A stretch of DNA of 64,000 bases from an uncultured Pseudomonadota bacterium. Lineage in GTDB: Bacteria; Pseudomonadota; Gammaproteobacteria; Steroidobacterales; Steroidobacteraceae. The position numbers and the translations under genes were made by a program. This document shows positions 1-64,000 of the stretch, piece after piece. Numbering within the stretch: position 1 is the stretch's first letter; every line of letters starts with the position of its first letter. Location: positions 1 through 64,000 of the forward strand of contig CAILZL010000037.1 in the NCBI GenBank assembly GCA_903838705.1. The letters are read 5' to 3'. The notes beneath the pieces are model-generated. The model made no database searches, was not told where the DNA came from, and saw only the letters and a program-made list of their open reading frames with translations.

Positions 1-3000
1 CTGATCAGCCAGCTCCATGGTGACCTTGTTGTGAGTAATGATGATGAACTGCACGTTCTTGGCCATCTCACGCACGGTATCGCAGAAGCGGATGTTGTTG
101 TTGTCATCCAGCGGTGCATCCACTTCGTCCAGCAGACAGAAAGGTGCAGGATTGAGTTCGAAAATCGAGAACACCAGCGCCACTGCGGTCAGCGCCTTCT
201 CACCACCTGACAGCTGATTGATGGTGCTGTTTCGCTTGCCCGGCGGACGCGCCATGATCGCAACACCCGCATTGAGCACATCTTCACCGGCCAGTTCGAG
301 ATAGGCATGACCGCCACCGAACAGTCGCGGGAACCGTTCCTTCAGACCGGCATTGACGCGATCGAAGGTATCCTGGAAGCGTGTACGGGTTTCCTTTTCG
401 ATCTTGCGCATCGCGGTTTCCAGCGTATCCAGCGCATCGGTGAGGTCTGTGTACTGACGATCCAGATATTCCTTGCGCTCGGACTGTTCCTTGAACTCAT
501 CAATTGCCGCCAGATTCACCTGACCCAGACGTTCAATCTTGCCGGATATTTCTGCCAGCTCCTGTTCCCATGCAGCAATCGTGGCTTCAGGTACCAGCTG
601 GGCCAGCACTTCTTCCAGAATGAACTGAGTAGCAACGAACTGTTCTTCCAGCGTCTCACGACGCACCTTGTGTTCCTGCAGACTCATGCGCACTTCATCG
701 AGCTGCTGGCGTGCTTCTTCAACACGGCGCTCGGTAGTCATGCGCGATTCATCCATTTCACGGATGTGCTGTTCTACGGTCTCCACTGCTTCGCGTGCAG
801 AGGCCAGTTCCTGATCAAGTGTGATGCGCCGTTCCAGCAGTTCGGCCAGTTGTTCATCAAACATGGTCAGCGGAGATTCAGCCTCCAGCAACTGTGCCTG
901 AAGCAGTTCGCGACGCTCCTGCAATTGCAACAGTTGTGACTCGATGCGATCTAGACCGGCAATAATCGAACCCAGCGCTGAACGTCTGGATTCCAGTGAA
1001 ATTGCATGCTGCTGTGCTTCGGCACGGTCATCGTGCGCACGACTGCGCGCAAGTGACAACTCAGTACGCAATGAATCGCGCCTCTGTTCCAGCTCATGGC
1101 GCTCCTGTTCGTGCAGCTCCATTTCATCCATAGCAGCCTGCATGCGCCCGCGGGCAGCGCTGATCTCTTCTTCCGAACGCGCCAGTTCTACGGCGTGTTC
1201 CTGAGATTCGGCCTGCAACTTCACATGACGTTCGCGTGACTGTTCCACCCGCAGCTGCAAACCGCTGAGCTGTGCCTTCAATTCACTGTGGCTGCGGTGT
1301 AACTGGTTGCGCTGCTGCATGACTTCATCGCGCTGCGCTTCCAGATCTGTAAGCTGATTACGCACCTGCTGTGTCTCGGCCTGCAATGCAGCGTAACTCT
1401 CTTCGAGGGTTTGCAGCGTTTCACGCAGGCTGCGCAGTTCCTGTTCACGCGCCAGCACGCCGGCATGCGCATCCTGATCGCGGCTGACGCGCAACCAGTC
1501 ACGACCGATCCACACGCCATCGCGGGTGATAACCGATTCACCGGCCTGCAACCGGCCACGCATGGCCAGCGCATCTGCCAGATCAGACACTACATGGACA
1601 CCATGCAGCAGAGAGGTCAGACCTGCCGGCCCCTTTACATGCGCCAGCAGCAGCTCTGCACTGACATTGCCTGCATTGCTGTTTGACTGTGACAGGAAGC
1701 TGACCGTACCGGCGGACAGGGTATTCAGCACACCGGCCACATCATCCAGCTGATCCACACACACCGCTTCAAGATAGGAACCGAGCACGGTTTCCACTGC
1801 ACGATCCCAGCCATTACTGACCTGCAGTTGCTGCGCCAGTCGCGGCCGGCTGCCCAGCGAATTTGCAGACAACCAGTCGGCCACTTTGCCCTGTGCCTGG
1901 CCCAGCGCGGCTTTCTGCAACGCCTCAAGCGACACCAGACGGCCCTGCGCCTGCTGCAATTCACGATTGCTGGCATCACTGGCCGTGACCAGCTCACGCT
2001 GGCGGGCACGCAACTGTTCTACATTTCCAACAACATCCTGCACGCGCGTTTCAAGGTGCTCCAGACGTTCACTGGCGGAAATATCTTCCTGCAACATCAT
2101 CTCAATGCGTTGCGCGTATTCATCAATCGACAGATTGTCAATTTCTGCCAGCGTGCGCTCGCGCTGCGCAGTCAGACGCCGCAGCTGATTTTCAAGCTGT
2201 TCGATACGTGCACGCTCAACCTGTGCCTTTTCGCTGGCATCACGCGCCTGCACATTGAACTCATTCCAGTCTTCCTGCCAGGCCTGCATGGCCAGATCTG
2301 CATGTTCAAGCGCCTCAGCTGCTGCCGATTCACGCAGACGTGATGTTTCCAGCATGGGTTCAAGCTGTGCCACTTCATCCTGCAGGTGTTTGATCTGCTG
2401 GGTGTCACGCTTTGAGTGCTCGGACAATTCACTGTAATTGCGTTCAGTCTGTTGCAGATCCGCATTCTGTCTCTGCCGCAACTCACGCGCATGCTGGATG
2501 GACTGCTCAACCCGACCGATTTCTGCGCTCAGCCCATAATGCCGGCCCTGCACCGCAGCCAGCTCATCTGACTTGAGACGCATTTCTTCACGACTGGTTT
2601 CCAGATGCGACTCATGACTGCGCAACTCGGCAATCACTGACTGCATAGCCGTATCACGTTGCAGCAATGTCTGTTCGCGGACTTGCAGATCTTCGCCGAT
2701 CTGGCGCAGCTTCATCGCCAGCAACTGAGCGTGATGAACGCGCTCTTCGCTCTTGAGGTTCTGATACCGGCGTGCAGTGGCAGCCTGGCGCTGCAAGCGA
2801 TTCAGCTGCTTATCAACTTCTTCGCGCAGATCGTTCAGACGCTCAAGATTTTCCTTAGTATGCGAGATGCGATTTTCGGTGTCGCGGCGCAATTCTTTGT
2901 ACTTGGAGATACCGGCTGCTTCTTCAATGAATCCGCGCAATTCTTCAGGACGCGCCTCGATCACGCGGGAGATCATGCCCTGTTCGATGATGGCGTAACT

Positions 3001-3417
3001 GCGTGCGCCCAGTCCTGTGCCCAGGAATAACTGAGTGATGTCCTTGCGGCGACAACGCGCGCCATTCAGAAAATAGGCGGACTGACCATCACGTGACACC
3101 ACGCGCTTCAGTGACACCTCATTGAAACTTGCATACTGGCCGGACAGCTTGCCATCACTGTTATCGAACACCAGTTCCACTGATGCTGTGCCCACCGGCT
3201 TGCGTGAGGACGAGCCGTTGAACACCACGTCGGACATGGATTCACCGCGCAGATTCTTGGCGGAGATTTCGCCCATCACCCAGCGCACGGCATCAATGAT
3301 GTTGGACTTGCCGCAGCCATTGGGCCCGACCACTCCGATCAGATTGCTGGGGAAGTTGACGGTGGTGGGGTCAACAAAGGACTTGAAACCCGCGAGTTTT
3401 ATCTTGCTTAGTCGCAT
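1..3417 (-). CDS. smc: Chromosome segregation protein SMC, C-terminal end cut by the window
   Basis: ATP-driven chromosome condensation and segregation protein that works as a V-shaped dimer, usually with ScpA and ScpB. The reading frame stays open from an ATG to the first base of the window (1139 codons). Walker A GPNGCGKS lies at residues 31-38. Near the window edge are the ABC signature LSGGEK and the Walker B stretch CLLDEVDAPLDD, followed by FIIITHNKVTME, so only about 25-30 residues should be missing. The long middle part is Gln/Glu/Arg-rich coiled coil with a hinge. The start fits the family (MRLSKIKLAGFKSF). It is divergent from dksA. The many plus-strand open frames across it are shadows of the coiled coil. 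Identification is firm. Confidence 0.97.
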   Translation of the reverse strand, partial: MRLSKIKLAGFKSFVDPTTVNFPSNLIGVVGPNGCGKSNIIDAVRWVMGEISAKNLRGESMSDVVFNGSSSRKPVGTASVELVFDNSDGKLSGQYASFNEVSLKRVVSRDGQSAYFLNGARCRRKDITQLFLGTGLGARSYAIIEQGMISRVIEARPEELRGFIEEAAGISKYKELRRDTENRISHTKENLERLNDLREEVDKQLNRLQRQAATARRYQNLKSEERVHHAQLLAMKLRQIGEDLQVREQTLLQRDTAMQSVIAELRSHESHLETSREEMRLKSDELAAVQGRHYGLSAEIGRVEQSIQHARELRQRQNADLQQTERNYSELSEHSKRDTQQIKHLQDEVAQLEPMLETSRLRESAAAEALEHADLAMQAWQEDWNEFNVQARDASEKAQVERARIEQLENQLRRLTAQRERTLAEIDNLSIDEYAQRIEMMLQEDISASERLEHLETRVQDVVGNVEQLRARQRELVTASDASNRELQQAQGRLVSLEALQKAALGQAQGKVADWLSANSLGSRPRLAQQLQVSNGWDRAVETVLGSYLEAVCVDQLDDVAGVLNTLSAGTVSFLSQSNSNAGNVSAELLLAHVKGPAGLTSLLHGVHVVSDLADALAMRGRLQAGESVITRDGVWIGRDWLRVSRDQDAHAGVLAREQELRSLRETLQTLEESYAALQAETQQVRNQLTDLEAQRDEVMQQRNQLHRSHSELKAQLSGLQLRVEQSRERHVKLQAESQEHAVELARSEEEISAARGRMQAAMDEMELHEQERHELEQRRDSLRTELSLARSRAHDDRAEAQQHAISLESRRSALGSIIAGLDRIESQLLQLQERRELLQAQLLEAESPLTMFDEQLAELLERRITLDQELASAREAVETVEQHIREMDESRMTTERRVEEARQQLDEVRMSLQEHKVRRETLEEQFVATQFILEEVLAQLVPEATIAAWEQELAEISGKIERLGQVNLAAIDEFKEQSERKEYLDRQYTDLTDALDTLETAMRKIEKETRTRFQDTFDRVNAGLKERFPRLFGGGHAYLELAGEDVLNAGVAIMARPPGKRNSTINQLSGGEKALTAVALVFSIFELNPAPFCLLDEVDAPLDDNNNIRFCDTVREMAKNVQFIIITHNKVTMELADQ

Positions 3418-3542
3418 TGCAGCTGGAGTTTGGCGGTCGTGATTGATTGGCGCGGTAGTGTACGGGAAAGCACCGGCGAGACTCCAAAAAATTGTTGGCT
3501 GAACCCCGGAAAACAGCGTACAGACTTGGCCTCAAATCACGA

Positions 3543-3571
3543 CTATACGTGACGCAGCGCGTATGTATAAT
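3543..3571 (+). promoter_or_regulatory. Candidate dksA promoter
   Basis: A perfect TATAAT lies at 3566-3571, 56 bases before the dksA start codon, in the gap between the divergent smc and dksA genes. No good -35 hexamer is found at 16-18 bp spacing, so only the -10 box is convincing. Confidence 0.35.
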
Positions 3572-3626
3572 CCGCCACTTGATCGCGCGACCTCTTGGGC
3601 CAGCAAGCATGATGGAGGCACAAAAA

Positions 3627-4640
3627 ATGCCCGCGAAGAAAACAGAAAAAACGAAGAAACAAGCCAGCAAACCAGCTGCCGACAAGGCCGCTGCTGCGAA
3701 GAAAAAGCCCGCCCCTGTGAGCAAAGCCAAACCTGTTGCCAAGAGCACCAAGCCAGCCGCCGCAAAGCCAGCGGCCAAGCCTGCCAGCAAGCCCGTTGCC
3801 AAACCGGCAGCCAAGCCTGCTGTGAAAGCACCGGCCAAGGCCGCACCCAAAGCTCCCGCCAAGTCCTCAGCCAAACCGGCAAAGACGGTGGCGAAGACAG
3901 AACCCAAGTCAGCAAAAGTAACCGCAGCAGAAGCCAAAAAGCCTGCCGCAGTCACCAAGCCGACCGCCGCCCCGGCACCCGCTGCCAAGGGCGCAACCAG
4001 TAAACCCAGTGGCAAAGCAGACAAACCGCAAGCTGCCGCCACTACCAGTCAAAAACCCGTAGCAGGAGCCAAGAAAACCGCATCTGCTACACCGTCAGCG
4101 CCTATCAGGACTGCGGTAGCAGTGAAGTCTTCCACATCGAAGCCCATGAAAGAAGCCGTTTCCCTTAATGATGAAGATACCGAACTGAGCGGTAACTTCA
4201 GCCTGTTGGCAGGCCCGCGTAACGTCAAGCCTTACCAGCTGCGACGCGATGAAGACTACATGAACCAGTCGCAGCTGGACCATTTCCGCAACATTCTGCA
4301 GAGCTGGAAAAAAGACCTGATGCAGGAAGTTGATCGCACCGTGCTGCACATGCAGGACGAAGCTTCCAACTTCCCTGATCCGAATGACCGTGCCACTCAG
4401 GAATCTGAATTCAGTCTGGAACTGCGTACCCGTGATCGTGAACGCAAGCTGATCCGCAAGATTGAAGAAGCGCTTAACCGCATTGAAGACGGTAGTTATG
4501 GCTACTGCGTGGAAACCGGTGAGGAAATCGGGGTGAAACGTCTTGAAGCCCGACCCGTCGCCACCCTGTGCGTCGAAGCCCAGGAACGCCGCGAACGCCG
4601 CGAGCGTCAATACGGCGACAGGGATGATCGCTACCGATAA
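3627..4640 (+). CDS. dksA: RNA polymerase-binding transcription factor DksA with long basic N-terminal extension
   Basis: DksA enters the secondary channel of RNA polymerase and works with ppGpp to control rRNA and amino acid promoters. The start is the ATG preceded by GGAGG (337 residues); an upstream ATG at 3492 lacks this site. Residues 1 to about 200 are Lys/Ala/Pro-rich, like histone H1 tails. The DksA core starts near residue 212 (MNQSQLDHFRN). The coiled-coil tip keeps the two Asp and the Ala needed for activity (FPDPNDRA). The zinc finger is half lost: C294-V-E-T297 and C315-V-E-A318, where classical DksA has C-x2-C twice. This C/T/C/A pattern matches what I recall of the zinc-independent DksA2 of Pseudomonas. 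E. coli DksA is 151 residues, so this protein is more than twice as long. Long tails of this kind are, as I recall, found in Xanthomonadaceae. gluQ follows 74 bp downstream. Confidence 0.95.
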   Translation: MPAKKTEKTKKQASKPAADKAAAAKKKPAPVSKAKPVAKSTKPAAAKPAAKPASKPVAKPAAKPAVKAPAKAAPKAPAKSSAKPAKTVAKTEPKSAKVTAAEAKKPAAVTKPTAAPAPAAKGATSKPSGKADKPQAAATTSQKPVAGAKKTASATPSAPIRTAVAVKSSTSKPMKEAVSLNDEDTELSGNFSLLAGPRNVKPYQLRRDEDYMNQSQLDHFRNILQSWKKDLMQEVDRTVLHMQDEASNFPDPNDRATQESEFSLELRTRDRERKLIRKIEEALNRIEDGSYGYCVETGEEIGVKRLEARPVATLCVEAQERRERRERQYGDRDDRYR

Positions 4641-4652
4641 TCGGCTCGTGTT

Positions 4653-4678
4653 CGGGCAGATGGTACAACCTCTGCCCG
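4653..4678 (+). other. Hairpin between dksA and gluQ
   Basis: CGGGCAGA and TCTGCCCG form a perfect 8-bp stem around a 10-base loop, 12 bases after the dksA stop. No U-run follows, so it is not a standard terminator. In Shigella and E. coli a terminator between dksA and gluQ limits gluQ expression; this stem sits in the same place and could play a similar part. Confidence 0.5.
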
Positions 4679-4714
4679 GCCTCACCTGCTGAACATCAGA
4701 CCCGCGCGCGACCC

Positions 4715-5617
4715 ATGACTTATCGTGGCCGCTTCGCTCCCTCCCCGACTGGCCCGCTGCATTTCGGCTCGCTGGTTGCCGCCACGGGCAGTTATCTGCA
4801 AGCCCGCAAAGCGCGGGGTCTGTGGCTGGTGCGCATTGAAGATCTCGATCCGCCCCGCACTGTATCGGGCTCAGCTGATCTTATCCTGCGCACACTGGAG
4901 GAATTCGGCTTCGCATGGGATGAAACTGTCATCTATCAGAGCAGCCGCACGGAGTCTTATCAGCAAGCCCTCCAGCAATTGATTGATCATCATCTGAGTT
5001 ATCCCTGTTCCTGTACCCGCAGTGAATTGCAGGCATTGCAGAACAATGAACTGGAAGATCATGAGGAGCTGCGTTATCCGGGCCTGTGCCGAAACGGCCC
5101 GCTGCGAACCACAGGCTCGCACGCCTGGCGGTTCCGTGTGCCGACGGAACCGGTGTGTTTTACAGATGGCCTGCAAGGCGAACAATGTATTCACCTGCGT
5201 GACAGCACTGGCGATTTTGTTATCAGGCGCCGCGATGGCTGGTTCGCCTATCAGCTAGCCGTAGTAGTAGATGATGCGGCACAAGGTATTACCGAAGTTG
5301 TGCGCGGTGTGGATCTGCTGAGCAACACGCCCCGGCAGATTGCGCTGCAAATCGCACTCGGTCTGCCGACCCCGGATTACCTGCACCTGCCGCTGGCAAC
5401 AGACAGGACAGGACAGAAGCTGGGCAAGTCCACCGCTGCAACGCCGGTAAACTCACTGAATGCAGTCGGGACACTGTGGAATGTTCTGCAATTCCTGCGG
5501 CAGAACCCGCCTGATGAATTACAGCACGCCACACTGAATACACTGTGGCAATGGGCCATTGAGCATTGGCAACCCGACGTATTGAAGAATATCCGCCAGC
5601 TTGAATACGTAGCCTGA
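4715..5617 (+). CDS. gluQ: Glutamyl-Q tRNA(Asp) synthetase
   Basis: Attaches glutamate to the queuosine base at the wobble position of tRNA-Asp. The protein (300 residues) is a GluRS catalytic core without an anticodon-binding domain, which is the normal build of this family. Motifs seen: FAPSPTGPLHFGSL (HIGH-like signature), a zinc site of CSC followed by YPGLC about 20 residues on, and GQKLGKST in place of KMSKS. It follows dksA, the usual neighbour in gammaproteobacteria, and probably shares its transcript. No clear Shine-Dalgarno sequence precedes the ATG. It ends facing pnp, with a shared hairpin between them. Confidence 0.95.
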   Translation: MTYRGRFAPSPTGPLHFGSLVAATGSYLQARKARGLWLVRIEDLDPPRTVSGSADLILRTLEEFGFAWDETVIYQSSRTESYQQALQQLIDHHLSYPCSCTRSELQALQNNELEDHEELRYPGLCRNGPLRTTGSHAWRFRVPTEPVCFTDGLQGEQCIHLRDSTGDFVIRRRDGWFAYQLAVVVDDAAQGITEVVRGVDLLSNTPRQIALQIALGLPTPDYLHLPLATDRTGQKLGKSTAATPVNSLNAVGTLWNVLQFLRQNPPDELQHATLNTLWQWAIEHWQPDVLKNIRQLEYVA

Positions 5618-5652
5618 AACAAAAACGCCGCCGGATATTAATCCTGCGGCGT
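5616..5652 (-). terminator. Intrinsic terminator of pnp, possibly used from both sides
   Basis: ACGCCGC and GCGGCGT pair, continued by GGAT/ATCC around an ATTA loop, with one C/T mismatch. On the minus strand the stem is followed by TTTTGTTT, as expected for rho-independent termination after pnp. gluQ ends just before it on the other strand. Confidence 0.75.
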
Positions 5653-5703
5653 CTGGTGTTTGCAGTCAGGCGCGAGTGATCGCGCCTGAATAGCAATCAT
5701 CTA

Positions 5704-7788
5704 TCAGGCATCGACATCACGCATGCTCAGACGCACGCGACCCTGACGGTCGACTTCCAGCACCTTCACACGCACTACATCGCCTTCATTGAGTTTGTCG
5801 CTGACCTTTTCGACACGCTCATTGCTGATTTGCGAAATGTGCACCAGACCATCCTTGCCCGGCAGGATGCTGACGAAGGCACCAAAGTCCATCAAACGGA
5901 CTACCTTGCCTTCATAGACGCGGCCCACTTCAACATCGGCAGTAATGAGTTCGATGCGACGTTGCGCTTCCTTACCGGCCATGCCATCTACAGAAGCAAT
6001 CTTCACCGTACCGTCATTATCAATATCAATGCTGGTGCCGGTTTCTTCGGTGATCGCACGGATCACTGCACCGCCCTTACCGATCACTTCACGGATCTTC
6101 TCCGGATCAATCTTGATGGTAATGATGCTAGGTGCCCATTCAGACATGGTGGCGCGCGAGGCAGACAGCACCTTGTTCATCTCACCCAGAATGTGCAGGC
6201 GACCTGCTTTGGCCTGAGTCAATGCCACTTCCATGATTTCTTTGGTGATGCCATTGATCTTGATGTCCATCTGCAGTGCGGTCACGCCATCAGCTGTACC
6301 GGCCACCTTGAAATCCATATCACCCAGATGGTCTTCATCACCCAGAATGTCGGTCAGCACGGAGAAGCGATCACCTTCTTTCACCAGACCCATGGCCACA
6401 CCAGCAACCGGTGCCTTCAGCGGCACACCGGCATCCATCAATGCCAGGCTGCTGCCGCAGACTGATGCCATTGAGCTGGAGCCATTCGATTCAAGAATTT
6501 CCGAAACGATACGGATCACGTACGGGAATTTTTCCATGTCAGGCAAGACGGCATAAATGCCGCGACGTGCCAGATTGCCGTGGCCGATTTCACGACGCTT
6601 GGGTGAACCGATCATGCCGGTTTCGCCGACGCTGAACGGAGGGAAGTTGTAATGCAGCATGAACGGTTCTTTGCGTTCGCCAGTGATGGAATCAATGAGC
6701 TGTGCATCTTTGCCAGTGCCAAGTGTAGTGACCACCAGCGCCTGAGTTTCACCACGTGTGAACAAGGCTGAACCGTGGGTGCGCGGCAACACACCGGTGC
6801 GGATGTTGATCGGACGAACAGTCTTGGTATCACGTCCATCAATGCGAGGTGCGCCCGACAGGATGCGCTCACGCACAATCTTGTATTCAAGATTGGCCAG
6901 TTCCTTGCTGACTTCAGCAGCAGTGAACTGCGGTGCATCACCAGCAGACAGCGCTTCAACAGCGGCTTTCTTGATTTCGCCTACGCGGGTATAACGCGCC
7001 TGCTTTTCAGTGATCTGATACGCCGCAGTGAACGCGTCATGCGCCTGTGCGGACACAGCCGATTCAAGCGCAGTGTTTGCGGCAGGAGCCTGCCAGTCCC
7101 ATGCAGGTTTACCAGCTTCCGCCTTCAGTTCGTTAATGGCATTGATAGCCACCTGCATCTGCTGATGACCGAACACCACGGCACCGAGCATGACTTCTTC
7201 TGACAGACAATTGGCTTCCGATTCCACCATCAATACCGCCTGAGCCGTACCGGCAACGACCAGATCCAGCTTGGAATCTTTCAGTTGTGATGCGGTCGGG
7301 TTGAGGATGTACTGGCCGTCCTTGTAACCCACCTTCGCAGCACCAATCGGACCCTGGAATGGCACGCCGGACAATGCCAGCGCAGCAGAGGCACCCAGCA
7401 TGGAAGCGATATCAGGATCGATTTCCTTGTTGACGGAAACGACAGTAGCCACCACCTGGATTTCGTTGAAGAAGTGTTCAGGGAACAGTGGACGCAGTGG
7501 GCGGTCGATCAGACGTGCTGTCAGTGTTTCCTTTTCAGTTGGACGACCTTCGCGCTTGAAGAACCCGCCGGGAATACGTCCCGCTGCATAGGTCTTCTCT
7601 ACGTAGTTGATGGTCATCGGGAAGAAATCCTTGCCGGGATCAGCCTGCTTTTTAGCAACTGCTGTCACCAGCACTACGGTTTCACCCATGGTGACCAGCA
7701 CTGCACCATCGGCCTGGCGCGCCATTTCACCTGTTTCGAGCGTGACCTGATGACTGCCGTACTGAAAACTCTTTTTGACTAGACTCAC
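5704..7788 (-). CDS. pnp: Polyribonucleotide nucleotidyltransferase (PNPase)
   Basis: A 3'-5' phosphorolytic exoribonuclease acting in RNA decay, usually a trimer in the degradosome. The 694 residues fit the family (E. coli 711). Two RNase PH-like domains fill residues 1 to about 540. A KH domain follows with [15 protein letters not shown] (GxxG loop), then an S1 domain ([18 protein letters not shown]) to the end. The start codon is GTG, with AGGA seven bases before it; the resulting [11 protein letters not shown] start matches the family. It lies downstream of rpsO, as in most proteobacteria, behind a terminator-like hairpin and a leader stem-loop, so part of its transcription should come by readthrough from rpsO. 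Confidence 0.97.
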
Positions 7789-7824
7789 GTTTATTTCCTG
7801 CCGCTTTTAATAACTTGAAAGATC

Positions 7825-7841
7825 CGCAGAAGATTTCTGCG
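7825..7841 (-). promoter_or_regulatory. Stem-loop in the pnp leader
   Basis: CGCAGAA and TTCTGCG form a 7-bp stem with a 3-base loop, 37 bases before the pnp start. In E. coli a leader stem-loop cut by RNase III lets PNPase repress its own mRNA. This one is much shorter, so a like role is only inferred. Confidence 0.4.
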
Positions 7842-7844
7842 TAA

Positions 7845-7882
7845 ATGAAAAACGGGCTGCCACTTGAGGAGAGGCAGCCCGT
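7845..7882 (-). terminator. Terminator after rpsO, before pnp
   Basis: ACGGGCTGCC and GGCAGCCCGT form a 10-bp stem with an 11-base loop. On the minus strand it is followed by TTTTTC. It lies 14 bases after the rpsO stop, the same place as the partial terminator of the E. coli rpsO-pnp operon. Confidence 0.8.
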
Positions 7883-7896
7883 AAATACCGGTTCGG

Positions 7897-8163
7897 TTAG
7901 CGTCTCAGGCCGAGACGGCTGATGATTTCCTGATAACGCTCAGGAGTGCGGCTTTTCAGATAGTCCAGCAGCTTGCGGCGCTGGTTCACCATCTTCAACA
8001 GGCCGCGACGTGAAGCATGGTCTGACTTGTGGTTGCCGAAGTGTTCGCTCAGACCATTGATGCGAGCTGACAGCAACGCGACCTGTACCTCAGGCGATCC
8101 GGTATCGGCAGGACCACGACTGAAGTCTTTAACTAGACTGCTCTTCTGCTCACTCGACAACAT
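7897..8163 (-). CDS. rpsO: 30S ribosomal protein S15
   Basis: Primary 16S rRNA-binding protein of the small subunit, which helps fold the central domain. 88 residues, the usual bacterial length. Family stretches are plain: [34 protein letters not shown] and [23 protein letters not shown] ribosome-binding region precedes the ATG. It has its own promoter upstream (8235-8263) and a terminator before pnp. S15 commonly represses its own translation by binding its leader; no specific pseudoknot was worked out here. Confidence 0.97.
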
Positions 8164-8234
8164 CTGCTCAACCTCGTTACTTCGAAATGCGCTGCGCGCC
8201 GGCAGCCATAACCACGACCTTAAACTGGGCGCGC

Positions 8235-8263
8235 ATTCTATGTCGCGATTCCCCCAAGCTCAA
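8235..8263 (-). promoter_or_regulatory. rpsO promoter
   Basis: On the minus strand TTGAGC, 17 bases, then TAGAAT, followed by a GC-rich discriminator (GCGCGCC). Such discriminators are typical of promoters repressed by ppGpp and DksA. It sits just upstream of the truB stop codon's far side and about 70 bases before the rpsO start. Confidence 0.65.
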
Positions 8264-8277
8264 GCGAAATCCGACAC

Positions 8278-9213
8278 TTACCCGGCCGGCACCCCGGCCG
8301 CCGGCGAGACAAAAAGGCGCTCTGCGCGCAGTTCACCCTGTCCGTCGGAGCGTACCAACCCCAAAAACCGGCTATCCACGCCGTATGCCCGCCACAAAGA
8401 GGCTGCCAGCGACGGAAAACCCGGGACGGGTTTGCCATGAAACAGAGCCGTTTCCTGACCGGCATCCAGATTCAGTAAGGGCATCCCCAGCAACGCCGAA
8501 TCGGCCGGTTGCAATAGCGCGTCCCTTGCTTCCAGTGACAGGTCAGCCAATGCATCCAGCGTCACCATCCGCGCCGCATCAAATGGATCCACCTGGATAC
8601 GCCTCAACATGGTCACATGCGCCAGCGTCCCCAGCCGTGACGCAACATCCTCAACCAGCGACCGGACATAAGTGCCCTTGGAACAACGTACTTCAAAACC
8701 GATCTGGGTCTGGTCGAAATGCTGCAAGCGAATCTGTTCGATAACGATATCGCGCGGTTCCCGTTCAATGGTTTCACCACTGCGGGCCAGCTCATACAGG
8801 CGCCGGCCCTCATGCTTGAGCGCTGAATACATCGGCGGCACCTGTTTCTGTGCACCGATAAACGAATGCAGGACCTGCTCAATCTGCGCTTGTGACAGGT
8901 GGGGTACGGGCCTTTCTTCAATCACCACACCATCCGCATCGGCAGAGTCGGTTCTGCTGCCCAGTCGCGCAGTCACCTGGTAGGTCTTAGATGAGTTCAG
9001 CAGATAGCCACATACCTTGGTTGCCTGCCCGAAACAGATCGGCAACATGCCTGTCGCGAGCGGGTCGAGGCTGCCGGCATGACCTGCTTTCAACGCACGA
9101 AATAAACCGCGCGCGTTCTGTAATGCTGCATTGCTGGACAGACCTTGTGGCTTGTCCAGCAACAGGATGCCATCAACAGCGCGATCAAAGCGTTTGGGGC
9201 GGGATTCTTTCAT
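8278..9213 (-). CDS. truB: tRNA pseudouridine-55 synthase
   Basis: Makes pseudouridine at position 55 in the T-loop of almost all tRNAs. The catalytic motif AGHAGSLDPLATG carries the nucleophile Asp50. The start region DGILLLDKPQGLSSN and the later block KGTYVRSLVEDVA are family hallmarks. 311 residues, close to E. coli TruB (314). The C-terminal PUA-like domain is present but diverged, ending FVSPAAGVPAG. It follows rbfA by 57 bp in the rimP-nusA-infB-rbfA-truB operon. No strong Shine-Dalgarno precedes the ATG. Confidence 0.96.
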   Translation of the reverse strand: MKESRPKRFDRAVDGILLLDKPQGLSSNAALQNARGLFRALKAGHAGSLDPLATGMLPICFGQATKVCGYLLNSSKTYQVTARLGSRTDSADADGVVIEERPVPHLSQAQIEQVLHSFIGAQKQVPPMYSALKHEGRRLYELARSGETIEREPRDIVIEQIRLQHFDQTQIGFEVRCSKGTYVRSLVEDVASRLGTLAHVTMLRRIQVDPFDAARMVTLDALADLSLEARDALLQPADSALLGMPLLNLDAGQETALFHGKPVPGFPSLAASLWRAYGVDSRFLGLVRSDGQGELRAERLFVSPAAGVPAG

Positions 9214-9270
9214 CGCAGTGCCAAGCGGCGCATGTCATTTTGCAGCGGTCCGGCTGAACCGTCTTCAACG

Positions 9271-9675
9271 CTACTCTTTATCTGATTGAGACGCGTCTTC
9301 TGCGTCATCTACATGGCGTTCAATATCACTCTTTACAGCGGTGCTGATTGCCGCGCTCAACTGCGTGCCGTATTCAATCAGCTCATCGGCCACAAAAGTG
9401 AGCTGGGGTGCATGACGCAGATTAAGTGCACGACCCAGCGGGCCGCGCAGCAGCTTGGCAGCATCCAGCATGATTTCCCGGGTCAACTCCGGATTTTTGT
9501 CACCACCCAGAATGGAATAGAACACTTTGGCATGCGACAGATCCTTGCTGACCTGTACATCCACAATGGTCACAGGCCCCAGACGTGGATCGCGCAACTC
9601 ACGTCGAATGAGTTCGCTCAGCACACGCTGGATCTGTTCGGCAACGCGCCGGCTGCGGGGAAATGCATTGGCCAT
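9271..9675 (-). CDS. rbfA: Ribosome-binding factor A
   Basis: Cold-shock-related factor that binds the 30S subunit late in assembly and helps 16S rRNA 5'-end maturation. 134 residues with a KH-like fold. Typical stretches: RRVAEQIQRVLSELI, LRDPRLGPVTIVDVQVSKDLSHAKVFY in part, and LRHAPQLTFVADELIEYG. The C-terminal tail is acidic (DDAEDASQSDKE). A GGA lies seven bases before the ATG. It sits 16 bp after infB, the usual order. Confidence 0.95.
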   Translation of the reverse strand: MANAFPRSRRVAEQIQRVLSELIRRELRDPRLGPVTIVDVQVSKDLSHAKVFYSILGGDKNPELTREIMLDAAKLLRGPLGRALNLRHAPQLTFVADELIEYGTQLSAAISTAVKSDIERHVDDAEDASQSDKE

Positions 9676-9691
9676 TCAGATTCCGTAACCG

Positions 9692-12283
9692 TTACACGGT
9701 ACGTGCCACTTCCGTACGGAAGTAACACTCGATCTGGTCACCCACCTGCACATCATCGTAGGCCTTCACGCCAATACCGCACTCTGTACCGGAGCGGACT
9801 TCATTGACGTCATCCTTGAAGCGGCGCAGAGACTCCAGTCCGCCTTCGAAAATGACGACATTGTTGCGCAGAACGCGGATCGGATTGTTACGCTTCACGT
9901 AACCTTCGGTCACGATACAGCCTGCAATCGTGCCCAGCTTGCTGGAGCGGAATACGTCACGCACTTCAGCCAGACCCACAATCGTTTCCTTGATTTCTGG
10001 TGCCAGCAATCCGGAAGCCAGCTGCTTCACGTAATCAATGGCTTCGTAAATGATGCTGTAGTAACGCACATCAATGTCACTGTCCTTGATGGCAGCACGC
10101 GCCGTACCATCGGCACGGACGTTGAAGCCGATGATCAATGCCTTGGAAGCAGCTGCCAGCGACACGTCGGAAGCTGTGATGCCACCCACGCTGCTCGACA
10201 GTACTTTCACATTCACTTCATCAGTGGATATCTGTAACAGGGCATCACGCAATGCTTCTGCACTGCCCTGTACGTCGGCCTTGATGATGATCGACACCAC
10301 TGCCGATTTGCCTTCACCGGTCTGCGAGAAGATATCTTCCAGCTTGTTGGCACTGGCTGCCTTGGCCAGCTTGGTATCGCGGAACTTGCCCTGGCGATAC
10401 AACGCCACTTCGCGCACCTTGCGTTCGCTTTCCAGTACCAGCAGATCATCACCTGCATGCGGTGCACCGGACAGACCCAGCACCACCACCGGCAACGAAG
10501 GTCCGGCAGAAGTCACCTGCTTGCCTGCCTCGTCAAACATCGCACGTACGCGACCGAATTCCTGACCGGCGATAACCGGATCACCTGATTTCAGCGTACC
10601 GCGCTTGATCAATATCGTCGCGACAGCACCACGGCCTTTTTCAATCCAGGATTCGATGACCACACCCGCAGCCATGCCATCGCGTGCAGCCTTGAGTTCC
10701 AGCACTTCAGCTTGCAACAGGATGGTATCCAGCAATTGATCAATGCCGGTGCCGGCACGTGCCGACACGTTCACGAACATGGTGTCACCACCCCACTCTT
10801 CGGGAATCACGCCATGCTTGACCAGTTCATTCTTGATGCGATCCGGATCAGCTTCAGGCTTGTCCACCTTGGTCACGGCAACCACGACCGGCACTTCAGC
10901 TGCCCGAGCATGTTCAATGGCTTCGATGGTTTGCGGCATCACACCGTCATCCGCTGCCACCACCAGAATCACCACGTCGGTAACCTGGGCGCCACGGGCA
11001 CGCATGGCACTGAATGCAGCATGGCCCGGTGTATCGAGGAAGGTGATCATGCCCTTTGGCGTTTCAACATGATAAGCGCCAACATGCTGGGTAATGCCAC
11101 CAGCTTCACCCGCTGCGACCTTGGTACGGCGAATGTAATCCAGCAAGGAAGTCTTACCGTGATCAACGTGGCCCATGACGGTAACCACTGGCGGACGCGG
11201 CAACAATTCATGCTGCGCTTCACCGCTATGCAATTCGTCATCCATTGCGCTTTCTTTCTGAGCGATGGCGTTGTGACCCAGCTCTTCAACCACCAGCACG
11301 GCCGTGTCCTGATCAATGGGCTGATTGATGGTAGCCATCACACCCATGTTCATCATCACCTTGATAACTTCAGTGGCCTTCACAGCCATGCGTTGTGCCA
11401 GTTCGGCCACGGTGATGGTTTCTGGAATCAGCACATCGTGCTTGACCGGTGCCACCGGCTTTTCGAAACCATGCTGTGTTCCCGCAGCCACCTGCATAGG
11501 CTTACGTGAACGATTGCTCTGCAGCTGCTGTTGCTGCTGCTGTTTCTTCTTCTTGAACCGGGCGCTGGCATCGGAAGACATGTGCAGTTCGGTACGACCG
11601 GAACCGGCACGCTCTTCAGGCTTGGCGCGCTCTTTGACGGCTTTAGCGGCCTTGGCCTCACGCAGTTCGCGCGCAGCAGTCTCAGCCTGTTCCTGCTGAC
11701 GGCGTTGCGCTTCCAGACGGGCACGCTCTTCGGCAATTCGCTGACTTTCTTCTTCTGCACGCTGACTGGTTTCAGCCAGAATCATCAGCCGCAATTCGGC
11801 TTCGCGCTTTTCGCGCTGCAGACGCTCAGCCTCACGCTGCGCTGCTTCCATTTCTTCAGGCGTCAATACCGGAGCAGGCTCTACATGAACCACCACTTCC
11901 GGTTCCGGCGCAACTTCCTGCACTGGTTTCTGCGGTTTTTGCGGCTCCTCAGGAGCAGGCGCCTTCTCTTCCAGCAGACTGCGATTCAGATAGGTTTTCT
12001 TGGTGCGAACTTCCACATTGACCGTTCGGGCACGGCCCTGGGCAGTGGCCACCTTGATTTCACCCTGTGACTTGCGCTTGAGGGTAATTTTGCGTGGTGC
12101 AGCAGGACTTTCTTCACTACCGTGAGCGCGACGCAGGAAAGTAAGCAGTTCCATCTTGGCGTCGTCACTGATCAGGTCTTCAGTACCCGATACCTTGATG
12201 CCAGCTTCATCGAGCTGCTTCAAAAGTCGATCAACAGGCACATTCAAGCCTTTTGCCAACTGGGTTACTGTTACATCAGCCAT
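9692..12283 (-). CDS. infB: Translation initiation factor IF-2
   Basis: GTPase that brings formyl-Met initiator tRNA to the 30S subunit and promotes subunit joining. 863 residues. The IF2 N-terminal fold occupies about 1-50, then comes a Glu/Arg/Ala/Gln-rich charged linker (about 110-260), then a second IF2-N domain. The GTPase starts near residue 365 with G1 [10 protein letters not shown]3 DTPGHAAF, and G4 TKVD where NKxD is standard. Domains II-IV follow, including the C-terminal fMet-tRNA-binding part. GGAG lies seven bases before the ATG. It is preceded by nusA. The Asn to Thr change in G4 is the only oddity. Confidence 0.98.
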
Positions 12284-12343
12284 ACATTCTCCGCGCCGTC
12301 TGTCATCGACTTAGTGCATCAATCCTGAATTCAGAGCGTGAAT

Positions 12344-13846
12344 TCAACCTTGCTGCCCGGCTTCTTCAAACCAATGCTTGCGTGCCGCCATGATCAGTTC
12401 ACCCGCACGCTTTTCATTCATGCCCGCCATATCCAGCAGGTCATCAACAGCCTGCTCGGCCAGCTCATCACGCGTTGCGATGCCACGGCTGACCAGCTCA
12501 TCAGCCAGTTCCTGCGTCATGCCTTCCACAAGGAACAGATCATCCGAAGCCTCGGAGACTTCTTCAGTGGCGATCGCACGCGTCAGCAGTACGTCACGGG
12601 CGCGGTTACGCAGCTCTTTGATCATTTCCTCATCAAAGTCCTCGATGGAGGCCAGCTCGGAAGTCGGTACATAGGCCACTTCTTCCACAGTCGAGAAGCC
12701 TTCCTGCACCAGGATAGCGGCCACTTCTTCATCTACATCCAGATCCTTCATGAACAGTTCGACCACGGCCCGCGCTTCGGATTCGCTCTTCTTTTCAGCC
12801 GCTTCGGTAGTCATGATGTTGAGGTTCCAGCCTGTCAGCTCGCTGGCCAGACGGATGTTCTGACCGCCACGGCCAATAGCCTGCGACAGTTTCTCTTCTG
12901 TAACGGCCACATCCATGGAATGCGCATCTTCATCCACCACGATGGAAACCACTTCAGCAGGCGCCATGGCGTTAATGACAAACTGTGCTGCGTTGTCATC
13001 GAAAGGAATGATGTCAACACGTTCACCGCAGATTTCATTCGAGACCGCCTGCACACGCGCACCACGCATACCGACACAGGCACCGACCGGATCAATGCGC
13101 TGATCCTTGCTCTTTACTGCGATCTTGGCGCGCACACCGGGATCACGCGCGGCGGCAAGAATCTCGATCAGGCCATGGCCTACTTCGGGTACTTCCAGCT
13201 TGAACAGCTCGATCAGGAATTCCGGTGCAGTCCGGGTCAGCATCAATTGCGGGCCACGCTGCTCGTTACGGACTTCCTTGAGGAAGGCCTTGATTCGATC
13301 TCCCACGCGCACGGGCTCACGCGGAATCATGTGTTCACGCGGAATAAAGCCTTCGGCGTTATTACCCAGATCAACGGTAATACCACTGCGATCCACACGC
13401 TTGACCAGACCGGACACCATGGTGCCCATGCGATCACGGAACTGATCCACGACGTGAGCGCGTTCGGCCTCACGCACTTTCTGCACGATAACCTGCTTCG
13501 CAGTCTGGGCGGCGATACGACCGAACGCCACAGATTCAAGCGGCTGTTCTACATAGCCACCGGGAACGGCTGACTTGTCGATATCCAGCGCATCTTCCAT
13601 GCGCAGCTCCTTGTCCGGAAATTCCAGTTCATTGGAATCATCCGCAAACACCTTCCAGCGACGGAAAGTATCGTAGTCACCGGTCTTGGGGTTGATAGTG
13701 ATCCTTACATCGATGCCTTCCCCGTAACGCTTGCGCGTGGCCGAGGCCAGGGCCGCTTCAAGCGCCTCGAATATGATCGCCTTGTCGACGCCTTTCTCGT
13801 TGGAGACAGCGTCCACCACCATCAGAATTTCTTTATTCATCGACAT
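12344..13846 (-). CDS. nusA: Transcription termination/antitermination protein NusA
   Basis: RNA polymerase elongation factor acting in pausing, termination and rRNA antitermination. About 500 residues: N-terminal polymerase-binding domain ([16 protein letters not shown]), S1 domain (about 130-200, [18 protein letters not shown]), two KH domains (about 205-345, including [17 protein letters not shown]), and two acidic AR2-type helix-hairpin-helix repeats near the C-terminus, as in E. coli. GGGAGAG lies five bases before the chosen ATG; the ATG at 13840 matches the E. coli start exactly and is an equal alternative. It lies between rimP and infB. Confidence 0.97.
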
Positions 13847-13901
13847 CAATGCTCTCCCGTTCGAGAGTTAAAGTTCCAATCCGGCAATAACAGGTAATCC
13901 G

Positions 13902-14351
13902 TCATTCATACACAGGGGCCAGCCGCGCCTTGCTGATACCATCCAGCAGCAACGTTACCGGCACACCATCCTGCTCAAGGGACAACTCGCGCTCATTCAC
14001 CGACAGCAATTTGCCCAGAAACTTTCTGCGGCCATTCACCGGCAATACCATTTCAACCTGAGCACGTTCGCCGATATACCGGGCAAAGTGCGCAGGCGTA
14101 CGCAGCACCCGATCCAGACCCGGTGACGAGACTTCCAGGGTGTATTCCACCGGAATCGGATCACGCTCATCCAGTACAGCACTCACAGCCCGACTGACGG
14201 TTGCGCAATCTTCCAGCTCCACACCCTGCTCGGCATCGATATACAGGCGCAGAAAGCCATTGCCGCGACGCGCCGCGTATTCCAGCTCCCACAGCTCAAA
14301 CCCGAGCCCCTTTACAACAGGCTCCAGCAGCTCGGTCAGTTGGTCGCGCAT
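13902..14351 (-). CDS. rimP: Ribosome maturation factor RimP
   Basis: Assists 30S subunit maturation. 149 residues, the usual length. Recognisable by FLRLYIDAEQGVELEDC, VSRAVSAVLDERDPI and LEVSSPGLDRVLRTP. The start is set by GGAGG four bases before the ATG; the frame is open further upstream but that extension runs through a terminator hairpin and is not coding. It is first in the rimP-nusA-infB cluster and follows the initiator tRNA gene, as in E. coli metY-rimP-nusA-infB. Confidence 0.96.
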   Translation of the reverse strand: MRDQLTELLEPVVKGLGFELWELEYAARRGNGFLRLYIDAEQGVELEDCATVSRAVSAVLDERDPIPVEYTLEVSSPGLDRVLRTPAHFARYIGERAQVEMVLPVNGRRKFLGKLLSVNERELSLEQDGVPVTLLLDGISKARLAPVYE

Positions 14352-14364
14352 CCCGCCTCCTGCA

Positions 14365-14392
14365 CAAATAAAAAATGGGCCGATGGCCCATT
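14365..14392 (-). terminator. Terminator-like attenuator just before rimP
   Basis: AATGGGCC and GGCCCATT form an 8-bp stem with a GAT loop, followed on the minus strand by TTTTATTTG. It ends about five bases before the rimP Shine-Dalgarno. Transcripts coming from the tRNA side must pass it to express rimP-nusA-infB, so it could serve as an attenuator. NusA autocontrol at this point is known in E. coli. Confidence 0.7.
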
Positions 14393-14468
14393 GATAATGC
14401 CCAATCCCTGCCTGCCACCGCAGCGCCACGGTAGCTTCCCTGTTCCAGGCCAATTACACCCACACCTT

Positions 14469-14503
14469 TCAGTGATTCTACAGCCAGACTGGCGAATCAC
14501 TGA
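14469..14503 (-). other. Hairpin in the tRNA-fMet to rimP leader
   Basis: TCAGTGATTC and GAATCACTGA are a perfect 10-bp inverted repeat around 15 bases. It has no U-run and lies between two terminator-like stems. Role unknown; it may protect RNA ends or act in antitermination. Confidence 0.5.
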
Positions 14504-14513
14504 ACCAGAAATC

Positions 14514-14533
14514 AAAAAGCCCCTTGAAGGGGC
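14514..14533 (-). terminator. Terminator of the initiator tRNA gene
   Basis: GCCCCT and AGGGGC pair around a 3-base loop and are followed on the minus strand by TTTTTGAT. It lies 42 bases after the tRNA 3' end. Confidence 0.75.
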
Positions 14534-14574
14534 CCGAAACCTGACTCAATCAGGACCTGACCGAGGTCAGGCAT

Positions 14575-14651
<77 letters not shown>

Positions 14652-14664
14652 ACAGAGGCCGCGC

Positions 14665-14693
14665 ATTCTAATGATGCCCAGTAGGGTTTACAA
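14665..14693 (-). promoter_or_regulatory. Promoter of the initiator tRNA gene
   Basis: On the minus strand TTGTAA, 17 bases, TAGAAT, then a GC-rich discriminator (GCGCGGCC) typical of stable-RNA promoters under stringent control. It may also feed rimP-nusA-infB by readthrough. Confidence 0.65.
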
Positions 14694-14841
14694 GACATTT
14701 ACGCTACGCAGCCGCAGTATTTGCCCGTCAGGAGAATCCCCGGCAAATCAGCCGGTTCGGCGTACCGGGCGGCAAGCATAGGTCAGCCCCCAACCGGTAG
14801 AATCTAAAGGGTCCACGACTTTCCATCTATAAAATAAAACC

Positions 14842-17415
14842 ATGTCACGTCCGCCACCCATACCGCAGCGCCCCGCACCTTCTGGCAAGCTTGCGCAGAA
14901 CAAGCAGACTCAGCCTGAAGAGAATCTGCTTTTTCAGCAAGGTATGGCCCTACATCAGCAAGGGCAACTGGAACGAGCAAAGTCTATTTACGAACAAATA
15001 CTGGCCAGACAACCCGGGCATTTTGATGCGTTACATTTGCTGGGAGTAGCAGCAATACAAAGCAATAACCCGGCGTTGGCAGTCGAATTAATAGGCAGGG
15101 CGATAAAGATTAATTCCAGTAACGCTCATGCCCATTCGAATATAGGCAGCGCGTTTCAAGCACTCAATCGTCTGGAAGAAGCCGTTGCCAGCTTCGACAG
15201 AGCGATCAGTATCAAGTCAGATTACGCTGAGGCCTACTACAATCGTAGTAATGCGCTGCAATCGCTCAATCGCCTAGAAGAAGCCGTTGCCAGCTACGAC
15301 AAAGCGATCAGTTTCAAGTCAGATTACGCTGAAGCCTATGCCAACCGGGGTGTTGCGCTGCAAACACTCAATCGCATGGAAGAAGCGATTGCAAGCTACG
15401 ACAAAGCGATCAGTTTCAAGCCAGATCATCCTGAAGCCTATTTCAACCGGGGCGTTGCACTGCAAGCGCTCAATCGCCTGGAAGAAGCAGTTGTCAGCTA
15501 TGACAAAGCAATCAGTCTCAAGCGGGATCACACTGATGCTTACTTCAACCGGGGCATTGCACTGCAAGCGCTCAATCGTCTGGAGGAGGCAATTATCAGC
15601 TATGACAAAGCGATCAGCCTCAAGCCAGATCATGCAGAGGCTTATTTCAACCGGGGTGTCGCACAGCAAGGACTCAGGCACATGGAAGAGGCAGTTGCCA
15701 GCTACGCGAAAGCCATCAACATAAAGCCAGACTACACTGATGCCTACTGCAACCGCGGCGCTGCACTGCAAGCACTCAGGCGCCTGGAAGAGGCAATTGA
15801 CTGCTACGACAAGGCGATCACCATCAAAGAGGATTACGCCGAGGTCTACTGCAACCGTGGTGCTGCACTGCAAGCACTCAGGCGTATGGAAGAGGCGGTT
15901 ACAAGCTACGACAAAGCCATCAGTCTCAAGTCAGATCACGCTGAAGCGTATTTCAACCGCGGTGTTGCGTTGCAAGAACTTAATCGCCTTGAAGAGGCGC
16001 TATCAAGTTACATACAGGCCAGCTTATTGAAACCTGACCATTACTACCTGGCTGGCGCGCTTTTGCATACGAAAATGTTACTGTGCGACTGGAAAAATAT
16101 TGAACCAGAAATTGATGCCTTAATCGAAAAGATAAGCAAAAACAAAAAGGCTTCCCCATGCTTTCCGTTACTTGCAGCGACTGACTTATTATCAATACAA
16201 CGCAAAGCAGCTGAGATATGGCTTGATGACAAACATCCATTCAACCCATTACCCTCCCCTATTGGCAAATCACCAGGCAAAGAAAAGATACGAGTTGGAT
16301 ACTACAGTGCGGATTTCAGGGAGCACCCGGTTGCCTACCTGACTGCGGAGTTTTTCGAAAACCATGACAAAGAAAAATTCGAGCTGATAGCTTTTTATTA
16401 CGGGCCTATCACTTCCGATCAGATGCATAAAAGAATGACTTTGGCATTTGATCGGTTCATCGATATTAAAAACACCAGCGATCAGGATGTTGCAAAAATC
16501 TCCAGAGAAGTCGGCATCGATATCGCGGTCGATTTGACAGGAATGACCAAGCACACAAGGGCGGGTATATTTTCTTACAGGGCAGCGCCAGTGCAGGTTA
16601 ACTTTCTAGGTTATGCGGGAACAATGGCTGCAAGTTATTATGACTACATCATCGCCGACGGGACGGTTATTCCAGAAAGAAATAGAGTTCATTTTTCTGA
16701 AAAAGTAATTTATCTTCCAGGCTCGTTTATGCCCAGAGATACCACTGGCAAGCCTTCTGGAGAGATATTTACCAGAGAACAATTTCAACTCCCGGCGAAT
16801 GGGGTTGTTTATTGCGCATTCAATGCAAGCTACAAGATTCTGCCAAACACATTCGATTCCTGGATGCAGATACTGAAAGGAGTGTCAGGAAGTGTTTTGT
16901 GGTTATCTGAATGTCATGTCACGGCAAAAAATAATTTACGACAGGAAGCGGAGATACGCGGAGTCTCTCCCGATCGAATCATTTTCGCAAAAAGGTTAGC
17001 AAGGGCTGAAGATCATCTGGCAAGACACAAACTGGCAGACCTGTTTTTAGACACGTTTCCATATAACGCGCACACCACCGCGAACGATGCACTCTGGGCG
17101 GGACTGCCGGTACTGACACGCACCGGCGAGAGCTTTGCCAGCCGTGTGGCAGCCAGCTTGCTTAACTGCATGGAGATGCCCGAACTGATAGCCAGCACAC
17201 AATCGCAATATGAAGCCATTGCGATTGAACTCGGGACAAAGCCTGAAAAAATCAAAGCCCTTAAGGAAAAGCTGAAGCACAACAAGCTGAGATCCAGCCT
17301 GTTTGACACGCAGCATTTTACCCAGTGCATCGAAGCGTCTTTCACTCAGATTCTTGAACGCCAGCAGGCCAGCTTGCCGCCAGATCATATTTACATCGAT
17401 AGTCAGTTAAGCTGA
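14842..17415 (+). CDS. TPR protein with O-GlcNAc transferase-like (GT41) domain
   Basis: 857 residues. An N-terminal TPR array of about eleven 34-residue repeats (residues about 30-410, EEAVASYDKAIS units) leads into a family-41 glycosyltransferase half (about 465-850). The latter shows RVGYYSADFREHPVAY, DLTGMTKHTR, APVQVNFLGYAGTM, and DLFLDTFPYNAHTTANDALWAGLPVLT. This is the build of eukaryotic OGT and of bacterial SPINDLY-like proteins; some bacterial members add sugars to proteins such as flagellins or adhesins. Substrate here is unknown. No signal peptide. No Shine-Dalgarno is seen; TATAAA lies only 8-9 bases before the ATG, so a leaderless mRNA is possible. The DNA is more AT-rich than its neighbours and breaks the usual order between nuoN and the tRNA, which suggests acquisition. 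Confidence 0.88.
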   Translation: MSRPPPIPQRPAPSGKLAQNKQTQPEENLLFQQGMALHQQGQLERAKSIYEQILARQPGHFDALHLLGVAAIQSNNPALAVELIGRAIKINSSNAHAHSNIGSAFQALNRLEEAVASFDRAISIKSDYAEAYYNRSNALQSLNRLEEAVASYDKAISFKSDYAEAYANRGVALQTLNRMEEAIASYDKAISFKPDHPEAYFNRGVALQALNRLEEAVVSYDKAISLKRDHTDAYFNRGIALQALNRLEEAIISYDKAISLKPDHAEAYFNRGVAQQGLRHMEEAVASYAKAINIKPDYTDAYCNRGAALQALRRLEEAIDCYDKAITIKEDYAEVYCNRGAALQALRRMEEAVTSYDKAISLKSDHAEAYFNRGVALQELNRLEEALSSYIQASLLKPDHYYLAGALLHTKMLLCDWKNIEPEIDALIEKISKNKKASPCFPLLAATDLLSIQRKAAEIWLDDKHPFNPLPSPIGKSPGKEKIRVGYYSADFREHPVAYLTAEFFENHDKEKFELIAFYYGPITSDQMHKRMTLAFDRFIDIKNTSDQDVAKISREVGIDIAVDLTGMTKHTRAGIFSYRAAPVQVNFLGYAGTMAASYYDYIIADGTVIPERNRVHFSEKVIYLPGSFMPRDTTGKPSGEIFTREQFQLPANGVVYCAFNASYKILPNTFDSWMQILKGVSGSVLWLSECHVTAKNNLRQEAEIRGVSPDRIIFAKRLARAEDHLARHKLADLFLDTFPYNAHTTANDALWAGLPVLTRTGESFASRVAASLLNCMEMPELIASTQSQYEAIAIELGTKPEKIKALKEKLKHNKLRSSLFDTQHFTQCIEASFTQILERQQASLPPDHIYIDSQLS
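15172..16035 (+). repeat. 102-bp tandem coding repeats (TPR units)
   Basis: The codons for the LEEAV/MEEAV motif recur exactly every 102 bp at 15172, 15274, 15376, 15478, 15580, 15682, 15784, 15886 and 15988. Adjacent units share long identical stretches, which points to recent duplication by unequal recombination or slippage, so copy number may differ among strains. Confidence 0.9.
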
Positions 17416-17494
17416 TCTCACGCAGCGCCATCCGCAAAGACAATTGGCCCAAGAAAGCGTGGGAATGATGCTGAAGTCCAGCGATTCAGTGATT

Positions 17495-18928
17495 TCAGCT
17501 GATTACGCGGGCGCAGAGATCAAGCAGTAAACCGGGCAGTAATCCCAAGGCCAGCACAGCCAGACCATTGGCACTGAGTACGGTGCGCAATGCGACACCC
17601 GCCTGAATCGGACCATTGTCTACCGGTGCATCAAAGTACATCAGCTTGACTACGCGAATGTAGTAATAAGCGCCGATCACCGAGAAGAACACAGCGACAC
17701 CTGCCAGCCAGGTATAGCCAATACCGATGATTGCTTGAATGACCGCGAGTTTGGCGGTAAAGCCCACGAACGGCGGCACACCTGCAGTACTGAAGATCAG
17801 CATGGCCATGACAGAGGCGAACCAGGGTGACTTCTTTGCCAGTCCCTTGAAATCATCCAGCGCATCAGATTCAAAGCCCTGACGGGACAGCAACAGAATC
17901 ACACCGAATGAGCCTACCGCAGTCAGTACATAAGTAAGCGTGTAGAACATGGCTGCCTGATAGCCCTGCACTGTGCCCGCCAGCACGCCCAGCAGGATGA
18001 AGCCGACATGTGAAATGGTGGAATAGGCCAGCATGCGTTTGATGTTGGTCTGGGCAATCGCTACCACATTACCGATGGCCATAGACAACACGGCGAGTAC
18101 GACCAGCATGGGGCGCCACTGTTCCACTGCGCCACCCAGACCATCAACCAGCAGGCGCATAGCCAAGGCAAAGGAGGCAATCTTGGGTGCGGAACCGACA
18201 AACAGTGTTACCGCAGTCGGCGCGCCGTGATAAACATCCGGCACCCACATATGAAATGGTACGGCACCGAATTTGAACGCCACACCCACCACCAGAAAGG
18301 CCAGACCAAAGGCCAAACCGAGGCTGTTCAGACCGATGCCCGGGATACGATTGGCAATCTGTGACAACTCCAGCGTTCCAGTCACCCCATAAATCATGGA
18401 CATACCATACAGCAACATGCCGGAAGCAATCGCGCCCAGCACGAAATACTTCATGGCAGACTCTGCTGCAATACCATTGTCGCGATCAAACGCCACAAGG
18501 CCATAAAGCGAGAGCGAAAGCAGCTCCACGCCCAGATAAATGGTCAGCAGACTGGCCGCAGAAATCATCACCATTACGCCCAGCATGGCGAACAGTGCCA
18601 GCACAAAGTATTCACCTTTGAACAGGCCACGTCGTTGCAGATATTCGCGCGAGTACAACAAGCTCAATGCAGTTGCACCATAGGTTGAGAGTTTGAGCAC
18701 CGTTCCCATCGGATCAGCAACGTAAGTGCCATGAAAGGTGATAACCCGCTCAGCTACACCGTACTGCACGGTGATGAATGCAGCGGCCAGCAACGACACC
18801 ATGGTCAGCAGGAAGGTAACAATGCGCTGTCTGTCGCTGACGAACAGGTCCACAAGCAGAATCACGCATGCTGCGGTCAGCACGAAGATTTCCGGATAGG
18901 CAACTACGAAATTGAGGTTCGCTGACAT
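17495..18928 (-). CDS. nuoN: NADH-quinone oxidoreductase subunit N
   Basis: Antiporter-like membrane subunit of complex I, one of three that pump protons. 477 residues with about 14 transmembrane helices, in line with E. coli NuoN (485). Family stretches: YFVLGAIASGMLLYGMSMIYG, FKFGAVPFHMWVPDVYHGAPT and AKIASFALAMRL in part; the Lys and Glu-rich helices of the Mrp-type fold are present. Last gene of the nuo operon, 60 bp after nuoM. It ends facing the TPR-glycosyltransferase gene, with 79 bp between them and no clear terminator. Confidence 0.96.
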   Translation of the reverse strand: MSANLNFVVAYPEIFVLTAACVILLVDLFVSDRQRIVTFLLTMVSLLAAAFITVQYGVAERVITFHGTYVADPMGTVLKLSTYGATALSLLYSREYLQRRGLFKGEYFVLALFAMLGVMVMISAASLLTIYLGVELLSLSLYGLVAFDRDNGIAAESAMKYFVLGAIASGMLLYGMSMIYGVTGTLELSQIANRIPGIGLNSLGLAFGLAFLVVGVAFKFGAVPFHMWVPDVYHGAPTAVTLFVGSAPKIASFALAMRLLVDGLGGAVEQWRPMLVVLAVLSMAIGNVVAIAQTNIKRMLAYSTISHVGFILLGVLAGTVQGYQAAMFYTLTYVLTAVGSFGVILLLSRQGFESDALDDFKGLAKKSPWFASVMAMLIFSTAGVPPFVGFTAKLAVIQAIIGIGYTWLAGVAVFFSVIGAYYYIRVVKLMYFDAPVDNGPIQAGVALRTVLSANGLAVLALGLLPGLLLDLCARVIS

Positions 18929-18988
18929 GGTTCTGCTACTGACCTGATCCTGTTACGAGTGCGGTTGCCAGTTCATTCATCTGCTGCA

Positions 18989-20512
18989 TCAGAGTGGAAG
19001 CGGCAATTTCGACATCATGATGTGCTGAACCAGATGCTCGACACTGGGCTTCATGACTTGCAGCAGCGGCGCAGGCCACAGCCCCAGCGCCAGTACAGCC
19101 ACAGCCAGCACGGCCATCATGATGAATTCACGTCCGTTCACATCTTCGACATGCGCGACATGCTCGTTAGTGACGGTTCCGAAGATGACCCGCTTGACCA
19201 GCCACAGGGTGTAGGCAGCGCCGAGGATCAACGTCATGGCAGCGAGGAAGGCATACCAGAAGTCAGCCTTGAACGCGGCCAGAATCACCAGGAATTCACC
19301 AACGAATCCTGAGGTGGCTGGCAAACCTGAATTGGCCATGGAGAACAGCACAAAGAAGGCAGCAAAGATCGGCATCTTGTTGACCACACCGCCATAGGCA
19401 CTGATTTCCCGGCTGTGCACGCGGTCATACATGACCCCGACGCCAAGGAACATGGCACCGGAAATCAGACCGTGCGAGATCATCTGCACCATTGCGCCGT
19501 CCAGTCCCATGGCTGCGCCCTGTATGCTGCCAGTAGCACGCACGATTTCCCACGCAAGGAATGAACCCAGCGTGACAAAGCCCATGTGTGCGATGGACGA
19601 ATAGGCAATCAGCTTCTTCATATCCTGCTGCACCAGTGCGACAAAGCCGATGTACACCACGGCAATCAGCGACAGCGAAATCATCAACCAGTCCAGTTCA
19701 TGGCTGGCATCCGGTGCAATCGGCAGAGAGAAACGCAGGAAACCATAACCGCCCATCTTCAACATGATAGCCGCCAGAATAACCGAGCCACCGGTAGGCG
19801 CTTCCACGTGTGCGTCCGGCAACCAGGTATGCACCGGCCACATCGGGACTTTCACAGCAAACGCCAGCAGGAAGGCAATAAAGATCAGCAACTGCTCATC
19901 CATTGTGAGCTTCATGGTCTGGAATGCGGTAATTTCAAAGCCGCCCGACTTCAGGTGCAGGTAGATCAGAGCGACCAGCATGAACACCGAGCCGAGGAAG
20001 GTATACAGAAAGAACTTGATGGTGGCGTACACACGACGCGGCCCCCCCCAGATACCGATGATGATGAACATCGGGATCAGCATGGCTTCCCAGAACACGT
20101 AAAACAGCAGGGCATCCAGTGAAGCAAACACGCCCACCATCAATCCTTCCAGAATCAGGAAAGCGGCGTAGTACTGTGTCTGTCTGTTTTCAATGGCAGT
20201 CCAGCCCGCCAGTACCACAAATGGGGTAATGAAAGTGGTCAATACCACCAGCGGCATGGCAAACCCATCCACACCCAGGTGATAAGTGGCATTGAAGGCA
20301 TTAATCCATTCTCGATACTCAACGAACTGCATCGCCGCAGTCGTGACATCAAAGTTCATCCACAGCGGCAGTGACAGAACAAATGTAGCCAGCGAACCCA
20401 GCAACGCCAGCCAGCGTCCCGCTACTACAGCGCGCTCTCCCAGCGCCAGCAACACCACGCCGACGGCAATGGGCAGCCAGACAAGTACGCTCAAGATGGG
20501 CCAATCAATCAT
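18989..20512 (-). CDS. nuoM: NADH-quinone oxidoreductase subunit M
   Basis: Second antiporter-like proton-pumping subunit of complex I. 507 residues, 14 predicted membrane helices (E. coli 509). Hallmarks: FYVFWEAMLIPMFIIIGIWGG, AVKVPMWPVHTWLPDAHVEAP and LIAYSSIAHMGFVTLG, the last holding a conserved Lys of the channel. Placed between nuoL and nuoN as usual, 51 bp after nuoL. Confidence 0.97.
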   Translation of the reverse strand: MIDWPILSVLVWLPIAVGVVLLALGERAVVAGRWLALLGSLATFVLSLPLWMNFDVTTAAMQFVEYREWINAFNATYHLGVDGFAMPLVVLTTFITPFVVLAGWTAIENRQTQYYAAFLILEGLMVGVFASLDALLFYVFWEAMLIPMFIIIGIWGGPRRVYATIKFFLYTFLGSVFMLVALIYLHLKSGGFEITAFQTMKLTMDEQLLIFIAFLLAFAVKVPMWPVHTWLPDAHVEAPTGGSVILAAIMLKMGGYGFLRFSLPIAPDASHELDWLMISLSLIAVVYIGFVALVQQDMKKLIAYSSIAHMGFVTLGSFLAWEIVRATGSIQGAAMGLDGAMVQMISHGLISGAMFLGVGVMYDRVHSREISAYGGVVNKMPIFAAFFVLFSMANSGLPATSGFVGEFLVILAAFKADFWYAFLAAMTLILGAAYTLWLVKRVIFGTVTNEHVAHVEDVNGREFIMMAVLAVAVLALGLWPAPLLQVMKPSVEHLVQHIMMSKLPLPL

Positions 20513-20563
20513 GCGATATGCTCTGCAAATTCTTCAGTGAGTGTTCAAGTAACCGGCTTTGCA

Positions 20564-22639
20564 TCAACGCAGCCAGTGCAAAACAAACCAGCCAAGTGTG
20601 ACAGCAAGACCAATAATCATCGTGAAGGCATAGCTGTACAGACGACCCGTCTGAATGCCGCGTATCACGCTGGCAAACCAGCCCACCGCGCGTGCTGAAC
20701 CGTTGACCAGCAGACCGTCGATAAAAATGCTGTCGCCAACTTTCCACAGAGCCTGACCCAGATTACGACTGCCCTTGGCGAATACGGCGAAGTACACGTC
20801 ATCGAAGAAGTACTTGTTCTCGAACAGTTTGTAGAGCGGCGAGAAGGCACTGGCGATCTTGCCGGGAACGTCGGTCAGCTTGACGTAGAACAGCCAGGCA
20901 AAGAACACACCGCCCATCGCCAGGAAGAATGGCAACTGGGTAATGCCATGTTCAACGAAACCAGCTGAACCATGGAACTCATGCGCCAGCTCGCCCAGCA
21001 CATTGTGAGATTCTTCAACTACGATGGCTGAACCGAAGTAATCACCGAACAGCATAGGACCGATGGTGAACCAGCCGATGAACAGCGAAGGAATAGCCAG
21101 CAGCACCAGCGGCAAGGTCACCACCCAGGGACTTTCGTGTGGAACACCACCATGGTGACCATGATCATCATGCGCATGATCGTCGTGGGAATGATCGTCA
21201 TGACCGTGTGTATGGTCATCATGCTTGTCGGCCACGGCATGGCTGTCATGTGCATGAGCAGCTTCACTGGTATCGAAGCGCTCCTTGCCGTGGAAGGTCA
21301 TGAACACCAGACGGAAGCTGTAGAACGCGGTGATGAACACACCCGAGAGTACGCAGTAATATGCGAAGCGAGCGGCAGGCAGATGCGATTCGCTGACAGC
21401 TTCAATCAGCGCATCCTTGGAGAAGAAGCCAGAGGTACCGGGAAAACCGATCAACGCAAGCGAGCCGATCAGACAGGTCCAGTAGGTAATCGGCATGTAC
21501 TTCCTGAGATTGCCCATCTTGCGCATGTCCTGCTCGTGATGCATACCGATGATCACCGAGCCAGCGGCAAGGAACAGCAACGCCTTGAAGAAGGCATGAG
21601 TCATCAGATGGAACACCGCACCGGCATAGGCTGACACGCCGAGCGCTACGGTCATGTAACCCAACTGAGACAGGGTTGAATACGCCACCACACGCTTGAT
21701 GTCGTTGTTCACCAGACCCAGCAGGCCCATGAAGAAGGCCGTGCAGGAACCAATGATCAGCACAGTGTTCAGTGCCGTCTCGGACATTTCAAACAGCGGC
21801 GACATACGCGCCACCATGAAGATACCGGCGGTCACCATGGTTGCCGCATGGATCAGTGCCGAAATCGGTGTCGGGCCTTCCATCGAATCGGGCAACCACA
21901 CATGCAGCGGCATCTGTGCGGACTTGCCCATGGCGCCGACAAACAGTAACAGGCAAGTAACAGTGATGGCGTCCCACGCATAACCCGGAATGATTTCCAT
22001 GGTCTTGCCGGCAAAAGCATGATGAGCTGCCGCAAACACTTCGCGATAGTCCAGCGAACCCGTGTAATACAGCACGGCGGCAATACCGAGCACGAAACCG
22101 AAGTCACCCACACGGTTAACCAGAAACGCCTTGAGATTGGCAAAGATCGCCGTCGGGCGCGTGTACCAGAAGCCGATCAGCAGATAGGACACCACACCCA
22201 CCGCTTCCCAGCCGAAGAACAGCTGCATGAAGTTATTCGACATCACCAGCATCAGCATTGAGAAAGTGAACAGCGAGATATAGGAGAAAAACCGCTGGTA
22301 GCCCGGATCATCAGCCATGTAGCCGATGGTATAGACGTGCACGCACAGTGATACGAAAGTCACCACCACCATCATCATGGCAGTGAGGCGATCTACCATG
22401 AAGCCGACATTCATCTGCACTCCATCACTGACCAGCCAGGTGTACAGATTGCCGTAGTAGTTCTGTGCTTCACCGGTGACCAGTTGCTTGAGCGTCAGGA
22501 TCGACAGTACACAGGCAGTGGCCACACCGAGAATTGTCACAGTGTGCGCACCCGCACGCCCGATGAACCGGCCAAAAATACCGGCAAGAATCGCTGCAAT
22601 CAGCGGAGCCAGTACGATGACTAAAAGAGTATTCTCCAC
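20564..22639 (-). CDS. nuoL: NADH-quinone oxidoreductase subunit L with His/Asp-rich loop
   Basis: Largest antiporter-like subunit, at the far end of the complex I membrane arm, with the long lateral helix at the C-terminus. 691 residues against 613 in E. coli. Family stretches: FFGWEAVGVVSYLLIGFWY, GKSAQMPLHVWLPDSMEGPTP and VVAYSTLSQLGYM. The extra length is largely a loop at about residues 458-502 with 15 His and some 10 Asp in about 40 residues (repeats of HDDH). Such a loop could bind divalent metal ions; no enzymatic role is known to me. It lies 3 bp after nuoK. Confidence 0.97.
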   Translation of the reverse strand: MENTLLVIVLAPLIAAILAGIFGRFIGRAGAHTVTILGVATACVLSILTLKQLVTGEAQNYYGNLYTWLVSDGVQMNVGFMVDRLTAMMMVVVTFVSLCVHVYTIGYMADDPGYQRFFSYISLFTFSMLMLVMSNNFMQLFFGWEAVGVVSYLLIGFWYTRPTAIFANLKAFLVNRVGDFGFVLGIAAVLYYTGSLDYREVFAAAHHAFAGKTMEIIPGYAWDAITVTCLLLFVGAMGKSAQMPLHVWLPDSMEGPTPISALIHAATMVTAGIFMVARMSPLFEMSETALNTVLIIGSCTAFFMGLLGLVNNDIKRVVAYSTLSQLGYMTVALGVSAYAGAVFHLMTHAFFKALLFLAAGSVIIGMHHEQDMRKMGNLRKYMPITYWTCLIGSLALIGFPGTSGFFSKDALIEAVSESHLPAARFAYYCVLSGVFITAFYSFRLVFMTFHGKERFDTSEAAHAHDSHAVADKHDDHTHGHDDHSHDDHAHDDHGHHGGVPHESPWVVTLPLVLLAIPSLFIGWFTIGPMLFGDYFGSAIVVEESHNVLGELAHEFHGSAGFVEHGITQLPFFLAMGGVFFAWLFYVKLTDVPGKIASAFSPLYKLFENKYFFDDVYFAVFAKGSRNLGQALWKVGDSIFIDGLLVNGSARAVGWFASVIRGIQTGRLYSYAFTMIIGLAVTLGWFVLHWLR

Positions 22640-22642
22640 GCC

Positions 22643-22948
22643 TTAACCCTTCATCGTATCGAGCTGTTCAACGTTGATGCTCTTGCGTTGACGGAACAGC
22701 ACCACCAGGATCGCCAGACCTATTGCCGACTCGGCAGCCGCAACGGTCAGGATGAAAAACACGAATATCTGGCCATGCAGATCGCCGAGCTGGCGTGAAA
22801 ACGCCACAAAGTTGAAATTGACGGCCAGCAGCATCAGCTCGATGCACATCAACAGCAGAATCACGTTCTTGCGATTGAGGAAGATGCCCGCCACTGACAG
22901 ACTGAACAGCACGCCGGAAAGCATCAGTACATTGTGCAAACTGATCAT
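22643..22948 (-). CDS. nuoK: NADH-quinone oxidoreductase subunit K
   Basis: Small membrane subunit of complex I with three transmembrane helices; 101 residues, the standard length. It carries the conserved membrane Glu residues in [14 protein letters not shown], needed for proton transfer, and [12 protein letters not shown]. Its start overlaps the nuoJ stop by 4 bases, so the two are probably translationally coupled. Confidence 0.96.
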
Positions 22949-23592
22949 GACTGGCCCTCTACGGTGTTACCGGTCTCGGGCTGCACTGCGGCAACCTTGA
23001 CGATGCGCACCCGGTCCTTCGCCTTCACAGATATCTGCGCGCCAATATCCTGCACCTTCTGGCCGCTACGTTTGCGCATGGTGAGCACAATGGCGGCGAC
23101 AATGGCGATCAGCAGAATGGACGCGGCCAGCTGCAGCGGGTACAGGTATTCGGTATACAGCAACTGTCCCAGTGCCTTGGTATTGCTGTAGTCCGCCGCA
23201 TAGGCAGCTGGCGAAGCCACACTGCTCAATCCCAGCGCTTTATCGTCCTGTGACTTCACCCACACTACGCTGCCGATTTCACCAATTACCAGCAATGCAA
23301 TGGGCAACCCAAGCCAGGCGTATCTGGTAAATCCGGCACGCAGTTCTTCAACTTTGATATCCAGCATCATCACCACGAACAGGAACAGCACCATCACTGC
23401 GCCCACGTACACCAGTATCAGGATGATGGCCAGAAACTCGGCTTCCAGCAGCATCCAGATGATGGCGCTATTGAAGAACGCAAACACCAGCCACAGCGCC
23501 GAGTACACCGGGTTGCGTGCAGTGATCACGCCCAGTGCGGAAACCACCAGCACGGCTGAAAAAACGTAGAACAGAATTTCAGTGAAGCTCAT
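22945..23592 (-). CDS. nuoJ: NADH-quinone oxidoreductase subunit J
   Basis: Membrane subunit of complex I with five helices, lying between NuoH/A and NuoK; its third helix changes shape in the coupling mechanism. 215 residues. Family stretch: [22 protein letters not shown]-like (here [19 protein letters not shown]). The C-terminal third is hydrophilic and poorly conserved. It starts directly after the nuoI stop. Confidence 0.95.
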
Positions 23593-24075
23593 TTATCGGT
23601 ACCGTGCGTCAGCAGCCTTGTCAGCGGCGATCATGGCTTCGAACTTGTCACCCACTGCAAGCAGCTTGTCCTTGGTCATGATGTTCTCGCCCCGGTTTTC
23701 CATGTGGTACTCGTGAATGCGGGTTTCCACAATCGCGTCCACCGGACAGGCTTCTTCGCAGAAGCCGCAGAAAATGCACTTGAACAGATCAATGTCGTAA
23801 CGGGTAGTACGGCGAGTACCGTCATCACTGACTCCGGATTCAATATTGATCGCCAGCGCCGGACACACGGCTTCGCACAGCTTGCAGGCGATGCAACGTT
23901 CCTGACCATTGGCATAGCGGCGCTGTGCATGCAGACCACGGAAACGCGGCGATTGCGGCGTCTTTTCTTCCGGGTACTGCACCACCACATGCGGGCGCGC
24001 AAAGAACTGGCGGGCGGTGACATACAGCCCCTGGCACAGCTCCGACAGAAATAGTGTTTTAAAAATACTTTTCAT
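23593..24075 (-). CDS. nuoI: NADH-quinone oxidoreductase subunit I
   Basis: Ferredoxin-like peripheral-arm subunit holding clusters N6a and N6b. 160 residues with two CxxCxxCxxxCP motifs: [12 protein letters not shown] and [12 protein letters not shown]. The short front segment lies on the membrane. It follows nuoH by 8 bp. Confidence 0.97.
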
Positions 24076-24083
24076 GGTCTGAC

Positions 24084-25184
24084 TCAGTTAGCCATCAGCC
24101 GGGCGAATGGCCCGATCTTCATGACGGCCAATACTGCTTCCACGGTGATCCACACCAGCGTCAGCGGAATAAATACCTTCCAGCCCAGCCGCATGATCTG
24201 GTCATAGCGATAACGCGGGAAGGTGGCACGGAACCACAGGAAGCAGAACAGGAAGAAACAGATCTTGAATACCAGCCAGTGCAGCCCGGAGGTAGTCAGG
24301 ATTGCCGGAAGCGATTCCACACCAGCAAACGGCGACAGCCAGCCACCGAGGAAGAAGATCGATGTCAGCGCCGAGATCAGAATCATGTTGATGTATTCGG
24401 CGACGAAGAACAGCGCGAAGGCCATGCCCGAATAGTCCACATGGAAGCCGGCCACGATTTCCGATTCACCTTCCACAACGTCGAATGGCGCGCGATTGGT
24501 TTCGGCAATGCCGGAGATGAAATAAATAATGAACAGCGGGAACAACCAGATAAAGAACCAGTTCGAAATGCCGCCACTCTGTGCGGAAATGATCTGCCCG
24601 AGATTCAGCGAACCGGCCGCCATCACCACACCCACCAGCGCAAAGCCCATTGCGATTTCATAAGCCACTACCTGCGCTGCTGCACGCATGGCGCCGAGGA
24701 AGGCGTACTTGGAATTGGAGGCCCAGCCGGCGAGGATAACGCCGTACACTCCCGTTGAAGTGAGCGCCAGAATATAGAGCAGACCGGCATCCACATTGGC
24801 AACAGTAAAACCCGGCCAGAAGGGCATCACGGCCCAGGTAGCCAGTGCTGGAATCGCAGTGAGCAAAGGTGCCAGAATAAACAGGAACTTGTTTGAGCCG
24901 GTAGGCAGGATGATTTCCTTGAACATCAGCTTGATCACATCTGCGAACGGCTGAGCAAGCCCGCGGAAATACGGCAGACCGAACAGACGGATTCGATTGG
25001 GACCGATACGCGCCTGCATGCTGCCAATAACGCGCCGTTCAGCCAGCGTCAGGAATGCCATGAAAATGATGATGGTCAGGAACATCATGACGGCAGTCAT
25101 GACAGTCCATGCCACCAGCCGTAACCAGTCAGGCAGGTTCAAGAAATCAAAGACCGGTTGAATCAGATCAGGGACGGCGTTCAT
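24084..25184 (-). CDS. nuoH: NADH-quinone oxidoreductase subunit H
   Basis: Membrane subunit next to the quinone cavity; links quinone reduction to the proton path. 366 residues, eight or nine helices. Hallmarks: [31 protein letters not shown] and [19 protein letters not shown], the last the acidic loop near the quinone site. Its start overlaps nuoG by 4 bases (ATGA). Confidence 0.97.
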
Positions 25185-27352
25185 GCCTGCTCCCCTGCTC
25201 TGGCTTGCAGTGCTTCATGTGTGAGCTGGAGTGCGGTTGCGCGACGCACGATGGCATCCACACTGTACAGCTGCACTTCTATCGCCTCAGCAGCTGAATG
25301 CCGCGCCACGGCAGCTGTATTGTGATAGCGATTATCTGCAATCACATTGCCGGTCTGGTTACGCAACTCATCGCGAATCTGTTCTGAGTTTTCATAGTCG
25401 AAATCTGACAGATTCAGCAAATTGCCCAGTACCCGCAGCACTTTCCATGCAGGGCGTGCTTCGCCCAATGGACTGGCTGCACCGGGCACACTCTGCCAGC
25501 GGCCTTCAACATTGACATAGGTGCCTGATGTTTCAGCAAAGGTACCGATAGGCAGAATGATATCGGCATAGTCTTTTGCGCTGGCGTAGGACGACAGAGC
25601 CACGACAAATCCGTTAGCGCGCATTTTTTCAATGGCACCGGCAGGCAGATCCTGAGCTTCAATCGATCCCACCAGCAGATAGGATTTCAGTTTTGCATCC
25701 AGCATGTCTGCAGCAGACAGACCACTGGCAGGCAATGACTGACCGGCCACACCGCGATGCGGCAGCACACCTGCCAGATGTGCTGCAACGGTATTGCCGC
25801 CATCAGCGATGTATCCCAGCTGTGCACCGGTGATCTGTGACAAAGCGGCCGCCAGTGCGCGCAACTGCGCAAAGCCACCATCGCGCTGCGCCAGCGCACC
25901 GAGCAGAATAATGCGTCGTTCACCACTGCTTAGCTGTGCCGCAATGGCACGATGAGCATCACTGGCCTGAGCCTTTGCAACCAGTGCATTGACACTCGCG
26001 GGAACGGTTACGCCCTTAGCCTGCGCGGCCGCAGCCACGACCGCGGCCAGGTGATCAACCATGCCGATGCCATTACTGGCCAGATAGCCTGAAACGGGGA
26101 ACAGGTACTTATATGTGCGCGCGTTGATGAACGCGACCTGCGCGCCCCTCTTCACAGCGGCTTTACGAATGCGATGCGCCAGCAAAGGCGCTTCTTTACG
26201 CAGGTTGGAACCAATCACCAGCAGGCTGCCAGTTTGCTCCAATTCAGCAATAGAACACCCCAACCATGGAAATACCGGATCGAACTGCTGGTCGCTGCAA
26301 TCACTGCGCTGCAAGCGATGATCAATATTATTGCTGCCCAGCCCACGCGCAATGCGCTGTGTCAGATAGGCTTCTTCAAGGGTGACCGACGGTGCAGCCA
26401 GTACACCGATCTGGCCGGCATCCTGTCGGGCCACTGCATTCAGCCTGTCGGCAACCGCATGCAGTGCAGTCTGCCAATCCACTTCCCGCCAGCTATAGCC
26501 CTCACGCATCTGCGGCTTGGTCAGGCGATCTTCGCTATACAGACCTTCGTAACTGTAACGGTCACGATCTGCAATCCAGTTTTCATTAATGTCTTCATTG
26601 ACGCGCGGCACTACCCGCATCACACGCCCACGCAACACATGCGCGAACATATTGGTACCAACACTGTCATGCGGCGATACCAGTGGTTGCTGGGTCATTT
26701 CCCACGCACGGGCACTGTAGCGATAGGGCTTGCTGTTCAGTGCACCGACCGGGCACAGATCAATGATGTTGCCTGATAATTCATGCTCAACACTCTTCTC
26801 GATAAACGTGCCGATCTCGACATGTTCACCCCGACCGCAGGTTCCCAATTCCTGGAAACCCTGAATTTCCGAGGTAAAGCGCACACAACGGGTACAGTGA
26901 ATACAGCGCGTCATGTCAGTCGATACCAGCGGACCGATATTCTTGTCCTTCACCACCCGCTTGCGTTCGGCATAACGAGCAACATCACGACCGAAGCCCA
27001 CCGCCAGATCCTGCAACTCACACTCACCGCCCTGATCACAGATCGGGCAATCAAGCGGATGATTGATCAGCAGAAATTCCATCACTGCCTTCTGTGCAGC
27101 AATGGCTTTGGGTGACTTGGTGAAAATCTTCATGCCTTCGGCCACCGGGGTGGCGCAGGCTGGCAATGGCTTGGGTGCCTTCTCTACTTCCACCAGACAC
27201 ATGCGGCAATTGGCCGCGATCGGCAACTTGTCGTGATAACAGAAACGCGGCACATAATCGCCGCTGGCGTCCGTCGCATGGATCAGCATCTGACCCTTGC
27301 GCGCCTGCACCGGCCGGCCATTGATTTCAATATTGACGAGATCGTCGCTCAT
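25181..27352 (-). CDS. nuoG: NADH-quinone oxidoreductase subunit G
   Basis: Largest peripheral-arm subunit, related to molybdopterin oxidoreductases but without the cofactor. 723 residues. The first about 220 residues hold the cluster ligands: [2Fe-2S] N1b from [16 protein letters not shown] plus a later Cys, N5 in [14 protein letters not shown], and N4 in [10 protein letters not shown]. The remainder is the degenerate molybdopterin-binding fold. It is shorter than E. coli NuoG (908), as in many proteobacteria. It follows nuoF by 38 bp. Confidence 0.96.
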
Positions 27353-27390
27353 GTTTTTGGCTTAGATTCCAGGCTGTAGGTCAGAACACA

Positions 27391-28698
27391 TCATGCAGCA
27401 TCCCGCTGACCGGCTTGCACCATGCTATGACCATGTTCGACGTAGTATTCAAACTCGTGACGGAAGTGCTTGAGGAAGCTCTGCACCGGCCATGCAGCCG
27501 CATCGCCGAATGCACAGATGGTATGGCCTTCAATCTTGCCAACCACTTCCAGCAACAGATCAAGATCCTGTCGCGTGCCCTGACCGGCGACGATGCGCTT
27601 CAGTACACGATTCACCCAGCCCGTACCCTCACGACACGGCGTGCACTGACCACAGGACTCGGCATAGAAGAATCGCGAAATACGCTCCAGTGTCTTCACC
27701 ATGCAGGTCTGATCATCCATCACAATCATCGAACCTGTGCCCAGTGACGAACCCACCTTGCGCAAGCCGTCATAGTCCATGGTGACATCGCTCAGCAATG
27801 CAGCCGGGATAACCGGTGTGGAGATACCACCCGGTATAACGGCCTTCAGTTTCCGGCCCTTCCAGACACCACCGGCTTCTTCCAGCAATTCATTGAAGGT
27901 AATACCCAGCGGCAGCTCAATGTTCAATGGTCTGGCCACATGTCCGGATACCGAGAACACCATGGTGCCGCCCGCGGTTGGCACTCCCAGATCCGCGAAC
28001 CACTTTGCGCCGTTACGCAGGATGGTGGGAACCGAGGCATAGCTTTGCGTGTTATTGATGGTTGTAGGCTTGCCATACAAGCCAAAGTTTGCCGGGAAAG
28101 GCGGCTTGAATCGCGGACGACCCTGTTTGCCTTCCAGCGACTCCAGCAAAGCCGTCTCTTCTCCACAGATATACGCACCTGCACCGATATAAGTATGCAG
28201 ATCGAAGTCTATGCCTGAACCTTTGATGTTCTTGCCGAGCAGACCCGCATCGTAGGCCTCCTTGAGAGCTGCTTCAAAGCGCGGGATCGGCTCGCCGAGA
28301 AATTCACCGCGAATATAGTTGTAACCAACGCTCGCGCCCATGGCATAGCCACCGATGGCCATACCTTCAATCAAGGCATGCGGGTTGTAGCGCAGGATGT
28401 CACGGTCATGACAGGTGCCGGGCTCACTCTCATCGGAGTTGCATACGACATACTTCTGTCCCGGTGCATTGCGCGGCATGAAGCCCCACTTCACACCCGT
28501 CGGGAAGCCTGCGCCCCCACGACCACGCAATCCTGAAGCTTTAACCTCCTCAATCACCTGTTCCTTGGTCATCTCACCGCGCAGGATCTTTTCCCACGCC
28601 TGATAGCCGCCGATCTTGCGATAGGTGGCCAGCTCCCAGGACCGCTCATATTTCAGCGGTTCAAAGCACACCAGATTTTTCTGTTCGAGCTTGTTCAT
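27391..28698 (-). CDS. nuoF: NADH-quinone oxidoreductase subunit F
   Basis: NADH dehydrogenase subunit that binds FMN and NADH and holds cluster N3. 435 residues. The glycine-rich FMN/NADH stretch [18 protein letters not shown] lies near residue 55, and the cluster motif [15 protein letters not shown] near 350, with a further Cys downstream (HTICAFG). It follows nuoE by 12 bp and forms the soluble electron-input module with NuoE and NuoG. Confidence 0.97.
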
Positions 28699-28710
28699 GC
28701 TTGTTTGTGC

Positions 28711-29220
28711 TTACTTGAGACTGTCGAGAATCTCATCCACCCTGGCAGGCGTGAGATTTTCATAGAACACATGATCCACCATCATCATCGGCGCACCGGT
28801 GCATGCAGCCAGACACTCCTCTTCACGCTTGAGGAAGAAGCGGCCATCTGAAGTACTCTCACCAACTTTGATGCCCAGTCGTTTTTCAACATGCTCCAGC
28901 AACTCTTCGCCACCACACAGCATGCAGGAAATATTGGTGCACACTGACACATGGTATCGACCTACCGGCTTGGTCTCGAACATGGAATAGAAACTGGCCA
29001 CCTCGTACACCTGTATGGGTGGTAACTGCAGGTATTCAGCGATCGCGTCCATCTGCTGCGCAGTCAGAAAACCGTTATTTTCATGCTGTGCGGCCCGCAA
29101 TGCAGCCAGCACTGCCGAGCGCTTGCGTTCCGGCGGAAACTTGGTCAGCCAGTGATCAATTTCTTCTTTGAGATGAGCCGACAGTCCTGTCTGTACGGCA
29201 TTGTGGTCAGTGTTGCTCAC
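28711..29220 (-). CDS. nuoE: NADH-quinone oxidoreductase subunit E
   Basis: Thioredoxin-like subunit that holds the off-path [2Fe-2S] cluster N1a. 169 residues. Four Cys ligands are seen: CTNISC and, 36 or so residues later, CLAAC. Family stretch: [17 protein letters not shown]. The start overlaps nuoD by 4 bases (ATGA). Confidence 0.97.
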
Positions 29221-30470
29221 CGGTCAACTTCTCCGAAAACAATATCCTGGGTGCCGATTACGGCAACCACATCGGCCAGCATATGACCCTTCACCATTTC
29301 TTCCAGTGCCGCCAGATGCACAAAGCCAGGGGCACGGCATTTCAGACGGAAGGGCTTGTTAGCTCCATCTGATACCAGATAAATACCGAACTCACCCTTG
29401 GGCGCTTCAACTGCCGCATAGGTTTCGCCGGCAGGCACGCAATATCCTTCCGTGAACAGCTTGAAGTGATGAATCAACGATTCCATATCACCCTTCATCT
29501 GCTCACGTGAAGGCGGCGCAATCTTGTGATCTTCCAGCATTACCGATCCCGGATGCTTGCGTAACCAGTCCACGCACTGCTTGATGATGCGGTTTGACTG
29601 CCGCATTTCTTCTACACGCACCAGATAACGGTCGTAACAATCGCCATTCACGCCAACTGGAATATCAAAATCCATATGGGCATAAACTTCATATGGTTGC
29701 TGCTTGCGCAGATCCCACGCCAGTCCAGAACCACGCAACATCGGACCGGTAAAACCTAATTGCAGGGCACGCTCAGGCGATACCACGCCGATATTCACGG
29801 TACGCTGCTTCCAGATACGGTTATCGGTAAGCAGGGTTTCGTATTCATCAACGCAAGCAGGAAAGCGCGCCACAAAATCATCAATGAAATCGAGCATGCT
29901 GCCGCTGCGACGTTCATTCAGCTTGTCGACCTGTTTCTGGGTACGCCATCTGGATGCCTGATACTTCGGCATTGAATCCGGCAAATCCCGGTACACGCCG
30001 CCCGGTCGATAATAGGTAGCATGCATGCGCGCACCGGAAACCGCCTCATAGCAGTCCATCAGATCTTCGCGCTCGCGGAAGCAGTACAGGAACATGGTCA
30101 TGGCGCCAATATCCAGACCGTGCGCACCCAGCCACATCAGATGATTCAGTATGCGGGTGATTTCATCGAACATCACGCGAATGTACTGCGCACGAACCGG
30201 CGCCTTGATTCCCAGCAGATTTTCAATCGCCATCACATAGGCATGTTCGTTACACATCATCGACACATAGTCGAGACGATCCATGTAACCGATGGACTGA
30301 TTGAAAGGCTTGGATTCCGCCAGCTTTTCCGTACCACGATGCAACAAACCGATATGCGGATCGGCTTTCTGGATGACTTCGCCATCCATTTCCAGCACCA
30401 GTCGCAATACACCGTGCGCAGCCGGATGCTGCGGACCAAAGTTCAAAGTGAAATTATGAATTTCAGCCAT
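29217..30470 (-). CDS. nuoD: NADH-quinone oxidoreductase subunit D
   Basis: 49-kDa-type subunit, related to the large subunit of NiFe hydrogenases, that forms the quinone pocket with NuoB. 417 residues; separate from nuoC here, unlike the fused nuoCD of E. coli. Hallmarks: [18 protein letters not shown] with the quinone-site His, [17 protein letters not shown], and the C-terminal DIVFGEVDR. It follows nuoC by 16 bp. Confidence 0.97.
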
Positions 30471-30486
30471 GCTTGCTGCGCTTGCC

Positions 30487-31179
30487 TCAGGAATTCGCCG
30501 GACGCTGCGTCAGCGCTGCGTCATAACGGTTGTCATCGCGAATTACGCGCGGCACAAGCACACGCGGTTCGATGGAAACCGGCTGATAAATCACTCGGCC
30601 CTTGTCCTCGTCGTAACGTACTTCCACATTGCCGATTAACGGAAAATCCTTGCGGAATGGATGCCCGATGAATCCGTAGTCTGTGAGGATGCGGCGCAGA
30701 TCCGGGTGCCCGTTGAACAGGATGCCGAACATGTCGAATGCTTCACGCTCAAACCAGTTGGCCGACGCCCAGACATTCACTAGAGAATCAATAATCGGCG
30801 CATCGTTATCAGCCAGTCTTACACGCAGGCGCAAGCGCACGTTATTTGTGACAGACAGCAGGTGATATACCACTGCAAAACGACCTGATGACGCATCCGG
30901 TAATTCTGCATTACGTGCCACGCCGCGACTGAAACCGGTCCCGGTTGATTTCAGCGTCGACCATTCCACCTGACCGTAATTCAGATAATCCATACCGGTC
31001 AGATCAACCAGCTGTTCAAACCTGAATGCGTCAGCATCGCGCAGCGTAGTACAGACAGCAATCAGATCATCCGCAGCCAGCTCATAACTCAGCTCGCCAC
31101 AGGTTGAGGCAATGCGGGTCAGTCGCCCTGTAAATTGCGCATCAACGCGCTCAGCCATTGAATCAATGCGATTTGCCAT
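30487..31179 (-). CDS. nuoC: NADH-quinone oxidoreductase subunit C
   Basis: 30-kDa-type peripheral subunit that packs against NuoD. 230 residues. Signature: [24 protein letters not shown] in part and [12 protein letters not shown]. The first about 40 residues are weakly conserved, and an in-frame Met eight codons on is an alternative start. It lies 8 bp after nuoB. Confidence 0.95.
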
Positions 31180-31187
31180 GCTTGTGT

Positions 31188-31745
31188 TTACTTCCTGGCA
31201 ATAGTGCTGGTGCGGCGAATCTTGTTCTGCAACTGCAGGATGCCGTACAGCAGAGCTTCAGCCGTAGGCGGGCAGCCCGGCACATACACATCGACAGGCA
31301 CAATGCGATCACAGCCGCGCACAACTGCATAGGAATAGTGGTAGTAACCACCACCATTGGCACACGAACCCATGGAGATCACCCAGCGCGGCTCGGGCAT
31401 CTGGTCGTATACCTTGCGCAAGGCAGGTGCCATCTTGTTGACCAGCGTACCGGCCACCACCATCACGTCCGACTGTCGCGGACTCGGACGAAACACTATG
31501 CCGAAGCGATCCAGATCATACCGGGAAGCACCGGCGTGCATCATTTCCACAGCGCAACAGGCAAGCCCGAATGTCATGGGCCACATCGAACCGGTACGCG
31601 CCCAGTTGACCAGATTGTCCACACTTGTAGTCAGGAATCCGCGCTGCTCCAGCGTCGCACTCAGCTCTGCTTCATTTACATTATTGGCTGGACCAATCAG
31701 TTGCTCATTGGCCTGATCCAGCGGGGTCGTAGCGGTTAATCCCAT
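31188..31745 (-). CDS. nuoB: NADH-quinone oxidoreductase subunit B
   Basis: Holds cluster N2, the last electron carrier before quinone. 185 residues. The four ligands are visible as the adjacent pair in LACCAVEMM, then GSCANGGG and [10 protein letters not shown]. The chosen start (MGLTATT) lies within the last codons of nuoA, an overlap of 10 bases, and suits coupled translation; a frame-open extension upstream is not needed. Confidence 0.96.
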
Positions 31746-32104
31746 TCCAGCGCCCCTTTCTTCCATTCATAGATGAAACCAACCACCAGAATCAGCAGGA
31801 AGATACCCACCGCAGCAATACCGACCGCGCCGATCTTGCTGAGTGAAACCGCCCATGGAAAAAGAAAGGCTATTTCCAGATCAAAGACGATGAACAGGAT
31901 GGCAACCAAGTAGTAGCGCACATCAAATTTGATGCGTGAATCTTCGAAGGGCTCAAATCCGCACTCGTAGGTGGATTGCTTTTCTGCGTAGGGTTTGCGG
32001 ATACCGAATAAGGCACCGAAACCGAATCCCAGACCCAGCAGCAGCAGGGACAGGCCAGTGGCAACACCGAGAAAAATCAGAATTGGTAGATAGTTTTGCA
32101 GCAT
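31736..32104 (-). CDS. nuoA: NADH-quinone oxidoreductase subunit A
   Basis: Small membrane subunit with three helices near the quinone cavity; first gene of the fourteen-gene nuo operon. 122 residues. Signature: [20 protein letters not shown], with the Cys-bearing loop known to change exposure in the active/deactive switch of some complexes, and [12 protein letters not shown]. The nuo operon order A to N is complete and unbroken. Confidence 0.96.
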
Positions 32105-32260
32105 GGTCCAGAAATTCGACCGATATAAGCCTGCAGAATTGTACAGGACACATTGCGCAAGTCATACACCCTTGCAGCTGAAAGTCTTGATGATCCTGTA
32201 ACACTGACGAATTACTCAGAGCAGGATGAAGCAGGAAATAACAGTTAAGGAGCGTGTAAA
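32105..32260 (-). other. Leader region of the nuo operon
   Basis: 156 bp between the terminator after tRNA-Leu and nuoA. The promoter for the nuo operon should be here, or transcription enters by readthrough. A TACAAT box occurs (minus strand) with only a poor -35 (TATGAC, 17 bp). No operator is recognised. Confidence 0.35.
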
Positions 32261-32291
32261 AGAAAAAGCCGGGCAGCTGCCCGGCTTTATT
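32261..32291 (-). terminator. Terminator after tRNA-Leu, before nuoA
   Basis: A 24-bp perfect palindrome (32265-32288, core GCCGGGCAG/CTGCCCGGC) flanked on the minus strand by TTTTTCT. It separates the secG/tRNA transcript from the nuo operon and could work in both directions. Confidence 0.85.
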
Positions 32292-32325
32292 CTGACTTCA
32301 GTTGCGAACTGGACAACTGAAGAGT

Positions 32326-32410
32326 TGGTGCGGATGAGAGGACTCGAACCTCCACGACTTGCGCCACTACCACCTCAAGGTAGCGTGTCTACCAGTTCCA
32401 CCACATCCGC
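32326..32410 (-). tRNA. tRNA-Leu (GAG)
   Basis: 85 nt with encoded CCA. The anticodon arm is CTACC-TTGAGGT-GGTAG, giving anticodon GAG. The long variable arm of class II tRNAs is present and the acceptor stem GCGGATG/CATCCGC pairs fully. It follows secG, like leuU in E. coli. Confidence 0.96.
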
Positions 32411-32434
32411 ATTACTTGCGCAGCAACCAGTGTG

Positions 32435-32839
32435 TTACTTGCTGGCTGGCTCCGTTACCGGAACCGGTGCTACCTGACCCGCCGCCGGGGTGGCCGGAAC
32501 CGAGGCCGGAATCTGAATTCCCTGATCGCTTGATTGAGCACTTGAAGCGGCGCTTGCAGTCGCTCCAGCCACGCTATCAATGACACTGGTGTTTTTAACT
32601 TGTGTATTGCCCAGATAAGCCAGAGTCAGACAGGTGACGAAAAACAGACTGGCCAGAATGGCAGTGGTGCGCGACAGGAATGAAGCCGAACCACGCGCGC
32701 CAAACACGGTACCTGAGGCGCCCGCACCGAATCCGGCACCTGCATCAGCGCCTTTGCCACGTTGCAACAACACCAGACCGACGATGCCGACACACAGAAA
32801 CAGGTGCAGGATCATGGTGGCAGTTTGTAACCAGTTCAT
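32435..32839 (-). CDS. secG: Preprotein translocase subunit SecG
   Basis: Auxiliary membrane subunit of the SecYEG channel. 134 residues with two membrane helices (about 5-25 and 50-72). The GlyAla-rich loop between them (LLQRGKGADAGAGFGAGASGT) is typical. The C-terminal tail after residue 80 is Ala/Ser/Pro-rich and variable, as in many relatives. It lies 33 bases upstream of tpiA on the map (transcribed after it) and before tRNA-Leu. Confidence 0.95.
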   Translation of the reverse strand: MNWLQTATMILHLFLCVGIVGLVLLQRGKGADAGAGFGAGASGTVFGARGSASFLSRTTAILASLFFVTCLTLAYLGNTQVKNTSVIDSVAGATASAASSAQSSDQGIQIPASVPATPAAGQVAPVPVTEPASK

Positions 32840-32872
32840 ATCAGTTCAACTCACTAGCAATTCAATTCAGGC

Positions 32873-33631
32873 TTAACCAGCAGCGGCACAAATTTGTAAA
32901 AATTCAGCAGCCTTGAGCGAAGCGCCTCCCACAAGGCCACCGTCCACGTCCGCCATCGCAAACAATTCCGCAGCGTTGCTGCCCTTGACGCTACCACCGT
33001 ACAGAATCCGAAGTCCATCAGCGATCTGCGCGTCCTGCGTACCCAGATGCTTGCGGATGAACGCATGCACAGCCTGCGCCTGCTCCGGTGTGGCGGTCAA
33101 TCCAGTACCGATTGCCCACACTGGCTCGTAAGCCACGATTGCCCTAGCAAAAGCAGCAATTCCCGCCAGCGCCAGTACCGCATCCAGCTGCGCACGAATC
33201 ACGTCGAAGGTCTGCTCCGACTGCCGCTGCGCCAGCGACTCGCCTACACACAGTACCGGGATCAGTCCCTGAGACTGGGCTGCAACAAATTTGCGCGCCA
33301 CCAGTTCATTGTCTTCGTGAAACAGTGAACGTCGTTCAGAGTGTCCGACCAGCACATACTGACAGCCGATGTCCTTCAACATAGCGGCGGAAACCTCGCC
33401 AGTAAAAGCGCCGGTACTTTCGGCACACAGCGACTGAGCTCCCACCGCAATCCGCGAACCCGCCAGACGACCGGCGATTTCAGCCAGATACACAAATGGC
33501 GGACAGACCAGAACCTCTGCCTGAAGCTTATCAAGCTGACCGGTCATGGCTTCCAGCAGTGCGGAATTTTCCGCACGCGAACCATGCATCTTCCAGTTAC
33601 CTGCAACCAATGGCCGACGCGTGTTACTCAT
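32873..33631 (-). CDS. tpiA: Triosephosphate isomerase
   Basis: Interconverts dihydroxyacetone phosphate and glyceraldehyde 3-phosphate in glycolysis and gluconeogenesis. 252 residues. Active-site residues are in place: Lys14 in GNWKMHG, His97 in GHSERR and Glu169 in AYEPVWAIGTG. The start MSNTRRPLVAGNWK fits the family, with AGGA upstream; the frame-open stretch further upstream is not family-like. It lies between glmM and secG. Confidence 0.97.
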   Translation of the reverse strand: MSNTRRPLVAGNWKMHGSRAENSALLEAMTGQLDKLQAEVLVCPPFVYLAEIAGRLAGSRIAVGAQSLCAESTGAFTGEVSAAMLKDIGCQYVLVGHSERRSLFHEDNELVARKFVAAQSQGLIPVLCVGESLAQRQSEQTFDVIRAQLDAVLALAGIAAFARAIVAYEPVWAIGTGLTATPEQAQAVHAFIRKHLGTQDAQIADGLRILYGGSVKGSNAAELFAMADVDGGLVGGASLKAAEFLQICAAAG

Positions 33632-33725
33632 GCCTGTCCTGCTAACCGTTCCAGTCCCAGCCTGCGAAAGGCGCGGAAGCTTACTGGCGCCGCCCCTCAA
33701 AATCAAACCCAAGATCAACCTGCAT

Positions 33726-35057
33726 TCAGACAGCCCGGGTGACCACCTGTACCAGCTCGGCCACCAACTGCCGCACCAGCTTCTCGTCCCGCCCCTCCAC
33801 CATGACCCGGATGACCGGCTCGGTTCCTGAGGCTCGCAAGACTACCCGGCCCGTACCCGCCAGTCGCGCTTCAGCCTGCCGGACCGCTTCCTGTATGGCC
33901 GGTGACTTATCGGTGTCGATCTTCTGAGCCACCCGCACGTTTTCCATTACCTGCGGATACTTGATCATGGGTGCGGTCAGCTCGGCCAGTGACTTGCCGG
34001 TCTGCTGCATGACTGAGAGTACCTGCAAGGCACTGATAATGGCATCGCCGGTAGTTGTCCGATCCAGACATAACAGGTGACCGGAAGTCTCACCGCCCAG
34101 CACGCCGCCGGTCTCGCGCAACATTTCCAGCACATAACGATCACCCACCTTGGCGCGCCTGAAATCAATTCCCTGTCGCGCCAGTGCATGCTCCAGACCG
34201 AGATTGCTCATGACGGTACCAATCACGGGACCTTGCAGCCCCCCGGCCGCATGGCGCGCAGTTGCCAGCAGATACAGCAGCTGGTCACCATCCACCACGC
34301 GCCCCAGATGATCCACCATCACCAGTCGATCTGCATCGCCATCCAGCGCAACACCCACATGTGCCCGCACACCAGGTACCGTGTGCTGCAGCAACTCCGG
34401 CGAGGTAGAACCGCAATGAAGATTGATGTTCCGGCCATTCGGTGAACAGCCGAGCGGAATAATTTCAGCACCCAGATCAGCCAGAATGCGCGGCCCCACT
34501 TTGTATCCGGCACCATGAGCACAGTCGATGACGATTTTCAGCCCCGTCAATCTGACATCAGCAGGAATGCTGGCCGCACAGAAATCCTGGTAATGCGTTC
34601 GGGATTTATCGACGCGCTTGGCAAAGCCAAGCTGGTGAGATTCGCGGGTAATGGGAGGTGAATCCAGCAGTGCTTCTATCTGCGATTCAATTTCATCACT
34701 GAGCTTGCCGCCCTTGTCATCAAAGAACTTGATGCCATTGTCTTCATATGGGTTGTGGGATGCGCTGATCACCACTCCGAAGTTGCACGAAAATTTTTTG
34801 GTCAAGTAAGCGATTCCCGGCGTGGGCAGAGGACCAATCAGCATGACGTTGACACCCGCAGCTACCAGACCTGCTTCCAGCGCGGCCTCGAACATATAGC
34901 CGGAAACGCGCGTGTCCTTGCCGATGAGAACGGTACCACCCTCAGGTGCCAGCACACGTGCAGCCGCGCTCGCCAGCCGCAAGGCAAAATCAACTGTCAT
35001 AGGTGACTGGCCGACACGACCACGTACTCCATCAGTTCCAAAATATTTTCTTGCCAC
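33726..35057 (-). CDS. glmM: Phosphoglucosamine mutase
   Basis: Turns glucosamine 6-phosphate into glucosamine 1-phosphate for UDP-GlcNAc, and so feeds peptidoglycan and LPS. 443 residues. The phosphorylated Ser100 lies in VVISASHNPYEDNG; the metal loop is DGDADR and the sugar-binding loop GGETSGH. The C-terminal phosphate loop RASGTEPVIRVM is intact. It follows folP, the usual pair. Confidence 0.97.
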   Translation of the reverse strand: MARKYFGTDGVRGRVGQSPMTVDFALRLASAAARVLAPEGGTVLIGKDTRVSGYMFEAALEAGLVAAGVNVMLIGPLPTPGIAYLTKKFSCNFGVVISASHNPYEDNGIKFFDDKGGKLSDEIESQIEALLDSPPITRESHQLGFAKRVDKSRTHYQDFCAASIPADVRLTGLKIVIDCAHGAGYKVGPRILADLGAEIIPLGCSPNGRNINLHCGSTSPELLQHTVPGVRAHVGVALDGDADRLVMVDHLGRVVDGDQLLYLLATARHAAGGLQGPVIGTVMSNLGLEHALARQGIDFRRAKVGDRYVLEMLRETGGVLGGETSGHLLCLDRTTTGDAIISALQVLSVMQQTGKSLAELTAPMIKYPQVMENVRVAQKIDTDKSPAIQEAVRQAEARLAGTGRVVLRASGTEPVIRVMVEGRDEKLVRQLVAELVQVVTRAV

Positions 35058-35091
35058 ACTCGCCCCGCTTTAAATTGTCTTTAGTCAATTA

Positions 35092-35934
35092 TTAAATTTC
35101 ATAGCCCGCTTGCAACAGTGCCTGTGCCATACGCACTGCGTCACTGGTTTGTGCAACATCATGGGTGCGAATAATACGCGCACCGGACAGCACTGCGGCC
35201 GTAGCCAGCGCCACACCACCCGAGAGTCGATGCTCAACTGGCCTGCTCAGGATCGCGCCGATGAGTGATTTACGTGACACACCCAGCAACATAGGTAATT
35301 GCAGTCGCGAAAACACAGGCAGGTGCGCCAGCAATGCAAGATTGTGCTCCGGTTTCTTGCCGAAGCCGATACCCGGATCAATCAGAATACGCTCACGCAC
35401 GATACCCGCCGCTACACAGGCCTGCACTCTGTCAGTCAGAAAACCGCTCACCTCGCTCACTACATTTTCATAGCAGGGCGCCACCTGCATTGAATCCGGC
35501 TGGCCCTGCATATGCATCAGACACACAGCAGCCTGTGTCGCAGCAGCCACCTGCAATGCACCGGTTGATGTCAGGGCGCGCACATCATTAATTATTCCCG
35601 CACCTGCGGCCACTGCGGCACTCATCACTTCAGGTTTGCTGGTATCAACCGAGATAATCACATCCGGATGCGCAGCCCGGATCGCGTCAATTACCGGCAC
35701 TACGCGTTGCAGCTCTTCCATAGTGCCAACTTCAGCAGCGCCGGGGCGTGTCGATTCACCACCCACATCAATGATGTCCGCACCCTCAGCGATCATGCGT
35801 GCAACGTGCGTAACTGCAGCATCCAGATCCAGATAACGGCCACCATCAGAAAAGGAATCAGGGGTCACATTCAGTACACCCATGATTCTCGGCGTACTCA
35901 GGTCAAGAACTTGTGATCCACAATGCAACAACAT
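35092..35934 (-). CDS. folP: Dihydropteroate synthase
   Basis: Joins p-aminobenzoate to the pterin in folate synthesis; the target of sulfonamides. 280 residues. Signatures: MGVLNVTPDSFSDGG near residue 18, DVGGESTRPGA near 57, and the C-terminal RTHDV. It lies between ftsH and glmM, as in E. coli ftsH-folP-glmM. Confidence 0.97.
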   Translation of the reverse strand: MLLHCGSQVLDLSTPRIMGVLNVTPDSFSDGGRYLDLDAAVTHVARMIAEGADIIDVGGESTRPGAAEVGTMEELQRVVPVIDAIRAAHPDVIISVDTSKPEVMSAAVAAGAGIINDVRALTSTGALQVAAATQAAVCLMHMQGQPDSMQVAPCYENVVSEVSGFLTDRVQACVAAGIVRERILIDPGIGFGKKPEHNLALLAHLPVFSRLQLPMLLGVSRKSLIGAILSRPVEHRLSGGVALATAAVLSGARIIRTHDVAQTSDAVRMAQALLQAGYEI

Positions 35935-36019
35935 GGACGCGCAGGGAATAACGATTTCGGAGTGAAGACTGCAGCCAGATACAGAATGTATGTGACTGCA
36001 ATCTTATGATGTTTATTGA

Positions 36020-37936
36020 CTAGTGCTGACTGGCAGGCTTGCCGATCGTGCCATCGGTCGAATCTCTCTCGCGTGTTGTCGCAGAGGGAGCTGATGGCGT
36101 GTCATCCCAATCCTGAGGTGGTCTTGGCTCACGGCCGGCCATGATGTCCTTCATTTGAGCTTCATCAATGGTTTCATACTTGATCAGTGCCTGTGCCATC
36201 TTGTGCAGACAATCCAGATTGGCTTCAAGAATCTGTTTTGCATTCATGTAATTGGTGTCAATTACTTTCCGAACCTCGGCATCAATCGCGTTGGCAGTGA
36301 CATCTGAAATCTGCTTGTGCTGAGTCATCTGCCTGCCGAGAAACACTTCACCTTCTTCTTCAGCATAAGACAGCGGGCCCATCTTGTCGGACAAGCCCCA
36401 CTTGGTCACCATGTTGCGGGCAATTTCAGTTGCGCGCTCAATGTCATTTGATGCTCCGGTGGTCACGGCCTCCACACCAAAAATCATCTCTTCAGCGATA
36501 CGCCCGCCGAACAACGTGGCAATCCGGCTTTCCAGCCGACGCTTGCTGGTGCTGTAACGATCTGCTTCCGGCAGGAACATAGTGACACCCAGCGCCCGTC
36601 CGCGTGGAATGATCGAGACTTTGTAGACAGGATCATGTTCTGCCACCGTCAGTCCGACAATGGCATGCCCTGCCTCATGATAGGCAGTGAGCTTCTTTTC
36701 CTGATCATCCATCACCATGGAGCGCCGCTCCGTGCCCATGATGAGTTTGTCCTTGGCTTTCTCGAATTCTTCCATCGTCACGACCCGACGATTCTGACGC
36801 GCAGCGAACAGGGCAGCCTCATTGACGAGATTGGCCAGATCTGCACCTGAGAATCCCGGGGTACCGCGCGCAATCAATTGTGGTTTGACATCATCTCCCA
36901 GCGGCAGCTTGCGCATGTGTACTTTCAGGATCTGTTCACGGCCACGCACATCAGGCAGAGGCACGGTGACCTGACGGTCAAAGCGACCCGGACGCAACAG
37001 CGCAGGATCCAGTACGTCGGGACGATTGGTCGCAGCAATGACGATCACCCCTTCAGTGCCTTCGAAACCATCCATTTCCACCAGCAACTGATTCAGTGTC
37101 TGCTCACGTTCGTCATGGCCACCACCGAGTCCGGCGCCGCGATGACGACCTACTGCGTCGATTTCATCAATGAAGATGATGCACGGCGCATGCTTCTTGG
37201 CCTGCTCAAACATATCGCGCACACGTGATGCGCCAACGCCGACAAACATTTCTACAAAGTCGGAACCGGAAATCGTGAAGAACGGCACCTTGGCTTCGCC
37301 GGCAATTGCGCGGGCCAGCAGGGTTTTGCCGGTACCCGGCGAGCCGACCATCAATACACCGCGTGGAATCTTGCCGCCCAGACGCTGGAATTTGCCCGGG
37401 TCTTTCAGGAACTCAACGATCTCAACCACTTCCTGCTTGGCTTCCTCGACGCCCGCCACATCGGCAAACGTCACCTGCACCTGATCTTCATTCAACATGC
37501 GTGCGCGTGATTTGCCGAACGACATGGCTCCACGACCACCTGCGCCACCCTGCATCTGACGCATGAAATACACCCACACCCCGATCAGCAGCAGGATCGG
37601 GAAGGACGACAGGAACAATTGCATAAGGAAACCCTGTCGCTCAGGAGCTGAAGCGCTGAAGGTCACCTTGTTGTCCTGCAAGGTACCGATCAATGCCGAG
37701 TTATCAGTTTCCGGGCTGTAGCTGAGGAATGCTTCCCCGTTCTTGCGCTTGCCGGAAATCATGTTGCCTTCCTGGAAGGTCACTTCACTCACGCCACCGC
37801 TTTTCACCTGTTCAAGAAAGGTGGAATAGGCAATGGGTTGTGACGAGCCATTATGCCCGCTGAAATTGCTGAACACGGCTGCCAGAATGACAGCAATGAC
37901 CACCCAGAGAATCACATTCTTGGCTAAATCGTTCAA
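36020..37936 (-). CDS. ftsH: ATP-dependent zinc metalloprotease FtsH
   Basis: Hexameric inner-membrane AAA+ protease; degrades misplaced membrane proteins and regulators such as sigma-32 and LpxC in relatives. 638 residues: helix 4-22, a periplasmic domain to about 105, a second helix, the AAA module with GSPGTGKT (Walker A) and [15 protein letters not shown] (Walker B), and the zinc site HEAGH with a downstream Asp. The C-terminus is Thr/Ser/Asp-rich. It is followed by folP. It lies 76 bp after rlmE, its usual partner. Confidence 0.97.
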
Positions 37937-38012
37937 GACAAACTCCTAACTACCACCACAGCCTGATCGGGCGATTCCAAGGTGATTTTTTCAATAAAAA
38001 GCACGTCCGACA

Positions 38013-38639
38013 CTACACCATCCGAAAGCCGCGCGCCAATACATATAGCTCAGGGCTGCGAGACCTTGATGCCTTGGGCTTGCGCGTCTTCACAGTTTCG
38101 AACAATCCTCGTAACCGCTGCATGAACGGATGGAAATCCCGCCCCTGAAACAGTTTGACCAGATAGTCACCACCGGGTTTCAAGCTACGCTCGGCGAAAT
38201 CCAGCGTCAGCTCGACCAGATGCATCGCACGCAGGTGATCAACATCCCGCATTCCCGACATGTTGGGGGCGATATCCGACAAGACAAGGTCCACTTTGTC
38301 AGTGCCGAGCAAAGTCATCAGTTCTTCAAATACCGCATCACTGCCAAAATCACCCTGAATGAACTCAACACCCTTGATGGCATCCATGGGCAATATGTCC
38401 AGTGCCACGATCCGGCCCTTGCCATTCAGAACGCGAGCGCAGTACTGGCTCCAGCCGCCCGGAGCGGCACCCAGATCGACCACGCTCATGCCGGGCCTGA
38501 GCAGCCGGTCTGTCTGGTGCAATTCTTCCAGCTTGTAAATGGCGCGCGAACGATAGCCCGCTGCACGCGCCGCTTTTACGAATGGGTCACTTTCATGTTC
38601 TTCCAGCCACCGGGCACTGGATTTGGTTCGCTTTGGCAT
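38013..38639 (-). CDS. rlmE: 23S rRNA 2'-O-methyltransferase RlmE (FtsJ)
   Basis: Methylates U2552 of 23S rRNA in the A-loop during late 50S assembly. 208 residues (E. coli 209). The SAM motif is VVDLGAAPGGWSQ. The K-D-K-E catalytic set is seen in YKLEEL, SDIAPNMSG, VKLFQG and SPELYV. The start MPKRTKSS fits the family; a longer open frame upstream is not conserved. Shine-Dalgarno is weak. It is divergent from yhbY and upstream of ftsH. Confidence 0.96.
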   Translation of the reverse strand: MPKRTKSSARWLEEHESDPFVKAARAAGYRSRAIYKLEELHQTDRLLRPGMSVVDLGAAPGGWSQYCARVLNGKGRIVALDILPMDAIKGVEFIQGDFGSDAVFEELMTLLGTDKVDLVLSDIAPNMSGMRDVDHLRAMHLVELTLDFAERSLKPGGDYLVKLFQGRDFHPFMQRLRGLFETVKTRKPKASRSRSPELYVLARGFRMV

Positions 38640-38711
38640 CAGAGATTTTTCAAGAATTTGACTCGTCAATCGGTAAACTGCTGGCCCGTCCACCCTGCCC
38701 GCTTCAGCACC

Positions 38712-39023
38712 ATGTCACTTACCGAAAATCAGAAAAAACATTTACGTCGCCTGGCACACCCCAAACACCCCATCGTGATGGTGGGTCATGCCAGCGGTGA
38801 ACCCGGCAAGATGGAAGCCATTATCAAGGAACTGGATGGCGCACTCGATGTGCATGAACTGGTCAAGGTTCGTGCCCGTCTTGATGATCGTGAGACACGC
38901 GATGCTGTATTCGCAACACTGTCCAACGCCACCCGGAGCGAGATGGTACAACGCATCGGCAATATCGGCGTGTTTTACCGGGCCAATCAGGAAAAACCCA
39001 GGGTCATCCTGCCGGACGCCTGA
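38712..39023 (+). CDS. yhbY: YhbY-type RNA-binding protein (CRM domain)
   Basis: Small ribosome-assembly factor linked to pre-50S particles. 103 residues, a single CRS1-YhbY domain: QKKHLRRLAHPKHPIVMVG, ELVKVRARLDDRETRD and [21 protein letters not shown]. The chosen ATG (MSLTENQK) matches the family; the open frame extends upstream only as the shadow of rlmE. It overlaps the end of the opposing DUF4149 gene by 20 bp. Confidence 0.94.
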   Translation: MSLTENQKKHLRRLAHPKHPIVMVGHASGEPGKMEAIIKELDGALDVHELVKVRARLDDRETRDAVFATLSNATRSEMVQRIGNIGVFYRANQEKPRVILPDA

Positions 39024-39426
39024 TCCGGGGTCGCCAGACCAGTACGCCTGCAGCAAAACAGGCAGTCAGGAATAACACACTGGCCAGGCCGTGAAATTGA
39101 CCGAATCGCGCCATGTTCCCCGAACTCCGTGCTGCATTCATCAGCGGCCGGAGCACAACAAAAAAAACCAGTGGCGCGGTCATTGCAATCCACACACAGC
39201 GACTGCTCACTGCATCCAGTTTGCCGCGTTGCAGCGCCCAGTAAATCAGGCCAAACAACACGCCTAAGAATGTCTCGCCATAGAACAGCTGCGCTGCAAG
39301 ATTGCCGGCCTGGTTGCTGTCTTGTATCAACCAGAACAATGCTGGTACGACCATGCCACAGACAGTCCACAACCCACCCGCCCAGAAGGCGAGTACCAGT
39401 GCGGACAGTCGGTCCTCTCTAGACAT
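39004..39426 (-). CDS. DUF4149 family membrane protein
   Basis: 140 residues with about four membrane helices. No biochemical function is known to me. Members often stand next to yhbY and greA in gammaproteobacteria, as here. Its ATG lies inside the last codons of greA (8-base overlap ATGTCTAG), so it is probably translationally coupled to greA. It carries [22 protein letters not shown]-like first helix (here [20 protein letters not shown]) and a [12 protein letters not shown] stretch. Its end overlaps the convergent yhbY coding region. Confidence 0.8.
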
Positions 39427-39895
39427 ATCTGACGGCAACGATTTCGTAACTGCGCAGACCATTCGGTGCGGCGACTTCCACTTCATCACCAACACTCTTG
39501 CCGACCATGGCGCGCGCAACAGGTGATGACACCGAAATCAGACCCGCCTTGATATCGGCCTCCGCATCACCAACGATCTGGTAAATCACCTTTTTGCCAC
39601 CGTCTTCGGGTTCCAGTTCGACGGTTGCACCAAACACCACACGCTCACTGCCGGCCATGGCCGCCACATCAATGACCTCGGAATTCGATAAATGTGATTC
39701 CAGATCCTTGATACGCCCTTCAATGAAGCTTTGCGCCTCACGGGCCGCTGCATATTCGGCATTTTCACTCAGGTCACCGTGACTGCGCGCTTCGGCAATC
39801 GCCTGGATGATACGCGGACGTTCTTCGAGCTTGAGTCGCTTCAGTTCCAGACGCAGACGTTCTGCGCCTTTGAGGGTAAGTGGAGCACGCTTCAT
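39419..39895 (-). CDS. greA: Transcription elongation factor GreA
   Basis: Enters the RNA polymerase secondary channel and stimulates cleavage of backtracked RNA. 158 residues: an N-terminal coiled coil (about 1-75) with the conserved acidic tip [16 protein letters not shown], and a C-terminal FKBP-like domain ([10 protein letters not shown]). Its ATG overlaps the carB stop (ATGA), so it is coupled to carB. This carAB-greA order is common in the group. Confidence 0.97.
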
Positions 39896-42800
39896 GTACC
39901 AATCTCTCTATGCAGATCCTGGAGCAGATTCACTTCAGAGGAGTCAAGATGATCCAGCGCCTCGCATGTTGCCAGCGCTGCATTGATGGTCGTGTAATAA
40001 GTCACCTTCCGATGCACAGCTTCACGACGGATCGACCGCGACTCCAGCGTAGCCTGCTTGCCTTCGGTGGTATTCACGATCAGGGTGATTTCATCATTCT
40101 TGATCATATCGACAATGTGCGGCCGCCCTTCACGCACCTTGTTGACTGTGCGCACCTGAATCCCGGCCGCCGCAATGGTCCTGGCCGTACCAGCCGTTGC
40201 AACAATCTCAAACCCGCGAGCCACCAGCTTGCTCGCCAGACTGGCGGCGAGTTCTTTGTCTCGCTCTCGCACACTGATAAGACACACACCCCGCGTAGGC
40301 AGCACGATGCTGGAAGCCAGCTGCGCCTTGGCATAGGCCTCACCAAAGCTGCGACCTGTTCCCATAACTTCACCCGTGGACTTCATCTCCGGCCCGAGAA
40401 TCGGATCGGCTTCGGGAAATTTGGCGAACGGGAACACGGCTTCCTTAACCGCGAAGAATTTCATTGATCGCTCTCTGAGCAGATCCAGATCCTTCAGTTT
40501 CTCTCCCGCCATCACGCGCGCGGCCAGCTTGGCCAGCGGCACTCCGGTCGCCTTGGAAACAAAGGGAACAGTTCGCGAGGCACGCGGATTCACTTCCAGC
40601 ACATAGATCACGCCATTCTGGATGGCAAACTGAATGTTCATCAATCCCTTGACCTTCAATCCCAGTGCCAGTTTGCGCGTCTGTGATTTCAGCTCCGTCT
40701 GCAATTCCGTACTCAGACTGTTAGGTGGCAGCGAGCAGCTGGAATCACCGGAATGAACACCTGCCTGCTCAATGTGCTCCATGATGCCACCGATGTAGAC
40801 ATCATCGCCGTCACAGATCGCATCCACATCGACTTCAATCGCCACATCCAGAAAACGATCCAGCAGCACGGGACTGTCATTCGACACAGTAACTGCTTCG
40901 GTCATGTAAGTGCGCAGATCATCTTCGTTGAACACCACTTCCATTGCGCGTCCACCCAGCACATAGGAAGGACGTACCACCAGCGGATAACCGATTTCAC
41001 GTGCGGCGCGTACCGCTGCATCTTCAGTTCGAGCAGTGCGGTTCGGCGGCTGCCGCAGAGCAAGCTGGGTTACCAGTTGCTGAAAGCGTTCACGGTCTTC
41101 AGCCACATCGATTGCATCCGGGGTAGTGCCGATGATAGGTGCACCGGCGGCTTCCAGAGCGCGACATAATTTCAGCGGTGTCTGGCCGCCATACTGCACG
41201 ATGACGCCCACCGGCTTTTCCTTGTCGATGATTTCCATGACATCTTCAAGTGTCAGCGGTTCGAAATACAAACGATCGGAGGTATCGTAGTCAGTTGAAA
41301 CCGTTTCAGGATTGCAGTTGACCATGATGGTTTCGAAACCCGCCTCACGCAGCGCAAACGCGGCATGTACACAGCAGTAGTCGAACTCGATACCCTGTCC
41401 GATTCGATTCGGTCCACCACCGAGGATCATGATCTTCTTTTTGTCACTGGGCTGTGACTCGCATTCTTCCTCGTAGGTCGAATACATATAAGCCGTTGAA
41501 GTAGCGAATTCAGCTGCGCAGGTATCAACCCGCTTGTAGACAGGGCGAACGCCCAGTCGCAACCGGCGCCGGCGTACTGAAGCTTCATCGGTACCGATCA
41601 ATCTGGCCAGGCGACTATCAGCAAAGCCTTTGCGCTTCAGGTGACGCAGACGATCTACCGCCAGCGCTTCAAGCCCTTCACTTGCCACCTGCGACTCTTC
41701 CTTGATAAGGTCTTCCAGCTGCACGAGGAACCAGGGATCAATTCCGCTCAGCTTGTTGACTTCTTCCATTGTCCAGCCGGCCCGGAAGGCATCGGCCACA
41801 TACCGGATACGCTCTCCGCCCGGCATGCGCAATTCTTCGCGCAGACGATTGGTATCGCTTTCGGACAACGGTAGATTCAGCAGCGGACTCAGGCCATCAA
41901 TGCCCACTTCCAGTCCACGCAAGGCCTTTTGCAACGACTCCTGAAAAGTACGGCCCATGGCCATGACTTCACCCACCGACTTCATCTGCGTCGTCAGCCG
42001 GGTATTGGAACCGGGGAATTTTTCAAAGGTGAAACGGGGAACCTTGGTCACCACATAATCAATGCTGGGTTCGAACGAAGCAGGCGTAGCGCCACCCGTG
42101 ATGTCGTTCTTCAGTTCATCCAGCGTATAACCCACTGCCAGCTTGGCGGCGATCTTCGCAATCGGGAAACCGGTGGCCTTCGAGGCAAGCGCTGAAGAGC
42201 GCGAAACCCGGGGATTCATTTCGATCACCAGCACGCGACCATCGTAAGGGCTGACCGCAAACTGCACATTCGAGCCGCCACATTCCACGCCGATCTTGCG
42301 CAACACGGCAATCGACGCATCACGCAGGCGCTGATATTCACGGTCAGTCAAAGTCTGGGCGGGCGCAACTGTAATCGAGTCGCCGGTATGCACACCCATC
42401 GGGTCAAAGTTTTCAATCGAGCAGACGATGATGCAGTTGTCATTGCGATCACGCACCACTTCCATTTCGAACTCTTTCCAGCCGATTACGGATTCTTCAA
42501 GCAATACTTCGCTGGTCGGCGAAGCATCCAGACCGCGCTCGACAATCTCGATAAACTCTTCACGATTGTAGGCAATACCGCCGCCCGAACCGCCCATGGT
42601 GAAGGAAGGACGGATCACGGTCGGGTAGCCGATCTCGGCCTGTACGGCCAGCGCTTCTTCCATCGTGTGAGCGATACGTGAACGCGGGCTTTCCAGTCCG
42701 ATTTCACGCATGGCGTTCCGGAATTTCTCGCGATCCTCTGCCATGTCGATGGCTTCACGCGAAGCAGCGATCAGTTCAACCCCATACTTTTCCAGCACGC

Positions 42801-43116
42801 CTTCACGCACCAGATCCAGAGCACAGTTCAATGCCGTCTGGCCGCCCATGGTGGGCAGCAATGCATCAGGTTTTTCTCTGGCGATGATCCGCTCGACTAC
42901 ACGCCAGTGCACCGGCTCGATGTACACCGCGTCCGCCATTTCCGGATCGGTCATGATGGTTGCCGGATTGGAGTTCACCAGAATGACCCGGTAACCCTCT
43001 TCTCGCAGCGCCTTGCAGGCCTGTGCACCCGAGTAATCGAATTCGCAGGCCTGACCGATCACGATAGGACCGGCGCCGATAATCAGAATGCTTTTGATGT
43101 CAGTACGTTTTGGCAT
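39892..43116 (-). CDS. carB: Carbamoyl phosphate synthase large subunit
   Basis: Makes carbamoyl phosphate from bicarbonate, ATP and ammonia for arginine and pyrimidine synthesis. 1074 residues with the internal duplication of the family: two ATP-grasp halves (first with [15 protein letters not shown], second with [17 protein letters not shown]) and a C-terminal allosteric MGS-like domain. The hinge residues and both ATP sites look intact. It is downstream of carA by 23 bp and precedes greA. Confidence 0.98.
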
Positions 43117-43139
43117 CGCTTGGTCTTTCGTTTCGCGGT

Positions 43140-44309
43140 TTATTCATCTGCAGCACGGCGACGGACGCCGCTGGCTGCCGAGCGTTGCTCTATCAGGTTC
43201 ATGAACTTGCCAAACAGGCCCTGCAACTCGTGCGGACCGGGGGCAGCTTCCGGATGTCCCTGAAAACTGAAAGCAGCTCGTTGCGTGTGCTCTATGCCTT
43301 GCAGCGAGCCATCAAACAGTGAGCGGTGAGTGGCGCGGACATTCGATGGCAAGCTGGCCTCATCCACCGCGAAACCGTGGTTCTGGCTGGAGATCGCCAC
43401 CTGACCCGTGCCCAGATCCAGCACCGGATGGTTGGCACCATGATGACCGAACTTCATCTTGATGGTTTTTGCACCGCAGGCCAGTCCGAGCAACTGATGA
43501 CCAAGGCAAATGCCGAACACCGGAATGTCGGTTTTCAGGAATTGCTGGATCGCCTCAATGGCATAGGTACAAGGCTCGGGATCACCGGGGCCGTTGGACA
43601 GGAAAATTCCATCCGGATTCATGGCCAGCACTTCCTCGGCAGAAGTCTGTGCGGGTACCACTGTCAGGCGGCAACCTGCATCCGACAACAGACGCAGAAT
43701 GTTGCGCTTGACCCCGAAGTCATAGGCCACCACATGTTTGCGCTGACCCGGCCGCATGGGCGGACTGACCTCGCTGCCCCAGTGGGTACCGTCATTCCAT
43801 TGATAGGTCTGTCGGGTACTGACCACCTTGGCCAGATCCATGCCTTTGAGGCCGGGAAATTTCTTGGCCGCCAGCACCGCCACCGCCGGGTCGAGCTTCT
43901 CACCCGTCATGATGCAGCCCGCCTGCGCGCCCTTCTCACGCAGAATGCGTGTCAGTTTGCGGGTATCAATATCTGCAATCGCAACAATCTTGCCGCGAGT
44001 CAGAAAACTTTCCAGCGACTCACTGGCACGCCAGCTTGAATGCAGCAGCGGCAAATCACGAATGATCAGACCGGCGGCATAAATCGAGCTGGACTCCATA
44101 TCCTCGGCATTGGTGCCGGTATTACCGATATGGGGATAGGTCAACGTCACGATCTGACGTGAATAGGAAGGATCAGTGAGCACTTCCTGATAGCCGGTCA
44201 TGGCGGTATTGAATACCACCTCGCCCGTTGTATTACCTTTTGCGCCAATCGAACGGCCGTGAAAGACCGTGCCGTCCTCAAGCGCAAGAACCGCAGATGC
44301 AGAGCTCAT
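43140..44309 (-). CDS. carA: Carbamoyl phosphate synthase small subunit
   Basis: Class I glutamine amidotransferase subunit that gives ammonia to CarB. 389 residues. The nucleophile Cys is in [13 protein letters not shown] and the catalytic His-Glu pair in [13 protein letters not shown]. The N-terminal CarA domain has [12 protein letters not shown] and [21 protein letters not shown] lies about 11 bases before the ATG. The 260-bp gap to dapB holds a candidate promoter and a leader hairpin. Confidence 0.97.
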
Positions 44310-44386
44310 TCAGTGCAGCCCCTTCATTTAAGAAAGCCAAGAAACAGGTTTGTTAGCTCAAACCCTGGAAGCAGGCATACGGAAAG

Positions 44387-44410
44387 CGAGGTTGGCAGAC
44401 ACCGACCTCG
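44387..44410 (-). promoter_or_regulatory. Hairpin in the carA leader
   Basis: CGAGGTTGG and CCGACCTCG pair over 9 bp (one G-U on the RNA) around a 6-base loop. It lies about 80 bases before carA and after the candidate promoter. No U-run follows on the minus strand. It may take part in pyrimidine or arginine control, or be the weak end of the dapB transcript. Confidence 0.4.
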
Positions 44411-44487
44411 TTAGAGAAAAATCACCCGCGTGCTAAGCGGTGCAGTCTACGCGAGCAGGACGCTTCGGTCTATCGGAAAACTTTGCA

Positions 44488-44513
44488 TTTATAGTGTGTT
44501 TCGAGCTTGACAA
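44488..44513 (-). promoter_or_regulatory. Candidate carAB promoter
   Basis: On the minus strand TTGTCA, then TATAAA, but only 14 bp apart; with a proper 17-bp spacing the -35 is poor (GGCTTG). It lies about 180 bases before carA in a gene-free stretch. Confidence 0.35.
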
Positions 44514-44571
44514 GCCGCACTCGATATTTTTCCAGCGGACACACAACCAGGCTTTGCAGAATTGACGGCAA

Positions 44572-45381
44572 TTACAGGCGCAGCACATCCCGCATGGAAT
44601 ACAAACCCGGTTGCCGCCTGATAAGCCAGCGCGCCGCATGCAAGGCACCGGAAGCAAACGCCATCCGGTCATGTGCCCGATGGGTAAGCTCGATACGTTC
44701 ACCGGGCCCGGCAAAAGTCAGCGTGTGATCGCCCACGATATCACCACCACGCAAAACCGAAAAACCGATCTTGCCGGATTCGCGCGCGCCGGTCTCACCA
44801 TGACGCGCCCAAACTGCATCCTTGTCTAATGTGGTACCGCGCCCTTTGGCAACCGCTTCGCCAATGCTGAGCGCCGTGCCCGAAGGCGCATCTTTTTTCA
44901 GGCGATGATGCGCCTCAAAAACTTCAGCATCATACTCCGTGTTCAACGCCTGTGCCGCCAGCTCGGCAAGCTTGAACAACAGATTCACGCCGAGACTGAA
45001 ATTGGACGCCATCACAATGGGAATGTGACGTGTGGCTTCATGGATAGCCGCGAGCTGTTCCGCATTGTGCCCGGTGGTGCCGAGCACCAGAGGCACCTTG
45101 CCGGCTGCGCATGCCGCCACAATCGCAGGTGTACCCTGAGGCAGTGCAAAAGCAATGGCCGCCTTCGCACCCCGAACTGCGATTACCGGATCAGCACTGA
45201 TCATGATGCCTGCGGCCGTTGGCCCCGCCAGTGAGCCCGCGTCCTGATTCACCCAGCGACTATCCGGTGAATCCAGTCCGCCGCTAAGTTTCAAATCAGT
45301 TGAGTTTTCAATGCCAGTCAGCAAGGTACGGCCCATGCGGCCGCTGATTCCGAGAATGGCAATAGGGGTTGTTTGTGTCAC
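44572..45381 (-). CDS. dapB: 4-hydroxy-tetrahydrodipicolinate reductase
   Basis: NAD(P)H-dependent reductase of the diaminopimelate/lysine pathway. 269 residues from the chosen GTG start. Rossmann motif AILGISGRMGR stands at the very front, as in the family; the substrate motif HHRLKKDAPSGTAL and NFSLGVNLLF are present. An ATG at 45423 gives 14 more residues and is an alternative. In most relatives dapB follows dnaJ directly; here two extra genes (sulfatase, lipoprotein) lie between them. Confidence 0.95.
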   Translation of the reverse strand: MTQTTPIAILGISGRMGRTLLTGIENSTDLKLSGGLDSPDSRWVNQDAGSLAGPTAAGIMISADPVIAVRGAKAAIAFALPQGTPAIVAACAAGKVPLVLGTTGHNAEQLAAIHEATRHIPIVMASNFSLGVNLLFKLAELAAQALNTEYDAEVFEAHHRLKKDAPSGTALSIGEAVAKGRGTTLDKDAVWARHGETGARESGKIGFSVLRGGDIVGDHTLTFAGPGERIELTHRAHDRMAFASGALHAARWLIRRQPGLYSMRDVLRL

Positions 45382-45499
45382 GATGAACCCGTCAGGTTGG
45401 GGACAGGAAGAATAAACGCCCATTCCCTTTGAAGCCAGCGCATCGCTTGCTGTGTTCAACAAGCCCTTTTTTACGTGCCGCCAATTGGTAATTCCACAA

Positions 45500-45539
45500 C
45501 TGCTGGAACGCCGCACCTACAGCATGCAACTTCCAGCAG
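45500..45539. repeat. Inverted repeat between sulfatase and dapB
   Basis: CTGCTGGAA and TTCCAGCAG form a perfect 9-bp inverted repeat with a 22-base spacer, 20 bases after the sulfatase stop. No U-run, so a terminator is not clear. The rest of this 177-bp gap shows no gene. Confidence 0.45.
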
Positions 45540-45558
45540 CGTTTCTTGAATCAGGCAG

Positions 45559-46953
45559 TTACGGAGTCGCGCCCATCCCTTCGGCACCCATACCGGCTGC
45601 CATGCCACCAGCCATTCCGCCTGCACCCATGCCACCTGCAGCATCCGCAGCACCGGGTGGTGCAGGGTTTGGATTGACCGTAGTCATCTGGGCATTCACG
45701 GCCTTGAGATAATTTGTCAGCCGGCCATCCAGCTCAGCCACTTTTTCAGGCATCTGTGCGGACAGATCGTTCTGCTCGGACAGATCCTTGGAAAGATCGT
45801 ACAGCCTGCGTTCGTCTGTTTCGTAGATGCGGATCAGCTTGTAGTTGCCCAGCAGGATTGCCGACGCCGGACTCTGTGGATCGTAATGCGGCACATGAAC
45901 CACAAACTCTTCACGCGGACGCTGCACTGTTCCCACGCCGCCATTCAGCAGCACCGAAGCAAAGCTGCCCCCCTCAACCGCAGCAGGCAACTTTTCCTTC
46001 ACCTTGGCAAGCGCAGCAATCGTTGGCAGCAAATCAAGCTGCGTTACTCGAACATGGGAATATGAACCCACCTTGACGCCCGGGCCGGCAACCAGGAATG
46101 GCACGCGGATACCACCTTCCCAGACCAGACCCTTCGCACCATTCAGTGGCGCATTGTTCTTCGCGCCGATGGTGCCGTGATCGGTCGTATAGATAATGTA
46201 GGTATTGCTTGCCAGTCCCAGCTTCTTCACTGCATCAAGAATCTGTACAACGCTGTAGTCGGCATCCACCAGATCAGCCTTGATCTGCTCAGGGGTACGC
46301 TGACCCTGATTCGGATATTGCGAAATCTGCAAATAGAACGGTTTCTGGGCCTTCACCTGCCGCTCCATGAATGCAATGCCCAGCGCCGTAGTAGCCAGGG
46401 CCTGTTTTGGATTGGGCGTCTGTGAGTTATCCGGCCCGCCGTTGTTGTTCGGGCCATCGTTCTCGTCAAAGCCATGTTGCGACGGATTCACATTGCCGAG
46501 ATGCCACTTGCCGAAGTGCGCAGTCGCATAACCAGCGGTTTTCAGCAACTCAGGTATCGTCGTTTCTGAAGTTGGCAATTCAAGCACGATTCTGGGTGGA
46601 ATCAGCTTGGTGCTGATGGGGCCATCTTCCGTGCCATTGCTGACAAAGGTCATGTGCAGAGCAGCAGGACTGCGGCCAGTAAGCAAGCCTGCACGGGAAG
46701 GAGTGCAACGTGGTGAAGGTGCATAGCCATCAGAGAAGGTCATGCCGGCAGCGGCCAGACGTTCGATGCCCGGCGTAACGGCAGCAGTTCCCTTCGAGGC
46801 AGGATTGCGTTCATCCATCTGTGCCGAAGAACTGGTCCAGCCAGAACCTTCGCCATAAATCAGAATGAAATTGGGAGGTGATGCAGAACTTGCCGCATTC
46901 GCCCCCGCGCTCAGAACAAGCACCCCCATCAGGGCCAGTAAAAACATTTTCAT
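45559..46953 (-). CDS. Secreted sulfatase (alkaline phosphatase superfamily)
   Basis: 464 residues with a signal peptide (about 1-20, ending ANA). The formylglycine motif is CTPSRAGLLTGR with Cys83 as the residue to be modified. Other family parts: AHFGKWHLGN, TTDHGT and NGAKGLVWEGGIRVP. The usual front metal pair (Asp-Asp) is replaced by GEGSGW (residues 34-39), a form I recall from planctomycete-type sulfatases. The C-terminus is an odd tail of about 35 residues rich in Gly, Met and Ala. Substrate unknown; activity needs a formylglycine-generating enzyme not seen in this window. It breaks the usual dnaJ-dapB order and looks acquired. Confidence 0.85.
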   Translation of the reverse strand: MKMFLLALMGVLVLSAGANAASSASPPNFILIYGEGSGWTSSSAQMDERNPASKGTAAVTPGIERLAAAGMTFSDGYAPSPRCTPSRAGLLTGRSPAALHMTFVSNGTEDGPISTKLIPPRIVLELPTSETTIPELLKTAGYATAHFGKWHLGNVNPSQHGFDENDGPNNNGGPDNSQTPNPKQALATTALGIAFMERQVKAQKPFYLQISQYPNQGQRTPEQIKADLVDADYSVVQILDAVKKLGLASNTYIIYTTDHGTIGAKNNAPLNGAKGLVWEGGIRVPFLVAGPGVKVGSYSHVRVTQLDLLPTIAALAKVKEKLPAAVEGGSFASVLLNGGVGTVQRPREEFVVHVPHYDPQSPASAILLGNYKLIRIYETDERRLYDLSKDLSEQNDLSAQMPEKVAELDGRLTNYLKAVNAQMTTVNPNPAPPGAADAAGGMGAGGMAGGMAAGMGAEGMGATP

Positions 46954-47001
46954 AAGTATCTCTGGAATCGATTGGTTGTCACAGTTATTCGATCAGCTCG
47001 C

Positions 47002-47030
47002 AGAGTAACCGGCAGTGACCGGCGGAGCAA
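47002..47030 (-). promoter_or_regulatory. Candidate sulfatase promoter
   Basis: On the minus strand TTGCTC, 17 bases, TACTCT, about 50 bases before the sulfatase ATG. Confidence 0.45.
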
Positions 47031-47049
47031 GAACTGAGGAAAGGGTTAT

Positions 47050-47080
47050 TTGACTTGTATTTGCTAACCATGATTATTAT
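47050..47080 (+). promoter_or_regulatory. Candidate promoter of the poly-serine lipoprotein gene
   Basis: TTGACT and TATTAT, spaced 19 bp (or GATTAT at 16 bp), 31 bases before the start codon, in an AT-rich stretch. Confidence 0.4.
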
Positions 47081-47110
47081 GAAAGGCACTTTGATATTTT
47101 ATGGAGCTTC

Positions 47111-48547
47111 ATGATGAAAATTCGATTCTGCATATTTTCAATATTTTGCACTTGTATAATTCTGCTGGTTTCCGGCTGTGGCGGAGGAGCAGATAGTTCG
47201 TCGCCCCCACAAAGCAGCGCAAGCAGCAGCTCTTCATCCAACAGTAGCACATCAAGTTCTAGCTCAAGCTCCAGCAGTTCATCCAGTAGTTCAGTCGCCA
47301 GTAAGACGTGGGTAGGGACTCTACTACTGGAGAATAGCAGCAGTAACGTAACCGTCACGCCTAAAATCGCCATTGATGGAGCCGGCAATGCCATTGCCGT
47401 ATGGGCGCAAATCAATGGCAGTATTTCGAGTATTTACGCCAATCGATATGTCGTTGGCTCTGGCTGGGGAACGCCTGTCATCATCTCCGGCAGTACCTTG
47501 GCAACGTCTCCTGTGATAGCGATGAATTCGTCCGGCAATGCTGTTGTTGCTTGGATATCCGGCACATCACCTTCAGATATCGCAGCCAACATCTATTCGA
47601 CCAATGGAGGATGGGGTACTGCAACTATCATTGATAATAGTAGCGCGGCCGCTCAAAGTACCCCAGCAGTTGGAATTGACAGCAACGGCAATGCCTTGGT
47701 TGCCTGGGATATGCGAGACTCAACACAATCAACAAATCAGTACAGCATAATGTCAAATAGATATAGCGCTGGCAGTTGGGGAACCGCCACCTCTATTTCC
47801 GGCAACCAGTTATTAGCAATGCGCCCTCATGTTGTGTTTTCGCCAAATGGTAGTGCACTCGCATTATGGGAAGGAGCCGACTTACTTGGCACCGGAACAA
47901 AATTATTTTTCAGCAGTTTTAACGGTAGCAGCTGGGTTGCTGCCTCTGCTATAGAAACCTTAGTAACTAGTAATGGCACTTCAATAGGTGTTGACGGTAC
48001 CGGTAATGCAATGCTCGTTTATGGATCGCATCCGAATGGGGTTGGCGTTAATAGCATCTATGCAAAACAGTACGTCGTAGGTTCAGGCTGGGGAGGGTCG
48101 TCCCTCATCGAGACCAGCAGCGTCGAGGCCTACAACCAACAAGTTGTTGTCGAACTGAATGGTAACGCCACAGCTATTTGGCAGGAAGGCGTCGCCACAT
48201 CTAGGCTAAGTGCCAGCCGTTACACGGTAGGCAGCGGCTGGAGCACGCCAGTATTCGTTGACCTATCGGCATCAGCCAAGGGACTTCCCGCGCTGGCAAC
48301 CAATGCGAGCGGCACCACAATTGCTGTCTGGGGACAAGTCGATGGAACCAGCTACAACGTCTACGCCAGTCAGTACTCCAGCACTAGCGGTTGGTCGACT
48401 CCAACTAATATCGAAAACCTGGCGGGTGGAACAAGTCCGATCTCTCCAGATGTTGCTGTGGACACTAATGGCAACGCATTGGTCGTATGGGGCCAAGATG
48501 TTCCACTGTCCATAGGCGCGAGTGTTTACGCAAGTCGTCTTGAGTAA
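47111..48547 (+). CDS. Lipoprotein with poly-serine linker and beta-propeller-like repeats
   Basis: 478 residues; no family assigned with certainty. A signal peptide ends in the lipobox LVSGC (Cys23), followed by GGG. Residues 29-61 are nearly all Ser, a linker type seen in some surface enzymes of polysaccharide-degrading gammaproteobacteria. The remainder holds about eight repeats of some 50 residues, each with D/N-x-x-GNAxAxW and IYANRY...GWG-like strands, suggesting a beta-propeller or similar fold. GGAG stands four bases before the first of two adjacent ATGs; either may be used. Likely an outer-membrane anchored binding protein. It is divergent from the sulfatase and ends toward dnaJ. Confidence 0.8.
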   Translation: MMKIRFCIFSIFCTCIILLVSGCGGGADSSSPPQSSASSSSSSNSSTSSSSSSSSSSSSSSVASKTWVGTLLLENSSSNVTVTPKIAIDGAGNAIAVWAQINGSISSIYANRYVVGSGWGTPVIISGSTLATSPVIAMNSSGNAVVAWISGTSPSDIAANIYSTNGGWGTATIIDNSSAAAQSTPAVGIDSNGNALVAWDMRDSTQSTNQYSIMSNRYSAGSWGTATSISGNQLLAMRPHVVFSPNGSALALWEGADLLGTGTKLFFSSFNGSSWVAASAIETLVTSNGTSIGVDGTGNAMLVYGSHPNGVGVNSIYAKQYVVGSGWGGSSLIETSSVEAYNQQVVVELNGNATAIWQEGVATSRLSASRYTVGSGWSTPVFVDLSASAKGLPALATNASGTTIAVWGQVDGTSYNVYASQYSSTSGWSTPTNIENLAGGTSPISPDVAVDTNGNALVVWGQDVPLSIGASVYASRLE

Positions 48548-48579
48548 ATCAGCGACACAAACCTAATCGTTCTCAGCAG

Positions 48580-48603
48580 AAAGCGCCGCAGTTGCGGCGC
48601 TTT
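48580..48603 (+). terminator. Terminator between the lipoprotein gene and dnaJ
   Basis: AAAGCGCCGC, an AGTT loop, GCGGCGCTTT. The two genes converge here; T-runs are short on both sides, so it probably serves both. Confidence 0.65.
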
Positions 48604-48673
48604 GTTAACAACGAATAACCCAGCATCTTCTCAAACGCCGGGATTTCTCTTCACCTCAGGAAGCCCGTATCAA

Positions 48674-49795
48674 TTACGCTTTGAAAAACTGCTTCACGCC
48701 ATCCAGCCATGAAGATTCGCGCGGGCTGTGAGTACTGCCATCCTTCTGCATGGACTTTTCAAACTTGCGCAGCAGTTCTTTCTGTTCTTCGTTGAGCTTT
48801 ACCGGCGTCTCTACCATGACACGACAGAACAGATCACCGGTTGATCCACCGCGCACCGGCCTCACGCCCTTTTCTTTCAGACGAAACACACGGCCTGACT
48901 GTGTTTCACCCGGAATTTTCAGCACAACATTGCCATGCAGGGTCGGCACTTCGATGCTGCCACCCAGCGATGCAGTGACAAAACTCACCGGCACTTCACA
49001 GGACAGATTGGCACCCTCACGTTCAAAGATAGGATGCTCTTTGACACGCACTTCCACATACAGATCACCGGCCGGGCCACTATTGGCACCCGCTTCACCT
49101 TCACCCGAGAGACGGATTCGATCGCCGGTATCAACTCCTGCCGGCACTTTCACTGAAAGTGTTTTCTTGCGTCGTACCCGGCCCTGACCGAGGCAGCTAT
49201 CACAGGGTTGACTGATGGTCTGACCCCGGCCCTTACAACGGGGGCAGGTCTGTTGCACAGCAAAGAAACCCTGCTGCATACGCACCTGGCCGACGCCATT
49301 GCAGGTTTCGCATTTGGATACTTTCGAACCCGGCGACGCACCCGAACCTTTACAGCCTTCGCATTCGCCCAGTGTGGTGAATTCAATATTCTGCGTATCA
49401 CCGAACACGGCCTGTTCCAGTGACAGCTCCAGCTCATAGCGCAGGTCTGCACCTCGATAGACCTGCTGGCCACCGCCCCTGCGTCCGCCACCGAAAATAT
49501 CGCCAAACACATCACCGAAGATGTCTCCGAAAGCATCCGCACCGGGATGACCACCACCGCCGCGCTGCGGATCAATACCGGCATGGCCATACTGATCATA
49601 GGCTGCGCGCTTGCGATCATCGGTCAGCACTTCGTAGGCGTGCTTGGCTTCCTTGAACTTGTCTTCGGCTTCCTTGTTATCCGGATTGCGGTCCGGATGA
49701 TGTTTCTGAGCCAGACGACGATAGGCCTTCTTGATATCGGCTTCGCTGGCGGTCTTGTCCACGCCTAGTACTTCGTACAGATCACGCTTCGACAT
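48674..49795 (-). CDS. dnaJ: Chaperone protein DnaJ
   Basis: Hsp40 co-chaperone that stimulates the ATPase of DnaK and delivers unfolded clients. 373 residues: J domain 1-70 with HHPDRN, a Gly/Phe-rich stretch (about 75-110), four CxxCxGxG zinc modules ([32 protein letters not shown]), and the C-terminal peptide-binding domains. It follows dnaK by 139 bp across a long hairpin. Confidence 0.98.
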
Positions 49796-49851
49796 GATGG
49801 TCTTTCATCGCTATTAGTTCAGACATAAAACCGAGGTCAGCATACATGCAC

Positions 49852-49882
49852 AAGCCGTCACTGCTTGAGACAGTGACGGCTT
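49852..49882 (-). other. Hairpin between dnaK and dnaJ
   Basis: AAGCCGTCACTG and CAGTGACGGCTT make a perfect 12-bp stem with a 7-base loop. There is no U-run on the minus strand. It could stabilise the dnaK mRNA end or reduce readthrough to dnaJ. Confidence 0.6.
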
Positions 49883-49934
49883 CGCGTATCAAAGCCCTGC
49901 AATCCGGTTACGGGATTGAACAGGGCGGATGTGC

Positions 49935-51863
49935 TTACTTTTTGTCCTTCACTTCTTCAAACTCGGCATCCAGCACATCGTCCTTGCCTGCATTGCCGGC
50001 AGAGGTATCCTGGCCGCCCGCTGCGGATGCACCTTCTGCACCTGACGACTGGGCATAAGCCTGCTGTGCCAGCGAGGCTGATGCTTCAGCCAGCGCCTGG
50101 GTTTTCTTTTCGATGAGTTCCTTGTCATCGCCGCTCAATGCCGTTTTCAGATCCGACAGCGCAGATTCAATCTTTGCCCGATCTTCGGCAGGAACCTTGT
50201 CACCCAGTTCCTGCAAGGTCTTGTCAGTGGTGTGCACCAGCTGATCGGCCTTGTTGCGCGCCTCAACCACTTCCTTGAACTTGCGGTCTTCTTCAGCATG
50301 CGCTTCAGCATCTTTCACCATGCGCTTGATCTCGTCTTCCGACAGACCTGAAGATGCCTTGATGGTGATCTTCTGTTCCTTGCCGGTCGCCTTGTCTTTC
50401 GCTGACACATGCAGGATGCCATTGGCATCGATATCAAATGTCACTTCAATCTGCGGCATGCCGCGCTGAGCAGGCGGGATGCCTTCAAGGTTGAACTGAC
50501 CCAGTGACTTGTTATCACCCGCACGCTGACGCTCACCCTGCAACACGTGAATGGTTACAGCACTCTGATTGTCATCAGCAGTTGAGAAAACCTGCGAAGC
50601 CTTGGTCGGGATCGTGGTGTTCTTCTCGATCAGCTTGGTCATGATGCTGCCCAGGGTTTCGATACCCAGTGACAGCGGTGTCACGTCGAGCAACAGCACA
50701 TCCTTCACTTCACCGGACAGCACACCACCCTGGATCGCAGCGCCCACGGCCACTGCTTCATCAGGGTTCACATCCTTGCGTGGTTCCTTGCCGAAGAAGT
50801 CCTTCACGGCCTTCTGTACCAGCGGCATGCGGGTCTGACCGCCGACCAGAATTACTTCTGATATGTCGCCGATCGACAGACCTGCATCTTTCAACGCAAC
50901 GCGGCATGGCTCGACAGTACGCTTGACCAGCTCTTCCACCAGCGATTCCAGCTTGGCGCGGGTGAGCTTGATATTGAGGTGCTTCGGACCTGAGGCATCT
51001 GCAGTGATATACGGCAGATTGATTTCGGTCTGTTGCGAAGACGACAGCTCGATCTTGGCTTTTTCCGCAGCTTCTTTCAGACGCTGCACTGCCAGCGGGT
51101 CTTTGCGAACATCAACTCCGGATTCTTTCTTGAACTCATCTGCCAGAAAACTGATGATGCGGATATCGAAATCTTCGCCACCCAGGAAGGTGTCACCATT
51201 GGTAGCCAGCACTTCAAACTGCCGCTCGCCATCGACATCAGCCACTTCAATGATGGACACGTCAAACGTACCACCACCTAGGTCATACACGGCAATCTTG
51301 CGATCACCGCCCTGCTTGTCCATGCCGTAAGCCAGCGCTGCGGCAGTAGGTTCGTTGATGATGCGCTTGACGTTAAGGCCCGCAATACGGCCAGCATCTT
51401 TGGTTGCCTGACGCTGCGAATCGTTGAAGTACGCCGGTACCGTGATGACTGCATCGGTAACCGTCTCGCCGAGGAAGTCCTCAGCGGTCTTTTTCATCTT
51501 CATCAGCACGCGTGCCGAGATTTCCGGTGGTGACAGCTTCTTGTTCTGCGCTTCCACCCAGGCATCGCCGTTATCGGCGGCCAGAATCTTGTAGGACACC
51601 ATGCCGATGTCCTTCTGTACCACATCGTCCTTGAACTTGCGGCCGATAAGGCGCTTTACTGCAAACAGGGTGTTCTGTGGATTGGTGACCGCCTGACGCT
51701 TGGCAGATTGACCCACCAGCACTTCGTCGTCCTTGGTAAAGGCAACAATGGAAGGTGTAGTGCGATCGCCTTCACTGTTTTCGATCACGCGCGGCTTGCC
51801 GCCTTCCATGATCGCCACACAGGAATTGGTGGTACCCAGGTCAATGCCGATTGTCTTTGCCAT
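49935..51863 (-). CDS. dnaK: Chaperone protein DnaK (Hsp70)
   Basis: ATP-driven chaperone for nascent and stress-denatured proteins. 642 residues: nucleotide-binding domain 1-385 ([34 protein letters not shown]), linker [16 protein letters not shown], substrate-binding domain to about 600, and a Gly/Ala-rich tail ending EEVKDKK, the usual EEVxDKK signature. It lies between grpE and dnaJ and has a sigma-32-type promoter in front. Confidence 0.98.
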
Positions 51864-51931
51864 GTTGAAAACTCCGCGAAATGCTCTGAAAAAATGTTAG
51901 CCAGTTGGTTAGTAAGCCATTGCCGCTCTTT

Positions 51932-51957
51932 ATGTGGGCAATGTGCCGGGATTCAAG
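51932..51957 (-). promoter_or_regulatory. Sigma-32-type heat-shock promoter of dnaK
   Basis: On the minus strand CTTGAA, 13 bases, CCCACATA. The -35 is perfect and the -10 is near the CCCCATnT consensus. It lies between grpE and dnaK, about 70 bases before the dnaK start. Confidence 0.5.
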
Positions 51958-51963
51958 TCCACC

Positions 51964-52488
51964 TCAATCCGGCGCACGGGCTACCAGCACCCGTGCCGGC
52001 CGCAGCAGTCGGCCACTGAGCTGATATCCCTTCTGAATTACGTTAATCACCGTGTTAGGGGCATGGTCTGCAGAAGGCATCATCGCGATCGCCTCATGAA
52101 ATTCCGGATTGAACGGCTGCCCTTCCGGCGTAACTTCCAGCAGACCTGCCTTCTCGAAGGCTTTGGCGAGCAACTTGAGCGTGGCATCACTGCCGGCACG
52201 TAAATCTTCGGCGGTGGCAGTCTGCACAGCCAGACCCATTTCCAGTGAATCCTTCACGCCGATCAGTTCACCGGCGAATTTCTCCAATGCGTACTTGTGT
52301 GCGTTTTCCACATCGCGCTGCGCACGGCGCCGCACGTTTTCCAGCTCTGCCATGGCGCGCAAGGCCTGATCACGGGATTCATTGGCGCGCGCTTCAGCTG
52401 CTTCCAATGATGCCTTGAGGCTGTCCAGTTCGCTTACTTCGCCGGCGGGTTCATTGGCAGGCTGATCATTCACTTCAGGGGTATTCAT
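51964..52488 (-). CDS. grpE: Nucleotide exchange factor GrpE
   Basis: Releases ADP from DnaK. 174 residues: an acidic, loose front part (to about 30), a long coiled coil (about 30-100, RNDQALRAMAELENVRRRA-like, here ESRDQALRAMAELENVRRRA) and the beta domain near the end. The ATG is preceded by GGAG; a TTG seven codons upstream is not needed. It starts the grpE-dnaK-dnaJ set, after hrcA. Confidence 0.95.
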   Translation of the reverse strand: MNTPEVNDQPANEPAGEVSELDSLKASLEAAEARANESRDQALRAMAELENVRRRAQRDVENAHKYALEKFAGELIGVKDSLEMGLAVQTATAEDLRAGSDATLKLLAKAFEKAGLLEVTPEGQPFNPEFHEAIAMMPSADHAPNTVINVIQKGYQLSGRLLRPARVLVARAPD

Positions 52489-52582
52489 CAATCCATACTC
52501 CAGACACAAAATTACCCAGCACCAGCCTTCACTGAAGACAGACCGGGAAACGGGGACAGAAAACCATCAGGATGCGCGGATG

Positions 52583-52608
52583 ATGGGGACGAATTTGCAG
52601 GAATCAAG
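52583..52608 (-). promoter_or_regulatory. Sigma-32-type heat-shock promoter of grpE
   Basis: On the minus strand CTTGAT, 14 bases, CCCCATCA, a close match to CTTGAA-N11-16-CCCCATnT. It lies between hrcA and grpE, about 95 bases before the grpE start. No CIRCE element is found nearby. Confidence 0.7.
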
Positions 52609-52662
52609 AGCCAGCGGCCATCCTGCCGTCAGAAGTCATCCGATGGCTCGCGCAGGCCCGGC

Positions 52663-53724
52663 TCAGGATTTGTTATTCAGCGCCGCGCCCAGCAATCTGG
52701 CGGTGAGATCCACAATCGGGATCACACGTTCGTAGGCCATGCGGGTCGGGCCAATAACCCCAAGCACGCCGACCACTTCCTTGTCGATGGCGTAAGGCGC
52801 AGTGATGACACTGCAATCATCAAAGATAGTGTGACCGGACTCGTGCCCGATAAAAATCTGCACACCCTCGGCACGCAAACTCTGGTCGAGCAGATGCAAT
52901 ACGTCATGCTGCTGGTTGAAAGCCTCGAACAATCTGCGCAGCTTTTCCACACTCGAAAGCTCGGCAAATCCCATGAGATTGGTTTCGCCTGCGATTACAT
53001 ACTGCATGGGCGGCCTGGCTTCGTCGGAAGCGACCACCTGCTGCGCCAGCCAGATCGCATCAATCATGCTCTGGTTCAGATGTTCACGCGTCTGCTTGAG
53101 CTGAGCCACCAGCTTTTCACGCACCGTGCTCAGATCACGTCCCGCAAATTGCTGATTCAGATAATTGGCTGCTCGGCGCAATTCCTCGCTGCTGTAAGTG
53201 CGCTCCAGCTGCATGACGCGGTTCTGCACCTCACGGCCATTAGTCACCAGCACAGCCAGCACCCGGTTATCAGACAGAGACAGAAACTCGATCTGGGTCA
53301 GCTCCTTGTGCTCCTGACGCGGCAGCGTGACCACACCGGCCAGCTGTGTAATCGAAGAGAGCATCTTGGAAGCGGCGGCAACCAGCGCATTCGGATCATC
53401 GCTGCGCGATACCAGTCCCTGCTGAATAATCTGAACTGCTTCAGTTTCAAGTGGTCGCACTTTGAGCAGCGTGTCCACAAAAAAACGATATCCCTTGTCG
53501 GTCGGTACGCGTCCCGCCGAGGTATGAGGTGAGGTCACAAAGCCCAATTCTTCCAGGTCAGCCATCACGTTGCGGATGGTCGCTGCACTCAAGGCCATGC
53601 CGGATTCGCGCGACAGGCTGCGCGAACCCACCGGCTGCCCCTCACGAATGTATTGCTCTACCAGCGTGCGCAGCAGTTGCTGGGCACGATCATTCAGGGT
53701 GTCATCATGCGAATCGAAGCTCAT
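52663..53724 (-). CDS. hrcA: Heat-inducible transcription repressor HrcA
   Basis: Dimeric repressor that in other bacteria binds CIRCE elements and is kept active by GroEL. 353 residues. A winged helix at the front (residues about 10-75, VGSRSLSRESGMALSAATIRNVMADLEELGFV) is followed by a GAF-like domain and the C-terminal IGPTRMAYERVIPIVDLTA stretch, which are family-specific. No CIRCE sequence was found before hrcA, grpE or dnaK in this window, so its main target may be groES elsewhere. It is divergent from nadK. Confidence 0.95.
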   Translation of the reverse strand: MSFDSHDDTLNDRAQQLLRTLVEQYIREGQPVGSRSLSRESGMALSAATIRNVMADLEELGFVTSPHTSAGRVPTDKGYRFFVDTLLKVRPLETEAVQIIQQGLVSRSDDPNALVAAASKMLSSITQLAGVVTLPRQEHKELTQIEFLSLSDNRVLAVLVTNGREVQNRVMQLERTYSSEELRRAANYLNQQFAGRDLSTVREKLVAQLKQTREHLNQSMIDAIWLAQQVVASDEARPPMQYVIAGETNLMGFAELSSVEKLRRLFEAFNQQHDVLHLLDQSLRAEGVQIFIGHESGHTIFDDCSVITAPYAIDKEVVGVLGVIGPTRMAYERVIPIVDLTARLLGAALNNKS

Positions 53725-53744
53725 TTTGACTGGGGCACACAGGT

Positions 53745-53779
53745 CTCAATAGGGACGGATGCAATCGCACGCTATTGAG
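53745..53779. repeat. Inverted repeat overlapping the hrcA promoter
   Basis: CTCAATAG and CTATTGAG, perfect over 8 bp with a 19-bp spacer. The right arm overlaps the proposed -10 box of hrcA. It differs from CIRCE (TTAGCACTC-N9-GAGTGCTAA) but could be an operator. Confidence 0.4.
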
Positions 53780-53797
53780 CCGGCCGGCCAGTGTCAA
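53769..53797 (-). promoter_or_regulatory. Candidate hrcA promoter
   Basis: On the minus strand a perfect TTGACA, 17 bases, then TAGCGT. It lies about 45 bases before the hrcA start codon, in the 138-bp divergent gap with nadK. Confidence 0.5.
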
Positions 53798-53862
53798 GCA
53801 AAGGCCGTAAATACCGGCTAAAGTAGCTCGCCTGCATTGTCAGTTCGCTATCAACAACACTT

Positions 53863-54816
53863 ATGCCTGCCGCCAAACCAAAGACTGCCAAACCCGCTAA
53901 AAGCAAGGCTTCCGCCAGTGCTTTCAAGACTCTGGCGCTGCTCGGCCCGTCCAGTGACCCCAAGGTGGCCGAAACGCTCGTCACACTGGCAAAGCATCTG
54001 GTCAAACTGGGTCTTGATGTACTGGTTGACCGGCATTTTCCTGCGCCTGCGCCCAGAAAAGTGGCGATTGCCGATGAAACAGAAATTGCCACCCGCAGCG
54101 ATCTGGTTATTACAGTCGGAGGCGATGGCACCATGCTGCGCGCGGCGCGACTGCTGGCGGGCACGGATGTGCCGGTTCTGGGTGTGAACAGGGGTCGCCT
54201 GGGTTTTCTGGCCGACATCAGCCCGAAAGACATGCTGAAGAGGATTGATAAAGTTCTGGCAGGTCAGTTCGAGCGCGGCTCACGTTCACTGCTGCAGGTA
54301 ACCCTGATGCCAGCTAAAGGAAAAAAACTGGAACGACTGACGGTAAACGATTGCGTACTGCAGAAATGGGAAACGGGCCGGATGCTCGATTACGAAACCT
54401 GGGTGAATGGCAGGTACGTCAACACACATGGCGGCGATGGCGTCATCGTCGCTTCTGCCACGGGTTCGACAGCCTACGCTCTATCCTGCGGCGGTCCGAT
54501 CATTCACCCGGATATGGATGCCATGGTGATTGCTCCGATCTGCCCGCATACCCTGTCAGACAGACCGATTGTCATCCCGGCCAGCAGCACCGTAGAGATT
54601 CGCCGTGTGCAGGATCGTGCTACCAAGGCGCAGGTCACCTGTGATGGCGACATGCTGGGTGATCTGAATGTGGGTGACCGTTTATTGATCGGTCCGGCGC
54701 ATGCACGTGTGACGCTGCTGCATCCGGTAGGTCATGACTACTATCGTATTCTGCGCTCCAAACTGCACTGGGGACGCGGTGCACTGAGTCCGCTGCTGAG
54801 CGAGGAAGAGGCATAG
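53863..54816 (+). CDS. nadK: NAD kinase
   Basis: Phosphorylates NAD to NADP. 317 residues. Catalytic and nucleotide motifs: VGGDGTMLRAARL and HGGDGVIVASATGSTAY, with SCGGPIIHP after. The first 20 residues are Lys/Ala/Pro-rich (MPAAKPKTAKPAKSK), longer than in E. coli and recalling the DksA tail. No Shine-Dalgarno is clear. recN begins 2 bp after its stop, so the pair is an operon. Confidence 0.96.
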   Translation: MPAAKPKTAKPAKSKASASAFKTLALLGPSSDPKVAETLVTLAKHLVKLGLDVLVDRHFPAPAPRKVAIADETEIATRSDLVITVGGDGTMLRAARLLAGTDVPVLGVNRGRLGFLADISPKDMLKRIDKVLAGQFERGSRSLLQVTLMPAKGKKLERLTVNDCVLQKWETGRMLDYETWVNGRYVNTHGGDGVIVASATGSTAYALSCGGPIIHPDMDAMVIAPICPHTLSDRPIVIPASSTVEIRRVQDRATKAQVTCDGDMLGDLNVGDRLLIGPAHARVTLLHPVGHDYYRILRSKLHWGRGALSPLLSEEEA

Positions 54817-54818
54817 CG

Positions 54819-56519
54819 ATGTTGAGCAGCATCCAGATAAAGGACTTTGCCATCATTGATCACATCGAACTGGAGCTCGAAGCGGGCATGACTGCGCTCA
54901 CCGGCGAAACGGGCGCAGGTAAATCCATTCTGGTTGATGCACTGATGTTCGTAACCGGCACACGGGCAGGTACGGACATTATCCGTCATGGATGCGACAA
55001 GGCTGAAGTGTCTGCAAGTTTTACCCTCACCCGGAACCCGCTCAGCGAAAACTGGTTCAAGGAACAGGACATTGCGCATGATGGCGAATGTGTACTCAGA
55101 CGTCTGATGAGTCGGGATGGCCGCTCACGCGCATGGGTCAATGGTCAGGCCATGCCGGTACAGGCATTGAGGCAACTCGGTGAAACACTGGTCGATGTGC
55201 ATGGCCAGATGGAATATCAATCCCTGATGAGACGCAGCGCCCAGCGCGAACTGCTGGATCAGCATGGTAATAATGCAGAAATTCTCGCTCGTGTGGCCGA
55301 TAGCTGGTCATCGCTTAAATCATTACTCACACAGAGAGATGAAACACAGCGCAGTGCCGCTGATCGCAATGAACGACTGAGCCTGTTGCGCTATCAATTG
55401 AGTGAACTGGATACGCTGGCACCACAGGCGGATGAGCTGGCCGGCCTGACAGCTGAACGGCAACTGCATGCGCATAGCGGCAAGCTCGCACAAGGTGTCC
55501 GGCAGCTGGCTGAAATCCTGCGTGAAGATGATACTCACACTGCAGAACAGGTGATGTCACGTGCAGTGACCGTCGCGCGTCAGCTGGTGACTATCGATAC
55601 ACGCATGACAGGCACTCTCCAGTTATTGGAAGAAGCATTGATTGCCTGTCGTGAAGCAGCCGATGGCGTGCAGCGGTATGAATCCGAACTGGATGCCGAT
55701 CCAGCCAGACAGGAATGGGTGGAACAACGATTGGCCGCACTCGAAACGGCTGCCCGCAAGCACCGCACAACCGTTGATGCATTGCCGCAAGTGCAGGAAA
55801 GTTGCCGCGCAGAAGTGATGCGACTGGAATCGCTGGAATTCACGCTGGAACAACTGAACATGCAGATTGAATCTGCCAGCAAGCGGTTCGCCGCTGACTG
55901 CAAGAAACTCAGTGATGCACGCAAAGTAGCAGCCACAGCATTAAGCGAGCGGGTCAGTAGTCTGATGCAGGGACTTGGTATGCCCGGCGGTCGTCTGGTC
56001 ATCCAGATAAATGCCTTGAGCGAGGGCGATGCTAGCAGTCACGGTGCGGATGAAGTGGAATTCATGGTCAGCGCCAATCCGGGCCAACCGTTAAAACCAC
56101 TGGCCAAAGTGGCATCCGGAGGCGAACTGTCACGCATCAGTCTGTCAATCCAGGTGGCAGCAGTTGAATCCGTCCCCTGCCCGACGCTGGTATTCGATGA
56201 AGTGGATGCAGGGGTTGGTGGTGGCGTGGCAGAAATGGTGGGGCGACAACTTCGCACGCTGGGTGAACGGGCACAGGTACTGTGTGTAACGCATCTGCCA
56301 CAGGTGGCCAGTCAGGCGCATGCACAAGTCAGGGTCACCAAACTCACTGATGGCAAACACACACGCACTGCGCTGGAAATTCTGAACCACGCTGCCCGTA
56401 TTGAAGAAATCGCACGCATGCTCGGTGGTACGCAGGTCAGCGATACGGCGCGCTCACATGCGGCTGAAATGCTGGCAGGTGCTGCTGTGTCACCCTCCAG
56501 AAAGAAAGCACGCCGATAG
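54819..56519 (+). CDS. recN: DNA repair protein RecN
   Basis: SMC-like ATPase acting in double-strand break repair. 566 residues. Walker A GETGAGKSILVDAL is near residue 30, ABC signature SGGELSRISLSIQV near 430, and Walker B DEVDAGVGGGVAE about 30 residues on; coiled coils (about 160-370) lie between. SOS control is usual in relatives, but a LexA box was not seen; transcription comes with nadK. It ends toward the convergent glycosyltransferase gene. Confidence 0.96.
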   Translation: MLSSIQIKDFAIIDHIELELEAGMTALTGETGAGKSILVDALMFVTGTRAGTDIIRHGCDKAEVSASFTLTRNPLSENWFKEQDIAHDGECVLRRLMSRDGRSRAWVNGQAMPVQALRQLGETLVDVHGQMEYQSLMRRSAQRELLDQHGNNAEILARVADSWSSLKSLLTQRDETQRSAADRNERLSLLRYQLSELDTLAPQADELAGLTAERQLHAHSGKLAQGVRQLAEILREDDTHTAEQVMSRAVTVARQLVTIDTRMTGTLQLLEEALIACREAADGVQRYESELDADPARQEWVEQRLAALETAARKHRTTVDALPQVQESCRAEVMRLESLEFTLEQLNMQIESASKRFAADCKKLSDARKVAATALSERVSSLMQGLGMPGGRLVIQINALSEGDASSHGADEVEFMVSANPGQPLKPLAKVASGGELSRISLSIQVAAVESVPCPTLVFDEVDAGVGGGVAEMVGRQLRTLGERAQVLCVTHLPQVASQAHAQVRVTKLTDGKHTRTALEILNHAARIEEIARMLGGTQVSDTARSHAAEMLAGAAVSPSRKKARR

Positions 56520-56528
56520 AACAGTCAC

Positions 56529-56547
56529 GGCTTCTCATCAAGAAGCC
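56529..56547. other. Hairpin between recN and the glycosyltransferase gene
   Basis: GGCTTCT and AGAAGCC, 7-bp stem with a 5-base loop, in the 47-bp convergent gap. There is no U-run on either side, so it is at best a weak terminator. Confidence 0.4.
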
Positions 56548-56566
56548 ACACCCCACCTACCCGCTT

Positions 56567-57310
56567 TTACGGTTGAAAGCCCGGGAAGATTCTTCTGACA
56601 AGTGCCTCGGGCAACAGATACTGCGGCAGACAAACCGCTGAATTGGATTGATGCAGCACATGGAGGCAGAGACCTATATCGTCACCCACCAGTGCAATCG
56701 GGGTTTCCTGACGAAGTGCCGCCATGATGAATTCACCATCTTCATTGTGATCGAGATGCTGGAACGGGTTGCGCGCCCAGACCTGCTTCCTGAAAACATA
56801 ACTGAACCCGAACCCATAGTGATTCATTTCAAATGGAGCGTAGCCGGGCTGAAAAGTCAGGCATTCCATAGGCCCACCACTCCATCTGAAATGTAATCCG
56901 GATTTTTCCATCAGATTCCAGAACCCGTACTTGCGATACAAGTAGCTGTACAGAAAGAACCCTGTGAGCTTGATAAAGTCGCACTTTCTGGTCTGCATCT
57001 CATTAACCATGATGCGAACATACTCCGGCGAGTAATAGTCATCATCATCAAACTGCACGATGACATCGCTTCTGGCCTGATCAACCAGACGATTACGCTT
57101 TTCACCGATGGATATTTTTTGTCCCAGATGCTCATATCTGACGCGGGGATCATCGAGACCGCGCATGAAAGCGCTCGGTTCCGGGCTGTCGTCGAGTACC
57201 AGCCACTCAATGTCCGGAACACTTTGCTGAGCAAATCCCTTATAAGCAGCTGGCAGAAGATGTTCGCGGCCGAAGGTAGGTGTAATGATGCTGGCGATGG
57301 GTTTTGTCAT
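56567..57310 (-). CDS. Family 2 glycosyltransferase
   Basis: 247 residues, soluble GT-A fold. The front part ASIITPTFGREHLLPAAYKGF and the metal motif QFDDDDYYSP (near residue 92) are typical of GT2 enzymes that use UDP- or dTDP-sugars. Acceptor and sugar are not known. It has no sugar genes at its side; it is set between recN and fur, where no such gene is usual, so it may be an acquired LPS or surface-sugar gene. GGAA stands before the ATG. Confidence 0.8.
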   Translation of the reverse strand: MTKPIASIITPTFGREHLLPAAYKGFAQQSVPDIEWLVLDDSPEPSAFMRGLDDPRVRYEHLGQKISIGEKRNRLVDQARSDVIVQFDDDDYYSPEYVRIMVNEMQTRKCDFIKLTGFFLYSYLYRKYGFWNLMEKSGLHFRWSGGPMECLTFQPGYAPFEMNHYGFGFSYVFRKQVWARNPFQHLDHNEDGEFIMAALRQETPIALVGDDIGLCLHVLHQSNSAVCLPQYLLPEALVRRIFPGFQP

Positions 57311-57428
57311 TCAGATTTTCCGGAAACGATTCTCTATTCAAACAGGGCATGACCTTCGGCACATAATTGAACACCTTGATGAATAGCACCTGCTGCTGAT
57401 ACACCAAATCAACAACTCAGAAATCAGT

Positions 57429-57857
57429 TCAACCGGGACGCTGGTTTTTTTCTATACAGTCGATGCATCGACCATACAGGATCATTGAGTGTGCGGTTAA
57501 GGTATAACCCTGCTGCCTGGCGATTTCATGCTGCCGCTGTTCAATGCTGCTGTCCATGAACTCTTTCACTCTGCCGCAGTCAATGCACACGATGTGATCG
57601 TGATGCTCGCCTTCATTGAGTTCAAATACGGCGGTTCCGCCTTCGAAATGGTGGCGCGTCACCAGACCCGCAGCCTCAAACTGGGTCAGCACACGGTACA
57701 CAGTGGCCAGACCGATATCTTCGTGGGTTTCAAGCAAACGCCGGTAGATATCTTCGGCACTCATGTGGCGCGGCTCTGCGACGCCCAGAATGTCGAGAAT
57801 TTTCATGCGCGGCAGGGTTACCTTGAGGCCCGCCTTACGCAGATCAGTGGTTTGCAC
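57429..57857 (-). CDS. fur: Ferric uptake regulator Fur
   Basis: Fe(II)-sensing repressor of iron uptake genes. 142 residues: an N-terminal winged helix (VTLPRMKILDILGVAEPRHMSAEDIYRRL in part, about 10-80) and a dimerisation domain with the His-rich metal site in VTRHHFEGG and GEHHDHIVC. The structural zinc pairs CIDC and a second CIDC near the end are intact. It is divergent from bamE, the common neighbour in gammaproteobacteria. Confidence 0.97.
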   Translation of the reverse strand: MQTTDLRKAGLKVTLPRMKILDILGVAEPRHMSAEDIYRRLLETHEDIGLATVYRVLTQFEAAGLVTRHHFEGGTAVFELNEGEHHDHIVCIDCGRVKEFMDSSIEQRQHEIARQQGYTLTAHSMILYGRCIDCIEKNQRPG

Positions 57858-57985
57858 GCTCGACTCCTGCAGGTTCTGCTCGATATAGGATCAATACTCG
57901 TGGTCACGTGTTTTCGGTATGATCCGCAGGGCATTATCACGTAATGCCGGTCCCACCCACAATCTTTAAGATGATGCACACATCC

Positions 57986-58333
57986 ATGCGCCCCTTTCAA
58001 TCCGCTGTCCGACTGCACACCTGCCTCTCAGCCAGCCTGCTGCTGGCATTGTTACTGGGAAGCAGCGCCTGCGTTTATCGAATCCCGATCCAGCAGGGCA
58101 ACTTTCTTGAAGCCAAGGATGTCGATCAAGTGACGGTGGGCATGACCCAGGCGCAGGTGCGTTATGTACTGGGCACTCCGATGGTCGTCGATCCGTTTAC
58201 CAAGGATCGCTGGGACTATGTTTATTATCTGAAGACAACCCGGATGCAAACCCCGGTACAACATCACTTTGTGGTGTATTTCGAGCAGGGTAACGTCGCC
58301 CGTATTGAACGGCCCGAAACCCCCAAAGGATAG
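57986..58333 (+). CDS. bamE: Outer membrane assembly lipoprotein BamE
   Basis: Small lipoprotein of the BAM complex that inserts outer-membrane proteins. About 115 residues. A signal peptide leads to Cys29, but the lipobox is weak: SSAC in place of L-x-G/A-C. The SmpA/OmlA core follows (VDQVTVGMTQAQVRYVLGTP, WDYVYYLKT). Starts at 57971 or 57944 are possible too, and none has a good Shine-Dalgarno. Its stop is 3 bp from the end of the convergent ratA. Confidence 0.92.
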   Translation: MRPFQSAVRLHTCLSASLLLALLLGSSACVYRIPIQQGNFLEAKDVDQVTVGMTQAQVRYVLGTPMVVDPFTKDRWDYVYYLKTTRMQTPVQHHFVVYFEQGNVARIERPETPKG

Positions 58334-58336
58334 ACG

Positions 58337-58783
58337 TTATCCGTATAGCGCCTTTGCACGCTGAGTAAATGCAGTCACCAATGAACCACAACTGGCTTCA
58401 AAAGCCTTGCCCATCAGCATATCCAGCATTCCATTTTTGAATTCAAACTGAATCTGCAAATCCACCCTCGTTCCGCACGGCTGGCCATCGGTATCAATGA
58501 TCTCGGTGAAACGCCAGCAACCTGTCAGTTGCCTGAAGGGTCCATCCACCAGTTGCATGGTCATCTGGTGGGGCGCACTCAGCTGATTGCGGGTAGTGAA
58601 GTGCTCTTTGACACCGAGACGCTCCATTTCCAGCCGGCCGGTCAGTTGGTCAGCATCACGAGACAGCAATTTCGCAGCAGAAACCCAGGGCAGAAACTCG
58701 GGATAGCGCTCGAAGTCCTCTACCAGCGCAAACATCTGTGCCGGGGAGTACTTGACCAGGGCGTTTCGCTTGACTTCACGCAT
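58337..58783 (-). CDS. ratA: RatA-type SRPBCC (COQ10-like) protein
   Basis: 148 residues with a START-like hydrophobic-pocket fold. Family members are called RatA toxin (reported to hinder 70S formation in E. coli) or coenzyme Q-binding COQ10-like proteins. Typical stretches: [26 protein letters not shown] and [20 protein letters not shown]. No RatB antitoxin-like partner follows here, so a role in ubiquinone handling is at least as likely. It is divergent from smpB. Confidence 0.92.
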
Positions 58784-58880
58784 TGTTCGAATTCAGTTCA
58801 TACCAGCAGCTAGTGTAACGGGATATCACCCACACCTGTACAATGCAGGTCATTCTTCATGCAAATCGTCATTCTTCTCA

Positions 58881-59351
58881 ATGAGCAAGAAAAAGTCCGA
58901 AAATAAGAGTGCTTCCATCGCCGAAAATCGCAAGGCACGCTATGATTATTTTATTGAGGACACCTATGAAGCAGGTATCGCCCTGCAGGGATGGGAGGTC
59001 AAGAGCCTGCGAGCCGGTCGGGCGCAACTCAAAGAAGCCTATGTATTTGTCAAAAATGGCGAGGCATTCCTGTTCGGCGCACATATTTCAGCATTGCCCA
59101 CTGCTTCCACGCATTTCGTACCCGATCCGTTGCGCACCCGCAAACTACTGCTGAACCGCAGAGAACTGGAAGAATTAGGCAGCGCCGTTGCACGCAAAGG
59201 TTACACGCTGGCGCCACTGGAACTGTACTGGAAAGCAGGTCGGGCCAAATTGCGTCTGGGTCTGGCCAAGGGCAAGCAGGATCATGACAAGCGCGACACC
59301 GAAAAGGAACGCGACTGGCAGCGCGACAAAGCACGCCTGCTACGCAAGTAA
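58881..59351 (+). CDS. smpB: SsrA-binding protein SmpB
   Basis: Binds tmRNA and delivers it to stalled ribosomes. 156 residues. Hallmarks: [36 protein letters not shown] and a basic tail ([15 protein letters not shown]) that enters the mRNA channel. The chosen ATG matches the family; the longer open frame upstream is not. Its partner ssrA is about 3.2 kb downstream on the same strand, separated by a glycosylation trio. Confidence 0.97.
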
Positions 59352-59362
59352 GCGACTACCAG

Positions 59363-60334
59363 CTAGAGCATTTCTTCGATGAAGTAACGTGGCCGACGCT
59401 TGGTCTCGAAATATATTTTTGCCACGTATTCACCCAGCACGCCGATGCTGAGCAACTGTAATCCACCGAGAAAGTAGATCGGGATAACCGACGAAGCCCA
59501 ACCGGGCAGCGCATTGTCGGAAAAAAACTTCACCCATAGCACCCACAGAATCATCGCCAGACTGGTAAACGACACCAGCAGGCCGATGACAGAAATCATG
59601 CGCAATGGAAATGCAGTGAATGAAGTGATGCCATCCAGCGCAAGTCTCAACATTTTTCTCAACGGATACTTGGATTCGCCAGCAAAACGCTCGCTGCGAT
59701 CATAATAAACAGATGTAGACCGGAATCCGATCAGGGGTACGATACCGCGCAGAAACAGATTTACTTCCCCGTATTCCTTGATGGCTTCGACAGCCCGGCG
59801 ACTCATCAACCGGTAATCGGCATGATTGAACACGACCTTGACGCCAAGCGTATTGAGCAACCTGTAATAACCTTCGGCGCTGAAGCGCTTGAAAAACGTA
59901 TCCACATTGCGCAGCTTGCGCACACCATAAACCACTTCGTGACCCTGAGCATACGCATCGATCATTGATTCAATGGCGCTGACATCATCCTGCAGATCAG
60001 CATCAATACTGACCACCACATCACCCTGTGCCGAAAACAATCCGGATATCAAGGCGATCTGGTGACCCCGATTTGCAGAGAGCTTCAGGCCTTTGATTGC
60101 AGGATGCTGCGCATGCAATTCGCGTATCAGCTCCCAGGTCCGGTCCTTGCTGCCATCATCAACATAGAGCACATGACTTTCTGCTGCCACCTTCTGTGCA
60201 GACACGAGTTTGTCCAGCAAGGCGAGCAGTCGCCGGGTAGTTTCCGGCAGTACTTCCTCTTCGTTATAGCAAGGCACCACAATCGTCAGTTGCGGTGTGG
60301 ACAGGATCGACGATGGAGGTACTTGAGGTAGCAT
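59363..60334 (-). CDS. Polyprenyl-phosphate glycosyltransferase (GtrB/DPM1-like)
   Basis: 323 residues. A GT2 catalytic domain (LTIVVPCYNEEEVLPET near 16, YVDDGSKDRTW near 56, VSIDADLQDDVSAIE near 112) is followed by two membrane helices (about 230-300), the usual GtrB layout. It should load a sugar from a nucleotide donor onto undecaprenyl phosphate on the inner face of the membrane. It is next to gtrA-like and PMT-like genes, which could flip and transfer that sugar. No clear Shine-Dalgarno. It runs convergent with smpB. Confidence 0.88.
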   Translation of the reverse strand: MLPQVPPSSILSTPQLTIVVPCYNEEEVLPETTRRLLALLDKLVSAQKVAAESHVLYVDDGSKDRTWELIRELHAQHPAIKGLKLSANRGHQIALISGLFSAQGDVVVSIDADLQDDVSAIESMIDAYAQGHEVVYGVRKLRNVDTFFKRFSAEGYYRLLNTLGVKVVFNHADYRLMSRRAVEAIKEYGEVNLFLRGIVPLIGFRSTSVYYDRSERFAGESKYPLRKMLRLALDGITSFTAFPLRMISVIGLLVSFTSLAMILWVLWVKFFSDNALPGWASSVIPIYFLGGLQLLSIGVLGEYVAKIYFETKRRPRYFIEEML

Positions 60335-60365
60335 TTAATTATCTGTCTTGTTCTTTCCAGAACCA

Positions 60366-60785
60366 TCACACTGACATGTTCGCCACATCGTTTCTGGCAA
60401 ACACATAACGACGCAATAAAAAATAACTCAGCAGGGAATAGGGAATGATGCCCGCCGTCTGAGCCAGATAGCTATTCAATTGCAACACATTGATACAGAA
60501 ATGGACACAGGCAAGATTAACCAGATAAGCACAGACCAGCACCAATGCGTAGGGCAGTATCTTGGCATGGAGCGACTCTCTGTACTGAAATGTCCAGCGG
60601 CTGTTCACGTAATAGCTGACCATCACACCCAAAGCATATCCCCCCAGATTGGCCTGGGTATCCGGCATATCCAGAAACCACTTCAGGGCGAAAATGGTGC
60701 CCAAACCAACTGCCGTATTCAACAGACCAGTCAAGCCGAAGCGAATCAGTGATGATCCAGTCAAAACCCGTAACCGTTGACGCAT
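60366..60785 (-). CDS. GtrA-like flippase family protein
   Basis: 139 residues with four membrane helices. Family stretches: LIRFGLTGLLNTAVGLGTIFAL in part, and LGGYALGVMVSYYVNSRWTF. GtrA-type proteins are thought to flip polyprenyl-phosphate sugars across the inner membrane. It lies 31 bp upstream of the gtrB-like gene in the same operon. AGGA is before the ATG. Confidence 0.85.
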   Translation of the reverse strand: MRQRLRVLTGSSLIRFGLTGLLNTAVGLGTIFALKWFLDMPDTQANLGGYALGVMVSYYVNSRWTFQYRESLHAKILPYALVLVCAYLVNLACVHFCINVLQLNSYLAQTAGIIPYSLLSYFLLRRYVFARNDVANMSV

Positions 60786-60901
60786 GTAAAACCAATCCTG
60801 CCTGAAATCAATTTATTCTGCCCAATGCTAGCTTTGCTATCACATGGCGCAGACCATAAACTCCTGAATAATACCGGACAACCCATAGCTTGAATCCGAC
60901 A

Positions 60902-62437
60902 ATGTTCAATCCAATTGATCCAGATGCCCGCGAGAACCAGCCCGACACACATGGCCTCCTGAAATCCATGTTGTGTTATCTGGTGATATTCAGTGTGGCT
61001 TACTGCTGTTTCATGGTTAACAGGGGCAACCCTGCCAATCTGTTCTGGGATGAGAATTATCATGTAACTTCAGCAGAGCGATACCTGGAAGGCATCGCAC
61101 ATTTCGAGCCACACCCGCCATTAGGTTTGATGCTGATCGCCGCTGGCGAATCATTGTCCGGCACCAATAAATCCATCGACAAACATGCCCTGGCTGCGAC
61201 CAAACAGATCAATGGTGACGCCATGCCAAAGAACTTTGACTACACCGGCATGCGTCTCATGCCGAGCCTGTTTGCCGTGCTCGGTTCACTGGCATTTTAT
61301 GGACTGATGTACCAGCTGTTCCGCCACCGGCTGCATGCCCTGCTGCTCAGTGGTTTGTATCTGTTCGAAAATGCGTTCACGGTGCATTTCAGGGCCGTGC
61401 ATCTGGACAGTTTCCAGATGTTCTTCAGCATCGCATTTCTCTGGCACTTCGTTTCCCTGTGGCAGCGCACTGTGCCGATACGCGTCTGGCAATATGCCAG
61501 CCTGGCCTCTCTGGCAGCGCTGGCCATCATGGTCAAAGTAAACGCCGTGGTTCTGCTGGTGCTGTTTCCTGTGCTGTATTTCAAGGATGCAGGCACTATT
61601 GGCAGCCGTTCCATTACACAGTGGATCAGGGATTTCGCTACGAAAAGTGGTGCAGCGATAGCCGCAATACTGCTGGTTTTCTATGCGGTTTTTTATGTAC
61701 ACGCAGCCCTCACCCCGCATCTGCCTGATGCCGAGAGCAGCGCAGGCAAGCAGGATCTGGCCAACATGTCTGTCGAATATCATCGCTATCTTGAGCAGCA
61801 TCTGCCCCTGACGCCCGGCATCGTCATCACAATCGCCCATGACTACTTCAAGTTCATGGACAAAGATCATCTGGGCGTACCCAAACTCGATACCAAAAAA
61901 GTGGGGGAAAACGGTTCCCACCCGATGCATTGGCCGTTCCACGACCGCAACATTAACTACCGCTGGGATTCGGCTGATGGCAAAACCGCATACGTGCAGC
62001 TGGTTGGCAACCAGCTTTCGTGGTACTCCGCCACGCTGGCCGTCGTGTTCTGTATGGCCACGATCCTCAACTACCGGCTGTTTGCCCTGCCGTTACGTTG
62101 CAGCCTGCGCACTTACCAGCTGATCGAGGTATTCACGGGGCTATATGTTGCCTTCATGGGCCTGCACCTGTGGCTCATCACACAAAGAGTGATGTATCTG
62201 TATCACTACTTTCTGGGCCTGATGATCAGTTACGTGCTGCTGTCACTGGTGTGGCAGTACCTGGCGGAAGTGTATGAGAAATTTGCCCGCAACCGGACCC
62301 TGATACTGGCCTGCGTAATGAGTGCATATCTTGGCTCGTATCTGTTCTTTTTACCTTTTTCCAACCACACTCCGCTGACCAAGGCCGAGTGCGAAAGGCG
62401 CAATATCAGCATTTCGCACATCGTAGATTGCCATTAA
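60902..62437 (+). CDS. PMT-family (GT39-like) membrane glycosyltransferase
   Basis: About 511 residues, some ten or more membrane helices. The first periplasmic loop has FWDENYHV with the Asp-Glu pair, and HPPLG follows, both hallmarks of protein O-mannosyltransferases. The later stretch with HPMHWPF and YVQLVGNQLSWYSA matches the C-terminal four-helix PMT region. It should take a sugar from a polyprenyl phosphate carrier and pass it to a protein or a lipid. It is divergent from gtrA/gtrB and probably works with them. A TTG four codons upstream is a possible but less likely start; no Shine-Dalgarno is visible. Confidence 0.8.
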   Translation: MFNPIDPDARENQPDTHGLLKSMLCYLVIFSVAYCCFMVNRGNPANLFWDENYHVTSAERYLEGIAHFEPHPPLGLMLIAAGESLSGTNKSIDKHALAATKQINGDAMPKNFDYTGMRLMPSLFAVLGSLAFYGLMYQLFRHRLHALLLSGLYLFENAFTVHFRAVHLDSFQMFFSIAFLWHFVSLWQRTVPIRVWQYASLASLAALAIMVKVNAVVLLVLFPVLYFKDAGTIGSRSITQWIRDFATKSGAAIAAILLVFYAVFYVHAALTPHLPDAESSAGKQDLANMSVEYHRYLEQHLPLTPGIVITIAHDYFKFMDKDHLGVPKLDTKKVGENGSHPMHWPFHDRNINYRWDSADGKTAYVQLVGNQLSWYSATLAVVFCMATILNYRLFALPLRCSLRTYQLIEVFTGLYVAFMGLHLWLITQRVMYLYHYFLGLMISYVLLSLVWQYLAEVYEKFARNRTLILACVMSAYLGSYLFFLPFSNHTPLTKAECERRNISISHIVDCH

Positions 62438-62461
62438 ATCGGCATTACGCAGCTTTCGCCC

Positions 62462-62489
62462 TTGTTATTTCGGAATGTGCCCCTACACT
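62462..62489 (+). promoter_or_regulatory. ssrA promoter
   Basis: TTGTTA, 16 bases, TACACT. It would start transcription about 25 bases before the mature 5' end of tmRNA, leaving a short leader for RNase P to remove. Confidence 0.6.
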
Positions 62490-62520
62490 AGCTGCGTGGT
62501 ACAGGAAACTGCGCCACACT

Positions 62521-62874
62521 GGGGGCGACCGGTTTCGACGTGGGTTACGAAACTCCAGGTGCATGCCGAGGTGTGAGATCCTCGTTAAACAGCTTACAAA
62601 CTTATAGTTGCAAACGACGACAACTACGCTCTGGCGGCTTAATCCCGCCTAACCTCCGCCTGGTATGTGCTTGTGCATCCAGAATCGGGGGACGCGCTCA
62701 CAAGATCGCATGTCAGTGTGCTGAGGGCTGACCTGCTAAACGACTCCTGAGCTGGCTGTGCGTCTTCCCTGTCCGTCGGGTAGCGTATGGCGAGATACAA
62801 AGACGATGACTAAGCATGTAGGTCTTGTAGCGTAGGACTTGCGGACGCGGGTTCGATTCCCGCCGCCTCCACCA
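62521..62874 (+). ncRNA. ssrA: Transfer-messenger RNA (tmRNA)
   Basis: Rescues stalled ribosomes and tags the broken product for proteolysis. 354 nt. The 5' end GGGGGCGACC pairs with the 3' end CGCCTCC-A-CCA as a tRNA-like acceptor stem, and the T-arm GGTTCGATTCC is present near the 3' end. The open frame starts with GCA and codes for ANDDNYALAA, the form known from Pseudomonas. The 3' end with encoded CCA is a classic target for site-specific integrases, and the sequence after it is unlike the rest of the window. Confidence 0.97.
62610..62642 (+). other. Tag-peptide reading frame within tmRNA
   Basis: Resume codon GCA, then codons for NDDNYALAA and a TAA stop. The LAA end is read by ClpXP and related proteases. 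Confidence 0.95.
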
Positions 62875-62879
62875 TACAC

Positions 62880-62910
62880 AAGGGCTTGGATAGTCTCCGG
62901 GCCCTTTTTC
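62880..62910 (+). terminator. ssrA terminator
   Basis: AAGGGC and GCCCTT pair around a 15-base loop, followed by TTTC. It starts 6 bases after the CCA end of ssrA. Confidence 0.7.
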
Positions 62911-63024
62911 TTGCCTGAAATCCCCGCGTGGCGCGGGGTTCCTGCCACCTGTGCTGCGGGCGGCCACCTGACCCGCTCCAGCGCCGGCCGGCCGCTTGCC
63001 GAGTAATGCTTCCCACCCCCAAAC

Positions 63025-63152
63025 AATCGTTCCCGGCTTCCCGCTTTCCCAGCGGGAACGCGCAAGGGGTGGGAACGATTTACCGCCAACAAACACAAGG
63101 GTTTAAATCGTTCCCGGGCCAAATCGTTCCCGGGCCAAATCGTTCCCAGCCG
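63025..63152. repeat. 16-bp tandem repeats and nested inverted repeats
   Basis: AAATCGTTCCCGGGCC occurs at 63105-63120 and 63121-63136, with a degenerate third copy at 63137-63152. The core AATCGTTCCC also occurs at 63025-63034, and inverted as GGGAACGATT at 63071-63080. Within the large inverted repeat is a smaller hairpin TTCCCGCT/AGCGGGAA (63038-63058). Such a layout is typical of protein-binding arms or iteron-like sites of mobile elements. Confidence 0.8.
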
Positions 63153-63209
63153 AGCCGGGAAGGATTAAAACCCAATGAAATCAACGCATTCCCGGGTTCC
63201 AGGTGTTTC

Positions 63210-63245
63210 CTCTCTAAAGAGAGAGTGAGCATTGGGAATGCTCAC
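63210..63245. repeat. Two adjacent hairpins
   Basis: CTCTCT-AA-AGAGAG (63210-63223) is followed at once by GTGAGCATT-GGG-AATGCTCAC (63225-63245), a perfect 9-bp stem. They have no U-run. Confidence 0.6.
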
Positions 63246-63375
63246 CTCACGCGAGTGTTGATGCTGGCCGGACCGGGAAGCGGCGGCCCGCCCAGGCAAA
63301 AGGGGTCCTTCCTGGCGATATTCCAATACGGGGGGCGTGAGCGCAGCATTGCGCTACCGACTGCAAAGAAAACAA

Positions 63376-63512
63376 GGTTTGCAGGGTTTGCGGTTCGCAC
63401 CCGGAGGTTTGGGCTGGTGGGCTGAATGCCCCGTCAGTGCTGGCATGCGCAGGACAAACGCAACGCCGAAGGTGCGAACCATGGTGCGTACCGGGTTTGC
63501 AGGTTTGCACCC
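63376..63512. repeat. GGTTTGCA and GGTTCGCACC repeat cluster
   Basis: GGTTTGCAGGGTTTGC at 63376-63391 runs into GGTTCGCACC (63392-63401). The exact inverse GGTGCGAACC is at 63471-63480, a near copy GGTGCGTACC at 63483-63492, and GGGTTTGCAGGTTTGCACC at 63493-63511. Direct and inverted copies flank about 70 bp. Confidence 0.65.
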
Positions 63513-63650
63513 CGGCGCACAAAAAACCGCCGCTTTGACGAGCGATGCAAGGGGCTCCAGAAGCTGGACACCCTTACCACTCCGTGATGACCTCCAAGAA
63601 ATGGAGAGCACCTGTGGTGGCGCGATAGTCGATAAAGCTCCATTCATGTA

Positions 63651-63680
63651 GACTTTCACCGATCTACATCGACTTTCACT
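63651..63680 (+). repeat. Paired GACTTTCAC sites before the HTH gene
   Basis: GACTTTCAC at 63651-63659 and 63671-63679, start to start 20 bp apart (two helical turns). A TCTACA/TGTAGA inverted pair lies between and before them. They end about 24 bases before the start of the small HTH gene and could be its operators. Confidence 0.45.
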
Positions 63681-63703
63681 CAGACCAATTGAGCGCCAAT
63701 CCC

Positions 63704-63913
63704 ATGAACACCGAACCGTGGGTCACCGCCGAGCATGTCGCCCAGCACTTGGGCGTGGCCAAGGACACCGTTTATCGCTGGCGTGAGCGCAAGGGTCTGC
63801 CTGCGCACCGTGTAGGGCGACTGTGGAAATTCCAGTTGTCCGAGGTGGATGAATGGGTACGCGCAGGCGGCGCGGATGAAACACAGAACAATTTGACAGG
63901 AAAACATGCATGA
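63704..63913 (+). CDS. Excisionase-family helix-turn-helix protein
   Basis: 69 residues. Nearly all of it is one DNA-binding domain of the excisionase/MerR-like (HTH_17) type: WVTAEHVAQHLGVAKDTVYRW, then GLPAHRVGRLWKFQLSEVDEWV. The ATG start is preferred to a TTG five codons upstream. It overlaps the next gene by 4 bases (ATGA), so it is probably a regulator of that operon rather than an excision factor. Such small proteins are often found before type I DNA methylase genes, as I recall. Confidence 0.8.
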   Translation: MNTEPWVTAEHVAQHLGVAKDTVYRWRERKGLPAHRVGRLWKFQLSEVDEWVRAGGADETQNNLTGKHA

Positions 63914-64000
63914 CCACGCATCTCGCAGAATTGCTGAAAGACAGCGCGTACCGACTCGATCAATTTAAACCCGAACAGATCGAAAAGCTTGAATCAGCGA
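63910..64000 (+). CDS. Start of a gene cut by the window edge, possibly a type I DNA methylase/restriction subunit
   Basis: Only 30 codons are in the window, beginning MTTHLAELLKDSAYRLDQF. From memory this resembles the N-termini of N-6 DNA methylase (HsdM-like) proteins that carry an HsdR-N-type domain and follow a small HTH gene. This is recall, not a search result, and 30 residues are too few to be sure. The ATGA overlap with the HTH gene shows coupling. Confidence 0.4.
   Translation, partial: MTTHLAELLKDSAYRLDQFKPEQIEKLESA

Follow-up and report, generated by a model that had tools for sequence, protein, structure and literature searches.

A GtrB, GtrA and PMT-type gene trio between smpB and ssrA as a candidate line for periplasmic protein O-glycosylation in a gammaproteobacterium

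Introduction

What are a GtrB-like synthase, a GtrA-like membrane protein and a PMT-type transferase doing together between smpB and ssrA of an uncultured member of the Steroidobacteraceae, and on which acceptor would they act, a protein, a surface polysaccharide or lipid A? The question is raised by a stretch of 64,000 nucleotides (here called the window), for which a first-pass annotation had proposed a lipid-linked protein or surface glycosylation system at this locus.

Results

The locus is built as that annotation described it, as open reading frames, Pfam and ARAGORN all bear out. On the left lies smpB (58752..59351, plus strand; NF003843, 217.6 bits) and on the right the tmRNA gene ssrA (62521..62874, plus strand; tag ANDDNYALAA), and the two bracket gtrB (59363..60334, minus strand, 323 aa; PF00535, 102.9 bits), gtrA (60366..60785, minus strand, 139 aa; PF04138, 82.3 bits) and a divergent pmt (60902..62437, plus strand, 511 aa; PF02366, 72.0 bits, and PF16192, 66.5 bits), every one of these Pfam scores being above its curated cut-off. 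The position of pmt between smpB and ssrA is conserved within the genus. Since pmt diverges from gtrA, the trio is not one operon. The likelier start of pmt is the ATG at 60902, preferred over the TTG at 60890, so that 116 bases (60786..60901, from the gene ends) separate gtrA from pmt and may serve as a shared promoter region. Past ssrA lies a defence cluster.

The annotation had also expected protein glycosylation to be broad in this strain, on account of an OGT-like gene and another GT2 in the window. Both genes are there, but they do not support the expectation: the first (14842-17415) is OGT-like in the sense of an O-GlcNAc transferase, with TPR and GT41 parts, and not a PglL-type oligosaccharyltransferase, whilst the second (56567-57310) is a GT2 that nothing here ties to the trio.

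The product of pmt is a genuine homologue of the GT39 protein O-mannosyltransferases and a predicted transferase. Besides both GT39 Pfam domains, it carries the Asp-Glu and HPPLG motifs noticed earlier (D50-E51 and H71-G75, numbered from the ATG), and its key residues are D50, E51, H71-P73, R164, D169, W344, N370, R429, Y432 and Y436. In an alignment of 102 PMTs, H71, R164, W344, N370 and Y436 are kept in all, D50 and E51 in 101, and R429 and Y432 in 82 each. The DE and HPP motifs are accompanied by the R-x2-Y loop (R429/Y432) and by an exact fit, P341/W344/Y353, to the P-x2-W-x8-Y motif of the EL4 hairpin, both as given for MtPMT in excerpts of PMC12331936; according to the same excerpts, D74, D176, R441 and Y444 of MtPMT were established by mutation, and D169 would be the equivalent of D176 in the window PMT. 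The predicted model (pLDDT 94.3) has the Pmt fold across its full length, with 465 of the 511 residues aligned to Pmt4 (9i5l; Z 38.0, rmsd 3.0) and a Z of 37.6 to Pmt2 (6p25_B), against 21.7 to ArnT (5ezm). Domains, fold and active-site motifs are those of eukaryotic Pmt1, Pmt2 and Pmt4, which differ in having a MIR domain that the window PMT lacks.

GtrB is a GT2 protein with two C-terminal transmembrane helices, predicted to be a polyprenyl-phosphate hexose synthase. Its closest solved relative is Synechocystis GtrB Sll0501 (230 bits, residues 11-320), and alignment to the reference residues D94/D96/D157 (PMC4728340) places its DxD at D111/D113 and the equivalent of the catalytic acid at D173, so that GT2 domain, DxD, catalytic Asp and C-terminal membrane part are all present. 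The same 230 bits are a match to a glucose-specific GtrB, as opposed to 57 bits to archaeal Dol-P-Man synthase, and for this reason the word ‘mannosyl’ may be wrong here. The best NCBIfam match is PgfS (241 bits, under the cut-off of 500), and GMP_PMI, for GDP-mannose, is present in the genome. GtrA belongs, by PF04138, to the GtrA/DPMS transmembrane proteins and is proposed here to flip the lipid-linked sugar. In recent work on bacterial O-mannosylation, as far as available to us, this flippase is called hypothesised or still unknown, and GtrA is a testable candidate for the step.

The grouping of pmt with gtrB and gtrA is not a matter of local chance: as the first-pass annotation had asked to be checked, the three genes travel together elsewhere, and the lack of co-occurrence that it had named as a refutation is not seen. 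In a sample of 80 PMT loci from many phyla (22 with less than 2.5 kb on one side, included in the counts), gtrB-like ORFs lie within 2.5 kb of pmt at 32; one of these, 1110 aa long, scores weakly (6e-5) and may not be GtrB. Nearby gtrA-like ORFs were found at 10 loci, every one within 1 kb, and both partners within 2.5 kb at eight. Within the first kilobase from pmt the density of gtrB is 1.82 per 10 kb, against 0.08-0.19 beyond 2 kb. The partners are also met again at PMT loci of Patescibacteria and Campylobacterota, and in one alphaproteobacterial family the gene next to pmt encodes a GtrB-GtrA fusion in 8 of 11 short loci (Pfam was run on two). On a PMT tree of 102 rows (LG+G4, quick, without bootstrap, eight duplicate or own-genome rows excluded beforehand) the minimum number of changes is 15 for gtrB and 10 for gtrA, so the linkage was gained or lost repeatedly. 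At genome level, GtrA occurs in 7/7 relatives with PMT versus 28/52 without it and, in a phylum sample, scores over the cut-off in 22/22 genomes with PMT versus 177/376 others (Fisher test, kinship ignored); no GtrA was found in 5 of 30 PMT-bearing genomes searched, an isolate of Denitrificimonas caeni among them.

The window also holds a candidate acceptor (47111..48547, plus strand), a poly-Ser lipoprotein-like protein with a lipobox-like LVSGC, a run of 14 Ser and no Pfam match. Used as a query against its own genome it recovered only itself and is therefore unfit for counting poly-Ser proteins, whilst a DNA pattern of AGY runs was of no use, Ser being encoded by AGY and TCN in alternation. 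Counted as ORFs, Ser- or Ser/Thr-rich sequences number 34 in the 985 kb around the 80 PMTs, by thresholds fixed after an initial look at 26 sources had already shown the pattern, and including some scored as non-exported by a crude signal test, which 26 pass (in 23 of the 80 loci). The background, only partly lineage-matched, yielded none in 1,122 kb from 12 relatives without PMT and one in 274 kb away from the PMT loci of 10 genomes with PMT, picked partly for having a Ser-rich match at that locus. All 34 against this one give p 0.002; 18 of them are from Patescibacteria, a group absent from the background, and with these left out the remaining 47 loci, 581 kb in all, yield 16 against one in 274 kb, p 0.013. 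A steep fall-off with distance from pmt, taken at the ORF edges (p 0.0037), was dropped, as the difference between 0-4 and 4-8 kb is not significant once distances are taken at the Ser stretch (p 0.13). Among members of the window's family with PMT, Ser-rich matches occur only in the window and, once, in the same-genus genome G002; for two members (G004 and G028) the PMT stretch was all that was covered. A PMT stretch from another family (L120) holds two further matches.

Discussion

The reading that we find reasonably probable is that the trio is a dedicated line for O-glycosylation of periplasmic proteins. Its direct basis is the identity of the genes, the residues conserved in their products, the fold predicted for PMT, and a linkage of the partners that recurs in distant lineages; the earlier idea of a line that loads a sugar on a lipid and has a PMT-type transferase as its last step is supported. 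GtrB would load undecaprenyl phosphate with a hexose, glucose or mannose, taken from a nucleotide sugar at the cytoplasmic side, as its close homology suggests; GtrA would bring the loaded lipid across to the periplasmic face, a role to which its family and linkage point; and PMT, judging from its GT39 membership and conserved catalytic residues, would put the sugar on Ser/Thr of emerging exported proteins. The most plausible targets are stretches that are disordered and rich in Ser/Thr, for example the linkers of lipoproteins. Against this reading stand the PMT-bearing genomes without GtrA, and G002, where the GtrB next to pmt shares only 40% identity with that of the window and has no gtrA at its side.

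What the trio decorates in the periplasm could instead be a polysaccharide of the cell surface (the O antigen, the capsule or the lipid A-core), with PMT as an acceptor-specific transferase in the manner of gtr clusters, and this we regard as the less likely, though serious, alternative. GtrA, GtrB and a GT-C protein are the three-part layout of O-antigen glucosylation and, according to excerpts of PMC11127046, the gtr seroconversion cluster (GtrA-GtrB-Gtr*) has in common with the trio GtrB, GtrA and a lipid-linked monosaccharide used in the periplasm. The resemblance of the window GtrB to a glucose-specific GtrB points the same way and, at one locus (L044), pmt adjoins Wzm/Wzt-type exporter genes and a neighbour of 1124 aa, so that a polysaccharide acceptor is favoured there. 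Against it, the same partners turn up in Patescibacteria and Campylobacterota, whose envelopes differ widely, and no polysaccharide genes or cluster were seen adjoining the trio in the window. Moreover, the third protein is not a serotype-specific Gtr: both its domains and its predicted fold place it in GT39, for which the literature, as far as available to us, reports protein acceptors. A further difference from the gtr cluster is the place of pmt between smpB and ssrA, which is kept in the genus.

Co-location without joint function, GtrB and GtrA serving several transferases or another pathway whilst PMT takes its sugar from a common polyprenyl-sugar pool, seems to us rather improbable. It would suit G029 (82% complete), which has a GtrB-GtrA pair and no PMT match, G032, where the nearest pair and PMT are on different contigs, and most gammaproteobacterial PMTs, near which gtrB and gtrA are unlinked or absent. 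Nevertheless, such a reading sits badly with the close linkage and the fusions that turn up repeatedly in lineages far apart, and with the genome's other two polyprenyl-sugar lines each owning a separate synthase and carrier.

That the PMT-like protein transfers L-Ara4N to lipid A, with GtrB as its ArnC, an outcome that the first-pass annotation named as fatal to its proposal, is very unlikely and was rejected, for although PF02366 is common to PMT and ArnT and GtrB matches the ArnC model (152.7 bits, cut-off 529), the window PMT has PF16192 at its C-terminus and no match to Arnt_C (PF18583), its fold is far nearer to Pmt, and the genome keeps a separate ArnT cluster, in which its other GT-C protein (Arnt_C, 106.3 bits) adjoins an ArnF-like SMR and an ArnB-like aminotransferase, with a GtrB paralogue directly after.

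A close parallel to the proposed protein O-glycosylation is actinobacterial, where MtPMT (Rv1002c) and Ppm1 have the same GT39 catalytic residues, a GT2 lipid-sugar synthase and Ser/Thr linker acceptors (from portions of PMC12331936, PMC12757957 and PMC11727336); here, however, the synthase is a GtrB with two transmembrane helices of its own, GtrA lies alongside, and the sugar may be glucose. The Pgf system of Streptococcus mutans (PgfS-PgfM1-PgfE-PgfM2) likewise combines a GtrB-like synthase with PMT-like membrane proteins for surface-protein modification but, in the part of PMC5856776 available to us, PgfM1 is described as PMT-2 type, no GtrA is named in the operon and the modification is HexNAc. 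Our literature searches found no report of PMT protein O-glycosylation in Gram-negative or Patescibacterial lineages, to which the proposal, if true, would extend it. The linkage of pmt with GtrA and GtrB, and the fusions beside pmt, provide a concrete flippase candidate, and the Ser-rich neighbours, if true acceptors, would give poly-Ser linkers a function. It is tempting to go further and speculate that GtrA is the missing PMT flippase, that the PMT line of Gram-negatives and Patescibacteria sugar-coats poly-Ser and Ser/Thr-rich linkers, both in lipoproteins and in exported enzymes, glucose probably being used as frequently as mannose, and that PA14 replaces MIR in one large branch, a wider picture that we offer as tentative and, taken as a whole, doubtful.

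A membrane-anchored PA14 protein, separate from the transferase, adjoins pmt at 24 of the 80 bacterial loci, which is another difference from eukaryotic Pmts. As a partner for the window's system it was rejected, since the window's own genome has no match to PF07691 at E <= 1. Type I secretion genes lie alongside Rhodocyclales PMTs, and other recurrent neighbours of pmt include IleRS, an ABC transporter, FtsH and PMT_2 proteins.

Results and Discussion

The three genes that the first-pass annotation had placed between smpB and ssrA are indeed there, each over its Pfam cut-off. After smpB (ORF 58752-59351) come gtrB (59363-60334), for a GT2 polyprenyl-phosphate hexose synthase, and gtrA (60366-60785), for a GtrA-type membrane protein, both on the minus strand; the divergent plus-strand pmt (60902-62437), for a GT39-type protein O-mannosyltransferase homologue, precedes the tmRNA gene ssrA (62521-62874). 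G001 (L034/L114), a genome of the same genus, shows the order smpB-gtrB-gtrA-pmt-ssrA as well. In G003 two contig ends are involved, one carrying pmt-ssrA and the other gtrA-gtrB; G002 retains pmt-ssrA, but there the adjoining GtrB is a 40% relative and gtrA is absent beside it. The site is thus old within the genus. The trio stretch has a G+C of 0.49-0.53, near the value for the genes just before it. Past ssrA, the window holds an imperfect 38-base repeat (76%) from the ssrA 3′ end and a 16-base tandem repeat (62866-63152), and just beyond it (L122; contig C37, 64001-76000) PADLOC finds Wadjet type I JetA, JetB and JetC with a type I methylase-specificity-like protein, a defence cluster adjoining the tmRNA gene on its 3′ side.

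Both GT39 domains are found in the PMT, and its credible sequence matches in the PDB are Pmt2, Pmt1 and Pmt4. Its predicted model (pLDDT 94.3) gives Z 38 over 465-472 residues with Pmt4 and Pmt2, against 21.7 with ArnT, the aminoarabinose (Ara4N) transferase, and lower still with PglB. The catalytic motifs are nearly invariant across 102 aligned PMTs (a separate alignment had 60 rows) and match the residues that mutation has shown in MtPMT (PMC12331936). Two Cys in the C-terminal tail, at residues 497 and 510 (Cys in 21/102 and 49/102 PMTs, respectively), could possibly form a periplasmic disulphide.

The same annotation named as a check whether the three genes travel together elsewhere, and in some loci they do. 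Within 2.5 kb of pmt, in 80 loci out of 114 confirmed (Gamma-, Alpha- and Deltaproteobacteria, Campylobacterota, Spirochaetota, Cyanobacteria and Patescibacteria), gtrB-like ORFs occur in 32, gtrA-like ORFs in 10 and both in eight (L034, L053, L056, L057, L070, L071, L087, L094). Around pmt, gtrB reaches a density of 1.82 per 10 kb up to 1 kb away vs 0.08-0.19 past 2 kb, and all 10 gtrA matches lie within 1 kb. In the alphaproteobacterial family f61 a single neighbour protein carries GT2 and GtrA domains (8/11 short loci). The PMT tree requires at least 15 changes of linkage state for gtrB, 10 for gtrA and 3 for PA14. At genome level, GtrA is found in 7/7 relatives with PMT vs 28/52 without, and in the phylum sample in 22/22 PMT genomes vs 177/376 others over cut-off (23/25 PMT genomes at E <= 0.001); as few families are represented here, the p-values are too strong. 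Counting against the pairing, GtrA is absent from 5/30 PMT genomes searched, and G029 has a GtrB-GtrA pair without PMT. Downstream of pmt in Rhodocyclales (L037, 10133-13782; L039, 10034-13611) lie genes for a type I secretion ABC transporter and an HlyD protein, assigned by Pfam in the former locus and by eye in the latter.

The genome has other sugar lines, and one PF16192 protein. On contig C4 (L249), ArnT, an ArnF-like SMR protein and an ArnB-like aminotransferase form a compact Ara4N-like cluster, directly followed by a GtrB relative (31%) that is likely ArnC. A third polyprenyl-sugar line (contig C13; L121, 9514-15726), with a UbiA-HAD fusion, an FAD-binding oxidase, an SDR and a second GtrA, looks like a polyprenyl-pentofuranose pathway with GtrA as carrier, presumably of the DprE1/DprE2 type. 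This naming is supported by part of PMC11127046. Since every line comes with a synthase and a carrier of its own, GtrB and GtrA in the window likely serve PMT.

Gene identity, predicted fold, conserved residues and linkage of the trio are matters of observation; from GtrB through GtrA to PMT we infer three activities, in which GtrB would make Und-P-hexose, GtrA would carry it and PMT would use it on exported proteins. The window's GtrB aligns along its length with that of Synechocystis, whose product is Und-P-glucose, and a Synechocystis genome in the set carries a PMT of its own (L106). Mannose is also a possible sugar here, because the window's genome encodes GMP_PMI. The flippase of bacterial O-mannosylation is called hypothesised in PMC12757957 and still unknown in a second recent paper. 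GtrA-GtrB-GT-C lines are already known for O antigens, and PgfS/PgfM1 for streptococcal proteins (PMC11127046 and PMC5856776, each in part). A literature search, with most subscription journals outside it, turned up no paper connecting GT39 PMT with GtrA/GtrB, PA14 proteins or poly-Ser linkers.

In 24/80 loci (among L052-L082 and L120) a protein of ~185-240 aa lies directly beside pmt, always within 1 kb, with one N-terminal helix as membrane anchor and a PA14-like domain. PF07691 is over cut-off in four of five scanned, and a model (pLDDT 91.5) matches PA14 sugar-binding domains in Foldseek. As a PMT partner this protein is branch-specific, occurring among others in Campylobacterota and in Gammaproteobacteria of the Cellvibrio type; none was found in the window's own genome. 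Our guess is that it stands in for the eukaryotic MIR domain.

As for acceptors, 34 Ser- or Ser/Thr-rich ORFs lie within ~8 kb of the 80 PMTs (985 kb), several with lipobox-like starts; examples are the poly-Ser proteins adjoining pmt in L112 (Novosphingobium) and L051. There were none in 1,122 kb from 12 relatives of the window's family without PMT, and one in 274 kb of stretches from 10 genomes with it. The signal is suggestive: half of it is Patescibacterial, the background is only partly matched, and the fall-off with distance inside loci is not significant (p 0.13). The window has one such candidate (47111-48547), ~11 kb before gtrB. In several Ser runs AGY and TCN codons alternate, a pattern that points to selection at the protein level. 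The window also encodes an 857 aa TPR and GT41 (OGT-type) protein at 14842-17415.
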